From: Hyphomicrobiales bacterium
GTDB lineage: Bacteria; Pseudomonadota; Alphaproteobacteria; Rhizobiales; Rhizobiaceae
NCBI GenBank assembly: GCA_900469625.1
Contig: UBXV01000007.1
Location: forward strand, 372,001 to 436,000
Direction: 5' to 3'
DNA: 64,000 nucleotides
The notes beneath the pieces were generated by a model. It made no database searches and was not told the DNA's origin. It saw nothing but the letters and a program-made list of their open reading frames with translations. Made by a program: the position numbers and the translations under genes. Shown in pieces: positions 1 through 64,000 of this stretch. How positions within the stretch are numbered: the stretch's first letter is position 1; every line of letters starts with the position of its first letter.

Positions 1-38
1 GCGCAGTTGGCCTATGCTTGGCCCCGGAGGAATGAGGC

Positions 39-3000
39 ATGCTCTCGGGTTCGGTCATCTTCGCCTCGGCCTTTGCCTATCTGCTGCTGCTTTTCGCGGT
101 CGCAAGCTACGGCGACCGGCGGGCCAGGAGGAAATCGACTGCCGTCAAAGGCAGGCCGCTGGTCTATGCGCTCAGCCTTGCGATCTACTGCACATCCTGG
201 ACCTATTTCGGCGGCATCGGCCTTGCGGCCGAACGCGGCCTCGAATTCACCGGCATCTATATCGGCCCGATCCTGATGTTCACACTCGGCATGCCGCTGA
301 TCCGCAAGATCATCCGGCTCGCCAAGACCGAGAAGCTGACATCCGTGGCCGACTTCATCGCCGCCCGACACGGCAAGAACCCGGCGGTGGCGGCCATCGT
401 CGCGCTGATTTCGCTGGTCGGCGCCGTGCCCTATATCGCGCTGCAGCTGAAGGCGATCTCCAGTTCGGTCGCCGCCATGATCAACACCAGCGACTACGGC
501 ATCGGTGCCGGGCAGAGCTTCATCGACCTGCCGCTTCTCGTGACGCTGTTTCTCGCCTGTTTCGCCATCGTCTTCGGCACCCGGCATACGGATGCGACCG
601 AGCACCAGGACGGCCTGATCCTGGCGATCGCGATGGAATCGGTGGTCAAGCTGGTGGCTCTCGTCACCGCTGGCCTCTACATCGTCTTCGTGATCTTCGA
701 TGGACCGATGCATCTGTGGACGCTCGCCCAACAGAGCCCGGCGGTCGAACAGGCGCTCCACTACGAAACGCCGATCGCGCGCTGGATCCTGCTGATCGTC
801 ACGTCGGCCTTTGCGATCATCATGCTGCCGCGACAGTTCCACGTCACCGTCGTCGAGAACCGGACGGAAGGCGAGCTGCGCACCGCCGGCATCCTGTTTC
901 CGCTCTATCTCGTCGCCATCAACCTCTTCGTGTTGCCGATCGCCATTGCCGGCATCCTGACCTTTTCGGGGTCCGGTGACGCCGACCTCTATCTGTTGAC
1001 GCTGCCGCTCGCCAACGGCCTGCCGCTCCTGACGCTGATCACCTTCATCGGCGGGTTCTCGGCGGCCACCGCCATGGTCATCGTCGCCTCCGTGGCGCTG
1101 TCCATCATGATCTCCAACGATATCGTCATGCCGGTGTTCCTGCGCCGCAACCTTGGCCAGCGCGGCGGCATGCAGGAAAACCTCGCCGGCACGCTTCTCA
1201 ACATCCGCCGCACGGCAATCTTCGTCGTGCTGCTGCTCGGCTACGCCTATTACCGCTCGGCCGACATCAGCGCCGGCCTCGCCTCGCTCGGCCTTCTCTC
1301 CTTCGTCGCCATCTCGCAGATGGCGCCTTCGCTGCTGGGCGGGCTGGTCTGGCGGCAGGCCAATGCGCGCGGCGCGATCTGCGGCATGGTATCGGGCTTT
1401 TTCGTCTGGGCCTATCTGCTGTTCCTGCCAAGTCTCGGTGGGCCTGACAATTCGCATGTCGCAACGACGGTTCTAAGCTTCCTCCTCCCCTTCACCGACG
1501 CCTTTTCCGGCGCCAATGCCGATCCGCTGGTCAACGCCACCGCGCTCAGCCTGCTCGTCAACCTGACCATGTATGTGCTGGCCTCGCTGACCCGTGCGCC
1601 GAAGCCGCTGGAACGGTTCCAGGCGGGGGTGTTCATCACCCGGCGCTCGCGCACCGAACGGGCGTTTCGCGGCCGCAAGACCAAGGTCACCGTTCGCGAC
1701 CTCAAGGCCACGATCGCGCGCTACATGGGTGACGAGCGCATGCAGCGCTCATTTCACACTTATGAGCGCCAGTCCGGGCGCTGGCTCGACGACAATGCGC
1801 CGGCCGACATGGCGCTGGTGCATTTTTCCGAACAGCTGCTGGGCAGCGCCATCGGCTCGTCCTCGGCCCGCCTCGTCTTTTCGCTGGTGCTGCAACGGGT
1901 CGACGACACCTCGTCGGATACGGCCTGGCTGCTCGATCAGGCGAGCGAAGCGCTGCAATACAATCAGGACATGCTGCAGACAGCACTTTCGCAGATGGAC
2001 CAGGGCATCGCCGTCTTCGACAATGCCAACAACCTGATCATCTGGAACAGGCGCTTCCGGCAGTTGCTCGACCTGCCGGAGGCGGCCGGCCAGGTCGGCT
2101 TTCCGCTCGCCGACATCGTCGCCATCCTCACCAAGCGCGGCGACATCCGCAAGGAAGAAGAGAAGCGGCTGATCGCCAACTTCCTGACGCTCGACAAGCC
2201 GTTCCTGCTCGAACTGGGCAACGGCCAGCAGATCATCGAAGTGCGCACCAATGCCATGCCCGACAAGGGCATCGTCACCACCTATACCGACATTACCCAG
2301 CGCGTTGCTGCCGACATGGCGCTGAAACAGGCCAACGAAACGCTGGAGCTTCGCGTCGCCGAGCGCACCGGCGAGCTGACGCGGGTGAACCACGAGCTGG
2401 CCGAAGCACGGGCCGCCGCCGAAGAAGCCAATATCGGCAAGACGCGGTTCTTTGCCGCCGCCGGCCACGACATCCTGCAGCCGCTTAACGCCGCCCGCCT
2501 CTATTCGTCCTCGCTGGTCGAGCGGCTCGGCGAATCCGACAACAGCACGCTGGTCGAAAACATCGATTCATCACTGGAATCGGTCGAAGCCATTCTCGGC
2601 GCCGTGCTCGATATTTCCCGGCTCGACACCGGCGCGATGAAGGCCCGGCTGCAGTCCGTGCCGCTCAACGACCTTCTGCGCCGCGTCGAAACCGATTTTG
2701 CGCCGATGGCGCGGGCAAAGGACCTCGAACTGGTGGTGATGCCGACGTCGCTGGTGGTGCGCACGGACCCCAACCTGCTGAGGCGCGTCGTCCAGAACCT
2801 CGTCTCGAATGCGGTCAAGTACACGCTTCGGGGCAAGGTTCTGGTCGGCGTGCGCCGGCGCGGCAAGATGGCGACAATCGAGGTGCTCGATTCCGGCATC
2901 GGCATCCCCTCGTCGAAGTTCCGCACCGTCTTTAAGGAATTCGCGCGGCTGGACGAGGGCGCGCGTACCGCGTCTGGCCTCGGCCTCGGGCTTTCCATCG

Positions 3001-3542
3001 TCGACCGGATCTCGCGCGTGCTCAACCATCCCGTCAGCCTGCAGTCAAAGCCCGGCAAGGGCACCGGCTTCAAGGTCACCGTGCCACTCGATCCGACCGC
3101 CGCAGACCGGGTCGCCGTCGGCCCCGTGCCGACGACCAAGGCCAGCGAGGCGCTGAACGGCCTGCGCGTGCTGTGCATCGACAACGAGCCGCGCATCATC
3201 GAAGGCATGCGGGTGCTGCTTTCGGGCTGGGGTTGCGTCGTCACCACGGCGGAATCGCTCGCCGCCTGCACCGAGATGTCATCCTCCGCGCAGGAGCGTC
3301 CGCACGCCATCATCGCCGATTACCACCTCGACGACGGCACCGGCATCGAGGCGATCGCGCGCATCCGGGCGCTGTTCAGCGAAAACATCCCGGCCTTGCT
3401 GGTAACCGCCGACCGCTCGCCGGAAGTGCGTGGCGCTGCCGAACGCGACGGCGTCGGCCTGCAGAACAAGCCGGTGCGCCCCGCCGCCATGCGGGCATGG
3501 CTGACGCAACTCTCGACGGCTGCGAAGGCGGCGGCGGAATAG
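39..3542 (+). CDS. Hybrid sensor histidine kinase with N-terminal sodium/solute-symporter-like membrane domain
   Basis: This 1167-residue protein has about 13 hydrophobic segments over residues 1-530 that resemble the sodium:solute symporter family, then a PAS region (about 645-770), a coiled linker, a HisKA domain with the phospho-acceptor in GHDILQPL (His810), a HATPase domain (GLGLGLSIVDR), and a C-terminal receiver with Asp1094 in ADYHLDDG. The architecture matches CbrA/NahK-like hybrid kinases in which a transporter-like module is presumed to sense a solute or its flux. The start is preceded by GGAGG about 7 bases upstream. It is convergent with a LuxR-type response regulator, a plausible partner. 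The ligand is unknown and no HPt domain is visible in this protein. Confidence 0.9.
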   Translation: MLSGSVIFASAFAYLLLLFAVASYGDRRARRKSTAVKGRPLVYALSLAIYCTSWTYFGGIGLAAERGLEFTGIYIGPILMFTLGMPLIRKIIRLAKTEKLTSVADFIAARHGKNPAVAAIVALISLVGAVPYIALQLKAISSSVAAMINTSDYGIGAGQSFIDLPLLVTLFLACFAIVFGTRHTDATEHQDGLILAIAMESVVKLVALVTAGLYIVFVIFDGPMHLWTLAQQSPAVEQALHYETPIARWILLIVTSAFAIIMLPRQFHVTVVENRTEGELRTAGILFPLYLVAINLFVLPIAIAGILTFSGSGDADLYLLTLPLANGLPLLTLITFIGGFSAATAMVIVASVALSIMISNDIVMPVFLRRNLGQRGGMQENLAGTLLNIRRTAIFVVLLLGYAYYRSADISAGLASLGLLSFVAISQMAPSLLGGLVWRQANARGAICGMVSGFFVWAYLLFLPSLGGPDNSHVATTVLSFLLPFTDAFSGANADPLVNATALSLLVNLTMYVLASLTRAPKPLERFQAGVFITRRSRTERAFRGRKTKVTVRDLKATIARYMGDERMQRSFHTYERQSGRWLDDNAPADMALVHFSEQLLGSAIGSSSARLVFSLVLQRVDDTSSDTAWLLDQASEALQYNQDMLQTALSQMDQGIAVFDNANNLIIWNRRFRQLLDLPEAAGQVGFPLADIVAILTKRGDIRKEEEKRLIANFLTLDKPFLLELGNGQQIIEVRTNAMPDKGIVTTYTDITQRVAADMALKQANETLELRVAERTGELTRVNHELAEARAAAEEANIGKTRFFAAAGHDILQPLNAARLYSSSLVERLGESDNSTLVENIDSSLESVEAILGAVLDISRLDTGAMKARLQSVPLNDLLRRVETDFAPMARAKDLELVVMPTSLVVRTDPNLLRRVVQNLVSNAVKYTLRGKVLVGVRRRGKMATIEVLDSGIGIPSSKFRTVFKEFARLDEGARTASGLGLGLSIVDRISRVLNHPVSLQSKPGKGTGFKVTVPLDPTAADRVAVGPVPTTKASEALNGLRVLCIDNEPRIIEGMRVLLSGWGCVVTTAESLAACTEMSSSAQERPHAIIADYHLDDGTGIEAIARIRALFSENIPALLVTADRSPEVRGAAERDGVGLQNKPVRPAAMRAWLTQLSTAAKAAAE

Positions 3543-3559
3543 CGGCGTCGTGCGCGGTC

Positions 3560-4210
3560 TCAAGCCGCGGCGACAGTGCCGATCTTCGAAAGCTGGATCA
3601 CGGCCTGCGTGCGGCTGTCGACATTGAGCTTCAGCAGGATCGCCGACACATGCGCCTTGATGGTCGCCTCGGACACGCCGAGCTCGTAGGCGATCTGCTT
3701 GTTGAGCAGGCCCTCGCCGAGCATGCTCAAGACGCGCGACTGCTGCGGCGTCAGGGTCTGCAGGCGCTGCAGGAGATCGGCGACCTCAGGCTCATAATCC
3801 TGCCCCTGCGTATAGCCGGCGGGTACGAAGACTTCGCCGGCCATGACCTTTTCGATGCCGTTGCGGATTTCCTCGATGCCCGCCGATTTCGACAGGAAGC
3901 CGGAGGCGCCGAGATCGAGCGCCCGGTGGATCGTCGCGGGATCGTCATGTGCGGACACGACCATCACCGGCAGGCTCGGAAATTCGGCGCGAAGCGCGAT
4001 CAGGCCCGACAATCCGCTGACGCCCGGCATGGTGAGGTCAAGCAGCATCAGGTCGGCGTCGGGACAATCGGCCGCGGCCTTGCGGGCAGCGGCAAAGTCG
4101 CCGGCCTCGACGATATCTGGTGCACCGGCCATGCCGCTCAATGCCTGCCGCATTGCGCCTCTGAACAGCGGGTGATCGTCTGCGATGATGATGGTCATGT
4201 CCGGCGTCAT
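3560..4210 (-). CDS. LuxR/NarL-type response regulator
   Basis: A 216-residue two-domain regulator: a receiver domain (IIIADDHPLFRGAM at the N-terminus, phospho-acceptor in LMLLDLTMPG) and a C-terminal LuxR-type helix-turn-helix (LTPQQSRVLSMLGEGLLNKQ, then ELGVSEATIKAHVSAIL). The family binds DNA as dimers after phosphorylation. I chose the ATG at 4210 because GGGAGGGAG lies just upstream; in-frame alternatives are at 4225 and 4198. It ends 17 bases from the end of the convergent hybrid kinase, and such kinase/LuxR pairs (for example ErcS'/AgmR-like) are known, so the two may form one pathway. The target genes cannot be seen. Confidence 0.9.
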   Translation of the reverse strand: MTPDMTIIIADDHPLFRGAMRQALSGMAGAPDIVEAGDFAAARKAAADCPDADLMLLDLTMPGVSGLSGLIALRAEFPSLPVMVVSAHDDPATIHRALDLGASGFLSKSAGIEEIRNGIEKVMAGEVFVPAGYTQGQDYEPEVADLLQRLQTLTPQQSRVLSMLGEGLLNKQIAYELGVSEATIKAHVSAILLKLNVDSRTQAVIQLSKIGTVAAA

Positions 4211-4287
4211 GTCGCTCCCTCCCAAGAGCTCCGGCTACAGCCGGCGTCTCCACACGCCTGCTTTAGCCGCACGGTCCGTCCGACCTG

Positions 4288-4707
4288 TCAGGTCTTCTGC
4301 GGCGACGCTCCGTCGCTGCTGCCTTCAAGATCCTTCACGATATCCATGAACTTGCGCATCATTCTTTCCATGATGCCCATTGTCCGGTCAATCTCTTCGT
4401 CGGTCGGAAGGTCCCGTTTTGCGGTGGCTCCACCGGATTCGACAACCTTTTCGAGCGTTTCCACACGCTTGGTCAGGAGATCCAGTTCCAGCTCGAAGGC
4501 CGTGCGCTCGTCGGCGGCCATGCGGCAGACGAGCTGGCCGTCCTTCTCCTGGCAAAGCGAGACTTCGCCGGTCTGGGTGTCGAGACGGGCGATGCCACTA
4601 TCGGACTTCTGCATGGCGTAGCGGCCCGGCGCCGGCTCCTCAGCGCGCGCAACGCCTGCAAGCCCGATGGCGGCGCCGAGCGCCGCGACTGTTACTGCTT
4701 TTCTCAT
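4288..4707 (-). CDS. Small exported protein of unknown function
   Basis: A 139-residue protein with a clear signal peptide (MRKAVTVAALGAAIGLAGVARA, cleavage expected after ARA). The mature part has two cysteines in SLCQEKDGQLVC, which could form a disulfide, followed by an amphipathic, probably coiled-coil stretch (LDLLTKRVETLEKVVE) and an acidic, methionine-rich tail. The ATG at 4707 has GGAGACG as ribosome binding site; a longer reading from 4773 lacks support because it would bury the signal peptide. I do not recognise a named family. It is probably transcribed alone, away from the DUF952 gene. Confidence 0.75.
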   Translation of the reverse strand: MRKAVTVAALGAAIGLAGVARAEEPAPGRYAMQKSDSGIARLDTQTGEVSLCQEKDGQLVCRMAADERTAFELELDLLTKRVETLEKVVESGGATAKRDLPTDEEIDRTMGIMERMMRKFMDIVKDLEGSSDGASPQKT

Positions 4708-4829
4708 GACTTCGTCTCCATTGCGGACATGCGGGCGGAATTCCATCGGCGAACCACCTTCAGCAATGGACAATCGCCGATATTTGCGGCAAGGCCACGA
4801 CAGGTTATCACGACGAACAAGCGGGCATC

Positions 4830-5177
4830 ATGAGCTCAATCATATACAAGATCGTTCCGGCCGCACTATGGCAGGAGGCCCAGCGCACCGGCCGCTTCGA
4901 TGGCGCGCCCATCGATCTTGCCGACGGCTACATCCATTTTTCGACCGGCGAACAGGTCAAGAAGACCGCAGCTCTTTACTTTGAAGGCCAGGAAGGCCTG
5001 CTGCTGGTCGCGGTCGATGGCGATGCGCTTGGCGAAGAGCTCGTTTACGAGCCGTCGCGCGGTGGCGCCCTCTTCCCGCATCTCTACGCACCGCTGTTCC
5101 TGTCGGCCGTGCATTGGGAAAAGCCGTTGCCGCTTGGCGCAGACGGCCTTCACGTCTTCCCGGAACTCGACGCATGA
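4830..5177 (+). CDS. DUF952 domain protein
   Basis: A 115-residue cytoplasmic protein that fits the DUF952 family: IYKIVPAALWQEAQRTGRF near the start, the family-typical DGYIHFSTGEQV, and FPHLYAPL. The family has a fold related to ADP-ribosyl-transfer-like or glutathione-related small domains, but its reaction is not established. Its stop overlaps the start of pyrD (ATGA at 5174-5177), so the two genes are translationally coupled. The pairing with pyrD is common in alphaproteobacteria but does not by itself give a function. Confidence 0.88.
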   Translation: MSSIIYKIVPAALWQEAQRTGRFDGAPIDLADGYIHFSTGEQVKKTAALYFEGQEGLLLVAVDGDALGEELVYEPSRGGALFPHLYAPLFLSAVHWEKPLPLGADGLHVFPELDA

Positions 5178-6262
5178 ACAATCCTTTCGCCAACATCGCC
5201 CGTCGCGGCCTTTTCCTTTTCGACCCGGAGGCCGCCCACGGCCTGTCGATCAAGGCGCTGAAGACCGGCCTGGTGCCCAGCTGTCCGACCGGGCAAGACA
5301 GGCGTCTTGCTCAAACGGTCGCCGGTCTTGCCTTCCCCAACCCGATCGGCATGGCGGCCGGCTACGACAAGAACGCGGAAGTGCCGGAAGCGCTGCTGAA
5401 GATCGGTTTCGGCTTTACCGAAATCGGCACCGTGACGCCGCGCCCGCAATCGGGCAACGACAAGCCGCGCATCTTTCGCCTGGTGGAAGACGAAGCGGTG
5501 ATTAATCGCCTCGGCTTCAACAACGAGGGCCACGGCGCAGCACTTGCGCGGCTCAAGGCCTGCTCGCGCGATGCGCTGATCGGCGTCAACATCGGCGCCA
5601 ACAAGGACAGCACCGACCGGATCGGCGACTATGTCAGCGGCATCCACACCTTCTATGCCGTCGCCCGGTATTTCACGGCCAACATCTCCTCGCCGAACAC
5701 GCCGGGCCTGCGCGACCTGCAGGCACGCGAGAGCCTCTCGGCGCTGCTCTCGGCCGTGCTTGCAGCGCGCGACGAGGAAGCGGAGCGCAGCAACAGGCGC
5801 GTACCGGTGTTCCTCAAGATCGCCCCCGATCTGACCGAGGAAGGCATGGACGATATCGCCGCCGAAGTGCTTGCCCAGAATCTCGACGGCCTGATCGTCT
5901 CCAACACCACGCTCTCGCGCGATGGTCTGAAAGACCAGAGACAGGCAAAGGAATCAGGCGGCCTTTCCGGCAAGCCGCTGTTTGAAAAATCGACCGCGGT
6001 ACTCGCCCGGATGCGCAAGCGCGTCGGTGCCGATCTGCCGATCATCGGCGTCGGCGGCGTCAGTTCGGCGGAGACGGCTGCGGAGAAGATCCGCGCCGGC
6101 GCCGACCTGGTACAGCTCTATTCCTGCATGGTCTACGAGGGGCCGGCTCTTGCCGGGCGGATCGTGCGCGGCCTTTCCGAACTCTGCGATCGCGAAGGCC
6201 TGACATCGATCCGCGATCTTCGCGATACCCGCCTCGACTACTGGGCGGCGCGAAAGGTCTGA
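5174..6262 (+). CDS. pyrD: Dihydroorotate dehydrogenase (quinone), class 2
   Basis: A 362-residue enzyme that oxidises dihydroorotate to orotate in pyrimidine synthesis, passing electrons to quinone at the inner membrane. Class 2 features are visible: an N-terminal membrane-associating helix region (NIARRGLFLFDPEAAHGLSI), the glycine-rich FPNPIGMAAGYDKNAE, ISSPNTPGLRDLQ carrying the class 2 catalytic serine region, LIVSNTTLSR, and the FMN phosphate loop IIGVGGVSSAE with YSCMVYEGP. The ATG at 5174 overlaps the stop of the upstream DUF952 gene. Its 3' end overlaps the convergent MATE gene by 25 bases. Confidence 0.96.
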   Translation: MNNPFANIARRGLFLFDPEAAHGLSIKALKTGLVPSCPTGQDRRLAQTVAGLAFPNPIGMAAGYDKNAEVPEALLKIGFGFTEIGTVTPRPQSGNDKPRIFRLVEDEAVINRLGFNNEGHGAALARLKACSRDALIGVNIGANKDSTDRIGDYVSGIHTFYAVARYFTANISSPNTPGLRDLQARESLSALLSAVLAARDEEAERSNRRVPVFLKIAPDLTEEGMDDIAAEVLAQNLDGLIVSNTTLSRDGLKDQRQAKESGGLSGKPLFEKSTAVLARMRKRVGADLPIIGVGGVSSAETAAEKIRAGADLVQLYSCMVYEGPALAGRIVRGLSELCDREGLTSIRDLRDTRLDYWAARKV

Positions 6263-7596
6263 CCGGCCTTCGCCGGAATTCTGGCGAGCAGGAACAGGCC
6301 ACGCATCAGGAGAAACAGGTTGAGCCCCGCCCACAGGCCGTGATTGCCGAGGGCGGGCACGAGGATCGCGAGCGCAGCCACGTATCCGGCAAGCGCTGCC
6401 AGCATCATGTTGCGCATCTCGCGCGACCACGTGGCGCCGATGAAGACCCCGTCCATCAGGAAGGCGAGCGCGCCTGTCGTCGCCGTCAACGCCGCCCAGG
6501 GCAGATACTCGTAGGCGACGGCGCGGACATCCGGTGCCGTCGTCAGGAGATCGACGAGCCCGTGGCCGAAGAAGAAGAGCGCTATGGTCGTGAAGACGGC
6601 AAGACCGAGCGACCAGGCCATCGTCAGCTTCAGCGCCCGATCGAAGGCCGGACGGTAGCGCGCACCGATCGACCGGCCGATCAATTGCTCCGCCGCGTTG
6701 GCAAGGCCGTCGAGATAGTAGCCGGCGACGAGGAAAACGGTCATCAGCACCGCATTGGCTGCCAGCGTCACCGGGCCGAACGCCGTGCCGATGCGCGTCA
6801 TCAGCGCGAAGGCGGCGACGAGCACGAACGAGCGGATCAGGATGTCACGGTTGAGCGCGAAGAGCGGCCTCAGCCGTTCGCGATCGAAAATCATCGCCCA
6901 GCTTGGCGCGTCCTGCCTGTCGAAACGACCATAGACGATGGCAAATCCGACGAGAGCGCCCACGATTTCACCGGTGACCGTCGCGGTCGCAACGCCGACG
7001 ACCCCCCAGCCCATCACCAGCCCGAGCAGGATCGACAGCACGATGTTGACCCCGTTGATCAGCACCTGCAGCAGGAGCCCGAGCTTGCCATGACCGCGCC
7101 CGAGCACGAAGCCCAGGATGGCATAATTGGCAAGGGCTGCGGGTGAGGACAGGATGCGACAGAGAAAATAGGTACGGGTGACGGCTTCTACCTCCGCCGG
7201 CGGATCCATCAGCCATAGACCGCCGGCAAGCAGAAGCGGCGACAGCGCGACGACGGCGACACCTGCCGCAAGCGCGATGACCAGCGAGCGCCAGAACACG
7301 GCCTGCTGTTCGCGCCGGTCACCGCGGCCATAGGCCTGCGCCACGAGACCGGTGGTGGCGGCACGCAGGAAATTGAAGCTGGTGAAGATCAGGTCGAACA
7401 TGATAGCGCCGACCGCAAGCCCGGCGAGCAACGTCGCCTGCCCCATGCGACCGACGACCGCCGTATCGACGAGGCCGAGCAACGGCGTCGTCAGAAACCC
7501 GAGCGTCATCGGCAGGGCGATCGCAAGGATCACCCGGTGCGTGACCTCGAAAGGGCCGGAGGGGTCGCGCGGCGAAGCGGGAGGAGCGGCAGTCAT
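6238..7596 (-). CDS. MATE family efflux transporter (DinF-like)
   Basis: A 452-residue integral membrane protein with about 12 transmembrane segments in two related halves. The N-terminal half carries a MATE-typical stretch (LPMTLGFLTTPLLGLVDTAVVGRMG), and the spacing fits the DinF-like branch, which exports drugs or metabolites using sodium or proton gradients. The start at 7596 has only a weak ribosome binding site (GGAA). It is convergent with pyrD and its last 25 bases overlap the pyrD 3' end. The substrate cannot be read from the sequence. Confidence 0.93.
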   Translation of the reverse strand: MTAAPPASPRDPSGPFEVTHRVILAIALPMTLGFLTTPLLGLVDTAVVGRMGQATLLAGLAVGAIMFDLIFTSFNFLRAATTGLVAQAYGRGDRREQQAVFWRSLVIALAAGVAVVALSPLLLAGGLWLMDPPAEVEAVTRTYFLCRILSSPAALANYAILGFVLGRGHGKLGLLLQVLINGVNIVLSILLGLVMGWGVVGVATATVTGEIVGALVGFAIVYGRFDRQDAPSWAMIFDRERLRPLFALNRDILIRSFVLVAAFALMTRIGTAFGPVTLAANAVLMTVFLVAGYYLDGLANAAEQLIGRSIGARYRPAFDRALKLTMAWSLGLAVFTTIALFFFGHGLVDLLTTAPDVRAVAYEYLPWAALTATTGALAFLMDGVFIGATWSREMRNMMLAALAGYVAALAILVPALGNHGLWAGLNLFLLMRGLFLLARIPAKAGQTFRAAQ

Positions 7597-7794
7597 CGAG
7601 CGGTTCCGGCGTGGTGGGTGGGCGGAACCGTTTTAGGGAAAGATCATGGGCGGGCGCAAGGTGTCGCGAGCGCTGCAGCTTTCAACAACATGCCGAGGGC
7701 GCAAAGAGCCCCTTCCCCCTACCACTCTACCCGCAGACGGGCGAGGGAACGCAGATCGGTACCGCAGAAGCCGCAAACAGAATGACCGGCGGGA

Positions 7795-8304
7795 TCAGCC
7801 CGCCAGCACCATGGCCCAATAGGGACGGTTGCCGGAAGCGGCGTTCTGAGCCACGGCGACGCCGAGGCCGCGATAATTGCCCAGCATGTTTTCCAGGTGC
7901 TTCGGCGATCGGTACCAGGCAAGGCAGGCGCGTTCGGCATCGTCCTGGCCGACGGCGATGTTTTCGGCAGCCGGCAAGGTGACGCCGTGGCTCTTCATCC
8001 TGTTGTAAAAGCTGTCGTTCCAGCCGATCAGGTGCTGCATTTTGCCGACGTTGGCCATCCTGGCGGCCTGGGTCATGGCCGCCTTGGAGGCCGCCCTGTC
8101 GGCCACGAGCGGCGACAGGCCCTTGCCCTTGCGCAGCGCATTGACGTAGCCGAGGCTGGCCGCGGTCTGGTCGCTGCCGGTGCCGGTTGCGGGCGTCAAG
8201 ACGTTGGATGTGGTGCAGCCGGCAAGTGCTGCCAGCGACAATACGGCGCCGGCGCGCAAAAGCGTGCGCCGCTCGATGACGAAAAGCTGATCGTTCACGC
8301 TCAC
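7795..8304 (-). CDS. CAP (SCP/PR1-like) domain lipoprotein
   Basis: A 169-residue protein with a signal sequence ending in LSLAALAGC, a good lipobox, so it is probably lipid-anchored in the periplasm. The mature part is a CAP domain: VNALRKGKGLSPLVADRAASKAAMTQAARMAN, the family's AAENIAVGQ and HLENMLGNYRGLGVAVA segments, and a C-terminal YWAMVLAG. The bacterial family role is uncertain; some members act in the cell envelope or bind small hydrophobic ligands. The start is a GTG that overlaps the stop of the upstream DUF6460 gene (GTGA at 8304-8301), with a second GTG two codons later. The two genes form a coupled pair. Confidence 0.85.
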   Translation of the reverse strand: MSVNDQLFVIERRTLLRAGAVLSLAALAGCTTSNVLTPATGTGSDQTAASLGYVNALRKGKGLSPLVADRAASKAAMTQAARMANVGKMQHLIGWNDSFYNRMKSHGVTLPAAENIAVGQDDAERACLAWYRSPKHLENMLGNYRGLGVAVAQNAASGNRPYWAMVLAG

Positions 8305-8567
8305 CGCCGGTAGCTCATGACACGCAGGATGATGAAGGCCGGGATGACGATCGCAGCGCCCAGAAGCAGATAGTCGCCGACGCGACCGAGAGCCGAAAAG
8401 CCGGTGTGCCAGAGGTCGAGCAGGAAGTTGCGGATGCCAAAATAGATGTCGGCGGGGTACCAGCCGAAGACGGTCATCACGAAGCCGACGAGGATCGACA
8501 CCACGACGAGCTTGACGAGGACGCGCAGCGGCGAATCCCCCAAAAATCTGTTCACTCCGTCCGACAT
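8301..8567 (-). CDS. Small membrane protein, DUF6460-like
   Basis: An 88-residue protein with two predicted membrane segments (LVKLVVVSILVGFVMTVFGW and YLLLGAAIVIPAFIILRVM) joined by a conserved-looking loop (PADIYFGIRNFLLDLW). This matches the small rhizobial family called DUF6460, with no known function. I chose the ATG at 8567, with AGGAG upstream; a longer reading to 8612 adds residues that do not look conserved. It overlaps the CAP lipoprotein by 4 bases, so both are envelope proteins likely made together. Confidence 0.8.
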   Translation of the reverse strand: MSDGVNRFLGDSPLRVLVKLVVVSILVGFVMTVFGWYPADIYFGIRNFLLDLWHTGFSALGRVGDYLLLGAAIVIPAFIILRVMSYRR

Positions 8568-8720
8568 CGGCGAGATACTCCTGTTTCCCTTCACATAAGC
8601 TGCCATTCGCACCCTCGCAAGTCACCGGAAGTGACGGGCATCGGCCCGACCTTCAGATTCCGCTTGTGTTTTGTCCGGCCCGGCGTCAGAAGCGCTGATC
8701 GCAACCAACATCTCACATTG

Positions 8721-9659
8721 ATGACGCTCAACCAGCTCTCCTCCGGCGACCTGATCGCCGACCGCCGCGCCGACTACGCAAAGATGCTTGCCGAGGCCGG
8801 CGAGCCCGAGAGCGCGGCCGATCTCATGGCGCAAGCGCTCGAGCGCGTCCCGCAGTGGGCTGCCGGCTGGTTCCGGCTGGCGGACTATGAGGAAAAATCG
8901 GGCCGGAAAGAGGCGGCGATCGATGCGTTGCGCAAAACCTTGGTCCTCAACCCGAGCGACATTTTCGGAGCAGGGCTGAAACTGGCGCTGCTCGGCGCCA
9001 CCGGGATGCCGGAGCAGCCGCCGAGCCTCTATGTCGAGCGGCTGTTCGACGACTACGCCGACCGCTTCGATCATGCCCTGGTCGAGAAGCTCGATTACAG
9101 CGTGCCGGAAAAGCTCGCAGCCCTCATCGAAGGCGCAACGGCAGGCGCGCATTTCGAGCATGTGGTCGATCTTGGGTGCGGCACCGGCCTCTTCGGCGAG
9201 CGGATCCGCGCGCGGGCCAGCTTTCTCGAGGGTTTCGACATTTCCGGCAACATGCTGGCGAAGGCCGAGACGAAGGCCGTCTATGACAGGCTGGCCCGTG
9301 CCGACCTGTCGCTGCCCCCTCAACAATCCGATGTCTTCGGCAACTTTGCAGCGGCACGCGCCGACCTCGTCAGTGCCGCCGACGTCTTGATGTATCTCGG
9401 CAGTCTCGACAGCGTCGCCCGGATCGTCGTCGAATTGCTATCCGGTCACGGTCTGTTTGCCTTTTCGGTGGAGGATGCCGGCACGGTGGACGGCTTCGTG
9501 CTGCGACCGTCGCTGCGCTACGCCCATAGCGAAGCCTATGTGCGCGATCTTCTCGCTTCCCACGGCCTGGATATGGTGGCCGTGGAGCGCACCGTCATCC
9601 GTATGGATGCCGGGCAGCCGATCACGGGCATCCTGTTTCTCGCCCGCAAGCCTCGTTAA
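8721..9659 (+). CDS. TPR-containing SAM-dependent methyltransferase
   Basis: A 312-residue protein. The first 80 residues form tetratricopeptide-like helices (AEAGEPESAADLMAQALERVPQWAAGWFRLADYEEKSG), and the rest is a class I methyltransferase with the SAM-binding motif VVDLGCGTGLFGERI, an acidic GFDISGNML and a post-motif AADVLMYLG. The combination is common in alphaproteobacteria and the substrate is unknown; the TPR part may bind a protein. The start at 8721 is the first ATG consistent with the TPR; there is little Shine-Dalgarno signal. It is separate from its divergent neighbour at 8567. Confidence 0.87.
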   Translation: MTLNQLSSGDLIADRRADYAKMLAEAGEPESAADLMAQALERVPQWAAGWFRLADYEEKSGRKEAAIDALRKTLVLNPSDIFGAGLKLALLGATGMPEQPPSLYVERLFDDYADRFDHALVEKLDYSVPEKLAALIEGATAGAHFEHVVDLGCGTGLFGERIRARASFLEGFDISGNMLAKAETKAVYDRLARADLSLPPQQSDVFGNFAAARADLVSAADVLMYLGSLDSVARIVVELLSGHGLFAFSVEDAGTVDGFVLRPSLRYAHSEAYVRDLLASHGLDMVAVERTVIRMDAGQPITGILFLARKPR

Positions 9660-9679
9660 AAACGCAGGGCTGGTTCGCA

Positions 9680-9708
9680 AAAATACGTCAGCATTGCTGA
9701 CATATTTT
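9680..9708. promoter_or_regulatory. Near-perfect palindrome upstream of the yitT-like gene
   Basis: Arms AAAATACGTCAGC (9680-9692) and GCTGACATATTTT (9696-9708) pair at 12 of 13 positions around ATT. It lies 20 bases after the methyltransferase stop and 58 bases before the YitT start. The T-run on the right arm could make it a terminator, but the AT-rich flanks and symmetric GTCAGC core look more like a repressor operator. Which of the two it is remains undecided. Confidence 0.5.
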
Positions 9709-9766
9709 CCTTGATTGTTTTTGTGCGTTGCAGCATTGCTTGGCCATCGCAATCGAGGTTTTTGCC

Positions 9767-10402
9767 ATGGCTCTGAGCAGCAGCGTTTTCGGTCTTTGGA
9801 ACACCAGCCCGACCCGGCATACGCCGATCGAGGACCTGCAAGGCATCTTCTCCGGCAGCCTGATCGCAGCGCTTGGCCTTTATTTCCTGGCAAGCGCCGG
9901 CCTGCTGACCGGCAGCACCGCCGGTGTCGCCTTCCTCTTGCATTATGCGACCGGCGTGAACTTCGGCCTCGCCTTCTTCCTGCTCAACCTGCCGTTCTTC
10001 TATCTTTCGTGGAAACGGCTCGGACCGGCTTTCACGGTCAAGACCTTCATCGCCATCGGCGTAACCTCGTTCCTGACCGACATCCAGTCGCGGCTGTTCC
10101 AGATCGGCGACATCCACCCGGCATGGGCGGCGCTTCTCGGCGGTCTGCTTCTCGGCTACGGCCTGCTCGCACTCTACCGCCACCGCGCCAGCCTCGGCGG
10201 CGTCGGCATTCTCGGCATCTACCTGCAGGAGCGCTTCGGCATTCGCGCCGGCCTGGTGCAGCTGGCGATCGACATGGTGGTTCTGGTCGCCGCCTTCGGC
10301 GTCACCAGCCCGTCCGTCGTCGCCTGGTCGGTTCTCGGCGCGGTCGTGCTCAACCTGTTCGTCGCCATCAACCACCGCGCCGACCGTTACATCGCGCTCT
10401 AA
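9767..10402 (+). CDS. YitT family membrane protein
   Basis: A 211-residue protein with about six transmembrane segments that matches the YitT/DUF161 family: DLQGIFSGSLIAALGLYFL at the start, LLTGSTAGVAFLLHY with the family's glycine-rich G-T-A-G motif, and NLPFFYLSWKRLG. The biochemical role of the family is unknown; transport is assumed. The ATG at 9767 has GAGG at good spacing. It stands alone between a palindrome upstream and a strong rho-independent terminator downstream, so it is probably a single-gene transcription unit. Confidence 0.87.
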   Translation: MALSSSVFGLWNTSPTRHTPIEDLQGIFSGSLIAALGLYFLASAGLLTGSTAGVAFLLHYATGVNFGLAFFLLNLPFFYLSWKRLGPAFTVKTFIAIGVTSFLTDIQSRLFQIGDIHPAWAALLGGLLLGYGLLALYRHRASLGGVGILGIYLQERFGIRAGLVQLAIDMVVLVAAFGVTSPSVVAWSVLGAVVLNLFVAINHRADRYIAL

Positions 10403-10429
10403 ATCGCACGTCCGAAACGTTAAAACGCC

Positions 10430-10460
10430 AAAGCCCCGGAAATCGCGTCCGGGGCTTTTT
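10430..10460 (+). terminator. Rho-independent terminator after the yitT-like gene
   Basis: The 11-base arms AAAGCCCCGGA (10430-10440) and TCCGGGGCTTT (10448-10458) pair perfectly around a 7-base loop, followed by further T residues. It starts 28 bases after the stop codon. Confidence 0.9.
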
Positions 10461-10482
10461 CGTTGTTCGATGGCATAGGGTC

Positions 10483-10947
10483 TCAGGCGGCCTTTGCCGG
10501 CGCGTCGACCGGATGCTGCGAGCGCAGGCCGACGGCGACGCGGTTCCAGACATTGATGACGCCGATCGCCATGGTGATCTTGGTGATCTCGGCCTCGTCG
10601 AAATGCTCCCGCAGCGGCTCGAAGTCCGCATCGGGCGCGCCGGTCTGGGCAAGGTTGGTCAGCGCTTCGGTCCAGGCAAGCACCGCGCGTTCGCGGGCGT
10701 CATAGATCGGAGATTCCCGCCAGGCGCAGATCAGATGGATCCATTGCTCGCTGAGGCCCGTGTGGCGCGCCTCCTTCACATGCATGTCGATGCAATAGGC
10801 GCAGCCGTTGATCTGCGATGCGCGCAGCTTGATCAGGTGGATCAGGCGCGGCTCGAGGCCCGATTCCTTGATGATGTAGCTGTCGAAGGCTGCGGCCGCC
10901 TTGTAGGCGTCGGGGGCGGCTTTGACGAAGTTCAAACGCGGATGCAT
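10483..10947 (-). CDS. Carboxymuconolactone decarboxylase / AhpD-like protein
   Basis: A 154-residue alpha-helical protein of the AhpD-like branch. It carries the redox motif CAYC with a downstream histidine (NGCAYCIDMHVKEAR), followed by the helix ERAVLAWTEALT and a C-terminal MAIGVINVWNR typical of the family. Such proteins act as peroxidase-linked thiol oxidoreductases or have unknown reactions. The ATG at 10947 has AAGGAGAAG upstream. It lies 33 bases after the stop of an Rrf2-type regulator, so the two are very likely an operon in which the regulator responds to redox stress or iron-sulfur status. Confidence 0.88.
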   Translation of the reverse strand: MHPRLNFVKAAPDAYKAAAAFDSYIIKESGLEPRLIHLIKLRASQINGCAYCIDMHVKEARHTGLSEQWIHLICAWRESPIYDARERAVLAWTEALTNLAQTGAPDADFEPLREHFDEAEITKITMAIGVINVWNRVAVGLRSQHPVDAPAKAA

Positions 10948-10980
10948 GGTCTTCTCCTTCGGTGGGTGGGGATCGTTGTT

Positions 10981-11484
10981 TCAGGCGCCGGCGGCGGACT
11001 TGCGTTCGTTGACCGCCAGGAATGTGTTGGTTCGCGCCGCGATGCTGCCGTCGTCGAGGGCGCTCAGATCCTTCAGAATGTCGGCAATGGTGACGCGCCG
11101 AAGCTCGGCCCGGTAGGCCTGCTCTGCCCGCAGCATCGCGACATTGATCGTGCACGGCGCCTTCGGCTTGCAGGCATAGGGATTGGGACCGCGCAGGCGG
11201 ATCTCGTTGCAGCGAAATGCCGGCTCCGGTCCTTCGACCGCAAGCACGATATCGAGCAGAGAGATCTTTGCCGGCAGGCGGGCGAGGCGATAGCCGCCCC
11301 TGGGGCCAGGCACCGCTTCCAGCAGCCCTGCCCCGGACATGGCCTGCAAGTGCTTGAGGAGGTAGCTGGTCGAAACCCCATGAAATTCGGCAAGCGCTGC
11401 GGCCGACAGCGTGCTGCCGGGCTGAAGACAGCTCAGCATCGTCACGCTGTGGATCGCCTGCTCGACACCGTCCCCGAGTTTCAT
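10981..11484 (-). CDS. Rrf2 family transcriptional regulator
   Basis: A 167-residue regulator with an N-terminal winged helix (STLSAAALAEFHGVSTSYLLKHLQAM, then the Rrf2 wing GPRGGYRLAR) and the family's DIVLAVEG. Three cysteines at C-(13)-C-(5)-C spacing (FRCNEIRL, PYACKPKAPC) occupy the region that holds an iron-sulfur cluster in NsrR and IscR, so a cluster or a redox-sensitive thiol is plausible. The ATG at 11484 is preceded by GGGAGG. A 12-base-arm palindrome lies 12 bases upstream of the start, consistent with autoregulation of this gene and the downstream AhpD-like gene. Confidence 0.9.
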   Translation of the reverse strand: MKLGDGVEQAIHSVTMLSCLQPGSTLSAAALAEFHGVSTSYLLKHLQAMSGAGLLEAVPGPRGGYRLARLPAKISLLDIVLAVEGPEPAFRCNEIRLRGPNPYACKPKAPCTINVAMLRAEQAYRAELRRVTIADILKDLSALDDGSIAARTNTFLAVNERKSAAGA

Positions 11485-11495
11485 TCGCCTGCCTC

Positions 11496-11528
11496 CCTAA
11501 TCATGGACATACTTTATCCATGATTAGG
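11496..11528. promoter_or_regulatory. Perfect palindromic operator candidate, Rrf2 regulator
   Basis: Arms CCTAATCATGGA (11496-11507) and TCCATGATTAGG (11517-11528) are perfectly complementary around nine bases. It sits between the Rrf2 gene and the divergent helicase, 12 bases from the Rrf2 start codon. The position and length fit a homodimer-binding site for the adjacent regulator. Confidence 0.7.
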
Positions 11529-11603
11529 TCGAAAGTCAATCGGGCAGAGATCGCTGGCGCGGTGGACTTCTCTTTTGCCGGATTTGATCTACCTTTGTTC
11601 TCC

Positions 11604-14138
11604 GTGAACAGGATCGATTCCCCGCGCCCGCAAGGCGATGCGCTGACCTTGCCCGCCCCCTTTCTTCGCTGGTTCGGCGAAAAGGGCTGGCAGCCGCGCG
11701 CCCACCAGCTGGAACTGCTGGCGCGGGCGGAGGCCGGCGAAAGCACGCTTCTGATCGCGCCGACCGGAGCCGGCAAGACGCTCGCCGGCTTTCTGCCCTC
11801 CCTCGTCGACCTCACGCGCCGCGGCAAGATTCCGCCGGGCTCGGCCTTCAGGGGCATTCACACGCTCTATCTCTCGCCGCTGAAGGCGCTTGCGGTCGAT
11901 ATCGAGCGCAATCTGATGAAGCCGGTCGACGAGATGGGCTTGCCGGTGCGTGTCGAAAACCGCACCGGCGACACACCACAAGGCAAGCGCCAGCGCCAGA
12001 AGCTCAACCCACCCGACATCCTGCTGACGACGCCGGAGCAATTGGCACTGCTGCTGGCCAATGGCGAGGCCGAACGCTTCTTCAGGGATTTGCGCTACGT
12101 CGTCTTCGACGAGCTGCATTCGCTGGTCACCTCGAAGCGTGGCCACCTGCTGTCGCTGGGGCTTGCCCGGCTTCGCCGTCTGGCACCCTCATTGCAGACG
12201 ATCGGCCTGTCGGCCACCGTCGCCGACCCGATGGACCTGCAGCGCTGGCTGGCGCCGCAGGCGCCCGACGCGGAAGCCCACGCCGGCCTCGTGACCATCA
12301 AGGGCGGGGCAAGGCCCGAAATCACCATACTGCGCACCGACGAGCGCGTTCCCTGGGCCGGACATTCGGCGCGCTATGCCATCGCCGACGTCTACACGGC
12401 CATCAAGGCGCACGGCACCACTCTGCTCTTCGTCAACACCCGCAGCCAGGCGGAGCTTCTGTTCCAGGAACTGTGGACCATCAACGACGACAACCTGCCG
12501 ATCGCCCTTCACCACGGCTCGCTCGATGTCGCCCAGAGGCGCAAGGTCGAGGCGGCAATGTCGGAGAACCGGCTGCGCGCTGTTGTCGCCACCTCGACGC
12601 TCGACCTTGGCATTGACTGGGGTGACGTCGACCTCGTCGTCCATGTCGGCGCGCCGAAGGGGGCAAGCCGGCTTGCCCAGCGCATCGGTCGCGCCAATCA
12701 CCGCATGGACGAGCCGTCGAAGGCGATCCTGGTGCCGGCCAACCGCTTCGAGGTGATGGAGTGCCAGGCAGCGCTCGACGCCAATTACATCGGCGCGCAG
12801 GACACGCCACCGGTCGGCAAGGGTGCGCTCGATGTGCTGGCCCAGCATGTGCTCGGCATGGCCTGCGCTGCCCCCTTCGACCCGCTGTCGCTTTACGAGG
12901 AGATCATCAGCGCCTCACCTTATGCCACGCTCGCCTGGGAAACCTTCGAGCGCGTCATCGATTTCGTCGCGACCGGCGGCTATGCGCTGAAGACCTACGA
13001 GCGCTATGCCCGCATTCGCAAGACCAAGGAGGGTCTCTATCGGGTCTCCAATCCGCTGGTCGCGCAGCAGTACCGGCTCAATGTCGGCACCATCGTCGAA
13101 TCGCCGATGCTGAACGTGCGTTTGGTCAAGCGTAACCAGCGCGGTTCGCTCGGCCGCGGCGGCATGTCGCTCGGCAAGGTCGAGGAATACTTCCTCGAAA
13201 TGCTCTCACAGGGCGATACGTTCCTGTTTTCCGGCAAGGTGCTTCGGTTCGAAGGCATTCGCGAAAACGAATGCCTCGTCAGCCAAGCGTTTTCCTTCGA
13301 TCCGAAAGTGCCGAGTTATGCCGGCGGCAAGTTTCCGCTATCGACCTATCTGGCCGAACAGGTGCGCAAGATGTTGGCCGACCCGGCGAGGCGCGCGAGC
13401 CTGCCTGAACAGGTGCGCGACTGGCTGTCGCTGCAAAACGACGTCTCGATGCTGCCGCGCGAGGACGAGCTCCTGATCGAGACCTTTCCGCGTGGCAGCC
13501 GGCACTACATGGTGATCTACGCCTTCGAGGGGCGGCTCGCGCACCAGACGCTCGGCATGCTGCTCACCCGCCGGCTCGACCGCGCCGGGCTGAAACCGCT
13601 CGGTTTCGTGGCCACGGATTATTCGCTCGCGGTCTGGGCGCTGGACGATCTCGGCGCGACGTTCCAGCTGCGGCCGAAAGCGCTTGCCGACCTCTTCGAC
13701 GAGGACATGCTCGGCGACGATCTGGAAGCGTGGCTGAACGAGTCCTTTCTCCTCAAGCGGACGTTCCGCAACTGCGCCGTGATTGCCGGGCTGATCGACC
13801 AGCGGCACCCCGGCAAGGAAAAGAGCGGCCGGCAGGTGACCGTTTCGGCCGACCTCATTTACGACGTATTGCGCGCGCACGAGCCGGACCATCTGCTGCT
13901 CGAGGCAACGCGCAACGATGCGGCGTCAGGACTTTTGGACATCGGCCGTCTCGGGGATATGCTGAAGCGAATCAAGGGCCATATCACCCATCGCCGGCTC
14001 GACCGGATTTCGCCGCTCGCCGTACCCGTGATGCTGGAAATCGGCAAGGAGGCGGTTCAGGGCGAGGCGCAGGACTTCCTGCTGTCGGAGGCTGCCGACG
14101 ACCTGATCAACGAGGCGATGGGCGCCGAGCCGCTATAG
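11604..14138 (+). CDS. Lhr-type, ligase-associated DNA repair DEXH helicase
   Basis: An 844-residue superfamily 2 helicase with Walker A APTGAGKTLAGFLPSL, motif Ia LSPLKALAVD, motif Ib TTPEQLALLL, the box VFDELHSL (DELH), motif III LSATVADP, and motifs V/VI TLDLGIDWGDVD and QRIGRANHR, followed by Lhr-type winged-helix and C-terminal domains. The family pairs with PdeM and an ATP-dependent ligase in a DNA damage module. PdeM follows 34 bases downstream; no ligase is in the window. I prefer the GTG at 11604 because the in-frame ATG at 11520 lies within the Rrf2 palindrome and has no ribosome binding site, but the start is uncertain. Confidence 0.88.
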   Translation: MNRIDSPRPQGDALTLPAPFLRWFGEKGWQPRAHQLELLARAEAGESTLLIAPTGAGKTLAGFLPSLVDLTRRGKIPPGSAFRGIHTLYLSPLKALAVDIERNLMKPVDEMGLPVRVENRTGDTPQGKRQRQKLNPPDILLTTPEQLALLLANGEAERFFRDLRYVVFDELHSLVTSKRGHLLSLGLARLRRLAPSLQTIGLSATVADPMDLQRWLAPQAPDAEAHAGLVTIKGGARPEITILRTDERVPWAGHSARYAIADVYTAIKAHGTTLLFVNTRSQAELLFQELWTINDDNLPIALHHGSLDVAQRRKVEAAMSENRLRAVVATSTLDLGIDWGDVDLVVHVGAPKGASRLAQRIGRANHRMDEPSKAILVPANRFEVMECQAALDANYIGAQDTPPVGKGALDVLAQHVLGMACAAPFDPLSLYEEIISASPYATLAWETFERVIDFVATGGYALKTYERYARIRKTKEGLYRVSNPLVAQQYRLNVGTIVESPMLNVRLVKRNQRGSLGRGGMSLGKVEEYFLEMLSQGDTFLFSGKVLRFEGIRENECLVSQAFSFDPKVPSYAGGKFPLSTYLAEQVRKMLADPARRASLPEQVRDWLSLQNDVSMLPREDELLIETFPRGSRHYMVIYAFEGRLAHQTLGMLLTRRLDRAGLKPLGFVATDYSLAVWALDDLGATFQLRPKALADLFDEDMLGDDLEAWLNESFLLKRTFRNCAVIAGLIDQRHPGKEKSGRQVTVSADLIYDVLRAHEPDHLLLEATRNDAASGLLDIGRLGDMLKRIKGHITHRRLDRISPLAVPVMLEIGKEAVQGEAQDFLLSEAADDLINEAMGAEPL

Positions 14139-14172
14139 GATATTCCGTGCGCTCGCGAACAGACCAAGGACA

Positions 14173-14913
14173 GTGACAAAAGGCATGCACAGGCTCGCCC
14201 ACGCATTATCGGCTTCGACAGACAATACGACCGTGGTTTCCGCGCGCGCCGTCATCCACGGGGTCGAAGCGATCTGCGACCCGCTGGGCAGTCTCTTTCT
14301 GCCCGAGACGAGAACGCTCGTCGTGTCCGACCTGCATCTGGAAAAGGGGTCGGCCTTCGCCCGGCGCGGCATGATGCTTCCACCCTACGACACGCTTGCC
14401 ACCCTGCGCGTGCTCGAAGCGGCGATAACCCGCCATGATCCGAGGCTCGTGATCAGCCTGGGCGACACTTTCCATGACCGGGTCGGCTCGGCGGCCATGC
14501 CGGACACCTTCCGGCACATGATCGCAGCGATGGCGATGGGGCGGGAATGGGTCTGGATCAACGGCAACCACGATCCGGACGGTGCCTGCGGCCTGCCTGG
14601 CATCTCGCTGGACGAATTCCGCCACGCGGGCCTTACCTTCCGCCATGAGCCGTCACGGGGCGAGGCTGCCGGTGAAATCGCCGGCCACCTGCATCCGGCG
14701 GCAACCGTCGTGCGCCGGGAGAAGTCGGTGCGGCGGGCCTGTTTCGCCACGGATGGAAAGCGCCTGTTGATGCCCGCCTTCGGCGTCACCACCGGCGGCC
14801 TCGATCTGCGCCACCGGGCGATGACCGGGCTTTTCGACCGCGCCAGGCTGGTCGCCCACATGCTCGGCCGCGACCGGATCTATTCGGTCCGCTTCACCAA
14901 CCTCATCGGCTGA
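14173..14913 (+). CDS. pdeM: Ligase-associated DNA repair endonuclease PdeM
   Basis: A 246-residue metallophosphoesterase. The metal-binding motifs are in order: VVSDLHLEKG, SLGDTFHDR, INGNHDPD and AGHLHPA, all with intact Asp, His and Asn ligands. This matches the phosphoesterase that accompanies Lhr-type helicases and repair ligases and is thought to process DNA ends. The start is GTG at 14173 with AAGGA upstream; an ATG at 14185 is an alternative. It is 34 bases after the helicase gene on the same strand, so the two are almost certainly co-transcribed. Confidence 0.88.
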   Translation: MTKGMHRLAHALSASTDNTTVVSARAVIHGVEAICDPLGSLFLPETRTLVVSDLHLEKGSAFARRGMMLPPYDTLATLRVLEAAITRHDPRLVISLGDTFHDRVGSAAMPDTFRHMIAAMAMGREWVWINGNHDPDGACGLPGISLDEFRHAGLTFRHEPSRGEAAGEIAGHLHPAATVVRREKSVRRACFATDGKRLLMPAFGVTTGGLDLRHRAMTGLFDRARLVAHMLGRDRIYSVRFTNLIG

Positions 14914-14929
14914 CAGACAGGCCGGCGGT

Positions 14930-15166
14930 TCAGAACGCGTTGAAGGTCAGTGTCGTCAGGGAGCGGGAGATGCCGGGGACGGTGGCAATGTTATCGTTGA
15001 TGAACTTGCCGATATCCTGGCCTTCCTCGATGTAGATCTTCAGCAGCAGGTCGTAGTCGCCGCTCGTCGAATACATTTCCGACACGATCTCCTTGCGGTA
15101 GATCTCGTCGGCAACCTCGTAGGTCTTGCCGGGAGCGCACTGCAACTGGACGAAAATCGGCTTCAT
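14930..15166 (-). CDS. Stand-alone Lrp/AsnC ligand-binding (RAM) domain protein
   Basis: A 78-residue protein that is entirely a RAM/Lrp ligand-binding domain: MKPIFVQLQCAPGKTYEVAD, YSTSGDYDLLLKIYIEEGQD and the C-terminal TTLTFNAF. The DNA-binding helix-turn-helix of full Lrp proteins is absent; no in-frame upstream sequence encodes one, since it is interrupted. Such stand-alone domains are known and may bind amino acids or form mixed oligomers with Lrp regulators. The ATG at 15166 is preceded by AGGAAA. It is convergent with pdeM and 80 bases downstream of the TIGR02186 gene. Confidence 0.85.
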   Translation of the reverse strand: MKPIFVQLQCAPGKTYEVADEIYRKEIVSEMYSTSGDYDLLLKIYIEEGQDIGKFINDNIATVPGISRSLTTLTFNAF

Positions 15167-15246
15167 GGCGTTTCCTCTGTTTCTGGCTTGCGCCTTCTTT
15201 AGTCGCCTGGCTTGAAAAAGGGAACGTCGCCCGGCTCCGCCAAGGA

Positions 15247-16050
15247 CTATTCCTTGCGGAAGAGCAGGCTTGCGCCCCAGCCGGTGATGACGGCCAGCAG
15301 CACCGCAAAGAAGCCGTAGAACAGCGGCTGTTCGTGCGCCGTCTGGGTGATCACCTGCTCGAGGCCGGTCTTGACCACGCGCAGCGGCAGCGCCTTGGCG
15401 GCAACGAAAGTGCCGTCGCGGAAGAGATAGGCGCGTACCACATGCACCCCGTTCGGCACGTTGGCCGGCAGCCGCACCGAGGCCTTGAACAGGCTGGAGC
15501 TGATGAACTGCACGCCGCCCGGATCGCGCTCGTAGACGCCGCTGGTCTCGCGGATGCGGCGGAAGGCGTTGCGGAACTCGCCGAGGTTGCTGCCGTCGCC
15601 GACGAAGCCGAGCGGCACCAGCCGCATGTGGTCGACGCCGATGCCCATATTGCCCATTTCGCCCGGAGGCGCGATCGTCTCGATGTCGCGCGTGCTCGAC
15701 AGCGAATAGGATTCCGGCACCAGCTCGAAGGTCATGGAGCTGGTGTTCACCCAGATGCCGAAGACGCGCTCCTTCTTGCGCACCGTCGCATTGTCCTTCG
15801 GGCCCTCGAGCGACACGATGATGTTGTATTTGCCCTGCGCCAGGAGACTGGGGTCGAAGCCGTCGACCGCACCGAAGATCGTCAGGTCGGCGCCGCGGAA
15901 ATCCGAGGTGATGGCGATCTCGTCGGTCGAGATTCCGATCTCCAGCTTTTCGGTGAAGTCGTTGGCATTTTCGTCCTGCAGCTGGGCGAAAGCCGGAGCG
16001 GTGAAGGCCAGCGACAGGGCGGCGAAGGCGATGGTGACGAAGTGAGCCAT
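15247..16050 (-). CDS. TIGR02186 family exported membrane protein
   Basis: A 267-residue protein with a signal peptide (MAHFVTIAFAALSLAFTAPAFA), a beta-rich periplasmic part, and a C-terminal membrane helix (LFYGFFAVLLAVITGWGASLLF) ending in a short basic cytoplasmic tail. This architecture and its position match the alphaproteobacterial family TIGR02186, which regularly sits beside a TauE/SafE exporter. Its ATG at 16050 overlaps the TauE stop by one base (TGATG), so translation is coupled and the two probably act as a transporter with a periplasmic partner. The substrate is not known, perhaps an organosulfonate or sulfite. Confidence 0.82.
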   Translation of the reverse strand: MAHFVTIAFAALSLAFTAPAFAQLQDENANDFTEKLEIGISTDEIAITSDFRGADLTIFGAVDGFDPSLLAQGKYNIIVSLEGPKDNATVRKKERVFGIWVNTSSMTFELVPESYSLSSTRDIETIAPPGEMGNMGIGVDHMRLVPLGFVGDGSNLGEFRNAFRRIRETSGVYERDPGGVQFISSSLFKASVRLPANVPNGVHVVRAYLFRDGTFVAAKALPLRVVKTGLEQVITQTAHEQPLFYGFFAVLLAVITGWGASLLFRKE

Positions 16051-16997
16051 CAGAAGCCGAACCCGGCTGATACGACGGAGTAGACGTCCTTCGGCGGAAT
16101 GACGAGTTCGATCGCCAGACGGATGCCGACGGCAAGAACGAGCAGCGCCAGCAGCGCGCGCAATTGTTCGCCGCGCAGCTTCTGGCCGACGCGCACGCCA
16201 TATTGCGCGCCGATGACGCCTGCGATCATCAAGACGAAGGCGAGCACGATGTCGACGGTATAGTTTGTCGAGGCCTGGACGATGACGGTGTAGGCCGAGA
16301 CGAAAATGATCTGGAACAGCGAGGTTCCGACGACGACATTGGTCGGGATGCGCAAGAGGTAGATCATCGCCGGGACCATGATGAAGCCGCCGCCGACACC
16401 CATGACCGAGGTCAGCACGCCGATGCAGAAGCCGAGGCCGGCAACCGGAATGACGCTGAGATAGATCTTCGACTTCTTGAACCGCATCTTCAGCGGCAGC
16501 CGGTGAACCCAGTTGTGCTGGCCGGGACGGCGCAAGGGCGTTGCCTGGTTCTTGGCAGCCTTGCGCATGGCGCGCAGGCTTTCCCAGAGCATCAGGCTGC
16601 CCACCGAACCGAGCAGCACGACGTAGAGCAACGAAATGACCAGGTCGAGCTGGCCGACCCGGCGCAGGAGCGAGAACAGCCAGACGCCGACCGTCGCGCC
16701 GACGAGGCCGCCACACAAAAGCACCGTGCCGAGCTTCACATCGATCGTACCGCGCCGGAAGTGGGTGATGGCGCCCGAAATCGAGGATGCGACCACCTGA
16801 TTGGCGCCGGTCGCAACCGCGACCACGGGCGGAATGTTGTAGAAGATCAATAGCGGCGTGATCAGGAACCCGCCGCCGACGCCGAACATGCCGGAAAGAA
16901 AACCGACGGCCGCACCCATGCCGAGGATGATGAGTATGTTCACCGACAACTCTGCGATGGGCAGATAAATCGACACGCCGGGACCTCGATATGCCAA
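16050..16997 (-). CDS. TauE/SafE family sulfite/organosulfonate exporter
   Basis: A 315-residue membrane protein with about eight to nine transmembrane segments. Two family-typical motifs recur: GFLSGMFGVGGGFLITPLLI in the first half and IGVLTSVMGVGGGFIMVPAMIY in the second, the internal duplication characteristic of TauE/SafE. Members export sulfite, sulfoacetate or related anions. The downstream TIGR02186 gene overlaps its stop codon, giving a two-gene operon. The 226 bases between this start and podJ hold no convincing gene. Confidence 0.92.
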   Translation of the reverse strand: MAYRGPGVSIYLPIAELSVNILIILGMGAAVGFLSGMFGVGGGFLITPLLIFYNIPPVVAVATGANQVVASSISGAITHFRRGTIDVKLGTVLLCGGLVGATVGVWLFSLLRRVGQLDLVISLLYVVLLGSVGSLMLWESLRAMRKAAKNQATPLRRPGQHNWVHRLPLKMRFKKSKIYLSVIPVAGLGFCIGVLTSVMGVGGGFIMVPAMIYLLRIPTNVVVGTSLFQIIFVSAYTVIVQASTNYTVDIVLAFVLMIAGVIGAQYGVRVGQKLRGEQLRALLALLVLAVGIRLAIELVIPPKDVYSVVSAGFGF

Positions 16998-17223
16998 CGG
17001 CCCGCAGCGCGGGCGAAAACGTTACAGTGGCAAGCTATTCACCACACAAGGGGGATTATCTCAAGAAAGCCGACACCCCTCCCGAAGGCGAGGTGGCATA
17101 GGCTTCCGTCATGCGCTCCTGAACCGGAGCTGTCAACCTTTTCAGCTACATGGCAGACAGCTTCGTCTCCGCGAACCGTGTCACCCGGTTCTGCGGCTTT
17201 ATTGCGGCATCCGGCCTGCCGGA

Positions 17224-20200
17224 TCAGGAATTGCGCTTGAGCAATTCCTTCACCAGCTGGTCGGTGATTTCACCGGTCGGTTCCTGGCCGACGGATGTCT
17301 GGAAAGCCTTGATCGCGGCAACCGTCTTCTTGCCCATCTGGCCATCCGGCTTGCCTGCATCGAAGCCGTTGTTGTTGAGTATGGCCTGGATGTTGCGGAT
17401 GGCCTTGCCCATGTCGATCGAAGCGGTCTTGTTGGCAGGGCCGACCCAGGCATCCGGGACGTCGACCGAATTGGCCCTGGCATCGACCGGCTGCGGCTTC
17501 CAGGCGTCGGCCTTGGCCTTTGCGCTTGCGAGCTGATCGGGCTTCATCGCCTTGGCGACCTCGTCGCGCTTGGCGGCGGCGTCCGTGTCGCCCTCGCGGG
17601 CAGCGGCTGCGAACCACTTGTAGGAGGCTTCCAGATCCTGCGACACGCCATTGCCGCGGGCATAGAGAACCGCCAGGTTGAACTGGCTGTCGCGGATGCC
17701 GAGTTCGGCCGCCTTGGCGAACCACTTGGTCGCTTCCGCGAAATCCGGAACGCCGTCACGACCGCTCGCCAGCATCACGGCAAGATTGTGCATGGCGCTG
17801 GCATTGCCCTGCCCGGCAGCCTTCAGATAGAGCGCCTTCGCCTTGGCGGCGTCGCGCGCAAGGCCCGAGCCTTTTTCATACATGCTGGCAAGGCGATAAT
17901 CGGCCGGTACGACACCGGCGTCAGCGGCGCGCTGATACCATTTTGCGGCTTCGGCCAGATCTTCCTTGACGCCGCGCCCTTCGGTGAAGCGTGCGCCGAT
18001 CTCGTAGAAGGCGAGCGGATCGCCGCCCTTTGCCGCCGTCACCAGCGCAACCGGTCCAAATCCTTCCGGCAACACGACATCGGCGGGCTTCGCGATCGGA
18101 GCGAAGGTGCCAGCCTGGGCGGTGTTGGCCGGGGCAGACTGGAAGCTGGAAGCGGCGGTCGGCTGCTTGACCTCCGGCACCGGCTGAAGCAGCGGAGCCT
18201 GCGCTTCATTGGCCACCGTGGTCGATGCGGATGCGTCTGCAAGCGGGGTCGCGACGGCTGGCGTCTCGACGGCGCCTTGCGGTTGCTCTACCTCATCGAG
18301 TGCGGCGCCTGGAAGTGGCGGCAACGCCTCGATCGGAGTTTGGGTCGCAACCGCAGCGGCCGCAGGCGCCTGATTGCCAGCGACTTCCGTTGCCGCCGGC
18401 GTGGCGACAGACGGCTGATCAAGCACGGGGGCTGCATTCTGTTCGATGATCGCGACCGGCTCGGTCGCCGGCGCTTCACTGCCCTTCAGCATGGTACCGA
18501 CGAGCGGATAGGACATGATCGCCAGAAGCACCGCGCCGACTGCCATGAGGATCGGACGGCGATGGCGTGCGAAGGCACCGCCGACGCCGCCAGCGCTGCT
18601 GCCGTCCTTGGTCTTGTTGAGCGTATCGGCTTCCTCGACCGCCAGCTGCGCTGCCCGACGGGCGGCGGCAATGAAATCGGACTTGTCGCCGTCGACGGGT
18701 TGCTTGCCGCCGCGGTTCATCTGGCCCGCGCGCACGCGCTCCAGGATCTTCTTGACGTCGGGAACGCCGGAGCCGGGCTCGAGCAACTGGTTGGCCTCTT
18801 CCGGCGCCAGCATCTCCGAAGGATCGATGGACGGGGCAGGCTCGACAAGCTGACGGGCCGGCTCCGGTGCCGGGTCGGCGCGCTTGGATGAAAAGCGTCG
18901 TGTCAGGCCAGCGAGCAGGCCGGTGCGCGGCGCGGAAGCCGGCTGTTCGCGGCCGCCATCGGGCTCGATGGTCGAGACCTGGCTTTCGTCGCCGGCAAAG
19001 GCAGTCGCGTGGGCCGAGGCGGTGGCGGCTGCAATGACGCCGTCGTCTTCGGCCTGCAGGGCGCGAACGTTGCGCTGTAGATCCTGGTAGCGGTCGTCGA
19101 GATCGGCGCCGGTGAAGGGATCGTTGAATTCCGGCTGCATCGCCTTGGGCATGACAGGCATTTCGCGCGCGACCGGTGCCTCGTAACGGGCCGCGGCCAT
19201 CGCAGGCTCGCGTCCCTCGATGCGCTCGAGCTTGTCGGCGATGTGAACCAGGGTTTCGTGCAGCGCTTCGAAGGTGCGTGCCGTGCGCTCCTCGCTGGAG
19301 CGGCTGAGATCCTCGAGCGTGCGCAGGTCGTCAGCCAGGGCGGAAATTGCGGCGAGATCGCCACCCCCCGTTGCCTGCGGCATGCCGCGCTTGGAATAGG
19401 CCTCCATCACCGCTTCGGCCGCCTGGCGGGCAGCCTCGACGATATACTCGTCGCTGGTGGCGAAATAATCTTCGAGCGCGTTCATGCGGTTCTCGAATTC
19501 GACCGGCATGGCCGCAACAGCCTCGACGCGCGGCTGGCTGACGAGGGTCGACAGATTGGCGATCTGCGCTTCGAGATTGTGCAGCGCGGCGCGGTCGTCG
19601 AACGGCGCCGCGTAAGTTTCTTCCAGCCGCTGCGCGATACCGGCGAGACGGTCTTCGAGACGGTCGAAACGCGGATCGGCGACCGGCTGGGCGCTCAGCG
19701 TGTCGAGGTCATCGATGCGGCGGGCAAGATAGTCGAGCCGTTCGGCCAGCGCATCGTTGACGCTGCCCTGGTCGAGGGCCTCGATCTTGCGGGAAATGTC
19801 GTTGAGGTAGCCTGTCAGATCCGGCTGGGCGTTGCGGTGGCTGCGCTCCATCATCAGCGAAAGCTGATCGAGGCGCTCTTCGAGACCGGCGGCCGCCTTC
19901 TCGCTGGCAAGGTCCTCGACGCGGGCAGCCAGCGCCTCCAGACGGGCTCCAAGACCGGTGTCCACAGGGCGGGAAAGACCGTCGATCTGGCGCGAGAGAT
20001 CGCCGAGGCGGCTCTCAAGGCGATTGGTAAACCCGCTGTCCGCGCTGCTGGCGGTGCGGCTATTGGCGGCGATCGCCCGGCTGATCTCGTCGAGACGCGC
20101 ATCCAGATCGGCAAACTGCGATACGAGGCGCCGGTCGTCGGGCTGTATCTGGCGGCCGAGCATCTCGATTGCCTGGGCAACGGCAATCATCTTGTCTTCG

Positions 20201-21039
20201 AGGACCTCGACGGCAGAGCTGTTGCCGAGCGTTCCGATCTGCGACTTGATTTCGTCGAGCCGGTAGGCAAGCGCCACCAGTTCGTCGTCACGGTTCTGAT
20301 CGAAGGCGATCAGCCGATCCTCGACGCCGTTCCAGCGGCTTTCCATCCGGCGCACGCTGTCCTCGCGGGCCAGGCCGTCGATCATCGTGCGCAGATCGTC
20401 GAAATCGCCGCGCAGCGCATCTGCCTGGGCGGGCGAGGCCTGGCGCCCGAGCTGCTGGATGCTGTCGGCAAGGCGCTGCATGTCGCCACGCACGTCCTCG
20501 GCGAAGCTGTGATCCTCGGCCTGCGCCTTGATGCCGCGAATTTCGGCGCGCAGGGAATTCATCTCGCGGGTAAGGCCGTCGGTGATGTCTCGCTTGAGAT
20601 CCTGGCGCAAGCCGACGAGCGCCTCGGCGATATCGTTGACGGCAGCCGCCGGGCGGGCGACGGGCGCGCGGACGGGCTGAGGCCTTACGTCGTCGACATA
20701 GCGCTCCGGCTCACGCTGGGCCAGGCGTTCCGGCTCGCGCTGCGGCAGGCGATCTCTCAAAGTCGGGCGCTCGCGCGCGGCGCTGAGCGTGCGCTGGCGC
20801 TGCATGATTTCGGAGACGGCATCGCGCGGGGACGGGATGTCGCGGGGCGACGGGGTGTCACGCAGGGGTATGCGCTCACGCTCGACCGGGCGAGCCGGCT
20901 GTTCGCGGCTTGCGCTGTTCATCAACCCTTCGATCCGGGCCTCCAGGCCCTCGATCGTGCGGTTCAGGGCGTCAAGCGAGGGTCGCTCGCCATAGCTCTG
21001 GGTGCCAGCGCGCTGAGGATTTGATCGCGATCCATTCAT
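17224..21039 (-). CDS. podJ: PodJ-type polarity / localization factor
   Basis: A 1271-residue single-pass inner-membrane protein. The cytoplasmic part (about 1-825) is acidic, Arg/Glu-rich and strongly coiled-coil, with repeated RLDxLxxxxDxL-like segments. A membrane helix follows (PILMAVGAVLLAIMSYPLVG, about 828-850), then a proline/alanine-rich linker, about four Sel1/TPR-like repeats (GDPLAFYEIGARFTEGRGV to AAREGDTDAAAKRDEV, about 1000-1160), and a C-terminal peptidoglycan-binding domain (NIQAILNNNGFDAGKPDGQM, about 1208-1265). This order is that of PodJ, which marks a cell pole and recruits other polarity proteins in Caulobacter and rhizobia. The start at 21039 was chosen because sequence upstream does not look conserved. 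I recall the same neighbour (fad operon) in S. meliloti. Confidence 0.88.
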   Translation of the reverse strand: MNGSRSNPQRAGTQSYGERPSLDALNRTIEGLEARIEGLMNSASREQPARPVERERIPLRDTPSPRDIPSPRDAVSEIMQRQRTLSAARERPTLRDRLPQREPERLAQREPERYVDDVRPQPVRAPVARPAAAVNDIAEALVGLRQDLKRDITDGLTREMNSLRAEIRGIKAQAEDHSFAEDVRGDMQRLADSIQQLGRQASPAQADALRGDFDDLRTMIDGLAREDSVRRMESRWNGVEDRLIAFDQNRDDELVALAYRLDEIKSQIGTLGNSSAVEVLEDKMIAVAQAIEMLGRQIQPDDRRLVSQFADLDARLDEISRAIAANSRTASSADSGFTNRLESRLGDLSRQIDGLSRPVDTGLGARLEALAARVEDLASEKAAAGLEERLDQLSLMMERSHRNAQPDLTGYLNDISRKIEALDQGSVNDALAERLDYLARRIDDLDTLSAQPVADPRFDRLEDRLAGIAQRLEETYAAPFDDRAALHNLEAQIANLSTLVSQPRVEAVAAMPVEFENRMNALEDYFATSDEYIVEAARQAAEAVMEAYSKRGMPQATGGGDLAAISALADDLRTLEDLSRSSEERTARTFEALHETLVHIADKLERIEGREPAMAAARYEAPVAREMPVMPKAMQPEFNDPFTGADLDDRYQDLQRNVRALQAEDDGVIAAATASAHATAFAGDESQVSTIEPDGGREQPASAPRTGLLAGLTRRFSSKRADPAPEPARQLVEPAPSIDPSEMLAPEEANQLLEPGSGVPDVKKILERVRAGQMNRGGKQPVDGDKSDFIAAARRAAQLAVEEADTLNKTKDGSSAGGVGGAFARHRRPILMAVGAVLLAIMSYPLVGTMLKGSEAPATEPVAIIEQNAAPVLDQPSVATPAATEVAGNQAPAAAAVATQTPIEALPPLPGAALDEVEQPQGAVETPAVATPLADASASTTVANEAQAPLLQPVPEVKQPTAASSFQSAPANTAQAGTFAPIAKPADVVLPEGFGPVALVTAAKGGDPLAFYEIGARFTEGRGVKEDLAEAAKWYQRAADAGVVPADYRLASMYEKGSGLARDAAKAKALYLKAAGQGNASAMHNLAVMLASGRDGVPDFAEATKWFAKAAELGIRDSQFNLAVLYARGNGVSQDLEASYKWFAAAAREGDTDAAAKRDEVAKAMKPDQLASAKAKADAWKPQPVDARANSVDVPDAWVGPANKTASIDMGKAIRNIQAILNNNGFDAGKPDGQMGKKTVAAIKAFQTSVGQEPTGEITDQLVKELLKRNS

Positions 21040-21203
21040 TGTGCTCTTCGCCCCTGTCCGTCGGCCATCTCGAAAGTCGCCACGGAAGGAAACGTTTTCC
21101 TTCGCCCCTGCGGCACTTCCGACTTGGGCAGAGCTACAACAATGCGAGGACCGGACCGGTTGCAGCTTTGACCATCTCAACACGCACCTTTCCTTAAACG
21201 TGG

Positions 21204-21218
21204 TAAACAAGCCGTTAA
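21204..21218. promoter_or_regulatory. Near-consensus CtrA-like box upstream of podJ
   Basis: On the plus strand TAAA, seven bases, TTAA (reverse complement TTAA-N7-TTTA), one mismatch from the CtrA consensus TTAA-N7-TTAA. It lies about 165 bases upstream of podJ, whose Caulobacter homologue is cell-cycle controlled. The region is AT-rich, so a chance match is possible. Confidence 0.35.
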
Positions 21219-21327
21219 CCGCCGCGAAATTATTTAACGATTTGGCAGGAACGACCCCGCAGAGTGCGACGCGGCGGCAAATTCTTCCGACCATCCAACG
21301 AAAAACTGAAACTTCGAGTGGTGCTAT

Positions 21328-21353
21328 TTTTGACGTTTACGCAAACGTCAAAA
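21328..21353. promoter_or_regulatory. 26-bp palindrome, operator of the beta-oxidation operon (copy 1)
   Basis: Arms TTTTGACGTTT (21328-21338) and AAACGTCAAAA (21343-21353) are perfectly complementary around ACGC. An identical 26-bp copy lies at 56039-56064. It is in the 434-base podJ/acyl-CoA dehydrogenase intergenic region, 120 bases before the dehydrogenase start. The TTGACG inside it also resembles a -35 box. The ACGTTTACG core resembles what I recall of MerR-type LiuR sites, which I could not check. The rest of the intergenic region holds the CtrA-like match and no gene. Confidence 0.75.
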
Positions 21354-21473
21354 TTTTGTAGCATCCTGCCAACGATGCGAGACCGCCCTCAGTGGGCGGC
21401 GCATCCGGCATGTTGCAACCGGACGTCGACCGCGTGGAGGCGACGATCCGAAAGCGAAAAAGGCGAGGAAAGA

Positions 21474-23270
21474 ATGCCCACCTACAAGGCACCGGTCGAC
21501 GATACGCTCTTCATCCTGAACGACGTGCTCGGCATCGAGCGATACAACAACCTGCCCGGCTTTGCCGACGCGACGCCCGACATGATCGAAGCGATCATCG
21601 GCGAAGCGGCCAAGCTTGCCGAAGAAGTGCTTTTCCCGGTCAACCTTTCCGGCGACCAGGAGGGCTGCAAGCGGCGCGACGACGGCTCGGTCAGCGTGCC
21701 CAAGGGTTTCAAGCAGGCTTTCGATCTCTACCGCGAAGGCGGATGGCTCGGGCTTTCGGTGCCGGAGGAATTCGGCGGCCAGGGCCTGCCCTACACGTTG
21801 CACACCGCCGTCGGTGAATACATGTCTTCGGCCAACATGGCGCTGACGATGTATCCGGGTCTCACCCAGGGCGCGATCGCAGCGATCCTGGTGCACGGCT
21901 CGGACGAGCTGAAGCAGGCCTACCTGCCGAAAATGGTGGACGGCACCTGGACCGGGACGATGAACCTGACGGAGCCGCATTGCGGCACCGACCTCGGGCT
22001 CCTGCGCAGCAAGGCCGTTCCGAATGGCAATGGCAGCTACAAGATTTCCGGCCAGAAGATCTTCATCTCCGCCGGCGAACACGACATGTCGGAAAACATC
22101 ATCCACCTGGTGCTCGCCCGTATCGAGGGCGCGCCGGAAGGCGTGAAGGGCATCTCGCTGTTCATCGTGCCGAAGTTCAAGCTTGATGGTGCCGGTGAAC
22201 CGGGTGAGCGCAACGGCGTGTCCTGTGGCGCCATCGAGCACAAGATGGGCATCCACGGCAACTCGACCTGCGTCATGAATTATGACGAGGCAGAGGGTTA
22301 CCTCATCGGCACGGAGAACAAGGGCCTCAACGCCATGTTCGTGATGATGAACGAAGCCCGCCTCGGCGTCGGTCTCCAGGGCCTGTCGATCGCCGAAACC
22401 GCTTACCAGAACGCTGCCAACTATGCCCGCGACCGCATCCAGGGCCGCTCGCTTTCCGGCCCGAAGGCGCCGGACAAGAAGGCCGACCCGATCATCGTGC
22501 ATCCGGATGTGCGTCGCACGCTGATGACGATCCGCGCCTTCAACGAGGCCGGCCGTGCGTTTACGCTCTGGACCGCGCTCAAATCCGATATCGCCCACCG
22601 CTCCGACAACGAGGCCGACCGCCAGGCGGCCGACGACATCCTCGGGCTGATGACGCCGATCCTCAAGGGCGTCCTGACCGACAAGGGCTTCGACCACGCG
22701 GTCATGGCGCAGCAGATGTTCGGCGGCCACGGCTACATCGAAGAGCATGGCATGAGCCAGTATGTCCGCGATGCCCGCATCGCCATGATCTACGAAGGCG
22801 CCAACGGCATCCAGGCGCTGGATCTCGTCGGCCGCAAGCTGGGCCTGAACGGCGGTCGCGCCGTCATGGCGCTGTTCAAGGAAATCGGCGATTTCTGCGA
22901 GGAAAACTGCGGCAACGAGAAGCTCTCGACGTATACCAAGGCGCTGAAGAAGGGCCTGAACGACCTGCAGGCGTCGACCATGTGGTTCATGCAGAACGCC
23001 ATGGCCAAGCCCGACAATGCTGGTGCAGGTTCGACCGACTACATGCACCTTTTCGGCCTGGTCGTGCTCGGCTACATGTGGGCGAAGATCGCCAAGACGG
23101 CAGAGGAAAAACTCGCCTCTGGCGAAACCGCGCGCGCAGACTATCTGAAGAACAAGCTGATCACCGCGACCTTCTTCATGGAAAGGATCCTGCCGGAAAC
23201 GGCACTGCGCAAGGCCCGCATCGAGACCGGCGCCGATACGGTGATGGCACTCGACGCGGCCGCGTTCTGA
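21474..23270 (+). CDS. Acyl-CoA dehydrogenase (first gene of beta-oxidation operon)
   Basis: A 598-residue FAD enzyme of the longer acyl-CoA dehydrogenase group, which introduces the alpha-beta double bond in fatty acyl-CoA. The flavin/substrate motifs are visible: [33 protein letters not shown], the C-terminal [27 protein letters not shown] with the conserved glutamate in YEGANG, and a long C-terminal extension. The ATG at 21474 has GAGGAAAG upstream; an earlier start is unlikely because it would extend through the palindrome. It is first in an operon with thiolase, a lipoprotein and the FadB-type protein, 55 bases before the thiolase. Confidence 0.92.
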
Positions 23271-23325
23271 TTTCAAACTGTTTGACGGGCAGCACCTGAT
23301 GGTGCTGCCGAAAGGGAGATGAGAC

Positions 23326-24534
23326 ATGACGAAAGTCTTCGTTTACGACCACGTGCGCACGCCGCGCGGCCGTGGCAAGAAGGACGGATCGCTGCACGAA
23401 GTGCCGTCCGTCCGCCTGGCCGCGAAAATGCTGGAGGCCGTGCGCGACCGCAACGGCCTAGACACGTCGACCGTCGACGACATCATCATGGGCTGCGTTG
23501 ATCCGGTGATGGATGCCGGCGCCGTGATCCCGAAGGCAGCCGCCTTCGAGGCAGGCTATTCCACCCGCGCCCCCGGCATGCAGATCTCGCGCTTCTGCGC
23601 CTCCGGCCTTGACGCCGTCAACTTTGGCGCAGCCAAGATCGCCCAGGGCGCCGACGACATCGTGATTGCAGGCGGCGTTGAATCGATGTCGCGCGTCGGC
23701 CTCGGCATGTCGGGCGGCGCCTGGTTCATGGATCCGTCGGTCAACCTGCCGGCCTTCTTCATGCCACAGGGCGTTTCGGCCGACCTGATCGCCACCAAAT
23801 ACGGTTTCAGCCGCGACGACGTCGACGCCTATGCCGTCGAGAGCCAGAAGCGCGCAGCGCATTCCTGGGAAAAGGGCTACTTCAAGAAGTCGGTCGTGCC
23901 GTTCAAGGACCAGAACGGCCTGACCATCCTCGACCGTGACGAGCACATGCGCCCCGGCACCGACATGCAGGCGCTCGCCTCGCTCAACCCGTCGTTCCAG
24001 ATGCCGGGCGAGATGGGCGGTTTCGAAGCCGTCGGCATCCAGGCACACCCGGAGATCGAGAAGATCAACTACGTGCACCACGCCGGCAACTCCTCGGGCA
24101 TCGTCGATGGCGCGGCAGCCGTGCTGCTCGGCTCCAAGGCCGGCGGTGAGAGCATGGGCCTCAAGCCCCGCGCCCGCATCCGCGCCTTCGCCAATATCGG
24201 CTCCGACCCGGCGCTGATGCTGACCGGCCCGGTCGACGTCACCGAAAAGCTGCTGAAGCGCGCGGAGATGAAGCTCTCCGACATCGACCTCTTCGAGCTC
24301 AACGAGGCCTTTGCCGCGGTCGTCCTTCGCTACATGCAGGCCTTCGACATCCCGCACGACAAGATCAACGTCAATGGCGGCGCGATCGCCATGGGCCATC
24401 CGCTCGGCGCGACCGGCGCGATGATCCTCGGCACCGTGCTCGACGAGCTGGAACGGCGCGATCTCAACACCGCGCTGGTGACGCTGTGCATCGGCGCCGG
24501 CATGGGCACCGCCACGATCATCGAAAGGGTCTGA
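23326..24534 (+). CDS. fadA: Acetyl-CoA C-acyltransferase (thiolase)
   Basis: A 402-residue thiolase. The nucleophilic cysteine is in [15 protein letters not shown], the acidic/His motif in the C-terminal part is [20 protein letters not shown], and the second cysteine lies in [19 protein letters not shown]. These three motifs are in the positions expected for degradative thiolases, which cleave 3-ketoacyl-CoA to acetyl-CoA. A good ribosome binding site (AAAGGGAG) precedes the start. The gene is 55 bases downstream of the acyl-CoA dehydrogenase and two bases upstream of the lipoprotein gene. Confidence 0.95.
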
Positions 24535-24536
24535 CG

Positions 24537-24950
24537 ATGGATGCGACCCGCCGAACGCTTCTGGGGCTGATGGGTCTGGGACTGCTTGCAGTCTCGGCTT
24601 GCGTCTCCGACGAGGAGGAAGGCGGCGACAGCTTCACGTTGACCGGTACGATCACCAATGTCGCCAATGGCCCGGTTCCGGCCGGTACCGTCACCGTCCG
24701 GCTCGAGGAGCAGGGCGTGATGGACGTGGCCGCCAAGCTGATCGCGGAGACATCCGTGTCGAGCGACGGCAAGGCAACCCGCGTGCCTTTCGTGCTGCAG
24801 GTGCCGAAGCCGGAACTCGACAAGGCTGTCGATGCCGGCTTCTCCATCCGCGTCGAGCGTGACGGCAGGCTGATCGCCATCAACACCACCAAACAACGTT
24901 ACAGCCGCGGATCTGACATCTCGCTGCGCATCGAACCCATTCTCTACTGA
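24537..24950 (+). CDS. YbaY/YscW-like lipoprotein within the beta-oxidation operon
   Basis: A 137-residue exported lipoprotein with a twin-arginine-like start ([19 protein letters not shown]) and a lipobox ending at the cysteine. The mature part is a beta-rich domain ([28 protein letters not shown] ... [10 protein letters not shown]) resembling the YbaY/YscW type III secretion chaperone-like lipoprotein family, whose function is not established. It starts two bases after the fadA stop and ends 11 bases before fadB, so it is translated from the beta-oxidation mRNA. Its link with fatty-acid metabolism is unclear; a role in fatty acid entry through the envelope is a guess. Confidence 0.75.
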
Positions 24951-24961
24951 GGGGGAGAACC

Positions 24962-27178
24962 ATGACGAAGTACACCAATTTCAAGATCGAGACCGATGCA
25001 GACGGCATTGCCCTTGTCACCTGGGACATGCCCGAGAAATCGATGAACGTCTTCACCCAGGAGGTGATGGAAGAGCTGAACGCCATCGTCGACGCGACGA
25101 CGGCCGATGCCGCCGTCAAGGGCGTCGTCTTCACGTCGGGCAAGTCGTCCTTCTCCGGCGGTGCGGACCTCTCGATGATCAAGTCGATGTTCACCTTCCA
25201 ACAGGAAGAAAAGCAGAAGGATCCGGCCAATGCCGCCCAGAAGCTCTTCGACCTCGTCGGTCGCATGACCGGCCTGTTCCGCAAGCTCGAAACCTGCGGC
25301 AAGCCGTGGGTCTCGGCGATCAATGGCACCTGCATGGGCGGCGCCTTCGAGCTTTCGCTCGCCTGCCATGGCCGCGTGGCCTCCAATTCCAAGTCGGTCA
25401 AGATCGCGCTGCCTGAAGTCAAGGTCGGCATTTTCCCGGGCGCCGGCGGCACCCAGCGCGTACCGCGGCTCACCAATGCGCAGGACGCGCTGCAGATGAT
25501 GACGACAGGCTCGTCGCTGACGGCAGCCCGCGCGAAGGCGATGGGCCTCGTGCATGAAGTCGTCGACGCCGACAAGCTGGTCGACGCCGCCAAGGCGATG
25601 ATCAAGAACGGCCTGAAGCCGGTGCAGCCCTGGGACGAAAAGGGCTACAAGGTTCCGGGCGGCGGCATCTGGACACCGGCATCCGCCCAGCTCTGGCCGG
25701 CCGCTTCCGGCATCCTGCGCCGCGAGACGCAAGGTAACTATCCCGGCGCCATCGCAATTCTCAAATGCGTCTACGAAGGCCTGCAGGTGCCGTTCGACAC
25801 GGCGCTGAAGATCGAACAGCGCTACTTCACCGAGATCCTGCAGACGACCGAAGCCTTCTCGATGATCCGCTCGCTGTTCGTCTCGATGCAGGAGCTCGGC
25901 AAGGGCGCGCGTCGCCCGGCCGGCGTGCCGAAGTCGGAGTTCAAGCATGTGGGCGTCGTCGGCGCCGGCTTCATGGGCGCCTCGATCGCCTATGTGACGG
26001 CTGCTGCCGGCATCGCCGTGACGCTGATCGACCGCGACATGGAAGCGGCGACAAAGGGCAAGGCGCACTCGGAAGGCCTGGTCAAGGATTCCGTCGGCAA
26101 GGGCCGCCTGACCAAGGAAGAAGGCGAAGCGCTGCTTGCCCGCATCACGCCGTCTGCCGACTACAACGACCTGAAGGACGTCGGCCTCGTCGTCGAAGCC
26201 GTTTTCGAAGACCGCCAGGTCAAGAAGGACGTGATCGAGAAGGTGGAAGCCGTGATCGGCGAAGACACGATCTTTGCCTCCAACACCTCGACTCTGCCGA
26301 TCACCGGCCTTGCCAAGAACTCCAAGCGCCCCGGACAGTTCATCGGCATCCACTTCTTCTCGCCGGTCGAAAAGATGATGCTGACGGAAGTGATCCTCGG
26401 CAAGGAGAGCGGCGACAAGGCGCTTGCCACCGCACTCGACTATGTCGCCGCGATCAAGAAGACGCCGATCGTCGTCAACGACACGCGCGGCTTCTACGTC
26501 AACCGCTGCGTCTTCCGCTACATCCACGAAGCCTATGACATGCTGATCGAGGGCGTGCCGCCGGCGATGATCGAAAATGCCGCCAAGATGGCCGGCATGC
26601 CGGTCGGGCCCTTGTCGCTCAACGACGAAGTCGCGATCGACCTCAGCCAGAAGATCCTGAAGGCCACCGTCGCGGATCTCGGCGAAAAGGCCGTCGATCC
26701 CAAGCACATGGCGCTGATCAACAGGATGGTCGACGACCTCGACCGCCGTGGCCGCAAGAACGGCAAGGGCTTCTACGAGTATCCGGCAAAGCCGGCGAAG
26801 AAGTATCTGTGGCCGGAGTTGAAGACGCTGTATCCGCAGAAGAATGCCGACAAGATCGATGTCGAGGTGCTGAAGCAGCGGTTCCTCGCAACGATCGCAC
26901 TCGAAGCGGCACGCACCATGGAAGAGGGCATCGTCACCGACCCGCGGGAAGCCGACGTCGGCTCGATCCTCGGCTTCGGCTTTGCCCCCTACACCGGCGG
27001 CACGCTCTCCTACATCGACGGCATGGGCGCCAAGGCCTTCGTCAAGATGTGCGAGAAGCTCGCCAAGGACTATGGCAGCCACTTCAAGCCGACGGCGCTG
27101 CTCAAGGAAATGGCCGAACGCGGCGAGACTTTCTACGGCCGCTTCGACCCCTATGGGGAGAAGAAGCAGGCGGCGTAA
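24962..27178 (+). CDS. fadB: FadB-type enoyl-CoA hydratase / 3-hydroxyacyl-CoA dehydrogenase
   Basis: A 738-residue bifunctional beta-oxidation enzyme. The N-terminal crotonase domain carries [15 protein letters not shown] and [18 protein letters not shown]; the dehydrogenase domain begins with [22 protein letters not shown] (NAD-binding GxGxxG) and has [16 protein letters not shown] and [15 protein letters not shown] with the catalytic histidine region. The order and length fit the alpha subunit of a FadAB complex, with the thiolase encoded upstream. A strong ribosome binding site (GGGGGAG) precedes the start. The operon ends here; a different gene begins 64 bases later. Confidence 0.96.
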
Positions 27179-27242
27179 GCAAGCAACAGCCCATTCGCTG
27201 TACGATCACCGTGTCAGCGCCGCAGCAGTGAGGGGACAGGGA

Positions 27243-28229
27243 ATGGGTTGGCTTAAATGTGCGACCGCGCTCGGTGGGGTGGTCGGGCTGGCGTTGTGCG
27301 TCGGCCTGACCGCCGAGCTTGCGTTGGAGCGTCGGGATGCTTCGCGATATCCACCGCCAGGGCTGCTGGTCGATGCCGGCGGATATCGGATGCACGTCCA
27401 CTGCACCGGCGACGGCCCCGTCCCGCTCATCCTCATCTCCGGACTTGGCGGATGGTCGCAGGATTGGTCGGCCGTCCAGCCGCTGCTTTCGCGGACGTAC
27501 CGGACATGCAGCTTCGATAGGGCAGGCTATGGCTGGTCTGAAGAAGCGGGCGCGCCGCGTATCGGAATGGCTGCAATCGAGGATATGCGCACCGCATTGA
27601 ACGAAGCGGGGGTCGGGTCTCCCCGCATCGTCGTCGGTCATTCGCTCGGGGGGCTTCTGGCGCAAATCTATGCGCAGCGTTACCCGACCGAAGTTGCCGC
27701 GATGGCGCTCCTGGACTCGGTCGAGCGGCATCAGTATCAGTCGATGGCCCCGGCAACTCTTGAGCGATACAAGACCGACATGGGTCGGCTGACCGGGGCA
27801 GCGGCTGCAGCCAGCCGGTTTGGCGTGTTGAGGCTCGCCGGAACGCCGGCATCAATCATCGTTGACCGGCTGCCGGCCGGCGAGCGGGCGTCCGCGAATG
27901 CAAACGGGGTGCGCCCCAAGGCGTTTCGTGCATTGCGCGACGAATTCGTGGGTGTGGATCAGGCATTGGCGGATGCGTTGGCTGCCAACGCCAATCCCAA
28001 TTTTCCGGTTTCGGTCATAGGTACCGACCGGAATCGCGATTTTCCTCCCGGTTGGGATACGGACGAAATGCGCGCATTCTGGCAGGAGGGGCAGCGCAGG
28101 CTTGGCCAACAGTTCAAGGTCACGCCGCAGATTCTGCCCGATGCAGGACACTACGTGCAGATAGAACAGCCTCAGATCGTCGTCGATGCCGTGGCCGGTT
28201 TGGTGACACGGTTGGCGGAATCGAACTAG
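27243..28229 (+). CDS. Alpha/beta hydrolase
   Basis: A 328-residue protein with an N-terminal membrane or signal segment (LKCATALGGVVGLALCVGLTAE), then an alpha/beta hydrolase fold. The oxyanion region is LISGLGGWSQDW, the nucleophile is in VVGHSLGGLLAQIYA, and the catalytic histidine probably lies in ILPDAGHYVQIEQPQIV. An acidic residue is available in the VSVIGTDRNRDF region. The substrate is unknown; such proteins hydrolyse esters or lactones. The codon use looks slightly less GC-rich than in its neighbours, so recent acquisition is possible. The ATG follows GAGGGGACAGGG. Confidence 0.85.
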   Translation: MGWLKCATALGGVVGLALCVGLTAELALERRDASRYPPPGLLVDAGGYRMHVHCTGDGPVPLILISGLGGWSQDWSAVQPLLSRTYRTCSFDRAGYGWSEEAGAPRIGMAAIEDMRTALNEAGVGSPRIVVGHSLGGLLAQIYAQRYPTEVAAMALLDSVERHQYQSMAPATLERYKTDMGRLTGAAAAASRFGVLRLAGTPASIIVDRLPAGERASANANGVRPKAFRALRDEFVGVDQALADALAANANPNFPVSVIGTDRNRDFPPGWDTDEMRAFWQEGQRRLGQQFKVTPQILPDAGHYVQIEQPQIVVDAVAGLVTRLAESN

Positions 28230-28334
28230 AAATTTTGCCCCAAGCTCCTTCCAGATAAGAATTGTCGCACAACTCCTCATACCCGAGACAGATGGGCGAA
28301 AAATCGCGATGCCTTCATTTTCAAGATGTTGGGG

Positions 28335-28366
28335 CGCGCTTGCGGTCGCATGACCGCAGGGAGCGC
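28335..28366 (+). other. Intergenic hairpin after the hydrolase gene
   Basis: TGCGGTC (28341-28347) pairs with GACCGCA (28352-28358), extended by GCGCT at 28336-28340 and AGCGC at 28362-28366. There is no T-run, so this is not a classical terminator. The 184 bases around it hold no gene. Confidence 0.35.
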
Positions 28367-28413
28367 TAGCCGACGCGAATGTATTTACCAACCAAGCCTG
28401 ACGGAGAATTGAA

Positions 28414-28800
28414 ATGCAGTATTGGCTAATCGCCGCTGGCGCCGTCGCAGTGTTGACCGGACTGGTTCATTCGATCATGGGCGAAATATTGATCTTTCGC
28501 CGCCTGCGCTCTGGAGGAATTATTCCGAAAATTGCACCGCCACCGTTGCGCGAGCGGCATGTTCGTATCCTGTGGGCCACGTGGCATCTTGCGAGCATAC
28601 TCGAATTTGCTCTTGCGGCGGTCTTGTTCTGCATCGGGACAAACTCCGATTCTGGTTCGTCGCACCAAACGGTCGCACTTGCCGCGATCTCGATCTCCAA
28701 TTTTCTCGCCGCGCTTCTCGTGCTTTTCGCAACCAACGGCCGTCACCCGGGCTGGGTCGCTCTTTTGATTGTCGCGATCTTCACGGCAATTGCCTTGTGA
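28414..28800 (+). CDS. Small integral membrane protein of unknown function
   Basis: A 128-residue protein with four hydrophobic segments: YWLIAAGAVAVLTGLVHSIM, ILWATWHLASILEFALAAVL, VALAAISISNFLAALLVLF, and GWVALLIVAIFTAIAL. Between the first two is a basic loop (FRRLRSGGIIPKIAPPPLRERH). I do not recognise a characterised family. The ATG has GGAGA at good spacing. The codon bias is a little less GC-rich than the surrounding genes. It is on the same strand as the alpha/beta hydrolase but 184 bases away, past an intergenic hairpin, so it is probably separate. Confidence 0.7.
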   Translation: MQYWLIAAGAVAVLTGLVHSIMGEILIFRRLRSGGIIPKIAPPPLRERHVRILWATWHLASILEFALAAVLFCIGTNSDSGSSHQTVALAAISISNFLAALLVLFATNGRHPGWVALLIVAIFTAIAL

Positions 28801-28917
28801 CGGGTTCCAACGTCCTGGCGTGAGCCCGTGTCCCAAAAGTGGTTGAAAGACTTGGAGCCGAGGCTGTTGCCGTCCTGTCTGCACACCAGCGTTGCCTGGA
28901 CCCGCAACAGCCGACCG

Positions 28918-29820
28918 TTACCCCTGCGGGCCTGCGCCTTGAACGGCTACGGTCCGCCGATGCGCAAGGCGCTCGCCGACAATGATGGTCACGCCTGCGA
29001 CAAAGATCAGCCCGGCGCCGGCAAAGACGTTGGTAGCGGGAATATCGCCCCAGATCAGGAAGCCAAGGCCGAAGGCCCAGACGAGCGAGGTGTATTCGAA
29101 CGGCGCGATCACCGAGATCGGTGCCCGGCGCATGCCTTCGAACATCGCATATTGCCCGACGCCGGCAATGATGCCGGTGCCCGCCATCAGCGCGAGGTCG
29201 AACAGCGCCGGCGGCGTCCAAAAGAAGCCGACCGCAACACCGGTCATGCCGATAAAGAAGACGTTGGAGATCGTCATCTGCGTCAGCGTCGTTTCCTGCA
29301 GGGCGGTCTTGCGCAGCATCACCGTGCCAATCGCCCAGAAGACGGCAGCCATCAGCGCCAGGAAGACCGGAAGCGACAGCTTCATGCCGGTTCCGAGCGG
29401 ATCACAGGCGATCAGCACGCCGATGAAGCCGAGCAGCACCGCGAACCAGCGGATCGGCGGCACGTCTTCCTTCAGGACCGGCACGGCGAGCAGCGTCACC
29501 ACGATCGGCGCGGCGTAATAGAGCGTGGTCATTTCGGCAAGGCCGAGATCGCGGGCGGCGTTGAAATAGGCAAGCCAGGCGGCAAGCAACAAAAGGTTGC
29601 GCACAAACAACGGCTTGATCACCGGCGACGAGATCGCGCGACGCACCAATGGGGCCCGGCCGATCACCAGGCACAGGAGAAGAATGGTGATGCTGCGGGT
29701 GAACAGGATCTGCCAGACGGAGTAACCGACCACCAGCCATTTGACCGACGCATCCTGCAGCGAGAACAGGAAATAGGAAAACGTCGTCATCACGATGCCG
29801 GAAAGCACTGTCTTGTTCAT
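28918..29820 (-). CDS. EamA-type drug/metabolite (DMT) transporter
   Basis: A 300-residue protein with ten predicted transmembrane segments made of two EamA repeats. The family-typical segments are visible: LFSLQDASVKWLVVGYSVWQILFTRS in the first repeat and the AVLLGFIGVLIACDP and PFEYTSLVWAFGLGFLIWGDIPA segments. The family exports or imports small metabolites. It is divergent from the LysE gene across 304 bases that contain an FNR/FixK-type box. The substrate cannot be named. Confidence 0.92.
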   Translation of the reverse strand: MNKTVLSGIVMTTFSYFLFSLQDASVKWLVVGYSVWQILFTRSITILLLCLVIGRAPLVRRAISSPVIKPLFVRNLLLLAAWLAYFNAARDLGLAEMTTLYYAAPIVVTLLAVPVLKEDVPPIRWFAVLLGFIGVLIACDPLGTGMKLSLPVFLALMAAVFWAIGTVMLRKTALQETTLTQMTISNVFFIGMTGVAVGFFWTPPALFDLALMAGTGIIAGVGQYAMFEGMRRAPISVIAPFEYTSLVWAFGLGFLIWGDIPATNVFAGAGLIFVAGVTIIVGERLAHRRTVAVQGAGPQG

Positions 29821-29951
29821 GGAAAGCCCCGAAGGCGGCCGGGAGGGAGAAGGCGGCAGCGCCCGTCTGATAGCGCGCCGCCGCCTCCGGTGGAAGAGCT
29901 GTAGGCTGGCCGCGCTGTGGCGAAATCTTGGTGTGGCGCAACGGCCAGGGC

Positions 29952-29965
29952 TTGATGGAGATCAA
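29952..29965. promoter_or_regulatory. Exact FNR/FixK-type box (TTGAT-N4-ATCAA)
   Basis: TTGAT (29952-29956), GGAG, ATCAA (29961-29965): an exact match to the FNR/FixK consensus, extended by one more pair, C and G. It is in the 304-base divergent region between the EamA gene (start 29820) and the LysE gene (start 30125), about 130 and 160 bases from the two starts. The remainder of this region holds no gene. Confidence 0.6.
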
Positions 29966-30124
29966 GACATCGGGCCAATTTCGCCGCTAGAGAGGGCGCA
30001 ACGGGGCCGGCCGCCCCTGGTGTCGTGCCGATTTCCTCAGTCCCCGCGACAACGGGCCTGCGTGCAGATCGATGCGCGATGCTGTAGATGACGACAATAC
30101 GGACGCGAAACCGGACCTTCAACG

Positions 30125-30706
30125 ATGCAGCCGCTCGCCTTTAGCCTCGCCGCCCTCCTGCTCCTGGCCACGCCCGGCCCGACCAACACGCTGCTATGGC
30201 TTTCGGGCGCATCTGTCGGTTTCAGGCGTTCGACGCCGCTGCTGCTTGGCGAACTCGGCGGCTATCTCTCGGTGATCATTCCCGCCGTGGCGCTGCTCGC
30301 GCCGTTCCTGGCGGCCCACCCGCAGATCGGGCTGGCGCTCAGGGTCGCCGCCGCCTGCTGGGTATTCTTCCTTGCCTACGCACTCTGGACCACCGGCGAC
30401 GACGGCCGGACGTCGACCGACATCTCCATTCGGCAGGTGTTCGTAACGACGCTGCTCAATCCAAAGGCGCTGATCGTGGCGCTTGTGCTCTTGCCGCAGA
30501 CGGGCCTGGCGGCGACGCTGCCCTGGATCGGCGGATTTTCGCTGCTCGTCGTTATCGGCGGTTCGCTGTGGATCGGCGCTGGAGCGATGCTCGTTCAGCT
30601 CTCGCGCGGCGCACGCACGTCGATCTTGCCGCGCCGCATTGCCGCCGTCTGCCTCGCAATCTTCTCCTTCGGCATTGCCGGCAGTGCACTGGCAGCACTC
30701 GCCTGA
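30125..30706 (+). CDS. LysE/RhtB family translocator
   Basis: A 193-residue membrane protein with about six segments. The LysE-family start LLLLATPGPTNTLLWLSGA is intact, followed by LGELGGYLSVIIPAV and the mid-protein FVTTLLNPKALIV. Members export amino acids such as homoserine, threonine or lysine, or related compounds. There is only a weak ribosome binding site. The gene is divergent from the EamA transporter across a region that carries an FNR/FixK-type box, and it is tail-to-tail with the SRPBCC gene. Confidence 0.87.
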   Translation: MQPLAFSLAALLLLATPGPTNTLLWLSGASVGFRRSTPLLLGELGGYLSVIIPAVALLAPFLAAHPQIGLALRVAAACWVFFLAYALWTTGDDGRTSTDISIRQVFVTTLLNPKALIVALVLLPQTGLAATLPWIGGFSLLVVIGGSLWIGAGAMLVQLSRGARTSILPRRIAAVCLAIFSFGIAGSALAALA

Positions 30707-30724
30707 CGCCGGCCGCCAAGCGGA

Positions 30725-31198
30725 TCAGGCCGCAGCTGCGGCCTCCCCCAGCTCGGCGCCAAGCGCCGCAATCAACTCTTCCCATCCCTGGCGGCGATAT
30801 TCGACCTTGTCGAGGCCGTCGAGGAAGGCCGCCTGTTCGGTATAGACGATGCGTGTGCCGGTGCCGTGTGGCTGGATGTCGACCGTCGCGACCGAAGCGG
30901 ATATCCGCCGTTCGTTTTCCGCCATCGTATAGGCCGAAATGATGCGCCGGTCTTCGACGATGTCGAGATAGACCGTGTCGTTGAAATAGATGGTCTTGCC
31001 GTCCTTGCTGAACCGGCCGGCCTCGCGCCCGCCGACGCGGAAGTCGTGGCTGTATTCGGCGATGGGCCAGCCGTCGGCCCTGACGAACCAGCGATCATGC
31101 GCTGCCGGATCGGCAAAGGCGCGAAACACCTGCTCGGGCGTCGCCTTGAAAACCCGTTCGATGGTGAAACTCGCATGTTCCACGGAATTGTCGCTCAT
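30725..31198 (-). CDS. SRPBCC (AHSA1-like) domain protein
   Basis: A 157-residue single-domain protein of the START/SRPBCC superfamily, AHSA1-like: IERVFKATPEQVFRAFADPAAHDRWF at the start and GWEELIAALGAEL at the end. These helix-grip proteins bind hydrophobic ligands; many are organised with an HxlR or ArsR regulator. The ATG at 31198 is preceded by GGAGGAGAC. It is divergent from the HxlR regulator gene, the standard arrangement for a regulated pair. The ligand is unknown. Confidence 0.87.
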   Translation of the reverse strand: MSDNSVEHASFTIERVFKATPEQVFRAFADPAAHDRWFVRADGWPIAEYSHDFRVGGREAGRFSKDGKTIYFNDTVYLDIVEDRRIISAYTMAENERRISASVATVDIQPHGTGTRIVYTEQAAFLDGLDKVEYRRQGWEELIAALGAELGEAAAAA

Positions 31199-31282
31199 GA
31201 TCGTCTCCTCCCCGATCTCGTCTTGAGGGTCTGGCACCGGCGATCCACCGACTGCAGTCGCCGTAACTGCTTTCATTTCAAG

Positions 31283-31308
31283 AGCAGTTGCAAGTTAATT
31301 CCACTGCT
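31283..31308. promoter_or_regulatory. Short inverted repeat between SRPBCC and HxlR genes
   Basis: AGCAGT (31283-31288) and ACTGCT (31303-31308) form a 6-base inverted repeat separated by 14 bases. The location between divergent genes makes it a candidate HxlR binding site, but the match is short. Confidence 0.3.
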
Positions 31309-31340
31309 GCGATAATGCAAGCGGTTTTGAAGAGGTCCCA

Positions 31341-31850
31341 ATGAAAGACGATCACCGCTCGGGTTGCCCGATCAATCTCTCGCTGGAGGTTTTTGGCGAC
31401 AAATGGAGCCTGCTGATCATTCGCGACATGATATTCGGCGGCAAACGGCATTTTCGTGAGCTGCTGCGCTCGCAGGAAGGCATATCCTCCAACATCCTGG
31501 CGGATCGGCTGAAGATGCTGGTCGAGCAGGGAATGCTGACCAAGGCCGACGACCCGACGCACAAGCAGAAAGCCATCTACAGCCTCGCCGAAATGACCAT
31601 CGCGCTGGTGCCGATCATGGCGCATCTGGGCGCATGGGGGCGGCGATACCTTCCGGTCAGCGAGGAACTCAGCATTCGCGCCGAACTGATCGAAGCGGGC
31701 GGGCCGGAGCTCTGGGACCGCTTCATGGACGAGCTTCGCCACGAACATCTGGGCCTGGCCCTCGACGGCCCGCCGCGCGTGCGCGCCACCCTTCAGGCTG
31801 CCTATGAAGATGTCGTCGCCCGGAAATCCCGGGAAAGTGCCGTCGCCTGA
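31341..31850 (+). CDS. HxlR family transcriptional regulator
   Basis: A 169-residue winged-helix regulator. The HxlR signature is clear: a cysteine near the start (SGCPINLSLEVFGDKWSLLIIRDMI), then GKRHFRELLRSQEGISSNILADRLKMLVEQGML and the wing KQKAIYSLAEM. Some HxlR proteins sense quinones or aldehydes through the N-terminal cysteine. The gene is divergent from the SRPBCC gene, which it probably controls. It ends 3 bases before the stop of the convergent antiporter gene. Confidence 0.92.
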   Translation: MKDDHRSGCPINLSLEVFGDKWSLLIIRDMIFGGKRHFRELLRSQEGISSNILADRLKMLVEQGMLTKADDPTHKQKAIYSLAEMTIALVPIMAHLGAWGRRYLPVSEELSIRAELIEAGGPELWDRFMDELRHEHLGLALDGPPRVRATLQAAYEDVVARKSRESAVA

Positions 31851-31853
31851 GGG

Positions 31854-32942
31854 CTAGAGGCCGATCACCGACAGCATGACGAAGGTGGCAAACAGCACGA
31901 AATGGGTCATGCCCTCGATGGCGTTGGTCTGGCCGTCGTTGAGGTTGATCGCGGCGACGATCAGCGTGATCGCCACCATCACCGTCTGCACCGGCGACAT
32001 CGCCATGATGAAGGGCTGACCGGTGTAGAGCGCGATTGCCTCCATCACCGGAACGGTCAGGATGACGGTCGACAGCGAAGCGCCGAGCGCGATGTTGACG
32101 ACCGCCTGCATGCGGTTGGCAAGGGCTGCCCGCATCGCCGTCATGATCTCCGGCGAGGCCGAGATGGCGGCAACGACGATGGCGGCGATCGCCGGCGGTG
32201 CGCCTGTGCCTTTCAGGCCTGGGGTCAGAAGCCCCGACATGATTTCGGCGAGCGCGCCGATCAGCACCACGCCGACCAGGAGCGTCGCGATCGATCGCAG
32301 CACCGGCTCATCCGGTTCGTCGGCAATCTCGGCCCGATCGCCAGTCCCGCGCGGGTAACTGTAGCTGAAGAAGTAGCTGTGCACCCCCACCTGCATGCGC
32401 AGGAACAGGGTGTAGAGCACGATCATCGCGCCGATGGTGAAGGCGGAATAGAAATGCCATTTCTGAGCGGGCACGAATTCCGGCACGACCATGGAGATCC
32501 CCATCGCCGTCAGGATCATGACGCTGTAGGTGCGGGCGGAGTCGTCGTTATAGGGCTGTTCGCCATGCTTCAGCCCGCCAAGCAGCGCGGCCAGGCCGAG
32601 TATGCCGTTGATATCGAGCATCACGGCGGAATAGATCGTATCGCGCACCAGCGTCGGCGAGCTTTCGCCGGTCATCATGATCGCCAGGATGATCACTTCG
32701 ACCAGCACTGCCGAGAGCGTCAGGATCATCGTGCCATAGGGATCGCCGACCTTGGCTGCCAGCACTTCGGCGTGATGGGCGACCCGCATCGATGCCAGCA
32801 CGATTGCCGCCACCAGCGCCGCCGCCCCGGCGAGCGAAGCGGCCTGTCCCATTTCGAGCACATGATGTTCCAGCACAAATCCGGCAACCGCGGCAAGGAA
32901 AGCGGCAAGCAGCAGACGTTCGGATTTCAACACCGCCAACAC
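31854..32942 (-). CDS. Calcium/proton antiporter (CaCA / ChaA-like)
   Basis: A membrane protein of about 362 residues with around 11 segments. Two acidic helices characteristic of the CaCA superfamily are present: LSAVLVEVIILAIMMTGES in the first half and AAISASPEIMTAMRAALAN in the second, each with the conserved glutamate. These bind calcium in exchangers such as ChaA. There is no ATG in the early region: I chose the GTG at 32942 because GAGGGG lies just upstream; TTG at 32978 and GTG at 32933 are alternatives. Exchange of calcium for protons is inferred from the family. Confidence 0.86.
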   Translation of the reverse strand: MLAVLKSERLLLAAFLAAVAGFVLEHHVLEMGQAASLAGAAALVAAIVLASMRVAHHAEVLAAKVGDPYGTMILTLSAVLVEVIILAIMMTGESSPTLVRDTIYSAVMLDINGILGLAALLGGLKHGEQPYNDDSARTYSVMILTAMGISMVVPEFVPAQKWHFYSAFTIGAMIVLYTLFLRMQVGVHSYFFSYSYPRGTGDRAEIADEPDEPVLRSIATLLVGVVLIGALAEIMSGLLTPGLKGTGAPPAIAAIVVAAISASPEIMTAMRAALANRMQAVVNIALGASLSTVILTVPVMEAIALYTGQPFIMAMSPVQTVMVAITLIVAAINLNDGQTNAIEGMTHFVLFATFVMLSVIGL

Positions 32943-33124
32943 ATCAGCCCCTCGCCGGTCAAACTCAAGCAACGCCAAGGACTATAGAAGCAGGAAGACC
33001 AATTTCAATCACAGCGTACAAGGATTATTTTCCTCCCTGTTCTTTACCATCCGGGCAGGCTTGGTTAATCTACTGGCCAACAGAGGCATTGCAGCCGTCG
33101 CTCACCTGCCCGGACCTGACATTC

Positions 33125-33769
33125 ATGCTGTCGCACAACACCATCTGGCACGCCATCGACGCCCTGGCCGAGCGCCATCAACTCTCGCCATCGGGGCTTG
33201 CGCGCCGCGCCGGGCTCGACCCGACATCCTTCAACAAATCCAAGCGCCAGTCGGCCGATGGCCGCGAACGCTGGCCGTCGACGGAATCGATCGCCAAGGT
33301 GCTGGACGCGACCGGCGCCACGATCGACCAGTTCATGGCGCTGATGCGGTCGGACGCGAGCCGCGGCGAGCCTTACAAGGGCGTCATTCCCCTGATCGGG
33401 TTTGCCCAGGCCGGCGCCGGCGGTTTTTTCGACGACGGCGGCTTTCCCGCCGGCCAGGGCTGGGACGTCGTCGACTTTCCGGCCGGGGCCGAGCGGCGCG
33501 CCGGCATCTATGCGCTCGAGATCCAGGGCGACAGCATGCTGCCGCTCTATCGTGACGGCGACGTGCTGATCGTCGATCCCGGCGCGCAAGTCCGTCGCGG
33601 CGACCGCGTCGTGGTCAAGACCCGCGAAGGCGAGGTCATGGCAAAAGTCCTGATGCGGCATACGCCGCGCAACATCGAACTGCTTTCGCTCAACCCGGAC
33701 CATCCCAACCGGAGTTTCGAGATGAGCGAAGTCGAATGGATCGCCCGGATCATCTGGGCCAGCCAATAG
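33125..33769 (+). CDS. HTH plus S24 (LexA-like) peptidase domain regulator
   Basis: A 214-residue protein. An N-terminal helix-turn-helix (ALAERHQLSPSGLARRAGLDPTSFNKSKR) is followed by an S24 domain with the catalytic serine in LEIQGDSMLPLY and a candidate lysine in EVMAKVL, plus a possible self-cleavage Ala-Gly in FAQAGAGG. The family includes LexA, CI and stress repressors. Nothing else here looks phage-derived, and similar proteins are core genes in rhizobia, so I take this as a host regulator. It is 13 bases upstream of the SNase-like gene. Confidence 0.85.
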   Translation: MLSHNTIWHAIDALAERHQLSPSGLARRAGLDPTSFNKSKRQSADGRERWPSTESIAKVLDATGATIDQFMALMRSDASRGEPYKGVIPLIGFAQAGAGGFFDDGGFPAGQGWDVVDFPAGAERRAGIYALEIQGDSMLPLYRDGDVLIVDPGAQVRRGDRVVVKTREGEVMAKVLMRHTPRNIELLSLNPDHPNRSFEMSEVEWIARIIWASQ

Positions 33770-33782
33770 GACATCTTTCCTG

Positions 33783-34619
33783 ATGCGGCAGAAACTGGTC
33801 ACTCTTGCAGGCGGAATTGCCGCCCTGGCGCTTTATACCGGCATCCTCTTTGCGGGTGCGGCGACCATCCGGGACCGGCAAAGCGCCGCGACGCCGGACT
33901 TCGTGTTGGAAACACCTGACATGGCAGAAACGGAGCCTTCGCTGGAGCCCGAGGACGTGCCGTTCGACATGACCGACCCTCAGGCAAGCGACACGACGCC
34001 AGCTGGTGTCCCGAGCCAGGGCGGCGCTCATTCGACCGAGACCACGGCCCGAACCATCGAACCTCAGCAATTCGGCCTGCCCGACGATGTCACGACGAAG
34101 CCCCTCGAACGCATAGAGCCGCGGCAGCCGCTGTCGGGCGCGGACGCCGGCGCGTCGGAGCCGAGGGAACCGACGGTTCTGCGGCAACCGGTAGCGCTCG
34201 CCGCCGGCCTCATCCGCTTCGACAAGGTGACGCTGCAGCTCGACGGCATCGAACCGGAGACCGCGGAACGGACCTGCGAAAGCGGCGGAAAAAGCTGGCC
34301 TTGCGGCATGGTTGCCCGCACCGCGTTTCGCAATTTCCTGCGGGCCCGCGCCGTCAGCTGCGATATTCCGGCGGGCGGCACAGGCGAGACCGTCACCGCG
34401 CAATGCACCGTCGGAGGCCAGGACCCGGCAGCCTGGCTCGTCGCCAACGGCTGGGCGACGCCGTCACCGGGCTCGCCGCTCGAGCAACAGGCCGAAACGG
34501 CGCGCCAGGCAAAGCTCGGCTTTTACGGCGACGATCCGCGCGATTTTCGCCAGACGCCGATGCCGTTCGACGATCCGAGCGCGGCTGCAACGATGGACGA
34601 ACCGGCACCGGACTTGTAA
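33783..34619 (+). CDS. Membrane-anchored SNase-like (thermonuclease-fold) protein, degenerate active site
   Basis: A 278-residue protein with an N-terminal membrane anchor (LVTLAGGIAALALYTGILFAGAA), an acidic low-complexity linker, and a C-terminal staphylococcal-nuclease-like domain (VTLQLDGIEPETAERTC ... QDPAAWLVANGWATP). The catalytic Arg normally in VRL is Gln here, the Asp of the GIDxPE motif is Glu, and the second Arg is not seen. The domain has four cysteines that may form disulfides. It is therefore probably inactive as a nuclease, perhaps a binding protein. It sits 13 bases after the S24 gene and 50 bases before the TerB-like gene. Confidence 0.75.
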   Translation: MRQKLVTLAGGIAALALYTGILFAGAATIRDRQSAATPDFVLETPDMAETEPSLEPEDVPFDMTDPQASDTTPAGVPSQGGAHSTETTARTIEPQQFGLPDDVTTKPLERIEPRQPLSGADAGASEPREPTVLRQPVALAAGLIRFDKVTLQLDGIEPETAERTCESGGKSWPCGMVARTAFRNFLRARAVSCDIPAGGTGETVTAQCTVGGQDPAAWLVANGWATPSPGSPLEQQAETARQAKLGFYGDDPRDFRQTPMPFDDPSAAATMDEPAPDL

Positions 34620-34669
34620 GGAACGGCCAAACACACCAGTTCTTCGCAAACACGTTCCGGAAAGTCCCG

Positions 34670-35080
34670 ATGCCCGCAAGCCTCAGCCAGCACGAAGCCC
34701 TTGTCTATGTCATGGTGATGATGTCGGCCGTCGACCGCGAGATGAGCGACGACGAGTTCGCGCGCATCGGCAGGCTCGTGCAGTTTCTTCCCGCCTTCGA
34801 GGGTTTCGACGAAGACCAGCTCGTGCGGGTCGGCCACGAATGCGCGGCTCAGCTGGCGGCGCCCGAGGGCCTCGACATCGTGCTTGAGATCGTGCGCGAG
34901 GCGCTGCCGCAGCGGCTGCATGAAACGGCCTATGCGCTTGCGGTCGAGATCGCGGCCGCCGACCAGCGCATCCGCAACGAGGAGATCCGTTTGCTGCAGC
35001 TGCTGCGCGACCGGTTCGGCCTCGACAAGCTGACCTGTGCCGCAATCGAGCGCGGCGCTCTCGCCCGCTTCCGCCGGTAA
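34670..35080 (+). CDS. TerB-like (tellurite resistance) domain protein
   Basis: A 136-residue helical protein. It has the TerB-like pattern: an acidic segment after the first helix (MMSAVDREMSDDEFARIGRLVQ) and a second acidic repeat (EIAAADQRIRNEEIRLLQLLRDRF). These acidic stretches bind metal in some TerB members. The name tellurite resistance reflects the family, not a known function here. It is on the same strand as the S24 and SNase-like genes and separated by only 50 bases, suggesting one transcription unit. The ATG at 34670 is the first plausible start. Confidence 0.8.
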   Translation: MPASLSQHEALVYVMVMMSAVDREMSDDEFARIGRLVQFLPAFEGFDEDQLVRVGHECAAQLAAPEGLDIVLEIVREALPQRLHETAYALAVEIAAADQRIRNEEIRLLQLLRDRFGLDKLTCAAIERGALARFRR

Positions 35081-35178
35081 CGGCTGACCGATCGCGTCAC
35101 CTCACGTTAACGTGTCTTGGCGTGGGGTTGGCGGCCCATGCTATCGCTGCGCGGGAACATGATAGCGAGGCACGACGT

Positions 35179-35991
35179 ATGCAGCTTTTCGGCGTGACAG
35201 AGCCCCTGTGGCGCCTTGCGGCATTTCTCTTGGTCTTCGCCGCCATGGCAATGCTCGAGCTTTGGCATCCGCGGCTGGAGCGGCCGGAATTGCGCAAGGC
35301 GCTGAAGGCCCGGCGCTGGTTCACCAACCTTTCCATACTCGTGCTCTCGTCGCTCTGTCTGCGGCTGATCTTTCCAGCTGCGGCTACGGGGGCAGCACTG
35401 TGGGCGCAGGCACGAGGCTACGGCCTGCTGCCGGCCCTGGGCATTCCCCCTGTTGTCGCCGGTGTGATCGCCTTCGTCGTGCTCGATTTCGCCATCTGGC
35501 TTGAGCACGTCGTCTTTCACAAGGTGCCGTTCTTCTGGCGGATGCACCGGGTTCATCACGCCGATCCGGGAGTCGATCTGACCACCGCCTTGCGTTTTCA
35601 TCCGCTGGAGATCGTCGTCTCGATGATCTGGAAGATCGCCGTCATCGTCACGCTCGGCGCGCCTGCCGCAGCCGTGCTCTTGTTCGAGATCGTGCTGAAT
35701 GCCGCCGCCATGTTCAACCATGCCAATCTGCGGCTGCCGCCGCGCCTCGACCGGGCATTGCGGCCATGGATCGTGACGCCCGACATGCATCGCATCCATC
35801 ATTCGACCGAGCGCTCGGAGACGGATTCGAACTACGGCTTCAACCTGGCGATCTGGGACCGGCTGTTTGCCACCTATACGGACCGGCCACGGCGGGGCGA
35901 GAACGCCATCGAAACGGGGCTGACGGCCTATGGCCGCAGCGAGCCGACGAAGCTTCTCTGGTCGCTGTTGCTGCCGTTCCGGCGGGATTGA
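35179..35991 (+). CDS. Fatty acid hydroxylase / sterol desaturase family protein
   Basis: A 270-residue di-iron membrane enzyme. The three histidine clusters are visible: the first near EHVVFHKVPFFWRMHRVHHADP (HxxxH and HxxHH) and the last in TPDMHRIHHSTERSETDSNYG. Four hydrophobic segments precede and separate them. The family hydroxylates fatty acids, sterols or other lipids using oxygen. The start at 35179 has GCGAGG upstream. The substrate cannot be read from the sequence. It stands alone. Confidence 0.9.
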   Translation: MQLFGVTEPLWRLAAFLLVFAAMAMLELWHPRLERPELRKALKARRWFTNLSILVLSSLCLRLIFPAAATGAALWAQARGYGLLPALGIPPVVAGVIAFVVLDFAIWLEHVVFHKVPFFWRMHRVHHADPGVDLTTALRFHPLEIVVSMIWKIAVIVTLGAPAAAVLLFEIVLNAAAMFNHANLRLPPRLDRALRPWIVTPDMHRIHHSTERSETDSNYGFNLAIWDRLFATYTDRPRRGENAIETGLTAYGRSEPTKLLWSLLLPFRRD

Positions 35992-36030
35992 TCAACTGCG
36001 CATCGGTTTAGCGCGGACGACAGGCGGGCC

Positions 36031-36879
36031 TCAATAGATGCCGTTCGGGAAATACCGCAGGTAGATCTCGTCGAGCCGCCCGCTGCGCGACAGCGCCAGT
36101 AGGGCATGATCGATCGCCTGCGTCAGAGCCGGTTCGGCCTTGCGGTTCATGATCGTCAGTCCCTCGCCGAGAAAGCGCTGCGAGAAATAGGCGCCATCGA
36201 CAAGCGCGCAACACCCCGCCGCAGCACTGCCCGACACCCAGAAGGAAAGCTGCATGCCGTCGGAAAAGACCGCCGCCACCTCGCCCTTCCCAAGCGCTGC
36301 CAGCATCTGATCGCGATCCTGAAAGACCTTGGCTTCGAGCTTAGGGAAGAACGCCCTGAACATCACCTCATGGGTGGTGCCGGAAACGACGCCGACCGAC
36401 TTGCCCTTCAGGCCGGCTGGATTGGAGACGGAGCCGGCCGCTTTCGTGTTGATCGCAAAACGCGCCGGAAGCCGCATGAACGGCCTGGAAAAGCCGAAGC
36501 GCTGGCGCAGTTCCGGACTGACGGCAATGCCGGCGGCGACCGCCTCGCCCTGCCCTTCTTCCAGCGCCGGGAGCAGCTCGGCATAGGTCACGGCCTGGAT
36601 CTGGCACTTGGCTTCGATGTCGAGTTCGCGGCAGATTTCGCGCACGAGATCCACATGAAAACCTGAAAGCCTGCCCGACTGGTCGATGAAATTGAACGGC
36701 GGAAAATCGACCGTGGTCAAGAACCTCAGCCGTGCCAACCCGGTCAGATCCGGCTTGGCGATGCGCTCGCGCGCGTCGAACAGATTGGGCAGATCCTTTG
36801 GCTGGCTAGCATTGGGCTGGGCAGCAAGCGGCGCGGCGATCAGATAGACGCAGAGGGCCAGCAGTCGGTGGATTTTCAT
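36031..36879 (-). CDS. Periplasmic substrate-binding protein (SBP family 3)
   Basis: A 282-residue exported protein with a signal peptide (KIHRLLALCVYLIAAPLAAQ) and a bacterial extracellular solute-binding family 3 domain: LRFLTTVDFPPFNFIDQSGRLSGFHVDLVREI, TFKSVGVVSGTTHEV-like (KGKSVGVVSGTTHEVMF), and a C-terminal AIDHALLALSRSGRLDEIYLRYF. Family 3 proteins usually bind amino acids. There is no ABC permease next to it, so it may be an orphan binding protein or a signalling receptor partner. The only ATG is 36879; a TTG lies six bases upstream. Confidence 0.85.
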   Translation of the reverse strand: MKIHRLLALCVYLIAAPLAAQPNASQPKDLPNLFDARERIAKPDLTGLARLRFLTTVDFPPFNFIDQSGRLSGFHVDLVREICRELDIEAKCQIQAVTYAELLPALEEGQGEAVAAGIAVSPELRQRFGFSRPFMRLPARFAINTKAAGSVSNPAGLKGKSVGVVSGTTHEVMFRAFFPKLEAKVFQDRDQMLAALGKGEVAAVFSDGMQLSFWVSGSAAAGCCALVDGAYFSQRFLGEGLTIMNRKAEPALTQAIDHALLALSRSGRLDEIYLRYFPNGIY

Positions 36880-37061
36880 GGGCAAGGGCGAGCGCGTCTC
36901 TTCGGGATATCGTGCGGCCCGAAAGGCCGCAAATGATTCATGAGTGCGCCAAGATTAGCCGGATGCGGCCGGGCTGGCTACTGGCTTCAGCGCCGCGGCG
37001 TTCGCGCCCTGCCCGGCGGCCGTGCCGGACTGAAGCCTCGCGGGCGATAGCGAAGGAAGAG

Positions 37062-37136
37062 TGGAGCGGGTGATCGGGATCGAACCGACGACATCAAGCT
37101 TGGGAAGCTGGCGTTCTACCACTGAACTACACCCGC
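37062..37136 (-). tRNA. tRNA-Gly (anticodon CCC)
   Basis: A 75-base cloverleaf on the minus strand: acceptor GCGGGTG/CACCCGC, D-arm GTTC/GAAC, anticodon stem CCAGC/GCTTG around loop TTCCCAA (CCC anticodon), T-arm GTCGG/CCGAT around TTCGATC, and an encoded CCA end. One mismatch (C/T) is in the anticodon stem. Confidence 0.93.
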
Positions 37137-37216
37137 AGCGTTTCGGAAATTTCCTCAACCGCATGCATCTGTCAAGGACCGTTGCGCCGCGTTGCCGCGC
37201 AACGGCGTTTTTTCTG

Positions 37217-38314
37217 TTACTCCGCGTGGAAATGCTTGGAGAGTTTGAGGCCCTGCGCCTGATAATTGGAACCGAGACCGAGGCCGTAGAGCCCATCCGG
37301 CCGCTCCAGCATGTGCTCATAAACCAGCCGGCCGACGATCTGGCCGTGTTCGAGGATGAAAGGAACCTCGTGGCTGCGCACCTCGAGCACGGCGCGGCTG
37401 CCGCTGCCGCCGGCAGAGGCATGGCCGAAGCCCGGATCAAAGAAACCGGCATAGTGCACGCGGAATTCGCCGACCAGCGGATCGAACGGCGTCATCTCCG
37501 CTGCGTAAAGCGGCGGAACGTGCACCGCCTCGCGCGATACCAGGATGTAGAATTCATCGGGATCGAGGATCAGCTCGTCGCGGCCGCGGCTATAGAGCGG
37601 TTCCCAAAAATCGAAGACCGCGTGCTGCGCCTTCTTGTCGACGTCGACGACCGCGGTGTGGTGCTTGCCGCGATAGCCGATCAGCCCGTCCGGGCCGGTT
37701 CCCTTGAGGTCGATCGACAGCGCGATGCCGCCGCCGCTGACATTGGGCTTTTCGCTTGCGACCAGCATGTCACTTTCGTGCAATGCCAGGAGCTCCTGCT
37801 CGGAGAGCAGCGACTGGCCGGTGCGGAAGCGGATCTGCGACAGACGCGAGCCGCGCCGAACGACGATCGGGAAGGTGCGCGGGCTGATTTCGAGATAGAG
37901 CGGACCGCGATACCCTGCAGGGATCTTGTCGAACTCCTGGGCGCGGTCGGTGATGACGCGGGTGAAGATATCGAGGCGGCCGGTCGAGCTCTTCGGGTTG
38001 GCCGAAGCCGACATGTTTTCCGGCAGGTCCAGGCTTTCCATCAGCGGCACGATATAGACGCAGCCGGTCTCGAGAACGGCGCCCTCGGACAGATCCACGA
38101 CATGCAGCTTCAGCCGGTCGAGCTTGTCGGCAACGAGATGCGCCGGCCCCGGCATGAAGCTCGCGCGCACGCGAAATGCCTTGGCGCCAAGGCGCAGATC
38201 GAGGCTTGCCGGCTGGATCTGGTCGGCATCCAGCGCCTTCTCGCTCTTCAAGCGCCCGGCTTCAAACAGCGCGGCAATGGCGCGGTCGGCCAAAATCCCA
38301 GTCTCGCGGCCCAT
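37217..38314 (-). CDS. dcd: 2'-deoxycytidine 5'-triphosphate deaminase (double-length alpha type)
   Basis: A 365-residue protein, about twice the usual Dcd length, of the alphaproteobacterial 2'-deoxycytidine 5'-triphosphate deaminase family. Recognisable are QIQPASLDLRLG, SANPKSSTGRLDIFTRVI with the deaminase SS(T)GR motif, and a second half (KPNVSGGGIALSIDLKG ... HTAVVDVDKKAQ ... YEHMLERPDGLYGLGLGSNYQAQGL) that repeats the fold. It makes dUTP for thymidylate synthesis. The start codon lies on the opposite side of the riboswitch leader of metZ, with which it is divergent. Confidence 0.9.
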   Translation of the reverse strand: MGRETGILADRAIAALFEAGRLKSEKALDADQIQPASLDLRLGAKAFRVRASFMPGPAHLVADKLDRLKLHVVDLSEGAVLETGCVYIVPLMESLDLPENMSASANPKSSTGRLDIFTRVITDRAQEFDKIPAGYRGPLYLEISPRTFPIVVRRGSRLSQIRFRTGQSLLSEQELLALHESDMLVASEKPNVSGGGIALSIDLKGTGPDGLIGYRGKHHTAVVDVDKKAQHAVFDFWEPLYSRGRDELILDPDEFYILVSREAVHVPPLYAAEMTPFDPLVGEFRVHYAGFFDPGFGHASAGGSGSRAVLEVRSHEVPFILEHGQIVGRLVYEHMLERPDGLYGLGLGSNYQAQGLKLSKHFHAE

Positions 38315-38358
38315 TTCGATCCTCTTTTCAGTTGCGAGACAAAACCAAACTCCAGGAA

Positions 38359-38387
38359 TTGACGCAAGCGCACCCAGGCAGTATTGG
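38359..38387 (+). promoter_or_regulatory. Candidate sigma-70 promoter for metZ leader
   Basis: TTGACG at 38359-38364 and TATTGG at 38382-38387 are separated by 17 bases. Transcription would start about ten bases before the SAM-II aptamer at 38398. Confidence 0.6.
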
Positions 38388-38397
38388 AGCTTTATCC

Positions 38398-38449
38398 CGT
38401 GGTGATTTGGCCGGTCGGCTTGCAGCCACGTTAAACAAGTAGCTAAAAA
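38398..38449 (+). ncRNA. SAM-II riboswitch aptamer
   Basis: The sequence matches the SAM-II consensus I recall: CGTGG (38398-38402) pairing with CCACG (38426-38430), the GATTTGGC joining segment, GCTTGCAGCC, a TTAAA stretch, and AAGTAGCTAAA, which closes the pseudoknot. SAM-II is typical of alphaproteobacterial met genes. It precedes metZ by about 60 bases and is expected to reduce expression when S-adenosylmethionine is abundant. Confidence 0.9.
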
Positions 38450-38490
38450 GGCCGGGTATCAAACCGGCCCTTCACGCGGCCGGTTTTTTT
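38450..38490 (+). terminator. Attenuator: mutually exclusive hairpins before metZ
   Basis: AACCGGCC (38462-38469) can pair with GGCCGGTT (38478-38485), followed by a run of seven T, as a terminator. The same CCGGCC can instead pair with GGCCGG at 38450-38455, directly after the aptamer. The two pairings exclude each other, giving a possible antiterminator switch. Confidence 0.8.
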
Positions 38491-38511
38491 GTTTTTGAAG
38501 GTGATCGTCAC

Positions 38512-39696
38512 ATGAGCAAAAACTGGCGCCCGGCAACCCAACTCGTCCACGGCGGAACGACCCGCTCCCAGCACGGCGAGACGTCCGAGGCGATCTTCCT
38601 CACCCAGGGCTTCGTCTACGACACATCGGAAGCCGCCGAAGCGCGCTTCAAGGGTGAAACCGACGGCTTCATCTACGCCCGTTACGGCAGCCCCACCAAC
38701 GACATGTTCGAAAAGCGCATGTGCATGCTGGAAGGTGCCGAAGACGCGCGCGCCACGGCATCCGGCATGGCTGCCGTCACCGCCGCCATTCTCTGCCAGC
38801 TGAAGGCCGGCGACCATATCGTTGCCGCGCGCGCCCTCTTCGGCTCCTGCCGCTGGGTGGTCGAGACGCTGGCGCCGAAATACGGCATCGAATGCACGCT
38901 GGTCGACGGCCGCGATCTCGCAAACTGGGAAAAGGCGATCCAGAAGAACACCAAGGTCTTCTTCCTGGAAAGCCCGACCAACCCGACGCTTGAAGTCATC
39001 GACATCGCCGGCGTCGCCAAACTGGCCAACCAGATCGGTGCCAAGGTGGTGGTCGACAACGTCTTCGCCACGCCGCTTTTCCAGAAGCCGCTCGAACTCG
39101 GCGCCCATATCGTGGTCTACTCCGCCACCAAGCATATCGACGGCCAGGGCCGGTGCCTCGGCGGCGTGGTTCTGTCCGACAAGGACTGGATCAACGAGCA
39201 CCTGCACGACTACTTCCGCCACACCGGCCCGGCAATGTCGCCGTTCAACGCCTGGACATTGCTGAAGGGGATCGAGACCCTGCCGCTGCGCGTCAAGCAG
39301 CAGACGGAAACCGCGCGCCGCGTCGCCGACTTCCTGGCAGAGCAGCCTGAGGTCGCCAAGGTCATCTACCCGGGCCGCAAGGACCATCCGCAGGCCGACA
39401 TCATCGCCAAGCAGATGACCGGCGGATCGACCCTCGTTGCCTTCGAACTCAAGGGCGGCAAGGAGGCGGCCTTCGCGCTGCAGAATGCGCTACAGATCGC
39501 TCGCATCTCCAACAATCTCGGCGACAGCAAGAGCCTGATCACGCATCCGGCGACGACGACGCACAAGAACCTGACGGACGAAGCCCGCGAAGAGCTCGGC
39601 ATCTCCGCCGGCACCGTGCGCTTCTCCGCCGGCATCGAAGACAGCGACGACATCGTCGAGGATTTCGCCCGGGCGCTGAAGGGCGTGAAGGCCTGA
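38512..39696 (+). CDS. metZ: O-succinylhomoserine sulfhydrylase
   Basis: A 394-residue PLP enzyme of the Cys/Met metabolism family that turns O-succinylhomoserine and sulfide into homocysteine. The PLP pocket is seen in YGSPTNDMFEKRMCMLEG, SGMAAVTAAILCQLKAGDH, the acid DNVFATPLFQKP and the Schiff-base lysine in VYSATKHIDGQGR (about Lys206). The MetZ call over cystathionine synthases rests on family similarity and the SAM-II riboswitch. The ATG at 38512 has GAAGG 8-12 bases upstream. It is followed by a strong hairpin at 39712. Confidence 0.95.
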   Translation: MSKNWRPATQLVHGGTTRSQHGETSEAIFLTQGFVYDTSEAAEARFKGETDGFIYARYGSPTNDMFEKRMCMLEGAEDARATASGMAAVTAAILCQLKAGDHIVAARALFGSCRWVVETLAPKYGIECTLVDGRDLANWEKAIQKNTKVFFLESPTNPTLEVIDIAGVAKLANQIGAKVVVDNVFATPLFQKPLELGAHIVVYSATKHIDGQGRCLGGVVLSDKDWINEHLHDYFRHTGPAMSPFNAWTLLKGIETLPLRVKQQTETARRVADFLAEQPEVAKVIYPGRKDHPQADIIAKQMTGGSTLVAFELKGGKEAAFALQNALQIARISNNLGDSKSLITHPATTTHKNLTDEAREELGISAGTVRFSAGIEDSDDIVEDFARALKGVKA

Positions 39697-39711
39697 TCCA
39701 CGAAGACCAAC

Positions 39712-39735
39712 CGGCCGCCTGCTTTCAGGCGGCCG
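39712..39735. terminator. Hairpin between metZ and the phosphatidyltransferase gene
   Basis: CGGCCGCCTG (39712-39721) and CAGGCGGCCG (39726-39735) are a perfect 10-base stem around CTTT, between convergent genes. There is no long T-run, so termination efficiency is uncertain. Confidence 0.65.
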
Positions 39736-40350
39736 TTACTGCCGCTCGATGAAGTGCCGGCGCGCCAGCATGATCCGCGACAGCGCGGTGTAGAGGCAGA
39801 TGCCGGCAAAGAGTGCCGCCAGAACAGGAAACGCCGCCGGGAACAGGCAGAAGGCCAGGAAGACGGCGATCGTCTCGGTTGCCTCCGCAAGTCCCGTGGT
39901 GAAGAACAGCGACTTCTCCCCCCGCACCTCCGTCGTCATCGATCGCTTCTCGGCCATGATCGCATAGGCGAGAAAACTCGATCCGTTGACGTAGAACGAA
40001 AAGAGCAGCAGGCCACCGGCAAGACCATTCGCCTGCGGGTCGGCGAGAATGAAGCCGAGGGGCACCGCGCCGTAAAAGACGAAGTCGAGCACGATATCGA
40101 GAAAGCCGCCGAAATCGGTCTTGCGCGTCGCCCGCGCCACGGCACCATCCAGACCGTCGCAAAGCCGGCTGACGACGATAAAAACACCGCCCGCAAGATA
40201 GAATTGCCCGGCAATCAGGCCGGCGGCGAAGAGGCCGAAGAGGAGACCGGCGACCGTCACGGCATTGGCGCCGACACCCGCGCGCGCGAGTTTCCGACCC
40301 AGGCGATCCAGCATCGGGTCCAGATGTTTCCTCACTGATCCGTCAAGCAT
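39736..40350 (-). CDS. CDP-alcohol phosphatidyltransferase family protein
   Basis: A 204-residue membrane enzyme. The CDP-alcohol phosphotransferase motif is complete: DGAVARATRKTDFGGFLDIVLD fits D-G-x2-A-R-x8-G-x3-D-x3-D. Four or more hydrophobic segments follow. The family makes phosphatidylglycerol-phosphate, phosphatidylserine or related lipids; the exact alcohol cannot be determined. I chose the ATG at 40350, with AAGGCGGAG upstream; 40386 (with AGGA) is an alternative. It is convergent with metZ and the hairpin between them, and divergent from apaG. Confidence 0.88.
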   Translation of the reverse strand: MLDGSVRKHLDPMLDRLGRKLARAGVGANAVTVAGLLFGLFAAGLIAGQFYLAGGVFIVVSRLCDGLDGAVARATRKTDFGGFLDIVLDFVFYGAVPLGFILADPQANGLAGGLLLFSFYVNGSSFLAYAIMAEKRSMTTEVRGEKSLFFTTGLAEATETIAVFLAFCLFPAAFPVLAALFAGICLYTALSRIMLARRHFIERQ

Positions 40351-40462
40351 CGGCTCCGCCTTCCCGTAGCCTAGTCGAGTGCGCATGCAATCCTGCCGTT
40401 ATTCTTGACGAAACCATCTTGCTGTAGAATACCCTGAAAGACTGGAAAGAAGGTCGTTGCCC

Positions 40463-40855
40463 ATGTATCGCGCGCTCACACGCGACATAGAAGTTACGGT
40501 GGAGCCGTATTATCTGGAAGAGCAATCTGATCCGGATGACAGCCGCTATGTCTGGGGCTACCGCATCGTCATCGCCAACCATTCGGCCGAGACGGTGCGA
40601 CTGATGACGCGCTACTGGCACATCACCGACGAAAACGGCCAGGTGGACGAAGTCAGCGGGCCGGGCGTCATCGGCGAACAGCCGTTGCTGAACCCTGGCG
40701 ACACTTACGAATATTCTTCCGGCTGCCCGCTCGACACGCCCTCGGGTGTCATGTTCGGTCACTACAGCATGGAATCGGAAGGCGGAGACACCTTCAATGT
40801 GGCCATCCCCGCCTTCTCGCTCGATTCACCAGGGCTCGTGCGAACCCTGAACTAG
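40463..40855 (+). CDS. apaG: ApaG domain protein
   Basis: A 130-residue single-domain beta-sandwich protein matching ApaG, a family linked to cobalt/magnesium handling in enterobacteria but of uncertain reaction. Visible family features are [85 protein letters not shown]. The ATG at 40463 is preceded by AAGAAGG about 11 bases away. It is convergent with hslO across a palindromic repeat. I recall apaG beside hslO in other rhizobia. Confidence 0.94.
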
Positions 40856-40860
40856 GATCG

Positions 40861-40955
40861 GGCGTTTCCGATTTGAACGGAAACGCCGCTCGACATGTCT
40901 GTTCTGGCGCATTTCCGAACGGAAAACCGCTTCGCACTTTTCCTGAAAATGCTCT
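40861..40955. repeat. RIME-like palindromic intergenic repeat
   Basis: A perfect hairpin (GGCGTTTCCG 40861-40870 with CGGAAACGCC 40878-40887) is followed by a second imperfect palindrome (GCGCATTTCCG ... CTGAAAATGCTC, about 40908-40955). The text resembles the rhizobial intergenic mosaic elements I recall as RIME1. It fills almost the whole gap between the convergent apaG and hslO. Confidence 0.65.
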
Positions 40956-40959
40956 GGCC

Positions 40960-41949
40960 TTACTGCTGGCGGACTTCGCTCGCCTCGAAGCGATAGGTCG
41001 TCGAGCAGAACTCGCATGTCACCTTGATCAGGCCATCCTCGATCGTGCTCTCGATATCGTCGGCATGCAGCCCGGTCAGCACCGAGCGGATCTTCTCGCG
41101 CGAGCAGCTGCAGCGATCGTAGACCGCCTGCGGCTCGTAGACGCGAACGCCACGCTCGTGGAACAGCCGATACAGCAGACGCTCCGTGCCGACCATCGGG
41201 TCGGTCAGCTCGTCGGCATCGATCGTCTCGACCATGACCTTGGCTTCCGCCCAGAGATCGTCCTCGTCGAAGAAATCCTCATTGTCGTCGCCGTCGCCGC
41301 CTGAAAGATCCGGCTGGCGCATGCGTTCCGGCGCATCGGGCAAGAACTGAGCCACCATGCCGCCGGCACGCCAGCGATGGCGCGGCTTGCCGTTCTCGTC
41401 GCGGTCGAGCAGTTCGGCCACGCCAAGGCGCACCTTGGTCGGGATCTGTTCCGACTGACGGAAATAGACGCCGGCGATTTCCTCGAGCGTTGCGCCATCA
41501 AGCGCGACGATGCCCTGGTAGCGCTGGGTATGGGCGCCCTGGTCGATGGTAAACGCGAGAACGCCCTTGCCGAGCAGCTCGTGCGACTGCGTGCGGCCGT
41601 CCTTCAGGGCTTCCGACAGGGCCTCCTCGTTGAAGCGCGCATAGGCTCGCACCTTGTCTGGCGTGGCAAAATCGGCAACGACGAGATCGACGGGACCATC
41701 GCTCTTCGTCTGGACGATGAGCTTGCCCTCGAACTTCAGCGACGTGCCGAGCAGCACGGTCAGCACCACCGTTTCGGCCACGAGCCGTGCGACCGGAAGC
41801 GGATAGTTGTGACGCTCCAGGATCGCGTCGAGCATCGGGCCGAGCTGAACCGCGCGACCGCGCACATCGAGGCCTTCCACCTGGAAGGGCACGACATGAT
41901 CGTCACCGGCAAAATCGAATTCGCCAAGTCCGGGTGCCATCTCAGTCAT
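40960..41949 (-). CDS. hslO: Hsp33 redox-regulated chaperone
   Basis: A 329-residue holdase that is activated by oxidation. The C-terminal redox switch has four zinc-binding cysteines: CSC in YDRCSCSREKI and CEFC in VTCEFCSTTYRF. The N-terminal domain shows FQVEGLDVRGRAVQLGPMLDAIL and DLVVADFATPDKVRAYARF, and the middle has GKGVLAFTIDQGAHTQRYQGIVAL. The insert GGDGDDNEDFFDEDDLW is acidic and seems typical of rhizobial members. A strong ribosome binding site (AAGGAGCTG) precedes the start. It is downstream of argF on the same strand but 240 bases away. Confidence 0.95.
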   Translation of the reverse strand: MTEMAPGLGEFDFAGDDHVVPFQVEGLDVRGRAVQLGPMLDAILERHNYPLPVARLVAETVVLTVLLGTSLKFEGKLIVQTKSDGPVDLVVADFATPDKVRAYARFNEEALSEALKDGRTQSHELLGKGVLAFTIDQGAHTQRYQGIVALDGATLEEIAGVYFRQSEQIPTKVRLGVAELLDRDENGKPRHRWRAGGMVAQFLPDAPERMRQPDLSGGDGDDNEDFFDEDDLWAEAKVMVETIDADELTDPMVGTERLLYRLFHERGVRVYEPQAVYDRCSCSREKIRSVLTGLHADDIESTIEDGLIKVTCEFCSTTYRFEASEVRQQ

Positions 41950-42189
41950 TTGCAGCTCCTTGCGTAACCGGAGAAGGCCGCGCTGAGGACATGAACATCC
42001 CCCGGCGCAGCCTGCCCGTCATCCTATTTGATCCCGCCGTAAACGGATTTGTCCAGCAGGCATGCGGCATTTTCCGGCCGGTCATGCGCTGCATCTGGTC
42101 GAGGCGCGTCCGCTGTTTCCACACCGGCGCGTCCCGCATGCGGCGTAAATCGGGTCGCATGCGGGAAATTTCAAGGGCGAACGCGCCGG

Positions 42190-43107
42190 TCAGACGAGAC
42201 CCATGCACCAGGCAATGATCGACTTCTGCGCATGGAGCCTGTTCTCCGCCTCGTCGAACACCACCGACTGAGGACCATCGATGACCTCGTCGGTCACCTC
42301 TTCGCCACGGTGCGCCGGCAGGCAGTGCATGAACAGCGCGTCCGATGCGGCATGCTTCATCAAGGCTTCGTTGACCTGGAAAGGCTGGAAGACGTTGTGG
42401 CCGCGGGCACGATGCTCCTGGTTCATGGAAATCCAGGTATCGGTGACGACGCAGTGCGCGCCGGCCACGGCCTGCTCGGCCTCGTGGCAGAGCAGGATCT
42501 CGCCGCCATTGTTGCGCGCCCAGTTGAGGATCTTGTCATGCGGCTCCGAGCCGAGCGGCACCGCCATGTTCATGCGGTAGCCGAAACGGGCCGAGCCCTC
42601 GATCAGCGAATGCAGCACATTGTTGCCGTCGCCGGTCCAGGCGATGGTCTTGCCCTTCACCGGCCCGCGATGCTCCTCGAACGTCATGATGTCGGCCATG
42701 ATCTGGCAGGGATGCGTGTCGTCGGTGAGGCCGTTGATGACGGGAACCGTCGCATGTTCGGCCAGCTCGAGAAGCCGGCGATGATCGGTGGTGCGGATCA
42801 TGATCGCATCGACGTAGCGCGACAGCACCTTGGCCGTGTCGCCAATGGTCTCGGCGCGGCCGAGCTGCATCTCGGTGCCCGAGAGAAACAGCGTTTCGCC
42901 ACCGAGCTGGCGCATGCCGACATCGAAGGAGACGCGGGTGCGCGTCGACGGCTTTTCGAAGATCATCGCCAGCATCTTGCCGGCAAGCGGCTTGTCGGCG
43001 GTGCCCGCCTTGGTCGCTGTCTTTCGAACCCGTGCGTCATCGATTATCGTCCTGAGATCGGCTGCCGTCATGGCCGAAAGATCGATGAAATGTCTTGTGC
43101 CTGCCAT
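42190..43107 (-). CDS. argF: Ornithine carbamoyltransferase
   Basis: A 305-residue enzyme that makes citrulline from ornithine and carbamoyl phosphate. Both signature motifs are present: the carbamoyl-phosphate loop [20 protein letters not shown] and the [11 protein letters not shown] motif in the C-terminal half; [12 protein letters not shown] and [14 protein letters not shown] also fit. The ATG at 43107 was chosen because the family starts at about this position ([12 protein letters not shown]) and AGGAATTGAG precedes it. It lies 128 bases downstream of argD on the same strand; both act in arginine synthesis. Confidence 0.96.
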
Positions 43108-43235
43108 CGTACTCAATTCCTGTCCTCGGAATGGCCCTTGAAGCACGGCCGGGGGTCGAAGAAGAAATGCTTCGACGCCTCGGCTTCGCACATGGACCCT
43201 TGGGAAAATCGCTGCCGATCTTCGGGTTCACAAAC

Positions 43236-44435
43236 TCAAGCTGCGGCGGTGCCGCTCGCGCTTCTGACGGCTTCGGCCGCGCGCTCGATGCGCGCCAGGC
43301 CTTCGCGTGCCTCCTCCGCCGTCACGGTCAGCGGCGGCAGCAGGCGCAGCACGTTCTCGCCGGCCGGAACAGCCAGCAGCCTTTCCGCGCGGATCGCCTT
43401 CAGGAGATCGGCCGAGGGGCCCTTCGCCTTGATGCCGAGCATGAGCCCGTCGCCGCGGATCTCTTCGATCACATCGGGGAAACGATCCTGCAACGAGGCG
43501 AGCCCCTGGCGGAACACCAGGGAAACGTCGCGGACATGATCGAGGAAGCCATCGGCGAGGATGACGTCGAGCACGGCATTGCCGACCGCCATGCCAAGCG
43601 GGTTGCCGCCATAGGTCGAGCCGTGGGTACCGGCAACCATGCCGGCTGCGGCCTCTTCCGTGGCAAGGCAGGCGCCGAGCGGGAAGCCGCCGCCGATACC
43701 CTTGGCGACAGCCATGATATCCGGGCGGATGCCCGCCCATTCATGGGCGAAAAGCTTGCCGGTGCGGCCGACGCCGGTCTGGACCTCGTCGAGGATCAAC
43801 AACAGGCCGAATTCGTCGCAAAGCGCGCGCAGCTCCTGCATGAATTCCTTGGTGGCCGGGCGAATGCCGCCTTCGCCCTGGATCGGCTCGATCAGGATTG
43901 CCGCGGTCTCGTCGGTGATCGCGTCCTTGACGGCTGCGATGTCGCCGAAGGGAACCTGATAGAAACCGGGCGCCTTCGGGCCAAAACCTTCGATGTACTT
44001 CTGCTGGCCGCCGGCAGCGACGGTGGCGATCGTGCGCCCGTGGAATGCGCCCTCGAAGGTGATGACGTGGAACTTCTCCGGATTGCCCTTGGCATAGTGG
44101 TAGCGGCGGGCAGTCTTGATTGCGCATTCGAGCGCTTCGGCGCCCGAATTGGTGAAGAACACACGGTCGGCGAACGTCACGGCCGACAGCCGGCGCGCCA
44201 GGCTCTCCTGGCCCGGAACCTCATAGAGGTTCGACAGGTGCCAGACCTTCTCGGCCTGCGCCTTCAGCGCCTCAACCAGATGCGGATGCGCATGACCGAG
44301 CGAATTGACGGCAACGCCTGCAGCGAAGTCGAGATAGCGCGTGCCGTCTTCGGCAATCAACCAGACGCCCTCTCCTCGCTCGAAACGCAACGGCGCACGC
44401 ATGTAGGTGTCGTAAAGCGGCGTGGTTGCAGTCAT
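43236..44435 (-). CDS. argD: Acetylornithine aminotransferase
   Basis: A 399-residue class III PLP aminotransferase of arginine synthesis. Motifs are [52 protein letters not shown] with the PLP-contacting Asp, and the lysine region [20 protein letters not shown], with the conserved Lys that forms the Schiff base. The ATG at 44435 has GGAGAGGC upstream. It precedes argF, so the two form an argDF unit. The 422 bases upstream carry the gcrA regulatory region, with gcrA divergent. Confidence 0.95.
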
Positions 44436-44674
44436 GGCGAGCCTCTCCTTCATTGCTATCGGCATCGGTCCGCGCGCGATGTTGGGCGCGGCAAAAATTA
44501 AAAATGCCGCCTTGCGGCGGCGCAGGCACTATTCCCATTTCGCAGCGCAATGTCAACAAAACCAAGCCTTGCAGTGCGGTCGCACGACCCTCATCCGTGC
44601 GACGAAAAAATCGTCTCGGCGGGGCTTGCAAAAATACAACGCCCGCCGAGCAAGTTGGGGAAAACCAAGAAATC

Positions 44675-44822
44675 GATTCGGCGCGATTCCGCGGACTCTT
44701 GCCACGGAGTCCGGCGGTCAGTAGGTTAACGTTCAATTACTAGACGCATGCGGCGGACCTAGTCACCAAAAGTGTTATCGCGTTGCAGCTCCGGAACCTT
44801 GCCGGAGCGTGGTGAAAGATTC
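44675..44822. promoter_or_regulatory. Cluster of GANTC (CcrM methylation) sites upstream of gcrA
   Basis: GANTC occurs at 44675-44679, 44685-44689, 44694-44698, 44707-44711 and 44818-44822. Five sites in 148 bases, four of them in 37, is far above the chance rate of one per 256. GcrA and CcrM act together at methylated GANTC in Caulobacter, so this may be a methylation-sensitive control region for gcrA itself. Confidence 0.6.
44726..44740. promoter_or_regulatory. Near-consensus CtrA box upstream of gcrA
   Basis: TTAA (44726-44729), seven bases, TTAC (44737-44740): one mismatch from TTAA-N7-TTAA. It is 118 bases upstream of the gcrA start and next to the GANTC cluster. CtrA represses gcrA in Caulobacter, so the position is suggestive. 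Confidence 0.5.
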
Positions 44823-44857
44823 TGTCATCGCCAACGCTGAGAACGGAGAGTGCAGAA

Positions 44858-45382
44858 ATGAACTGGACTGACGAGCGGGTGGAAAAACTGAAGAAGCTTT
44901 GGTCCGAGGGCCTGAGCGCGAGCCAGATCGCGGCACAGCTCGGCGGCGTCAGCCGCAATGCGGTCATCGGCAAGGTTCACCGGCTGAGCCTGCCCGGCAG
45001 GGCCAAGGCTGGTGGCACCGCAGCTGCGACCCGGCCGAAGCCGCGCCCGGCCACATCGGCGCCGCGCGCCCCGAACTTCGCCTCGCGCGTCACCACCCGC
45101 ACGGTTACCCGCCCGGCTGGCGCCCTAGTCCTCAAGGAAGAGGTCGAAGTCGATCTCGTCGCCGAACAGGACTTCCACGTCCAGACCGACGTGGTCGTGC
45201 CGATGTCGCGCCGCCTGGAACTGACGCAGCTGACCGAGCGCACCTGCAAATGGCCGATCGGCGACCCGCTGAAGGAAGAATTCCACTTCTGCGGCAACGA
45301 TTCCCCGGAAGCTTCGCCCTACTGCACATTTCACGCGCGGCTTGCCTACCAGCCGTCCGCCGAGCGCCGCCGCGCACGCTGA
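44858..45382 (+). CDS. gcrA: GcrA cell cycle regulator
   Basis: A 174-residue protein with the GcrA N-terminal helix-turn-helix (MNWTDERVEKLKKLWSEGLSASQIAAQLGGVSRNAVIGKVHRL) and a C-terminal core with cysteine and histidine-containing CKWPIGDP, FHFCGNDSPEASPYCTFHARLAYQP. GcrA binds sigma-70 and activates genes with methylated GANTC sites. The gene is divergent from argD and is followed by a strong terminator at 45404. A cluster of GANTC sites and a CtrA-like box lie upstream. Confidence in the family is high. Confidence 0.96.
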   Translation: MNWTDERVEKLKKLWSEGLSASQIAAQLGGVSRNAVIGKVHRLSLPGRAKAGGTAAATRPKPRPATSAPRAPNFASRVTTRTVTRPAGALVLKEEVEVDLVAEQDFHVQTDVVVPMSRRLELTQLTERTCKWPIGDPLKEEFHFCGNDSPEASPYCTFHARLAYQPSAERRRAR

Positions 45383-45403
45383 AGTGGCCGAAGACACGTA
45401 CAG

Positions 45404-45430
45404 AAAAAGGGGCCGACCGGCCCCTTTTTT
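45404..45430. terminator. Bidirectional rho-independent terminator between gcrA and phoB
   Basis: GGGGCC (45409-45414) pairs with GGCCCC (45419-45424), flanked by AAAAA and TTTTTT. It can serve gcrA on the plus strand and phoB on the minus strand, which are convergent. Confidence 0.9.
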
Positions 45431-45451
45431 ATTGCCTGCCGATTGGCCGGC

Positions 45452-46135
45452 TCAGCTTTCGAGCGAGTAGCCGGCACCGCGAACGGTGCGGATCACATCC
45501 GGCATGCTCGAGAAATTCAGCGCCTTGCGCAGGCGGCCGACATGCACGTCGACGGTGCGCTCGTCGACATAGATGTCGTGACCCCAGACGCCGTCGAGCA
45601 GCTGCGAGCGCGAAAACACCCGGCCCGGCGACGACATCAGGAATTCGAGCAGGCGGAATTCCGTCGGGCCGAGGCGGACTTCGCGGGTGCGGCGATGCAC
45701 ACGGTGCGTCTCGCGATCGAGCTCGATATCGCCGCAGCGAAGCAGCGTCGAGAGAACCTCCGGCTTGGCACGGCGCAGCATCGCCTTGACCCGCGCCATC
45801 AGCTCCGGCGTCGAGAACGGCTTGACGACATAATCGTCGGCGCCAGTGGCAAGGCCGCGAACCCGCTCGCTCTCCTCGCCCCGCGCCGTCAGCATGATGA
45901 TCGGCAGTCGCTCGGTTTCCGGGCGCTGGCGAAGACGGCGGCAAAGCTCGATGCCGGAGACACCCGGCAGCATCCAGTCGAGGATCAGGAGATCCGGCAG
46001 GCGCTCCTGCAAGCGGATCTCGGCCTCGTCGCCGCGCAGGATCGTATCGACATCGAAGCCCTCGGCTTCAAGGTTATATCGCAAGAGGACGCTCAGGGCC
46101 TCTTCGTCTTCGACAACGGCGATTTTCGGCAGCAT
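45452..46135 (-). CDS. phoB: Phosphate regulon response regulator PhoB
   Basis: A 227-residue OmpR-family regulator. The receiver has IAVVEDEEALSVLLRYNLEAEGF and the phospho-acceptor in LLILDWMLPGVSG, the winged helix ends in RTVDVHVGRLRKALNFSSMPDVIRTVRGAGYSLES, typical of PhoB. PhoR phosphorylates it when phosphate is low. The ATG at 46135 was chosen because the protein then has the standard PhoB start (LPKIAVVEDE). It is the last gene of the phoR-pst-phoU-phoB set and is separated from phoU by 301 bases of palindromic repeats. Confidence 0.96.
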   Translation of the reverse strand: MLPKIAVVEDEEALSVLLRYNLEAEGFDVDTILRGDEAEIRLQERLPDLLILDWMLPGVSGIELCRRLRQRPETERLPIIMLTARGEESERVRGLATGADDYVVKPFSTPELMARVKAMLRRAKPEVLSTLLRCGDIELDRETHRVHRRTREVRLGPTEFRLLEFLMSSPGRVFSRSQLLDGVWGHDIYVDERTVDVHVGRLRKALNFSSMPDVIRTVRGAGYSLES

Positions 46136-46156
46136 CAGGTAACGTCTCCTTACCCA

Positions 46157-46437
46157 GAGCATCCCGTGTTCGATCGAACGCCGGGAGATGCTCGAACATA
46201 CAGCATCTGGAGCCTTCCGCGCGCTTTCAAAGACATGCGCGAAAACGGTTGGCTACAGGCGCAACAAGGCAGGGCCGCAACCGAAGCTGCGACCGGATGA
46301 AGTTTACATGCAGGCACTCGAACTTATCCTGGCCCAGAGCATCCTGCCTTCAGGTGGTTTCACTCGAGGGCAGTAAGATGCTCCAGAATTAAAGTGCTGG
46401 AGCGTCCTTTGTGCGTTCCTGAGAACGCACGGCGCTC
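46157..46437. repeat. Palindromic repeat cluster between phoU and phoB
   Basis: Three palindromes: GAGCATC at 46157-46163 with GATGCTC at 46187-46193 around a TTCGATCGAA core; GAGCATC at 46337-46343 with GATGCTC at 46377-46383, inner CTGCC/GGCAG; and GTGCGTTC/GAACGCAC at 46411-46430 with outer GAGCG/CGCTC. The last one reaches the phoU stop. They resemble rhizobial intergenic repeats. The 301-base phoU-phoB gap holds nothing else recognisable and no Pho box was seen in it. Confidence 0.6.
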
Positions 46438-47147
46438 TAGTCCTTTACGGCGCCCAGCGTCGACGTATTGTCGTCCTTTGGACGTTCGCCTTCCGGCTGC
46501 GCGCCCGTCGCCATGTAATAGATCGTCTCGGCGATGTTGGTGGCATGGTCGCCGATGCGCTCAATGTTCTTGGCGCAGAACAGAAGGTGCGTGCAGGGCG
46601 TGATGTTGCGCGGATCTTCCATCATGTAGGTGAGCAGCTCGCGGAACAGCGAGGTGTAGATCGCATCGATCTCCTCATCGCGCTCGCGGATGCTGTTGGC
46701 CTTCTCCGGCGAGCGGGAGGCATAGACGTCGAGGACTTCCTTCAACTGCACCAGCGCAAGCTCGGCCAGATGCTCGAGGCCGCGGGCCAGCTTGCGCGGG
46801 ATGCCCGAGCCGGCAACGGCGATCACGCGCTTGGCGTTGTTCTTGCCGAGGTCGCCGACGCGCTCCAGATCGGATGCGATGCGGATCGACCCCATGATTT
46901 CGCGCAGGTCCGCGGCCACCGGCTGGCGCTTGGCAATGGTGATGATCGCCTTTTCGCCGATCTGGCGCTCGGCTTCATCGAGGATGGTGTCGTCGGAGAT
47001 GACCTTCTGCGCCAGCGCGAGATCGGAATTGACAAGCGCGCGGACGGACTCGCCCACCATCTGCTCGGCAATGCCGCCCATCTCGGAGATGCGGCGCGTC
47101 AGGTATTTCAGTTCTTCGTCATAGGCGGACATTATGTGCATGGACAT
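46437..47147 (-). CDS. phoU: Phosphate signalling protein PhoU
   Basis: A 236-residue all-helical protein with two PhoU repeats: DEELKYLTRRISEMGGIAEQMVGESVRAL and the second beginning LARGLEHLAELALVQLKEVL. Metal-binding acidic clusters of the family (EIMGSIRIASDLERVGDLGKNNAKR and CAKNIERIGDHATNIAET) are present. PhoU couples the Pst transporter to PhoR. The start at 47147 (with AGGA upstream) is chosen, though ATGs at 47141 and 47132 are possible. It is 56 bases downstream of pstB. Confidence 0.95.
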   Translation of the reverse strand: MSMHIMSAYDEELKYLTRRISEMGGIAEQMVGESVRALVNSDLALAQKVISDDTILDEAERQIGEKAIITIAKRQPVAADLREIMGSIRIASDLERVGDLGKNNAKRVIAVAGSGIPRKLARGLEHLAELALVQLKEVLDVYASRSPEKANSIRERDEEIDAIYTSLFRELLTYMMEDPRNITPCTHLLFCAKNIERIGDHATNIAETIYYMATGAQPEGERPKDDNTSTLGAVKD

Positions 47148-47203
47148 AATCTTTGATCCTTGCGGGCGCGTTCAGGAAACAGGGTGAGGGCGAGCTTCGG
47201 CGA

Positions 47204-48019
47204 TCAGCCGAAGCGACCCATGATGTAGTCCTGGGTACGCTGGTCATCCGGATTGGTGAACATCTTGTCGGTGTCGTTCTCCTCGACGAGATTGCCGAGG
47301 TGGAACATGGCGGTGCGCTGCGACACGCGCGCTGCCTGCTGCATCGAGTGGGTGACGATGACAATCGTGAAGTTGCTGCGCAGCTCGTGGATCAGCTCCT
47401 CGACCTTCGCGGTCGCGATCGGGTCGAGCGCCGAACAGGGCTCGTCCATCAGGATCACTTCCGGGCTGACGGCAACCGCACGGGCGATGCAAAGGCGCTG
47501 CTGCTGGCCGCCGGACAAGCCGGTGCCCGGCTCATGCAGGCGATCCTTCACCTCGTTCCAGAGGCCCGCCTTCTGCAGGCTGGTCTCGACCACGTCGTCG
47601 AACTCGGACTTCGTGCGGGCAAGGCCGTGAATGCGCGGGCCGTAGGCGACGTTGTCGTAGATCGACTTCGGGAACGGGTTCGGCTTCTGGAACACCATGC
47701 CGACGCGGGCGCGCAGCTCGACGACGTCGATGGCCGGATCGTAGACATCGTCTTCATCGAGCGTGATCTTGCCGGTGACGCGGCAGTTCTCGATGGTGTC
47801 GTTCATTCGGTTCAGCGTGCGCAGAAAGGTCGACTTGCCGCAGCCCGAAGGGCCGATCAGCGCGGTCACCGTATTTTCGCGGATGTTGAGGTTGACGTCG
47901 AAAAGCGCGCGCTTTTCGCCGTAGTAGACCGACACATCCTTGCCGATCATCTTGTAGGGAACCGTGTTCATTTTCTGATCCAGGGCTTTCTCGACTGCTG
48001 CTTCTGACATGATGTTCAT
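47204..48019 (-). CDS. pstB: Phosphate ABC transporter ATP-binding protein PstB
   Basis: A 271-residue ABC ATPase. Walker A is [17 protein letters not shown], the signature is [16 protein letters not shown], Walker B is [23 protein letters not shown], and the switch histidine is in [14 protein letters not shown]. The [13 protein letters not shown]-type A-loop ([14 protein letters not shown]) and the phosphate-type [16 protein letters not shown] motif are PstB-specific. The ATG at 48019 has GAGG upstream. It starts 13 bases after pstA ends. Confidence 0.97.
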
Positions 48020-48032
48020 AGTAATTACCTCA

Positions 48033-49355
48033 CTACCAACGGCGCTCAAAGCGACGTCGCAACAGAATGGCGCCAAGGTTCATGACGACGAGGAAGATGA
48101 GAAGAATTATGATCGCGCCGGAGGTGCGCTCGACGAAGGCGCGTTCCGCTTCGTTGGCCCACATATAGATCTGTACCGGCAGCGCCGTCGACGGCTCCAT
48201 CGGCGAGCCGGGATAGTCGACGACGAAGGCGACCATGCCGATGAGAAGCAGCGGCGCAGTTTCGCCAAGGGCGTGGGCGAGACCGATGATCGTCCCGGTC
48301 AGGATGCCCGGCATCGCCAGAGGCAGGACGTGGTGGAAGATGGTCTGCATCTTCGAGGCACCGAGACCGAGCGCTGCCGAGCGGATCGAGGGCGGCACCG
48401 CCTTCAGTGCCGCGCGGGTAGCGATGATGATCGTCGGCAGCGTCATCAGGGTCAGCACCAGGCCGCCGACGAGAGCGGCCGAACGCGGCATGCCGGCAAA
48501 GTTGATGAACACGGCCAAGCCCAGGAGACCGTAGACGATCGAGGGAACGGCGGCGAGATTGTTGATGTTGACCTCGATCAGGTCGGTCAGCCGGTTCTTC
48601 GGCGCGAACTCCTCGAGGTAGATCGAGGCGGCAACGCCGATCGGCAACGCCAGCACCAGCACGATCAGCATCATGAACAGCGAGCCGAGGGCTGCAACAC
48701 CGACGCCGGACGCCTCCGGACGGCTCGATGCGCCAAAGGTGAAGATACCGGTGTTGAAGCTCTTCGTCAGAACGCCGGCGCTCGCCATGTCGTTCATCCA
48801 GGTGACCTGCTGGTCCTTGACTTTGCGCTTGCTCTGGTCGACCGAGAGGTCGATCTGACCCTTGAAGGCGGAATCCACATTGGCTTCCGCGAGCAGCGTC
48901 ACCGGTATCGTCTTGCCGATGACCGAGGGGTCGGCGACGACGATGTCGCGCAGCAGCGTGCGGGAGCTTGCCGACACCATATCGGTTGCCTGCTTGACCA
49001 GCGGACGCTTGCTCGGATCGATGCCGAGCTGCTTGATCAGCGCATCGCGCACCAGAAGCGGATAATTGGCCGTCATCAGCACCTTGCCGTCGGTGGCGCG
49101 TTCACCCTTGGGGTCGATGACCTTTTCGGTGAATTCGATCGGCAGCGTGATCGTCGTCTGCTGGAACGCAGTGTAACCGTTGGAAAACACCGTCCACAGC
49201 AACAGAGCGAGGAAGAACAGGCCGAGGCTGATGGCGCTGATGCCATAGATGCGGAACCGGCGCTCGGCCGCGTAGCGGCGCTTGATACCGATATCGCGCT
49301 TGGCGGAGGCGGGACGGGCGGAGATCCGGACGGTCGGGGAAGCGATGTCGGTCAT
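48033..49355 (-). CDS. pstA: Phosphate ABC transporter permease PstA (DUF3333 type)
   Basis: A 440-residue permease, longer than E. coli PstA because of an N-terminal DUF3333-like periplasmic insert between the first helix ([18 protein letters not shown]) and the permease core. The core has [47 protein letters not shown] and the EAA-loop region [43 protein letters not shown]. Its start overlaps the pstC stop by four bases. The alphaproteobacterial insert is family-typical; its role is unknown. Confidence 0.96.
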
Positions 49356-50836
49356 TCGTACTGTTCCCGATATTTGCGCACGATGTAGAGCGCATAGATG
49401 TTGAGGCCGAGCGTGATGACGAAGAGCGTGATGCCGAGCGCGAAGGCCACCAGCGTCTGCGGCGAGGTGAACTCGAGGTCGCCCGTCAGCTGGTTGACGA
49501 TCTTCACGGTCACCGTGGTCATCGGTTCGAAAGGGTTGATCTGCATGCGGGCGGCGACACCGGCGGCAAGCACGACGATCATCGTTTCGCCGACGGCGCG
49601 CGAGGCGGTCAGGAGAAGAGCGCCGACGATGCCCGGAAGGGCCGCGGGAAGGATGACCTTCTTGACCGTCTCGGAGCGGGTGGCGCCAAGACCGAGCGAA
49701 CCGTCACGCAGTGCCCGCGGCACCTGGGTGATGATGTCGTCCGACAGCGAGGACACGAACGGGATCAGCATGATGCCCATGACGATGCCGGCGGTCAAAA
49801 CGCTCTGCGCCTGAATGAAGTTCTGATAGTTGCCGGTAACGAGACCATTCAGCTGGGCGGAGATATCGCGCAGGAACGGGCCGACGGTCACCAGCGCGAA
49901 GAAGCCGTAGACGATGGTCGGGATGCCGGCGAGCACCTCGAGCAGCGGCTTTGCCGTGGAACGAAGGCGCGGGCTTGCGTATTCCGCCATGTAGATGGCT
50001 GCAAACAGGCCGATCGGCACGGCGAACAGCATGGCGACGAAGGCGATATAGAGCGTGCCGGCGAGAAGCGGGATCAGGCCGAACTGGCCGGAGGAGCCAC
50101 CGCTGCCCGCAGCCGCAAACCGCGGATCCCAGACCGTTCCAAAGAAGAATTCGAAGGGCGAAACCATCGTGAAGAAGCGGCCGGCCTCCGACAGCATCGA
50201 GGCGATGATGCCGACCGTGGTCAGGATGGCGATCGAGGACGCGACGATCAGCGAGCCGAGCATGACCCGCTCGACCTGATTGCGGGCGCGGAAGCGGGTG
50301 GCGATGTTGCGAATGGCATAGGCGCCGCCGGCAACGGCGATCAGCAGCACGATGGCGCTCATCAGCCAGCGATTGGTGACGCTCATCGCGTTGAAATGCT
50401 GCGCGGCCGCGATCATGTAGGGCTCGCCTTCGCCGGCAAGGGCCACGCCCTTGGCAGCAAGCGTCGAGCGAAGATTGGCCGAACCGCTTTCGAGCGCCGA
50501 CACCTCTTCGGCCGTTAGCCGCTTCAGGCCGCCGGCTACCGACTTGACCTGGCCGAGCGCCAGCTCGACGGTGGCGCCGCCCTGCGACTGTACCGTGTCA
50601 GGCAAGGCCGCCCGGGTGCTGGCATCGATATAGACAGGCGCGGCAATGAGCCAGGCGCCAAGCACCAGCGCTGCCGGAAGGATTGCCCAGATCGCGACAT
50701 AGCTGCCGTGATAACCAGGCAGGGAATGCAGATTGGAGAGCTTGCCGCCGGCCTGAGCGAAGGAACGCGCACGGCCCGCAAAATATGAAATAAAGCCAAT
50801 TATAACAATGAGCAAAAGAAGAAATGAAGTACTCAT
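49352..50836 (-). CDS. pstC: Phosphate ABC transporter permease PstC (extended)
   Basis: A 494-residue permease with an N-terminal helix, a large loop and the PstC core (LYIAFVAMLFAVPIGLFAAIYMAEYASPRLRSTAKPLLEVLAGIPTIVYGFFALVTVGP). The EAA region is LGLGATRSETVKKVILPAALPGIVGALLLTASRAVGETMIVVLAAG. The reading frame is intact; I recall a frameshift in this gene in a laboratory S. meliloti strain, and it is absent here. The ATG at 50836 has GGAG at good spacing; a GTG at 50842 is an alternative. It is 98 bases downstream of pstS past a strong hairpin. Confidence 0.95.
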   Translation of the reverse strand: MSTSFLLLLIVIIGFISYFAGRARSFAQAGGKLSNLHSLPGYHGSYVAIWAILPAALVLGAWLIAAPVYIDASTRAALPDTVQSQGGATVELALGQVKSVAGGLKRLTAEEVSALESGSANLRSTLAAKGVALAGEGEPYMIAAAQHFNAMSVTNRWLMSAIVLLIAVAGGAYAIRNIATRFRARNQVERVMLGSLIVASSIAILTTVGIIASMLSEAGRFFTMVSPFEFFFGTVWDPRFAAAGSGGSSGQFGLIPLLAGTLYIAFVAMLFAVPIGLFAAIYMAEYASPRLRSTAKPLLEVLAGIPTIVYGFFALVTVGPFLRDISAQLNGLVTGNYQNFIQAQSVLTAGIVMGIMLIPFVSSLSDDIITQVPRALRDGSLGLGATRSETVKKVILPAALPGIVGALLLTASRAVGETMIVVLAAGVAARMQINPFEPMTTVTVKIVNQLTGDLEFTSPQTLVAFALGITLFVITLGLNIYALYIVRKYREQYE

Positions 50837-50897
50837 CGGCACGTCTCCGCGGCGTGGCGCTCAGGGCGCTGCCGGCAGTTCGGATGGATCAAGGCAT

Positions 50898-50925
50898 GCC
50901 CCGGCGCGATATCTCGCGCCGGGGC
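50898..50925. other. Perfect 12-base-pair intercistronic hairpin after pstS
   Basis: GCCCCGGCGCGA (50898-50909) pairs fully with TCGCGCCGGGGC (50914-50925) around TATC. It lies 10 bases downstream of pstS and has no T-run. It may protect the 3' end of pstS mRNA or reduce read-through into pstC, raising PstS over the permease. Confidence 0.65.
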
Positions 50926-50934
50926 TTGTCAGTA

Positions 50935-51969
50935 TCAGAGCATGTTGCCGGCTGCGAAAGCCTTGCGAACTTCTTCGCGCTCGGCGTCCGGAGCAGCCAC
51001 GAGGCCGTATTCGGCAAGCGGGCTTTCCGGGCCGACCATCTGGTCGTCGAGGAAGAACTCAACAAATTCCTTGAGGCCCGGGATAACGCCGAGGTGAGCC
51101 TTCTTGACGTAGAAGTACAGCGGGCGGGAAACCGGATACTCGCCGGAAGCGATCGTTTCGGTCGACGGAACGATGCCGTTGACGGTGGCGACCTTCAGCT
51201 TGTCGGCGTTGTTTTCATAGAAGGACAGGCCGAAGACGCCGATGCCGCTCTTGTTGGCCGCGATGCGGGCGAGCGTTTCGGTGTAGTCGCCGTCGATGTC
51301 GACGGCCAGGCCGTCCTTGCGGACTGCGACGCACTTGCTGTGCTGCTGCTTTTCGTCGGCAACGGCTGCCTTGATGACGTCGAGAGCGCCGGCTTCCTTG
51401 CAGCCTGCAGCCAGGATCTTCTCTTCGAATACTTCGCGCGTGCCGTGCTTTTCGCCCGGAATATAGGCAGCGATGGTGGCGTCCGGCAGAGCCGAGTTGA
51501 CTTCAGACCACTTCTTGTAGGGGTTGGCGACGAGCTTGCCGTCGACGACGACTTCAGCAGCCAGGCCCTTGTAGAGATCGACCGGCTTCAAGGCGAGGTC
51601 GGCATTGCCGGCGTCGGTTGCAAAGACGATGCCGTCGTAACCGATCTGGATTTCCTGGATTTCGGTGACGCCGGCGGCCTTGCAGGCCTCGACTTCGCTG
51701 TCCTTGATCTTGCGCGAGGAGTTGGCGATGTCGATGGTGTCAGGGCCGACGCCCTTGCAGAATTCCTTCAGGCCAGCCGAGGAGCCGCCGGATTCGACGA
51801 CCGGGGTCTTGAAGTCCGGGAAGGTCTCGCCGAACGTTTCGGCGACGATCTTTGCATAGGGAAGAACGGTCGAGGAGCCGGCGACCTGAACCTGATCGCG
51901 CGCGACAGCCACGCCAGCGAATGCGGCGGACGCGACGAGCGCCGCGACAGTAAGTTTAAGAGCTTTCAT
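50935..51969 (-). CDS. pstS: Phosphate-binding protein PstS
   Basis: A 344-residue periplasmic phosphate-binding protein with a signal peptide (LKLTVAALVASAAFAGVAVA) and the PstS phosphate pocket GSSTVLPYAKIVAETFGE and SGGSSAGLKEFCKG, then IDIANSSRKIKDSE. It follows a Pho box, and the ATG at 51969 is preceded by GGGAG. The gene starts the pstS-pstC-pstA-pstB-phoU transcript. Three or more cysteines occur in the mature protein (KEFCKG, EACKAAG, AAGCKEAG). Confidence 0.96.
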   Translation of the reverse strand: MKALKLTVAALVASAAFAGVAVARDQVQVAGSSTVLPYAKIVAETFGETFPDFKTPVVESGGSSAGLKEFCKGVGPDTIDIANSSRKIKDSEVEACKAAGVTEIQEIQIGYDGIVFATDAGNADLALKPVDLYKGLAAEVVVDGKLVANPYKKWSEVNSALPDATIAAYIPGEKHGTREVFEEKILAAGCKEAGALDVIKAAVADEKQQHSKCVAVRKDGLAVDIDGDYTETLARIAANKSGIGVFGLSFYENNADKLKVATVNGIVPSTETIASGEYPVSRPLYFYVKKAHLGVIPGLKEFVEFFLDDQMVGPESPLAEYGLVAAPDAEREEVRKAFAAGNML

Positions 51970-52069
51970 AAAAGTTCTCCCGGAATGGGCTTGTGTTGAG
52001 TGCGCCAAGCGTTGCAGCGCTCTTCGCCGTCTGATCGGCTGCCCCTAACTAGCCGCCGATGGCCACACC

Positions 52070-52113
52070 TTTTATGTCAGTTTCGCGAAACATTTATGAC
52101 AGCTCATGTCATT
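52070..52113 (-). promoter_or_regulatory. Pho box upstream of pstS
   Basis: On the minus strand CTGTCAT (52102-52096) and CTGACAT (52080-52074) are spaced by 22 bases, that is two 11-base repeat units, followed by AT-rich sequence. This fits tandem PhoB half-sites (consensus CTGTCAT). An upstream AATGACA continues the 11-base phase. It is about 105 bases before the pstS start. Confidence 0.75.
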
Positions 52114-52163
52114 GAAAATCATAATGAAAAATGAAGAGCGCGACTTTATCCCGCGCCAATATG

Positions 52164-53435
52164 TCAAAAACGCACGGTAAACACCGTGCCCTTGCCGAGC
52201 TCCGAGTGGATCAGGAGCCGCGCGCGGTGGCGCGTCAGGATGTGCTTGACGATCGCAAGGCCGAGACCGGTGCCTTTTTTCGAGCGGCTTGCCTCGACAT
52301 TGACCCGGTAGAACCGTTCGGTGATGCGCGGTACATGCTCGGCCGGAATGCCAGGCCCGTAGTCCCTGACCACGACTTCCGCCTGCCCGCCTTCGCCGCC
52401 GGAAAGCACAACATCGACCTTCTTGCCTTCCTGGCCGTATTTGCAGGCATTCTCGATCAGGTTCTCGAACACTTCGATCAGTTCGTCGCGATCGCCCTGA
52501 ACGACGACCGGGGTATCCGGCATCGTAAGCATGATCGTCACGTCGAGATCGCCCGCAAGTGGCGCCAGGCTGTCGCGGACATGACCGAGCAGCGGGCGCA
52601 GGTCGATCGTATCGTCGGGCGCGATATGGGACTTCAGCTCCAGTCGCGACAGGGACAGGAGGTCGTCGACGAGCCGGCTCATGCGCGTCGCCTGCTCGTG
52701 CATGATGCCGAAGAATTTCTCCTGCGCCTTCAGGTCGTTGCGGGCCGGTCCCTGCATCGTCTCGATGAAGCCGCGCAGCGAGGCGAGCGGCGTGCGCAAT
52801 TCGTGGCTGGCATTGGCGACGAAATCCGACCGCATGCGATCGATACGGCGGGCCTGGGAAATATCGCGGTAGGTCAACAGGAAGACCCGACGCCACGGTC
52901 CCTCGCCGCCGATATCGGCGGGTGCGACCCGGACGACATAAACCGTGTCGGACGGCAGGCGCTCGGTGTGCTCGATCTGATTGATCTTGCCGGTGGCGAT
53001 CGTCTCGCGAACCATGTCGAGGATCCCCGGCGAGCGGACACGGGCAGCCAGATAGCTGTTGGGCGGTATGGTGCCGAATGCCTTTTCGGCAGCGATGTTC
53101 TGGAAGACGACGGTCTCGTCGGCGGCCACCACCAGCACCGGCATGTCGAGCGCGTTGAGCGCCGGGATCAGGGCATCGCTGGCGACACCGGTCGCGGCCG
53201 TCACCTTGGCAGCCTTCGCGGCCTTCGGCAACGCGGACGGCCTGCTGCGGGTCAAAAGCGCTGCGGCAAGCACGACCCAGAACGGCAATACGACGAGGAA
53301 ATGAATGCCGGCGATACTGGCAAGGATGGCCAAGAGCACGGTCAGACCGAGCAGCCAGCGCTCTGCCTTCAATCGCGGCACCAGCGTCCGCCAGAACGCC
53401 TTGGAACCGTCCAGCACTATATCCTCGCGAATCAC
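52164..53435 (-). CDS. phoR: Phosphate regulon sensor kinase PhoR
   Basis: A 423-residue histidine kinase. Two membrane helices at the start (LLGLTVLLAILASIAG and LVVLPFWVVLAAALLT), a PAS domain (about 95-190: LNALDMPVLVVAADETVVFQNIAAEKAFG), then HisKA with His211 in NASHELRTPLASLRGF and HATPase motifs LIENACKYG, DYGPGIPAEHVPRI and GTGLGLAIVKHIL. The lack of a large periplasmic domain is typical of PhoR. It is upstream of pstS on the same strand and divergent from ppk2. Confidence 0.95.
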   Translation of the reverse strand: MIREDIVLDGSKAFWRTLVPRLKAERWLLGLTVLLAILASIAGIHFLVVLPFWVVLAAALLTRSRPSALPKAAKAAKVTAATGVASDALIPALNALDMPVLVVAADETVVFQNIAAEKAFGTIPPNSYLAARVRSPGILDMVRETIATGKINQIEHTERLPSDTVYVVRVAPADIGGEGPWRRVFLLTYRDISQARRIDRMRSDFVANASHELRTPLASLRGFIETMQGPARNDLKAQEKFFGIMHEQATRMSRLVDDLLSLSRLELKSHIAPDDTIDLRPLLGHVRDSLAPLAGDLDVTIMLTMPDTPVVVQGDRDELIEVFENLIENACKYGQEGKKVDVVLSGGEGGQAEVVVRDYGPGIPAEHVPRITERFYRVNVEASRSKKGTGLGLAIVKHILTRHRARLLIHSELGKGTVFTVRF

Positions 53436-53566
53436 TTCGTCCTCCTCCAGGCCTCAAATGGTCGAGAGATAGCGACGCTTCATGACATGATTTTCACGGT
53501 GCGCTTGAATCCGCAATGCAATTGTGGCCTCCTCACAGGAAATCGCTTGGGCTGGAGGACGACCAC

Positions 53567-54463
53567 ATGGCATCAAAGCAGGCGGCAGCGAAGACCGAAA
53601 GCCGGGCGGTAGAGCTCAATATCGGCGGCAAGAAACGGCTCTTCGACATCGACAACCCGGAATTGCCCAAGTGGATCGACGACGCTGCCTTCTCCTCCGA
53701 CGACTACCCCTACAAGAAGAAGCTCGACGACGACGAATACCTGAAGACGCTGGAAAAACTGCAGATCGAACTGGTCAAGCTGCAGCTTTGGCAGCAGGCG
53801 ACCGGCAAGCGCGTCATCGCCCTGTTCGAGGGCCGAGACGCGGCCGGCAAGGGCGGCGCCATCCATGCCGTCAGCGGCAACCTCAATCCGCGCTGGGCCC
53901 GCGTGGTCGCCTTGACGAAGCCGACCGAGACCGAGCGCGGGCAATGGTACTTCCAGCGCTACATCGCCACCATGCCGACCTCAGGCGAACTCGTGCTTTA
54001 CGACCGCTCCTGGTACAACCGCGCCGGCGTCGAGCCGGTGATGGGCTTCTGCACGCCCGAGCAGCACGAACATTTTCTCAAACAGGCGCCGCGCTTCGAA
54101 AAGATGATCGTCCACGAGGGTATCCAGCTCTTCAAATTCTGGATCAACATCGGTCGCGAAATGCAGCTCAAGCGCTTTCACGATCGCTGCCACGATCCCT
54201 TGAAGGTCTGGAAGCTCTCGCCGATGGATATCGCCGCCCTCAACAAGTGGGACGACTATACCGATAAGCGCAACCAGATGCTGAACGAGACCCATACGGA
54301 CCACGCGCCTTGGACCGTGGTGCGCGGCAACGACAAGCGGCGGGCGCGGATCAACCTCATTCGCCACATGCTGTCCAAGCTCGATTACGACGGCAAGGAC
54401 AAGGACGCGATCGGCGAGATCGACGACAAGATCGTCGGTTCGGGCCCCGGATTCCTGAAATAG
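53567..54463 (+). CDS. ppk2: Polyphosphate kinase 2
   Basis: A 298-residue PPK2-family enzyme that uses polyphosphate to phosphorylate nucleoside diphosphates. Walker A is [13 protein letters not shown] (about residues 88-100), Walker B with lid is [19 protein letters not shown], and [19 protein letters not shown] fits the family. The ATG at 53567 has GGAGGAC upstream. The gene is divergent from phoR, placing polyphosphate turnover next to phosphate sensing. Whether PhoB controls it is unknown; a Pho box was not seen before it. Confidence 0.94.
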
Positions 54464-54494
54464 CCCTGCCGGCGAGACAGGCTGCCGGGCAGGC

Positions 54495-55670
54495 TTACTG
54501 GCCCGGCAGGACGCGGATGGCGTAAAGGTTCAGGCCCTTGCCGGCGCCGCTGATGTCGCTGTTGATGACGATCTGACCGGCTGCGCTTGGTGCAAGGCTC
54601 CGGTCGAAGGTGACCTGGAACAGCATGTCGACACGTTCGTCATGCAGCGTGAACCGATGGCGGCCGCACTCGCCGAGCGAAGAGAAGTTGCACTCCACCG
54701 CAAACTCGGTCGATTTTCCGGGCGTGGCCTGTACGGTCAGCGCCAGTGTCGAGGTCTTTCCCGAGAGTTCGGCGAGGATCGCAGCCGGGATCTCGATGGT
54801 TACGTCGCCATCGGCATCGGCATCGGCCGACGTCAAAAGGATACGCTGGCCACCATCGTCGGTGATCGGCTCGGCGGTTGCCCGAGGGCCAGGCGCGATC
54901 GTGCCGGTCTTGCCGGGCGTGTACACCTCGACCCAGTCGCCGGTGAAGCCTTCCTGGGCGCCGAGCGTGCGCAGACCGGCGGCGCCGTCGAAATCCTGCG
55001 AGGCGACGGTTGCCGGCGGATTGGCGACATTGGTGTCGCGCGCGGACGGCGACTGCAGCAGATTGTTGGTCTCCACCCACCAGACCGCCGCGACAAGCGC
55101 TGCGAGCAGCGTCGCGACGACCATGGTAAGCGACAGCAGGCTCCCACGCTTGCGTCGGCGCTTGCGGCCATCCATGGCGCGCACATCCGGAGCGACGGCG
55201 CCCCTACCGGAATTAGACTGCCTGGCGGCGACTTCTCCGGCCGCAGCCGTCGAGACGACAGGGCCATCGCGATCGGCACGAAGGCCGCCAAGCCCGCCAT
55301 CGCTCGCGCCGTCGCGCGGCGCCTGGCCGGCAAACGCCGGCTCGCGGCGGTCGGTTGCGGAGACGGGCGTCTGCGGTTCGGGCCGCGCCGCTGTTGCGGC
55401 TCGTGGCGCAACGGCATCGTCGAGGCTCACCGAAGGCGCTTGCGCCGGACGTGCCTTCAACACCGCCCGCTCCTCGGTCTCGATCGCATGAATGACCGCT
55501 TCCAGCCGATGGCGCTGCTGGGCGACGACGTTCTGGTCCTCGATCCCCTGCTTCTGCAGGCCGGTCTCCAGCGCCTGGCGCGCCGATTGATAGATGCGTG
55601 CCCGCGTTTCGGCGTTGGTTCGATCGGAGCGCTCCAGCGCATTTCGGATTGCAGTCTCGAGTCCGCTCAC
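54495..55670 (-). CDS. Membrane-anchored protein of unknown function
   Basis: A 391-residue protein with an N-terminal coiled coil (SGLETAIRNALERSDRTNAETRARIYQSARQALETGLQ), a disordered Ala/Pro/Arg linker, a single membrane helix after a basic stretch (RKRRRKRGSLLSLTMVVATLLAALVAAVWW), and a C-terminal beta-rich domain (GDVTIEIPAAILAELSGKTSTLALTVQATPGK ... GHRFTLHDERVDMLFQVTFD) of unknown type. The GTG at 55670 is chosen because AGAAGGA lies directly upstream; the ATG at 55709 lacks one. I do not recognise a named family. It is convergent with ppk2. Confidence 0.75.
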   Translation of the reverse strand: MSGLETAIRNALERSDRTNAETRARIYQSARQALETGLQKQGIEDQNVVAQQRHRLEAVIHAIETEERAVLKARPAQAPSVSLDDAVAPRAATAARPEPQTPVSATDRREPAFAGQAPRDGASDGGLGGLRADRDGPVVSTAAAGEVAARQSNSGRGAVAPDVRAMDGRKRRRKRGSLLSLTMVVATLLAALVAAVWWVETNNLLQSPSARDTNVANPPATVASQDFDGAAGLRTLGAQEGFTGDWVEVYTPGKTGTIAPGPRATAEPITDDGGQRILLTSADADADGDVTIEIPAAILAELSGKTSTLALTVQATPGKSTEFAVECNFSSLGECGRHRFTLHDERVDMLFQVTFDRSLAPSAAGQIVINSDISGAGKGLNLYAIRVLPGQ

Positions 55671-56038
55671 GTCAAATCCTTCTGTGCACACCGGGCCTTG
55701 CCACGCCACGCGCCTGTCATGGCGCGCAAAGGACGCTGCAACGCTTTCAATCAGCCGCTTGATTTTATCCTCAAATCGGGTCCGACCTAAGGGTATCTGC
55801 AGCAGCCCCGCCGGCGCTCGTCGTCCGACCCGCGCCGTTCTTTCATCATCCGCACGCCCCTATCGGTTAATTCCGGATGCACGCCGTTGGTTTTGTTAAC
55901 AATTGCGTAACCGCTGCTTTCGAAATCCGCAAGTCCGGCGCGCGGCCAGCCCCGGCATCGTCGGGGAAAACTGCTTGCGCACTGCCGCGCGACCCTGAAA
56001 ATCGGCATCTTTGCAAGCGCGCAACTTGCTGCTATCTA

Positions 56039-56064
56039 TTTTGACGTTTACGCAAACGTCAAAA
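56039..56064. promoter_or_regulatory. 26-bp palindrome upstream of the nitronate monooxygenase-like gene (copy 2)
   Basis: Identical base for base to the palindrome at 21328-21353: arms TTTTGACGTTT (56039-56049) and AAACGTCAAAA (56054-56064) around ACGC. It lies 20 bases before the start codon at 56085, in a 414-base region (55671-56084) that shows no other gene. The short distance suggests an operator that overlaps or follows the promoter. Confidence 0.75.
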
Positions 56065-56084
56065 TTAATGGGATGGAGAACACG

Positions 56085-57095
56085 ATGTCGCTGCCGCCAA
56101 TTCTTTCCGGAACGACGAGACTGCCGGTTGTCGGTGCACCCTTGTTCATCATTTCGCATCCCAAGCTGACGATCGCGCAATGCAAGGCGGGCGTGGTCGG
56201 CTCCTTCCCGGCGCTCAACGCTCGCCCGCAGTCGCAGCTCGACGAGTGGCTTGCCGAAGTCACCGAGACGCTCGCCGATCACGACGCCAAGAACCCGGGT
56301 CGCCCGGCGGCCCCTTTTGCCGTCAATCAGATCGTCCACAAGTCCAACGCCCGCCTCGAGCAGGACCTGATGCTCTGCATCAAGTACAAGGTTCCGGTGG
56401 TCATATCCTCGCTCGGCGCCGTGCCCGAGGTCAACGCCGCCATCCATTCCTATGGCGGTATCGTGCTGCATGACGTGATCAACAACCGCCATGCCAATTC
56501 GGCGATCCGCAAGGGCGCCGACGGATTGATCGCCGTTGCCGCAGGTGCCGGCGGCCATGCCGGCACGTTGTCGCCGTTTGCCCTCGTTCAGGAGATCCGC
56601 TCCTGGTTCGACGGTCCGCTATTGTTGTCCGGCGCGATCGCCAATGGCGGCGCAATTCTCGCCGCCCAGGCCATGGGCGCCGACATGGCCTATATCGGTT
56701 CGCCCTTCATCGCCACCGAGGAGGCGCGCGCCAGCGACGCCTACAAGCAGATGATCGTCGACAGCAACGCCGCCGACATCGTCTATTCCAACTACTTCAC
56801 CGGCATCCACGGCAACTACCTGAAGCCATCGATCGTCGCCGCCGGCATGGATCCGGAAAGCCTGCCCGAAGCCGACCCCTCGAAGATGGATTTCGCCCAG
56901 GCGACCGAAGGCGCCAAGGCCTGGAAGGACATCTGGGGCTGCGGCCAGGGCATCGGCGCGGTGCGCGAGGTGACTTCGGTAGCAAACATGGTCGACCGCT
57001 GGGAGCGTGAATACGACGCGGCGCGCGCCCGCCTCGGCCTCCACGCGGCCCCCGTCGTTGCCACCCACAAGGAATTTTCAAGTTCTCGAAACTGA
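56085..57095 (+). CDS. Nitronate monooxygenase-like flavoprotein (NMO/YrpB family)
   Basis: A 336-residue TIM-barrel flavoprotein of the 2-nitropropane dioxygenase/NMO family. The FMN-binding segments LPVVGAPLFIISHPKLTIAQCKAGVVGSFPALN, AAGAGGHAGTLSPFALVQEIR and GAILAAQAMGADMAYIGSPFIATEEA are visible. Members oxidise nitronates or act as enoyl-ACP or NADH:quinone reductases, so the substrate is uncertain. The ATG at 56085 has GGAG upstream; the ATG at 56073 lacks one. The upstream palindrome is shared with the beta-oxidation operon, hinting at a lipid-linked role. Confidence 0.9.
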   Translation: MSLPPILSGTTRLPVVGAPLFIISHPKLTIAQCKAGVVGSFPALNARPQSQLDEWLAEVTETLADHDAKNPGRPAAPFAVNQIVHKSNARLEQDLMLCIKYKVPVVISSLGAVPEVNAAIHSYGGIVLHDVINNRHANSAIRKGADGLIAVAAGAGGHAGTLSPFALVQEIRSWFDGPLLLSGAIANGGAILAAQAMGADMAYIGSPFIATEEARASDAYKQMIVDSNAADIVYSNYFTGIHGNYLKPSIVAAGMDPESLPEADPSKMDFAQATEGAKAWKDIWGCGQGIGAVREVTSVANMVDRWEREYDAARARLGLHAAPVVATHKEFSSSRN

Positions 57096-57174
57096 TGGCT
57101 TGAAATCTTGGCGCTTTGCGTTTATCAGCGCCTCACACTTCGTTCCGCGGTCTTTTTCGCGGAACCGCCTCAGG

Positions 57175-57250
57175 GCCGCTTTAGCTCAGTTGGTAGAGCA
57201 CATCATTCGTAATGATGGGGTCAGCAGTTCGAGTCTGCTAAGCGGCACCA
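57175..57250 (+). tRNA. tRNA-Thr (anticodon CGT)
   Basis: A 76-base cloverleaf: acceptor GCCGCTT/AAGCGGC, D-arm GCTC/GAGC, anticodon stem CATCA/TGATG around loop TTCGTAA (CGT), T-loop TTCGAGT, and an encoded CCA end. The usual invariant bases are present. Confidence 0.96.
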
Positions 57251-57363
57251 TTTTCCTTCAAAGAAATGAGCACTGTAGCGGGACGAAAGTCTGAAGCTGG
57301 CCAAAGGCCAGCACGGCTTGCCGCATGCGGCATGCAAGTGGTCCATTTCAGGGAAGTCGAACG

Positions 57364-57714
57364 ATGTCGCTTAAGGTCAGCCGTTTTCAGGTTCACGAGG
57401 ATGCCGTTCAGGCAAATGTCGCGGGGCGGACCTGTTCCTTGTCGGCGATCGAGATCGGCGGCGAAGTGCTGATCGTGCTGACATGGCTCGGCAACCGGGA
57501 GGCTGGCCTTCGCCGACCTGAATACGTGCTGCCGTTGGCTTCGGTAGTCCACCAGACACGCGAGCCGGATGCCCGCTCGCCCTACCGCTGGATCCTGACC
57601 GGCACGTTGCCGATGTCGCTGTTCGACGGCAGCGCCTCGCGACAGGTCCGCCGACAGCATGGGGTCAACCCCGGCCCGGCGATCAACCTGCCGCTGCCGA
57701 CGCCGGCTTCCTGA
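57364..57714 (+). CDS. Small protein of unknown function
   Basis: A 116-residue protein beginning MSLKVSRFQVHEDAVQANVAG, with a central hydrophobic beta-like stretch (IEIGGEVLIVLTWLG) and a basic, proline-rich end (RRQHGVNPGPAINLPLP). No family was recognised. The ATG at 57364 has AGGGAAG upstream, and codon use is typical of the chromosome. It follows tRNA-Thr by 113 bases and ends 32 bases before the stop of the convergent MFS gene. Confidence 0.6.
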   Translation: MSLKVSRFQVHEDAVQANVAGRTCSLSAIEIGGEVLIVLTWLGNREAGLRRPEYVLPLASVVHQTREPDARSPYRWILTGTLPMSLFDGSASRQVRRQHGVNPGPAINLPLPTPAS

Positions 57715-57746
57715 TCTGCCCGCAAACGACGGCGTGAAGTGCCGGC

Positions 57747-58913
57747 TCACCGCGCCTGACGATCGGGCTGCGTGACCGCTGTGCGCCTCGTCGCGGCCAG
57801 CGCCGCGACGACTGCAAGACTTGCCAAGGCTGCTGCAGCCACCGGAAGTGCTGACGGCGTTGCGATTTCGACGAGCACGCCTCCGATGCCCGTGCCGAGC
57901 CCGACGCCCACATGCATGGCCGACAGGTTGAGGCCGACGCCGGCTTCCGCCGTCTGCGGGCTGCGCGCAATCAGGAAGCTCTGCACGACCGGCGAGATCA
58001 TCCAGCTGATGCAGCCCCACAGCATCATCGCGGCAATCATCGCCAGGCGATTCTCGACCACCAACGGTATCACGATCAGCGCCAGAAGGTAGGCAAGCGG
58101 TGTCAGTCGCAGCGCCAGCCGCGGCGCCACGGCATCGCTGAGCCGTCCGCCGAGATACCCGCCGCAGACCCCCGCCACGCCGAAGGCGAAGAACGCGGCG
58201 ACGACCTCGTTGCCGTCCATGCCGGCGATTGCGCGCAAATAGGGTGCGAGATAGGCAAAGAGCACAAAGTGGCCGCCGATCATCAGCACCGAGACCATCT
58301 GTGCAAACAGGCACGAGGCCGACCGCAAATGATCGCGATAGGAGGCATGGCGGGCCGGCTTCGGCCGACCGGTCGCCGGCACTAAGCACAGGCAGGCGAG
58401 AAGGACGATGGCCGCAAACAGCGCGAGCCCGACGGAGACGCTGCGCCAGCCAAGGGCACTGCTTGCGATCATGCCCGCGGGCACGCCGAGCACGAGCGAT
58501 GCGCTGATGCCCATGAAGATCAGGCCGATGGCGCGCCCCCGCCTCTCCCGTGGAACAATCTCCGTCGCCAGCATGGTCGCGACCAGGCAGGCAACGGCGC
58601 TGGCCGCCGCCATGCCGATGCGGGCAGCGACCAGCACGCCGTAGGCCGGGCTGGCTGCCGCTGCAAGGTTGCTGACAACGAACAGACAAAGCGCCAGAGA
58701 AAGCAGGGGCTTGCGGTCGATACGCGCCGTCAGCTGCAGCGCTGCCGGCGCCGCAAGCGCGAAAGTCACCGAAAACACCGCGGTCAACTGTCCGGCGAGA
58801 CCGATGGAAACGCCAAGGCCGGAGGCCACCTCCGGCAGGATGCCGATCACGATATTTTCCGCCGTGCCGGTGACGAAGGTCGCCAATGCGAGGAGAAGAA
58901 GGGGGATGTTCAT
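57747..58913 (-). CDS. MFS transporter (AraJ/YdhP-like efflux)
   Basis: A 388-residue 12-segment transporter of the major facilitator superfamily. The first helix pair (IPLLLLALATFVTGTAENIVIGILPEVASGLGVSIGLAGQL) and the motif A-like loop TARIDRKPLLSLALCLF match AraJ/YdhP-type sugar or drug efflux proteins, followed by the ERRGRAIGLIFMGISASLVLGVPAGMIA segment. The start at 58913 has AAAGGCAG upstream. A 13-base-arm inverted repeat lies five bases before the start codon, a likely regulatory element. The substrate is unknown. Confidence 0.9.
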   Translation of the reverse strand: MNIPLLLLALATFVTGTAENIVIGILPEVASGLGVSIGLAGQLTAVFSVTFALAAPAALQLTARIDRKPLLSLALCLFVVSNLAAAASPAYGVLVAARIGMAAASAVACLVATMLATEIVPRERRGRAIGLIFMGISASLVLGVPAGMIASSALGWRSVSVGLALFAAIVLLACLCLVPATGRPKPARHASYRDHLRSASCLFAQMVSVLMIGGHFVLFAYLAPYLRAIAGMDGNEVVAAFFAFGVAGVCGGYLGGRLSDAVAPRLALRLTPLAYLLALIVIPLVVENRLAMIAAMMLWGCISWMISPVVQSFLIARSPQTAEAGVGLNLSAMHVGVGLGTGIGGVLVEIATPSALPVAAAALASLAVVAALAATRRTAVTQPDRQAR

Positions 58914-58917
58914 GCTG

Positions 58918-58953
58918 CCTTTCCCGATCGGTGAACGCCGCGATCGGAAAAGG
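58918..58953. promoter_or_regulatory. Inverted repeat in the 5' region of the MFS gene
   Basis: CCTTTCCCGATCG (58918-58930) and CGATCGGAAAAGG (58941-58953) pair at 12 of 13 positions, five bases before the start codon on the minus strand. It could be an operator or a hairpin in the leader that hides the ribosome binding site. The rest of the 307-base gap to the next gene (58914-59220) holds nothing recognisable. Confidence 0.5.
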
Positions 58954-59220
58954 TCTCTCCGATGTGGCCAATGGTTGCACACCGGGTTTCGAGGCAGAGC
59001 TTCGGTTATCCCTTTGACCTGATGTCCTAGCACCGATCGATGCCGACGAGAAGTGCCGGCCGCCGCCGGGCAGCTCCCGACCACAGGCCGATCGGGCAGG
59101 CGCCATCTCCTCGCGAGACGGGAAAATACCCGCTTGCATATGCCCGCGTGCAGTGGTGTCATCGCGCCGTCGCGAAAGCACAGTCTGATGCGGCTCGTTT
59201 TGTTTCTGCGTGGAGCGCCA

Positions 59221-60492
59221 ATGACGGACAATGCGCGTGTTACGATCTCGACCGAGCTGATGCTGAAAATCGCGGTGATCACCTTGCCCATTGCCCTTTC
59301 CCTTGGGCTTTCAGGTTGCGCCGGCAAGCCGAAGGGCGTCATGGCGCCCGTGGCACTGACCGCGCAGTCACCGAAAACGGCGCAGGTGGAGATGCTGGTC
59401 GCGACCACGCGGCAGCCTTCGGGCGATCCCGCGACACTGTTTTCGGGTGAGCGAGACGCAAAGACGTTCATGACGGACGTTGCAGTCTCGATCCCGCCCG
59501 ACACGGTGCGCAAGGCCGGCACGGTGCAATGGCCGAAAAAATTGCCGCCCAATCCCGCGACCGATTTTGCCGTCACGCGGGTGCGCGAACTCGACACGCT
59601 TGCCGACGGCAAGGCCTGGTTCGAGCAGCACAATGTCGGCGGTCACGCCTTCGTCTTCGTCCACGGATTCAACAACCGCTACGAAGACTCCGTCTTCCGG
59701 CTGGCGCAGATCATCCACGATTCCGGCGCCCAGACGACGCCGATCCTGTTCACCTGGCCGTCACGCGCCAACGTGTTCGAATACAATTACGACAAGGAAA
59801 GCACCAACTATTCGCGCACGGCGCTCGAAGACACGCTGCGCATCCTGTCGGAAGCGCCCAAGGTCAAGGACATCACCATCCTCGCCCATTCCATGGGCAC
59901 CTGGCTGACGATGGAATCGCTCCGGCAGATGGGTATTCGCGACGGCAACGTGCCCTCGAAAATCCAGAACGTCATCCTGGCATCGCCTGATATCGACCTC
60001 GACGTCTTTGCCAAGCAATGGGTGGAGATGGGCAAGAAGAAGCCGAAGTTCACGATCTTCGTGTCGCAAGACGATCGGGCGCTGGCGCTTTCGAGCTTCA
60101 TATCCGGCGACGTCTCGCGCCTTGGCGCCATCGATCCGTCGAAGGAGCCCTACCGCACGGATCTGGAAAAATCCGGCATCACCGCCATTGACCTGACGAA
60201 GGTCGAAACCGACGACGGGCTGCATCACGGCAAGTTCGCCGAAAGCCCAGAGATCGTCCAGCTGATCGGCCAGCGACTGATCAAGGGTCAGACGCTGACC
60301 GATAGCAACATTTCGGTCGGGACGGGTATCGCCGCCGTCGTCGCCGGCACGGCGAGAAACGTCGGCAATGTCGCGGCGACGACGCTCTCGGCGCCGGTCA
60401 ACATCCTCGAAAATCCGCGACCAACGAAAAAACGGCCTGTCGTCGGCGACACGCTGACGGAAAACCAGCAGAAGCCGGCGGCCGTCAACTGA
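59221..60492 (+). CDS. Alpha/beta hydrolase lipoprotein (DUF900-like)
   Basis: A 423-residue lipoprotein with a signal ending in LSLGLSGC. The DUF900-type alpha/beta hydrolase core follows: AFVFVHGFNNRYEDSVFRLAQIIHDSG, the nucleophile in ILAHSMGTWLTMESLRQMG, VILASPDIDLDVF and a C-terminal histidine in DGLHHGKFAESPEI. A long disordered tail (about residues 340-423) follows the domain. The reaction is unknown. The ATG at 59221 has TGGAG upstream; earlier in-frame ATGs lie at 59188 and 59140. It is convergent with kdpE. Confidence 0.87.
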   Translation: MTDNARVTISTELMLKIAVITLPIALSLGLSGCAGKPKGVMAPVALTAQSPKTAQVEMLVATTRQPSGDPATLFSGERDAKTFMTDVAVSIPPDTVRKAGTVQWPKKLPPNPATDFAVTRVRELDTLADGKAWFEQHNVGGHAFVFVHGFNNRYEDSVFRLAQIIHDSGAQTTPILFTWPSRANVFEYNYDKESTNYSRTALEDTLRILSEAPKVKDITILAHSMGTWLTMESLRQMGIRDGNVPSKIQNVILASPDIDLDVFAKQWVEMGKKKPKFTIFVSQDDRALALSSFISGDVSRLGAIDPSKEPYRTDLEKSGITAIDLTKVETDDGLHHGKFAESPEIVQLIGQRLIKGQTLTDSNISVGTGIAAVVAGTARNVGNVAATTLSAPVNILENPRPTKKRPVVGDTLTENQQKPAAVN

Positions 60493-60528
60493 GCGACGGC
60501 TGAACCGGGCGGTGACGGAGGCGCAACC

Positions 60529-61221
60529 TCAATCGCCGTCGCCGACAAAGCGGTAACCGACGCCCGGTTCGGTGCGGATGATCTTCGGGTCGGCCGGATC
60601 CCGCTCGATCTTGCCACGCAGCTGGCCGATGAAGACGCGCAGGTAGTGCAGGTCTTCGCCATGCGCGGCACCCCAGACTGATGTCAGCAGCGTCTTATGG
60701 GTGACGACACGTCCGGCATGGTGGGCCAGCATGACAAGCAGGTCATATTCCTTCGGCGTCAGCCGCACGGGTTCGCCGTCACGGGTGACGATGCGCTTGA
60801 TCGTATCGATCGCCACGCCATCGGCAGAGAGCTGGGTGTGCCCGCCTTCCATCTGGATGCGGTGGCGAAGGGCAGCGCGGATACGCGCCGTCAGCTCCCC
60901 GATCCCGAAGGGTTTCTCGATGTAGTCGTCGGCGCCGAGATCGAGGGCCGCGATCTTTTCGCTTTCGCGGTCGCGCGCCGACAGGATGATGATCGGCACC
61001 TGCGACCAGGCGCGCAGGTTGGCGATCACCTCCTTGCCGTCCATATCCGGCAGGCCGAGGTCGAGAATGACGACGTCGGGCGCGGTGGTCGCCGCGGCTT
61101 TCAATGCCTCCGCGCCGGTCAGGGCCTCAAGCACATCGTAACCGGCAGCACTCAAGGCCGGCCGTAGAAAACGCTGGATCTGGGGTTCGTCGTCGACAAC
61201 GAGGATACGTTCCACGCTCAT
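60529..61221 (-). CDS. kdpE: KDP operon response regulator KdpE
   Basis: A 230-residue OmpR-family regulator: receiver with ILVVDDEPQIQRFLRPALSAAGYDV and the phospho-acceptor in VVILDLGLPDMDGKEV, then a winged helix (LTPKEYDLLVMLAHHAGRVVTHKTLLTSVWG and LRVFIGQLRGKIERDP). It activates the potassium-uptake kdp operon. Its start overlaps the kdpD stop (61218-61221), so the pair is coupled. It is the last gene of the kdp operon on this strand. Confidence 0.96.
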   Translation of the reverse strand: MSVERILVVDDEPQIQRFLRPALSAAGYDVLEALTGAEALKAAATTAPDVVILDLGLPDMDGKEVIANLRAWSQVPIIILSARDRESEKIAALDLGADDYIEKPFGIGELTARIRAALRHRIQMEGGHTQLSADGVAIDTIKRIVTRDGEPVRLTPKEYDLLVMLAHHAGRVVTHKTLLTSVWGAAHGEDLHYLRVFIGQLRGKIERDPADPKIIRTEPGVGYRFVGDGD

Positions 61222-63914
61222 GCACGGTCCTTTTCGGATATGTCTGCTTCGGCGGCCGGAAACCGCATGGAAATGCGGGTCCCGCGCCGGCGCAAGGCCG
61301 GGCTTTCGGCCTTGATGCGACCGCCCATTGCCTCGACGAAGCCCTTGGCGATCGACAGCCCGAGCCCGGTGCCTGGCGTGCGTCCATCAACCTTGCCGCG
61401 GCGGAAGAACTTTTCGAACACCTGCTCGAGATCGCGCTCGGCGATGCCCTTGCCGAGATCGGTGACGGACAGGACGATCTCGTTGCCGTCGCGCCGCGCA
61501 TAGATGCTGATCGGTTCGTCGCCGCCGTATTTGTTGGCATTGTCGAGCAGGTTGAATAGCACCTGGCCGAGAAGCACGCTGTCGCCGCGCATCAGCGGCA
61601 GTTCGGGCGCAATGCTGGTCTCGATCTCGCGATCGGGAAAATACTTGCGCGCCCGATCGACGGCCGCGCGCACGGCGTCGACGACATCGACCCAGTCGCG
61701 CTTGGCGTTGATCGTGCCCGCCTCGATGCGGGTCATGTCGAGCAGATTGGCGACGAACCGCGTCAGCCGGCCGCCCTCCTCCTCGATCGACTGCAGGAGA
61801 TCGTCACGGCTTTCCGGCGGCATTCGGTCGCCGAGCTGGCGCAGGCTGGTGACGGCGCCGGTGATGGTGGCAAGCGGCGTGCGCAGATCATGCGAGATCG
61901 ACGACAGAAGGGCGGCGCGAAACCGCTCGCCCTCGAGTTTGGCGGCATGGTCGAGGCTCTCGCGCGACAGTCGCGCGCGATCGATGGCGATCGCGGTCTG
62001 GTCTAGGATGGCGGCGAGCGCCCGCTCCTCGTTGATCTCCAGCGGCTTTCCGGCCTGGGCAAAGCCGCAGACGCCGACGACGCCATGCGGGCTCGTCAGC
62101 GGCCGGAAATGAAAGGGACTGTTCGGCAGCGTGCCGGTGCCGTTGCCGGCGGCCTCCTTCTTGTCCATCGACCAGCGGGCCGCCATGGTATCGGTGACGT
62201 CGAGCTCGGTATCCGGCGGCCAGGCGGCCTTGAGCCGCAGGTCGCCCTCCTCCGGCAGCAGCACCGCAATATTGCGCTTCAACGTCGTCTGCATCTGCGT
62301 GACCGCGGCCCAGAGCACGTCGTCGACATTGGCGGTGCCCGAAAGCTTGCGGGAGAAATCATAGAGCGCCTGCGTTGCCGCGGCGCGGCGACGCGCTGCC
62401 TTCGCCTGCTCGCGCACCCGGGACGCAAGGCTGCCGGCAAGGGCGGCGGCCACCAGAAAGATGAAAAGCGCAAACACTTCGTGCGGCTCGGCCACCGTGA
62501 AGGTGCCGACCGGATTGATGAAGAAGAAGTTGTAGGCCAGCACCGAGAGCAGGGCAGCCGCGATCGCCGAGACGTGCCCGGCATAGGTGGCCGACGCCAG
62601 CACCGCCAACAGAAACAGCAGCGAGATATTCGGCAGGATGATGAAGCGCTCGATGAAGACGCCGAGCGCGGTCGCCGCAGCTACCGTGGCCGTGGCGATG
62701 GCGAGTGCCCGGCCGAAGCCCTCGGGCATTTTCCGCTTGACGGCAATGCTCCGTTTCGGGCGCGGCTGTTCCTTGTCGGTCACCAGGTGAATGCCGACGC
62801 CGGTGATGCGCTCGGCCAGCGCATCGGGCAGAGACTGCCGGAAGAGCCGCATCGGGAATGGCTGTCGTTTCGTGCCGATGACGATCTGGGTCGCGTGTTC
62901 GCGGCGCGCGAGCTTCAGGATCTCCTCGACGAAATCATTGCCGACGATGCGGCGGGTCTCGGCGCCGAGCTGTTCGGCCAGGCGGAATGTCTCGTCGAGC
63001 CGTCTTGCCGCCTCGCCGTCGCCGCTTTCGCGATCGGCCCGCTCGATGAAGACGACGATCCAGGGCGCATTCAGCCCCGAGGCCAGGCGACTTGCGGTGC
63101 GCACCACCTTTTCCGACAGCGGATCGGGACCGATGCACACCAGCAGGCGCTCGCCGCTTGCCCATGGTCCTTCGATCGCGTTCTGCTTGAGATAGTCGAC
63201 CATCTGGTCGTCGACCCGGTCGGCCGTGCGCCGGAGCGCCAGCTCGCGCAGCGCGGTCAGGTTGCCGAGGCGGAAGAAGCGCTCGGTGGCGCGCTTGGCG
63301 CTATCGGGCAGGTAGACCTTGCCCTGGTTCAAGCGCTCGATCAGCTCCGCCGGTGGCAGGTCGACCAGAAGCACGTCGTCGGCGCGGCTGATGACAGTAT
63401 CTGGCACGCGCTCGCGCACCGGTACGCCGGTGATCTGGGCGACGACGTCGGACAGGCTTTCCAGATGCTGGATGTTGAGCGCCGTCCAGACGTCGATGCC
63501 GGCGGCGATCAGTTCCTCGACATCCTGATAACGCTTGGGATGACGGCTGCCTTCCGGATTGCTGTGCGCCAGTTCGTCGACGACGATGATCTTGGGTCGG
63601 CGTGCGAGCGCTGCGTCGAGATCGAATTCGGAAAGCAGACGGCCGCGATGGTTCACATCGCGGCGCGGCAGTATCTCCAGCCCTTCGACGAGCGCGGCGG
63701 TCTCGCCGCGCCCGTGGGTTTCCACCAGACCGATGACGATATCGACGCCGTCGGACTTCAGCCGCCGCGCACGCGTCAGCATCGTGTAGGTCTTGCCGAC
63801 GCCGGGGGCAGCGCCGAGGAAGACCGTCAGTTTTCCCCTTCGACCCTGCCCGGCCAGCACCAGCAGGGCGTCCGGGTCGGGGCGGCTTTTCGATTCGCGA
63901 TCGGTTTCAGGCAT
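61218..63914 (-). CDS. kdpD: KdpD potassium-sensing histidine kinase
   Basis: An 898-residue sensor kinase. The N-terminal KdpD domain has Walker A FLGAAPGVGKTYTMLTRA and the family's DVWTALNIQHLESLSDVVA; a USP-like domain follows, then four close membrane helices (about 400-500), a GAF domain, and the kinase core with His675 in SISHDLRTPLATITGAV, NANKYGGD-type N-box and GTGLGLSIAKGFVEAMGG. It senses potassium or turgor and phosphorylates KdpE. It is 21 bases after kdpC and overlaps kdpE by four bases. Confidence 0.97.
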   Translation of the reverse strand: MPETDRESKSRPDPDALLVLAGQGRRGKLTVFLGAAPGVGKTYTMLTRARRLKSDGVDIVIGLVETHGRGETAALVEGLEILPRRDVNHRGRLLSEFDLDAALARRPKIIVVDELAHSNPEGSRHPKRYQDVEELIAAGIDVWTALNIQHLESLSDVVAQITGVPVRERVPDTVISRADDVLLVDLPPAELIERLNQGKVYLPDSAKRATERFFRLGNLTALRELALRRTADRVDDQMVDYLKQNAIEGPWASGERLLVCIGPDPLSEKVVRTASRLASGLNAPWIVVFIERADRESGDGEAARRLDETFRLAEQLGAETRRIVGNDFVEEILKLARREHATQIVIGTKRQPFPMRLFRQSLPDALAERITGVGIHLVTDKEQPRPKRSIAVKRKMPEGFGRALAIATATVAAATALGVFIERFIILPNISLLFLLAVLASATYAGHVSAIAAALLSVLAYNFFFINPVGTFTVAEPHEVFALFIFLVAAALAGSLASRVREQAKAARRRAAATQALYDFSRKLSGTANVDDVLWAAVTQMQTTLKRNIAVLLPEEGDLRLKAAWPPDTELDVTDTMAARWSMDKKEAAGNGTGTLPNSPFHFRPLTSPHGVVGVCGFAQAGKPLEINEERALAAILDQTAIAIDRARLSRESLDHAAKLEGERFRAALLSSISHDLRTPLATITGAVTSLRQLGDRMPPESRDDLLQSIEEEGGRLTRFVANLLDMTRIEAGTINAKRDWVDVVDAVRAAVDRARKYFPDREIETSIAPELPLMRGDSVLLGQVLFNLLDNANKYGGDEPISIYARRDGNEIVLSVTDLGKGIAERDLEQVFEKFFRRGKVDGRTPGTGLGLSIAKGFVEAMGGRIKAESPALRRRGTRISMRFPAAEADISEKDRA

Positions 63915-63935
63915 GCGGGGTCTCTGGCTTCAAAC

Positions 63936-64000
63936 TCAGCTTCTCCGGGCATCCAGAGCAAGGTTGAGTTCTAGCACATTGACGCGCGGCTCGCCTATGA
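63936..64000 (-). CDS. kdpC: KdpC, C-terminal end (partial, cut by window edge)
   Basis: The last 20 codons on the minus strand read IGEPRVNVLELNLALDARRS followed by a stop at 63938-63936. This matches the conserved C-terminus of KdpC (GEPRVNVLxLNxAL), a subunit of the high-affinity potassium-transporting ATPase. The rest, with kdpA, kdpB and any regulatory region, is outside the window. It precedes kdpD on the same strand. Confidence 0.9.
   Translation of the reverse strand, partial: IGEPRVNVLELNLALDARRS

Follow-up and report, generated by a model that had tools for sequence, protein, structure and literature searches.

What is a dense group of GANTC sites doing immediately before gcrA, in a stretch of DNA that is otherwise poor in them? 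In the window, by which we mean the whole 64,000-nucleotide stretch of DNA that was analysed, GANTC occurs 55 times compared to 341.6 (sd 18.6) in shuffled sequences, a depletion of about six-fold, and given this rarity it is striking that four sites are packed into the 37 bp from 44675 to 44711, upstream of gcrA. Together with a fifth site they make five in 148 bp (44675-44822), and a pattern count over the window found both groupings where the first-pass annotation had placed them (Table 1). The next densest groups comprise three sites in 50 bp (2532-2581) and three in 58 bp (59666-59723). Both of these smaller groups sit within long open reading frames.

The cluster exceeds what chance produces. 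When the same 350 bp were resampled with a first-order Markov model, four GANTC in 37 bp were obtained in 1 of 20,000 resamples. Over the 206 genomes compared below, the four-in-37 arrangement was found upstream of gcrA in 45 and the five-in-148 arrangement in 52, and neither occurred in the 822,956 bp flanking gcrA in these genomes; the flanks are probably mostly coding, where GANTC is rarer, which makes this contrast somewhat generous. The stricter comparison is with Markov resamples of the promoter regions themselves, which carry a mean of 0.99 GANTC per 250 bp.

The gene behind the cluster is the sole PF07750 match of the genome by profile search, and among the best 80 of 582 matches the closest named GcrA proteins are those of Ensifer sp. 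LC163 (95%) and LC11 (92%). It is flanked by two genes on the opposite strand, presumably argD on the divergent upstream side and phoB on the downstream side. The divergent gene has a sigma70-like promoter match of its own at 44556-44528, more than 100 bp off the cluster, so that the GANTC sites most likely belong to gcrA. The same genome carries a CcrM-like gene, a 378-aa methyltransferase-like open reading frame with a RAMA domain (PF18755, E=3.1e-18).

Table 1. Features at the gcrA promoter (positions in the window; distances relative to the transcription start unless stated otherwise).
Feature	Coordinates	Strand	Remarks
Conserved element TGGGGAAAA, putatively DnaA-box-like	44656..44664	+	38 bp before bracket (family median)
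GANTC site 1 (CGATTCG)	44675..44679	+	about -60; sole YGAKTCK fit among the five
GANTC site 2 (GATTC)	44685..44689	+	about -50
GANTC site 3 (GACTC), bracket left half	44694..44698	+	abuts -35
Predicted -35-like hexamer TTGCCA	44699..44704	+	from sequence; fits S. meliloti start; often TTGTCA in relatives
GANTC site 4 (GAGTC), bracket right half	44707..44711	+	-35/-10 spacer, about -30 to -26
Predicted -10-like hexamer TAGGTT	44722..44727	+	17 bp after TTGCCA
CtrA-like box TTAACGTTCAATTAC (TTAA-N7-TTAC)	44726..44740	+	over -10 and start, about -11 to +4
Transcription start	44737..44737 (+/-1)	+	carried over from S. meliloti -122 by leader alignment
Probable EcpR1 sRNA binding site GCGGCGGACCTAG	44750..44762	+	13 nt after start
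GANTC site 5 (GATTC)	44818..44822	+	5' untranslated region, 40 bases before ATG
gcrA coding sequence, 174 aa	44858..45382	+	ATG 44858; PF07750 E=3.8e-64

To place the sites within the promoter we relied on S. meliloti, where the gcrA transcription start is reported at -122 from the AUG (PMC4414408). The corresponding position in the window assumes that the S. meliloti leader is of the longer congener type, with one extra T compared to the window. A start lying elsewhere would have spoken against the first-pass annotation; the start known from S. meliloti falls at the cluster and supports its placing in the gcrA promoter. It also sets on the -35 a pair of sites that we call the bracket, GANTC-TTG-N5-GANTC (44694-44711). 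The -35 and -10 assignments rest on this start and on conservation: GACTCTTGTCA, in the -35 region, recurs in 69 of 112 family upstream regions, and TAGGTT or TAGTTT was seen by eye at the -10 in many relatives. The -10 is weak, and a consensus promoter scan listed neither the gcrA promoter nor its -10.

In order to follow the cluster among relatives, gcrA upstream regions were collected from the genus (16 genomes), from further members of the family (112) and from the order's other families (78). The family set holds 111 of the 116 GcrA-bearing non-genus genomes (G100, G101, G116, G124 and G125 were left out) and, in addition, G237; the order set holds 78 of 113 GcrA-bearing genomes, the 26 best-ranked and 52 hand-picked down the score list, with 35 left out. 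One duplicate (G044, L084) and one paralogue (the second copy of G106, L155) were removed before counting. At least three GANTC were present in the 250 bp before gcrA in 16/16 genus, 98/112 family and 52/78 order members, while none at all was found in 0, 3 and 9 members, respectively; the genus mean was 5.19 per 250 bp before gcrA compared to 0.15 around the gene. The loss in related species that would have spoken against the first-pass annotation was thus not found. Among named relatives, the best 80 of 582 matches, which lean to close relatives and may overlap the other genome set, 77 have three or more sites, 74 have the bracket and 1 has no site. Pseudochrobactrum has no GANTC in the 250 bp before gcrA. 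For a view beyond the order, 22 of 27 genomes with GcrA found in the class were used, the window's own, four short matches and second copies being left out: here three or more sites were present in 5/22 (mean 1.09 compared to a background of 0.32) and the bracket spacing in 1/22. Set against the high rates inside the order, this indicates that the dense cluster is largely order-specific, though three or more sites occasionally occur outside.

The arrangement of the sites is conserved together with their number. The bracket around the -35 occurs in 16/16 genus, 83/112 family and 30/78 order members, site 4 lying at a fixed 13 bp after site 3, and it does not occur in the 823 kb flanking control; the GANTC-N8-GANTC spacing was found in 130 of the 206 regions, whereas 200 resamples gave 1.2 on average and never more than 5. 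The upstream sites keep their offsets in all 16 congeners and in part of the 83 bracket-bearing family members (site 1, 19 bp before the bracket, in 33; site 2, 9 bp before it, in 29), a GANTC 18 bp before the bracket being present in 41 of these, and the middle base of site 2 is T or A among relatives with GANTC retained. An equivalent of site 5, a GANTC between -50 and -25 from the ATG, was found in 16/16 genus, 91/112 family and 47/78 order members. The feature is real, conserved and well placed, and a cluster so strongly conserved is very likely functional.

Methylation of GANTC by CcrM falls late in the cell cycle. We give a probability of roughly 0.6 to the reading that the stretch is a gcrA core promoter designed to sense how far its own sites are methylated. 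Two GANTC would bracket the -35 at a fixed spacing (GACTC-TTGCCA-CG-GAGTC), and full methylation would put modified adenines against and just downstream of the -35, with weaker use of the promoter by sigma70 RNA polymerase as a result. Fork passage would leave the sites hemi-methylated, and gcrA would fire until CcrM acts again. The upstream GANTC pair, about one helical turn apart, may strengthen the effect or bind another factor, and in Ensifer and some relatives the CtrA-like box over the -10 and the start could add repression. The role of the bracket as sensor, an effect in Ensifer of the same direction as in Agrobacterium tumefaciens, and the binding of CtrA to its box are inferred in this scheme.

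Control of gcrA by promoter methylation is plausible, though already described. According to Martin et al. 2024, gcrA of A. tumefaciens is under repression by CcrM, extra CcrM lowers gcrA mRNA there, and the methylated promoter is less active both in A. tumefaciens and in engineered E. coli, where the effect arises without regulators specific to Alphaproteobacteria; they propose activation of gcrA by hemi-methylation after fork passage (PMC11514494). Earlier, Brilli et al. 2010 had drawn CcrM control of gcrA (PMC2877005). The first-pass annotation had suggested that gcrA may respond to the methylation state of its own promoter through a feedback not previously described: the conserved cluster at the promoter and the A. 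tumefaciens precedent make the response to methylation plausible, while the claim to novelty falls to these two papers and the feedback through GcrA fares no better, as discussed below. The central claim is therefore known already for a close relative; what seems new is the fixed bracket and its sharing with RepE promoters. Neither the -35 bracket nor its conservation is described in the abstract, sections 24-25 and searched passages of the 2024 paper (PMC11514494), and among the freely accessible papers listed on gcrA or repABC methylation no title, abstract opening or searched passage showed a shared or conserved bracket.

The A. tumefaciens promoter is the closest known counterpart. It is orthologous, with 6 GANTC in 250 bp upstream of the gene compared to 5 here, and CcrM is present in both; the difference is that lowered activity on methylation was measured there and is inferred for the Ensifer window (PMC11514494). 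The bracket itself was found in two named Agrobacterium, A. larrymoorei and A. vitis. It would explain in concrete terms how the gcrA promoter could be weakened by methylation in E. coli with no special regulator involved, a point that the 2024 study, as far as its searched passages go, left open (PMC11514494). Another relative in design is P1 of Caulobacter ctrA, described as activated by hemi-methylation; its GANTC lies at about -29 and its CtrA half-site at -14 (PMC4287350). Like the gcrA promoter, where the box is recognised by sequence, it combines a GANTC in the -35/-10 spacer with a CtrA site at the -10; it differs in serving another gene, in the one GANTC that is named there compared to four around the -35 at gcrA, and in its activation by GcrA (PMC4287350), a role that is not favoured at Ensifer gcrA. 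Several observations count against the methylation switch. S. meliloti cell-cycle gene promoters are reported to have no overall GANTC enrichment (PMC8725594), and the strict bracket is missing before gcrA in 29/112 family and 48/78 order members, which speaks against the bracket as sensor. The lack of GANTC in Pseudochrobactrum, the weak -10, the nearly fixed middle bases of the bracket in the family and the low share of sampled repABC plasmids with the strict bracket weigh on the same side.

A first alternative is autoregulation, in which GcrA together with sigma70 would recognise methylated GANTC at the gcrA promoter and thereby activate or repress itself. One GANTC does lie in the -35/-10 spacer, and Caulobacter promoters of this kind are reported to switch on at 40-60 min; in addition, an enrichment of GANTC by factors of 4.4 and 4.7 is described for the GcrA ChIP-seq peaks of B. 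abortus. The Caulobacter GcrA motif, YGAKTCK as quoted in PMC8725594, is matched by site 1 in 16/16 congeners and in 24 of the 33 family members bearing this site, but at about -60 site 1 is outside the core promoter, and neither bracket site fits the motif in any of the 16 congeners, the family counts for the two sites being 0 and 2 of 83. Moreover, the A. tumefaciens promoter loses activity on methylation in E. coli, which lacks GcrA (PMC11514494), and none of the terms for gcrA autoregulation that were searched occurs in the main text of either Fioravanti 2013 or Adhikari 2021. Because the bracket sites miss the motif and the published effect needs no GcrA, the feedback put forward in the first-pass annotation, although possible, is neither shown nor favoured, and we consider it unlikely.

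Local hypomethylation of the MucR type is a model for methylation blocked by a bound protein. By analogy, GANTC could be kept here as part of a protein site, either for a repressor or as the sigma70 -35 context, with methylation incidental or blocked. In favour of this reading, the middle bases of GACTC...GAGTC are nearly fixed in the family (C in 82/83, G in 82/83), which methylation alone would not require and which suggests that something besides methylation also constrains the bracket. The pair is moreover an inverted repeat, with one extra G..C pair in 16/16 congeners; this repeat, however, is unextended in most family members (flanks C..A in 28 and G..A in 26 of 83), and a hairpin formed by GACTC...GAGTC was not adopted, since the pairing fails to extend in most of the family, though it gains one pair in the genus. 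Against this reading, the middle base of the second bracket site at the order level is G in 20, T in 7 and C in 3 members, and the upstream sites swap T for A (6/33 and 2/29 family members) while remaining GANTC. Methylation also alters promoter activity in both A. tumefaciens and E. coli (PMC11514494). A protein site with incidental or blocked methylation appears improbable to us.

The TTAA-N7-TTAC box noticed earlier inside the cluster stretch is indeed there, and it is the only match to TTAA-N7-TTA[A/C] on the plus strand of the window. With a slightly loosened pattern, a CtrA-like box follows the bracket within 40 bp in 16/16 genus members, 17 of the 83 bracket-bearing family members and 1 of the 30 in the order; the box is largely limited to the genus and to some of its relatives, where CtrA input is plausible. 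CtrA repression of gcrA as in Caulobacter, which the first-pass annotation brought up, gains no support from these counts, nor from Brilli et al. 2010, who detected no control of gcrA by CtrA in Rhizobiales (PMC2877005). That the stretch serves mainly for CtrA control, with the GANTC cluster a by-product of shared ancestry, is very improbable: the box occupies the classical repressor position over the -10 and the start in all 16 congeners, but its conservation mostly near the genus, far outreached by that of the bracket, lowers CtrA as the main reading, as does the result of Brilli et al., and the main text of the S. meliloti CtrA ChIP-seq study mentions GcrA only in a ctrA figure legend and in a reference title.

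The bracket occurs in a second setting. In the 16 Ensifer genomes GANTCTTGN5GANTC has 36 sites, compared to 3 for the reversed control pattern: 16 at gcrA (one per genome), 16 antisense between repB and repC, and 4 elsewhere. This division is based on 18 further Ensifer sites that were examined, of which 14 lie on the opposite strand between the RepB and RepC genes and 4 do not, and on two sites of G009 that are also at RepC/RepB. The four sites outside gcrA and repABC are L234, L240, L243 and L250. The window's own genome has exactly two bracket sites, the one at gcrA and one at G000:C74:15976-15993 (L233, 1577-1594), antisense between repB and repC and with a third GANTC at the likely -10. 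The RepE antisense promoter is known to lie at this position. In the family, GACTCTTGN4-6GANTC matched in at least 92 of 121 genomes, and 20/20 non-gcrA sites of the GACTCTTGAC type, picked by hand among the matches listed, were antisense between RepC (RP-C) and RepB; these loci were chosen by the bracket and therefore say nothing on how common it is. From the 60 listed of 2164 RepC matches, 12 named repABC plasmids were chosen by organism; the strict bracket was found in 3 of these, and in 0 of the 3 Rhodobacterales plasmids included. Among the matches listed, G134 has five GACTCTTGAC-type sites besides gcrA (C12, C15, C18, C27 and C58), those on C12, C18 and C27 being at repABC.

A 2018 review describes RepE promoters as rich in GANTC (PMC6090056), and for the A. 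tumefaciens RepE promoter, assayed in C. crescentus, changing two of the three GANTC is reported to have slightly raised activity, the third site overlapping the -10 (PMC11514494). Given that in the repABC loci found here the third GANTC is at the likely -10 and the other two are those of the bracket, the sites M1 and M2 of Martin et al. are probably bracket sites. The RepE (PE) promoter shares with gcrA the arrangement GANTC-TTG-N5-GANTC around the -35, and differs from it in its TTGAC -35, its third GANTC at the likely -10 and the lack of an upstream pair. A tentative reading, which we regard as less likely than not, is that the bracket is a dedicated promoter switch of CcrM sites locked onto the -35, employed in Ensifer almost exclusively by gcrA on the main chromosome and by the RepE antisense RNA of repABC replicons. 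Each would read the replication of its own replicon, and a single methylation clock would couple the replicons. If this were true, gcrA would fire after the chromosome has been copied and the RepE brake would fire on a freshly copied secondary replicon; the shared bracket thereby touches the question of how replication is coordinated in bacteria with several chromosomes.

Another conserved element before gcrA, TGGGGAAAA, is present in 89 of the 112 family upstream regions, and at least six of the seven positions of TGNGGANAA are kept in 126 of 137 anchored promoters. The element includes the complement of TCCCCA, which in Caulobacter is the weak W-box for DnaA (PMC4285127), and outside the genus its departures (T at position 3 in 5/5, T at position 7 in 4/6) go towards TGTGGATAA. 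It is a possible candidate for a DnaA site of the kind that activates gcrA in Caulobacter; the passages of Brilli et al. 2010 that apply a DnaA matrix place a motif ahead of gcrA in just two non-rhizobial species, of Hyphomonas and Maricaulis (PMC2877005). A genome search for a TTGGGGAAAAC regulon gave 2 matches compared to 2 for the reversed control and is thus uninformative, the second match adjoining genes that seem unrelated by eye. NtrX, reported to repress S. meliloti gcrA (PMC9223101), was considered for the conserved CAAGTTGGGGAAAAC block and set aside, the published motif being CAAN2-5TTG and the motif of the gcrA probe CAAACCTTG. At 44563-44571, CAAGCCTTG matches the NtrX motif CAAN2-5TTG (PMC9223101).

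Downstream of the start, the gcrA leader may be subject to a further, post-transcriptional layer. In S. meliloti, where EcpR1 controls the gcrA leader, its site is stated to lie 13 nt downstream of the transcription start (PMC4414408); the start has the same position in the window and a conserved block follows at the same distance, TGCGGCGGA being found at this putative site in 50 of the 112 family upstream regions. An Rfam scan of 44400-45450 gave no match, and the structure z-score of the gcrA leader RNA, -1.42, is unremarkable. On the other side of the intergenic region, a terminator-like hairpin at 44521-44506 on the minus strand lies between the predicted promoter of the divergent gene and its start codon, and could possibly act as a leader attenuator of that gene.
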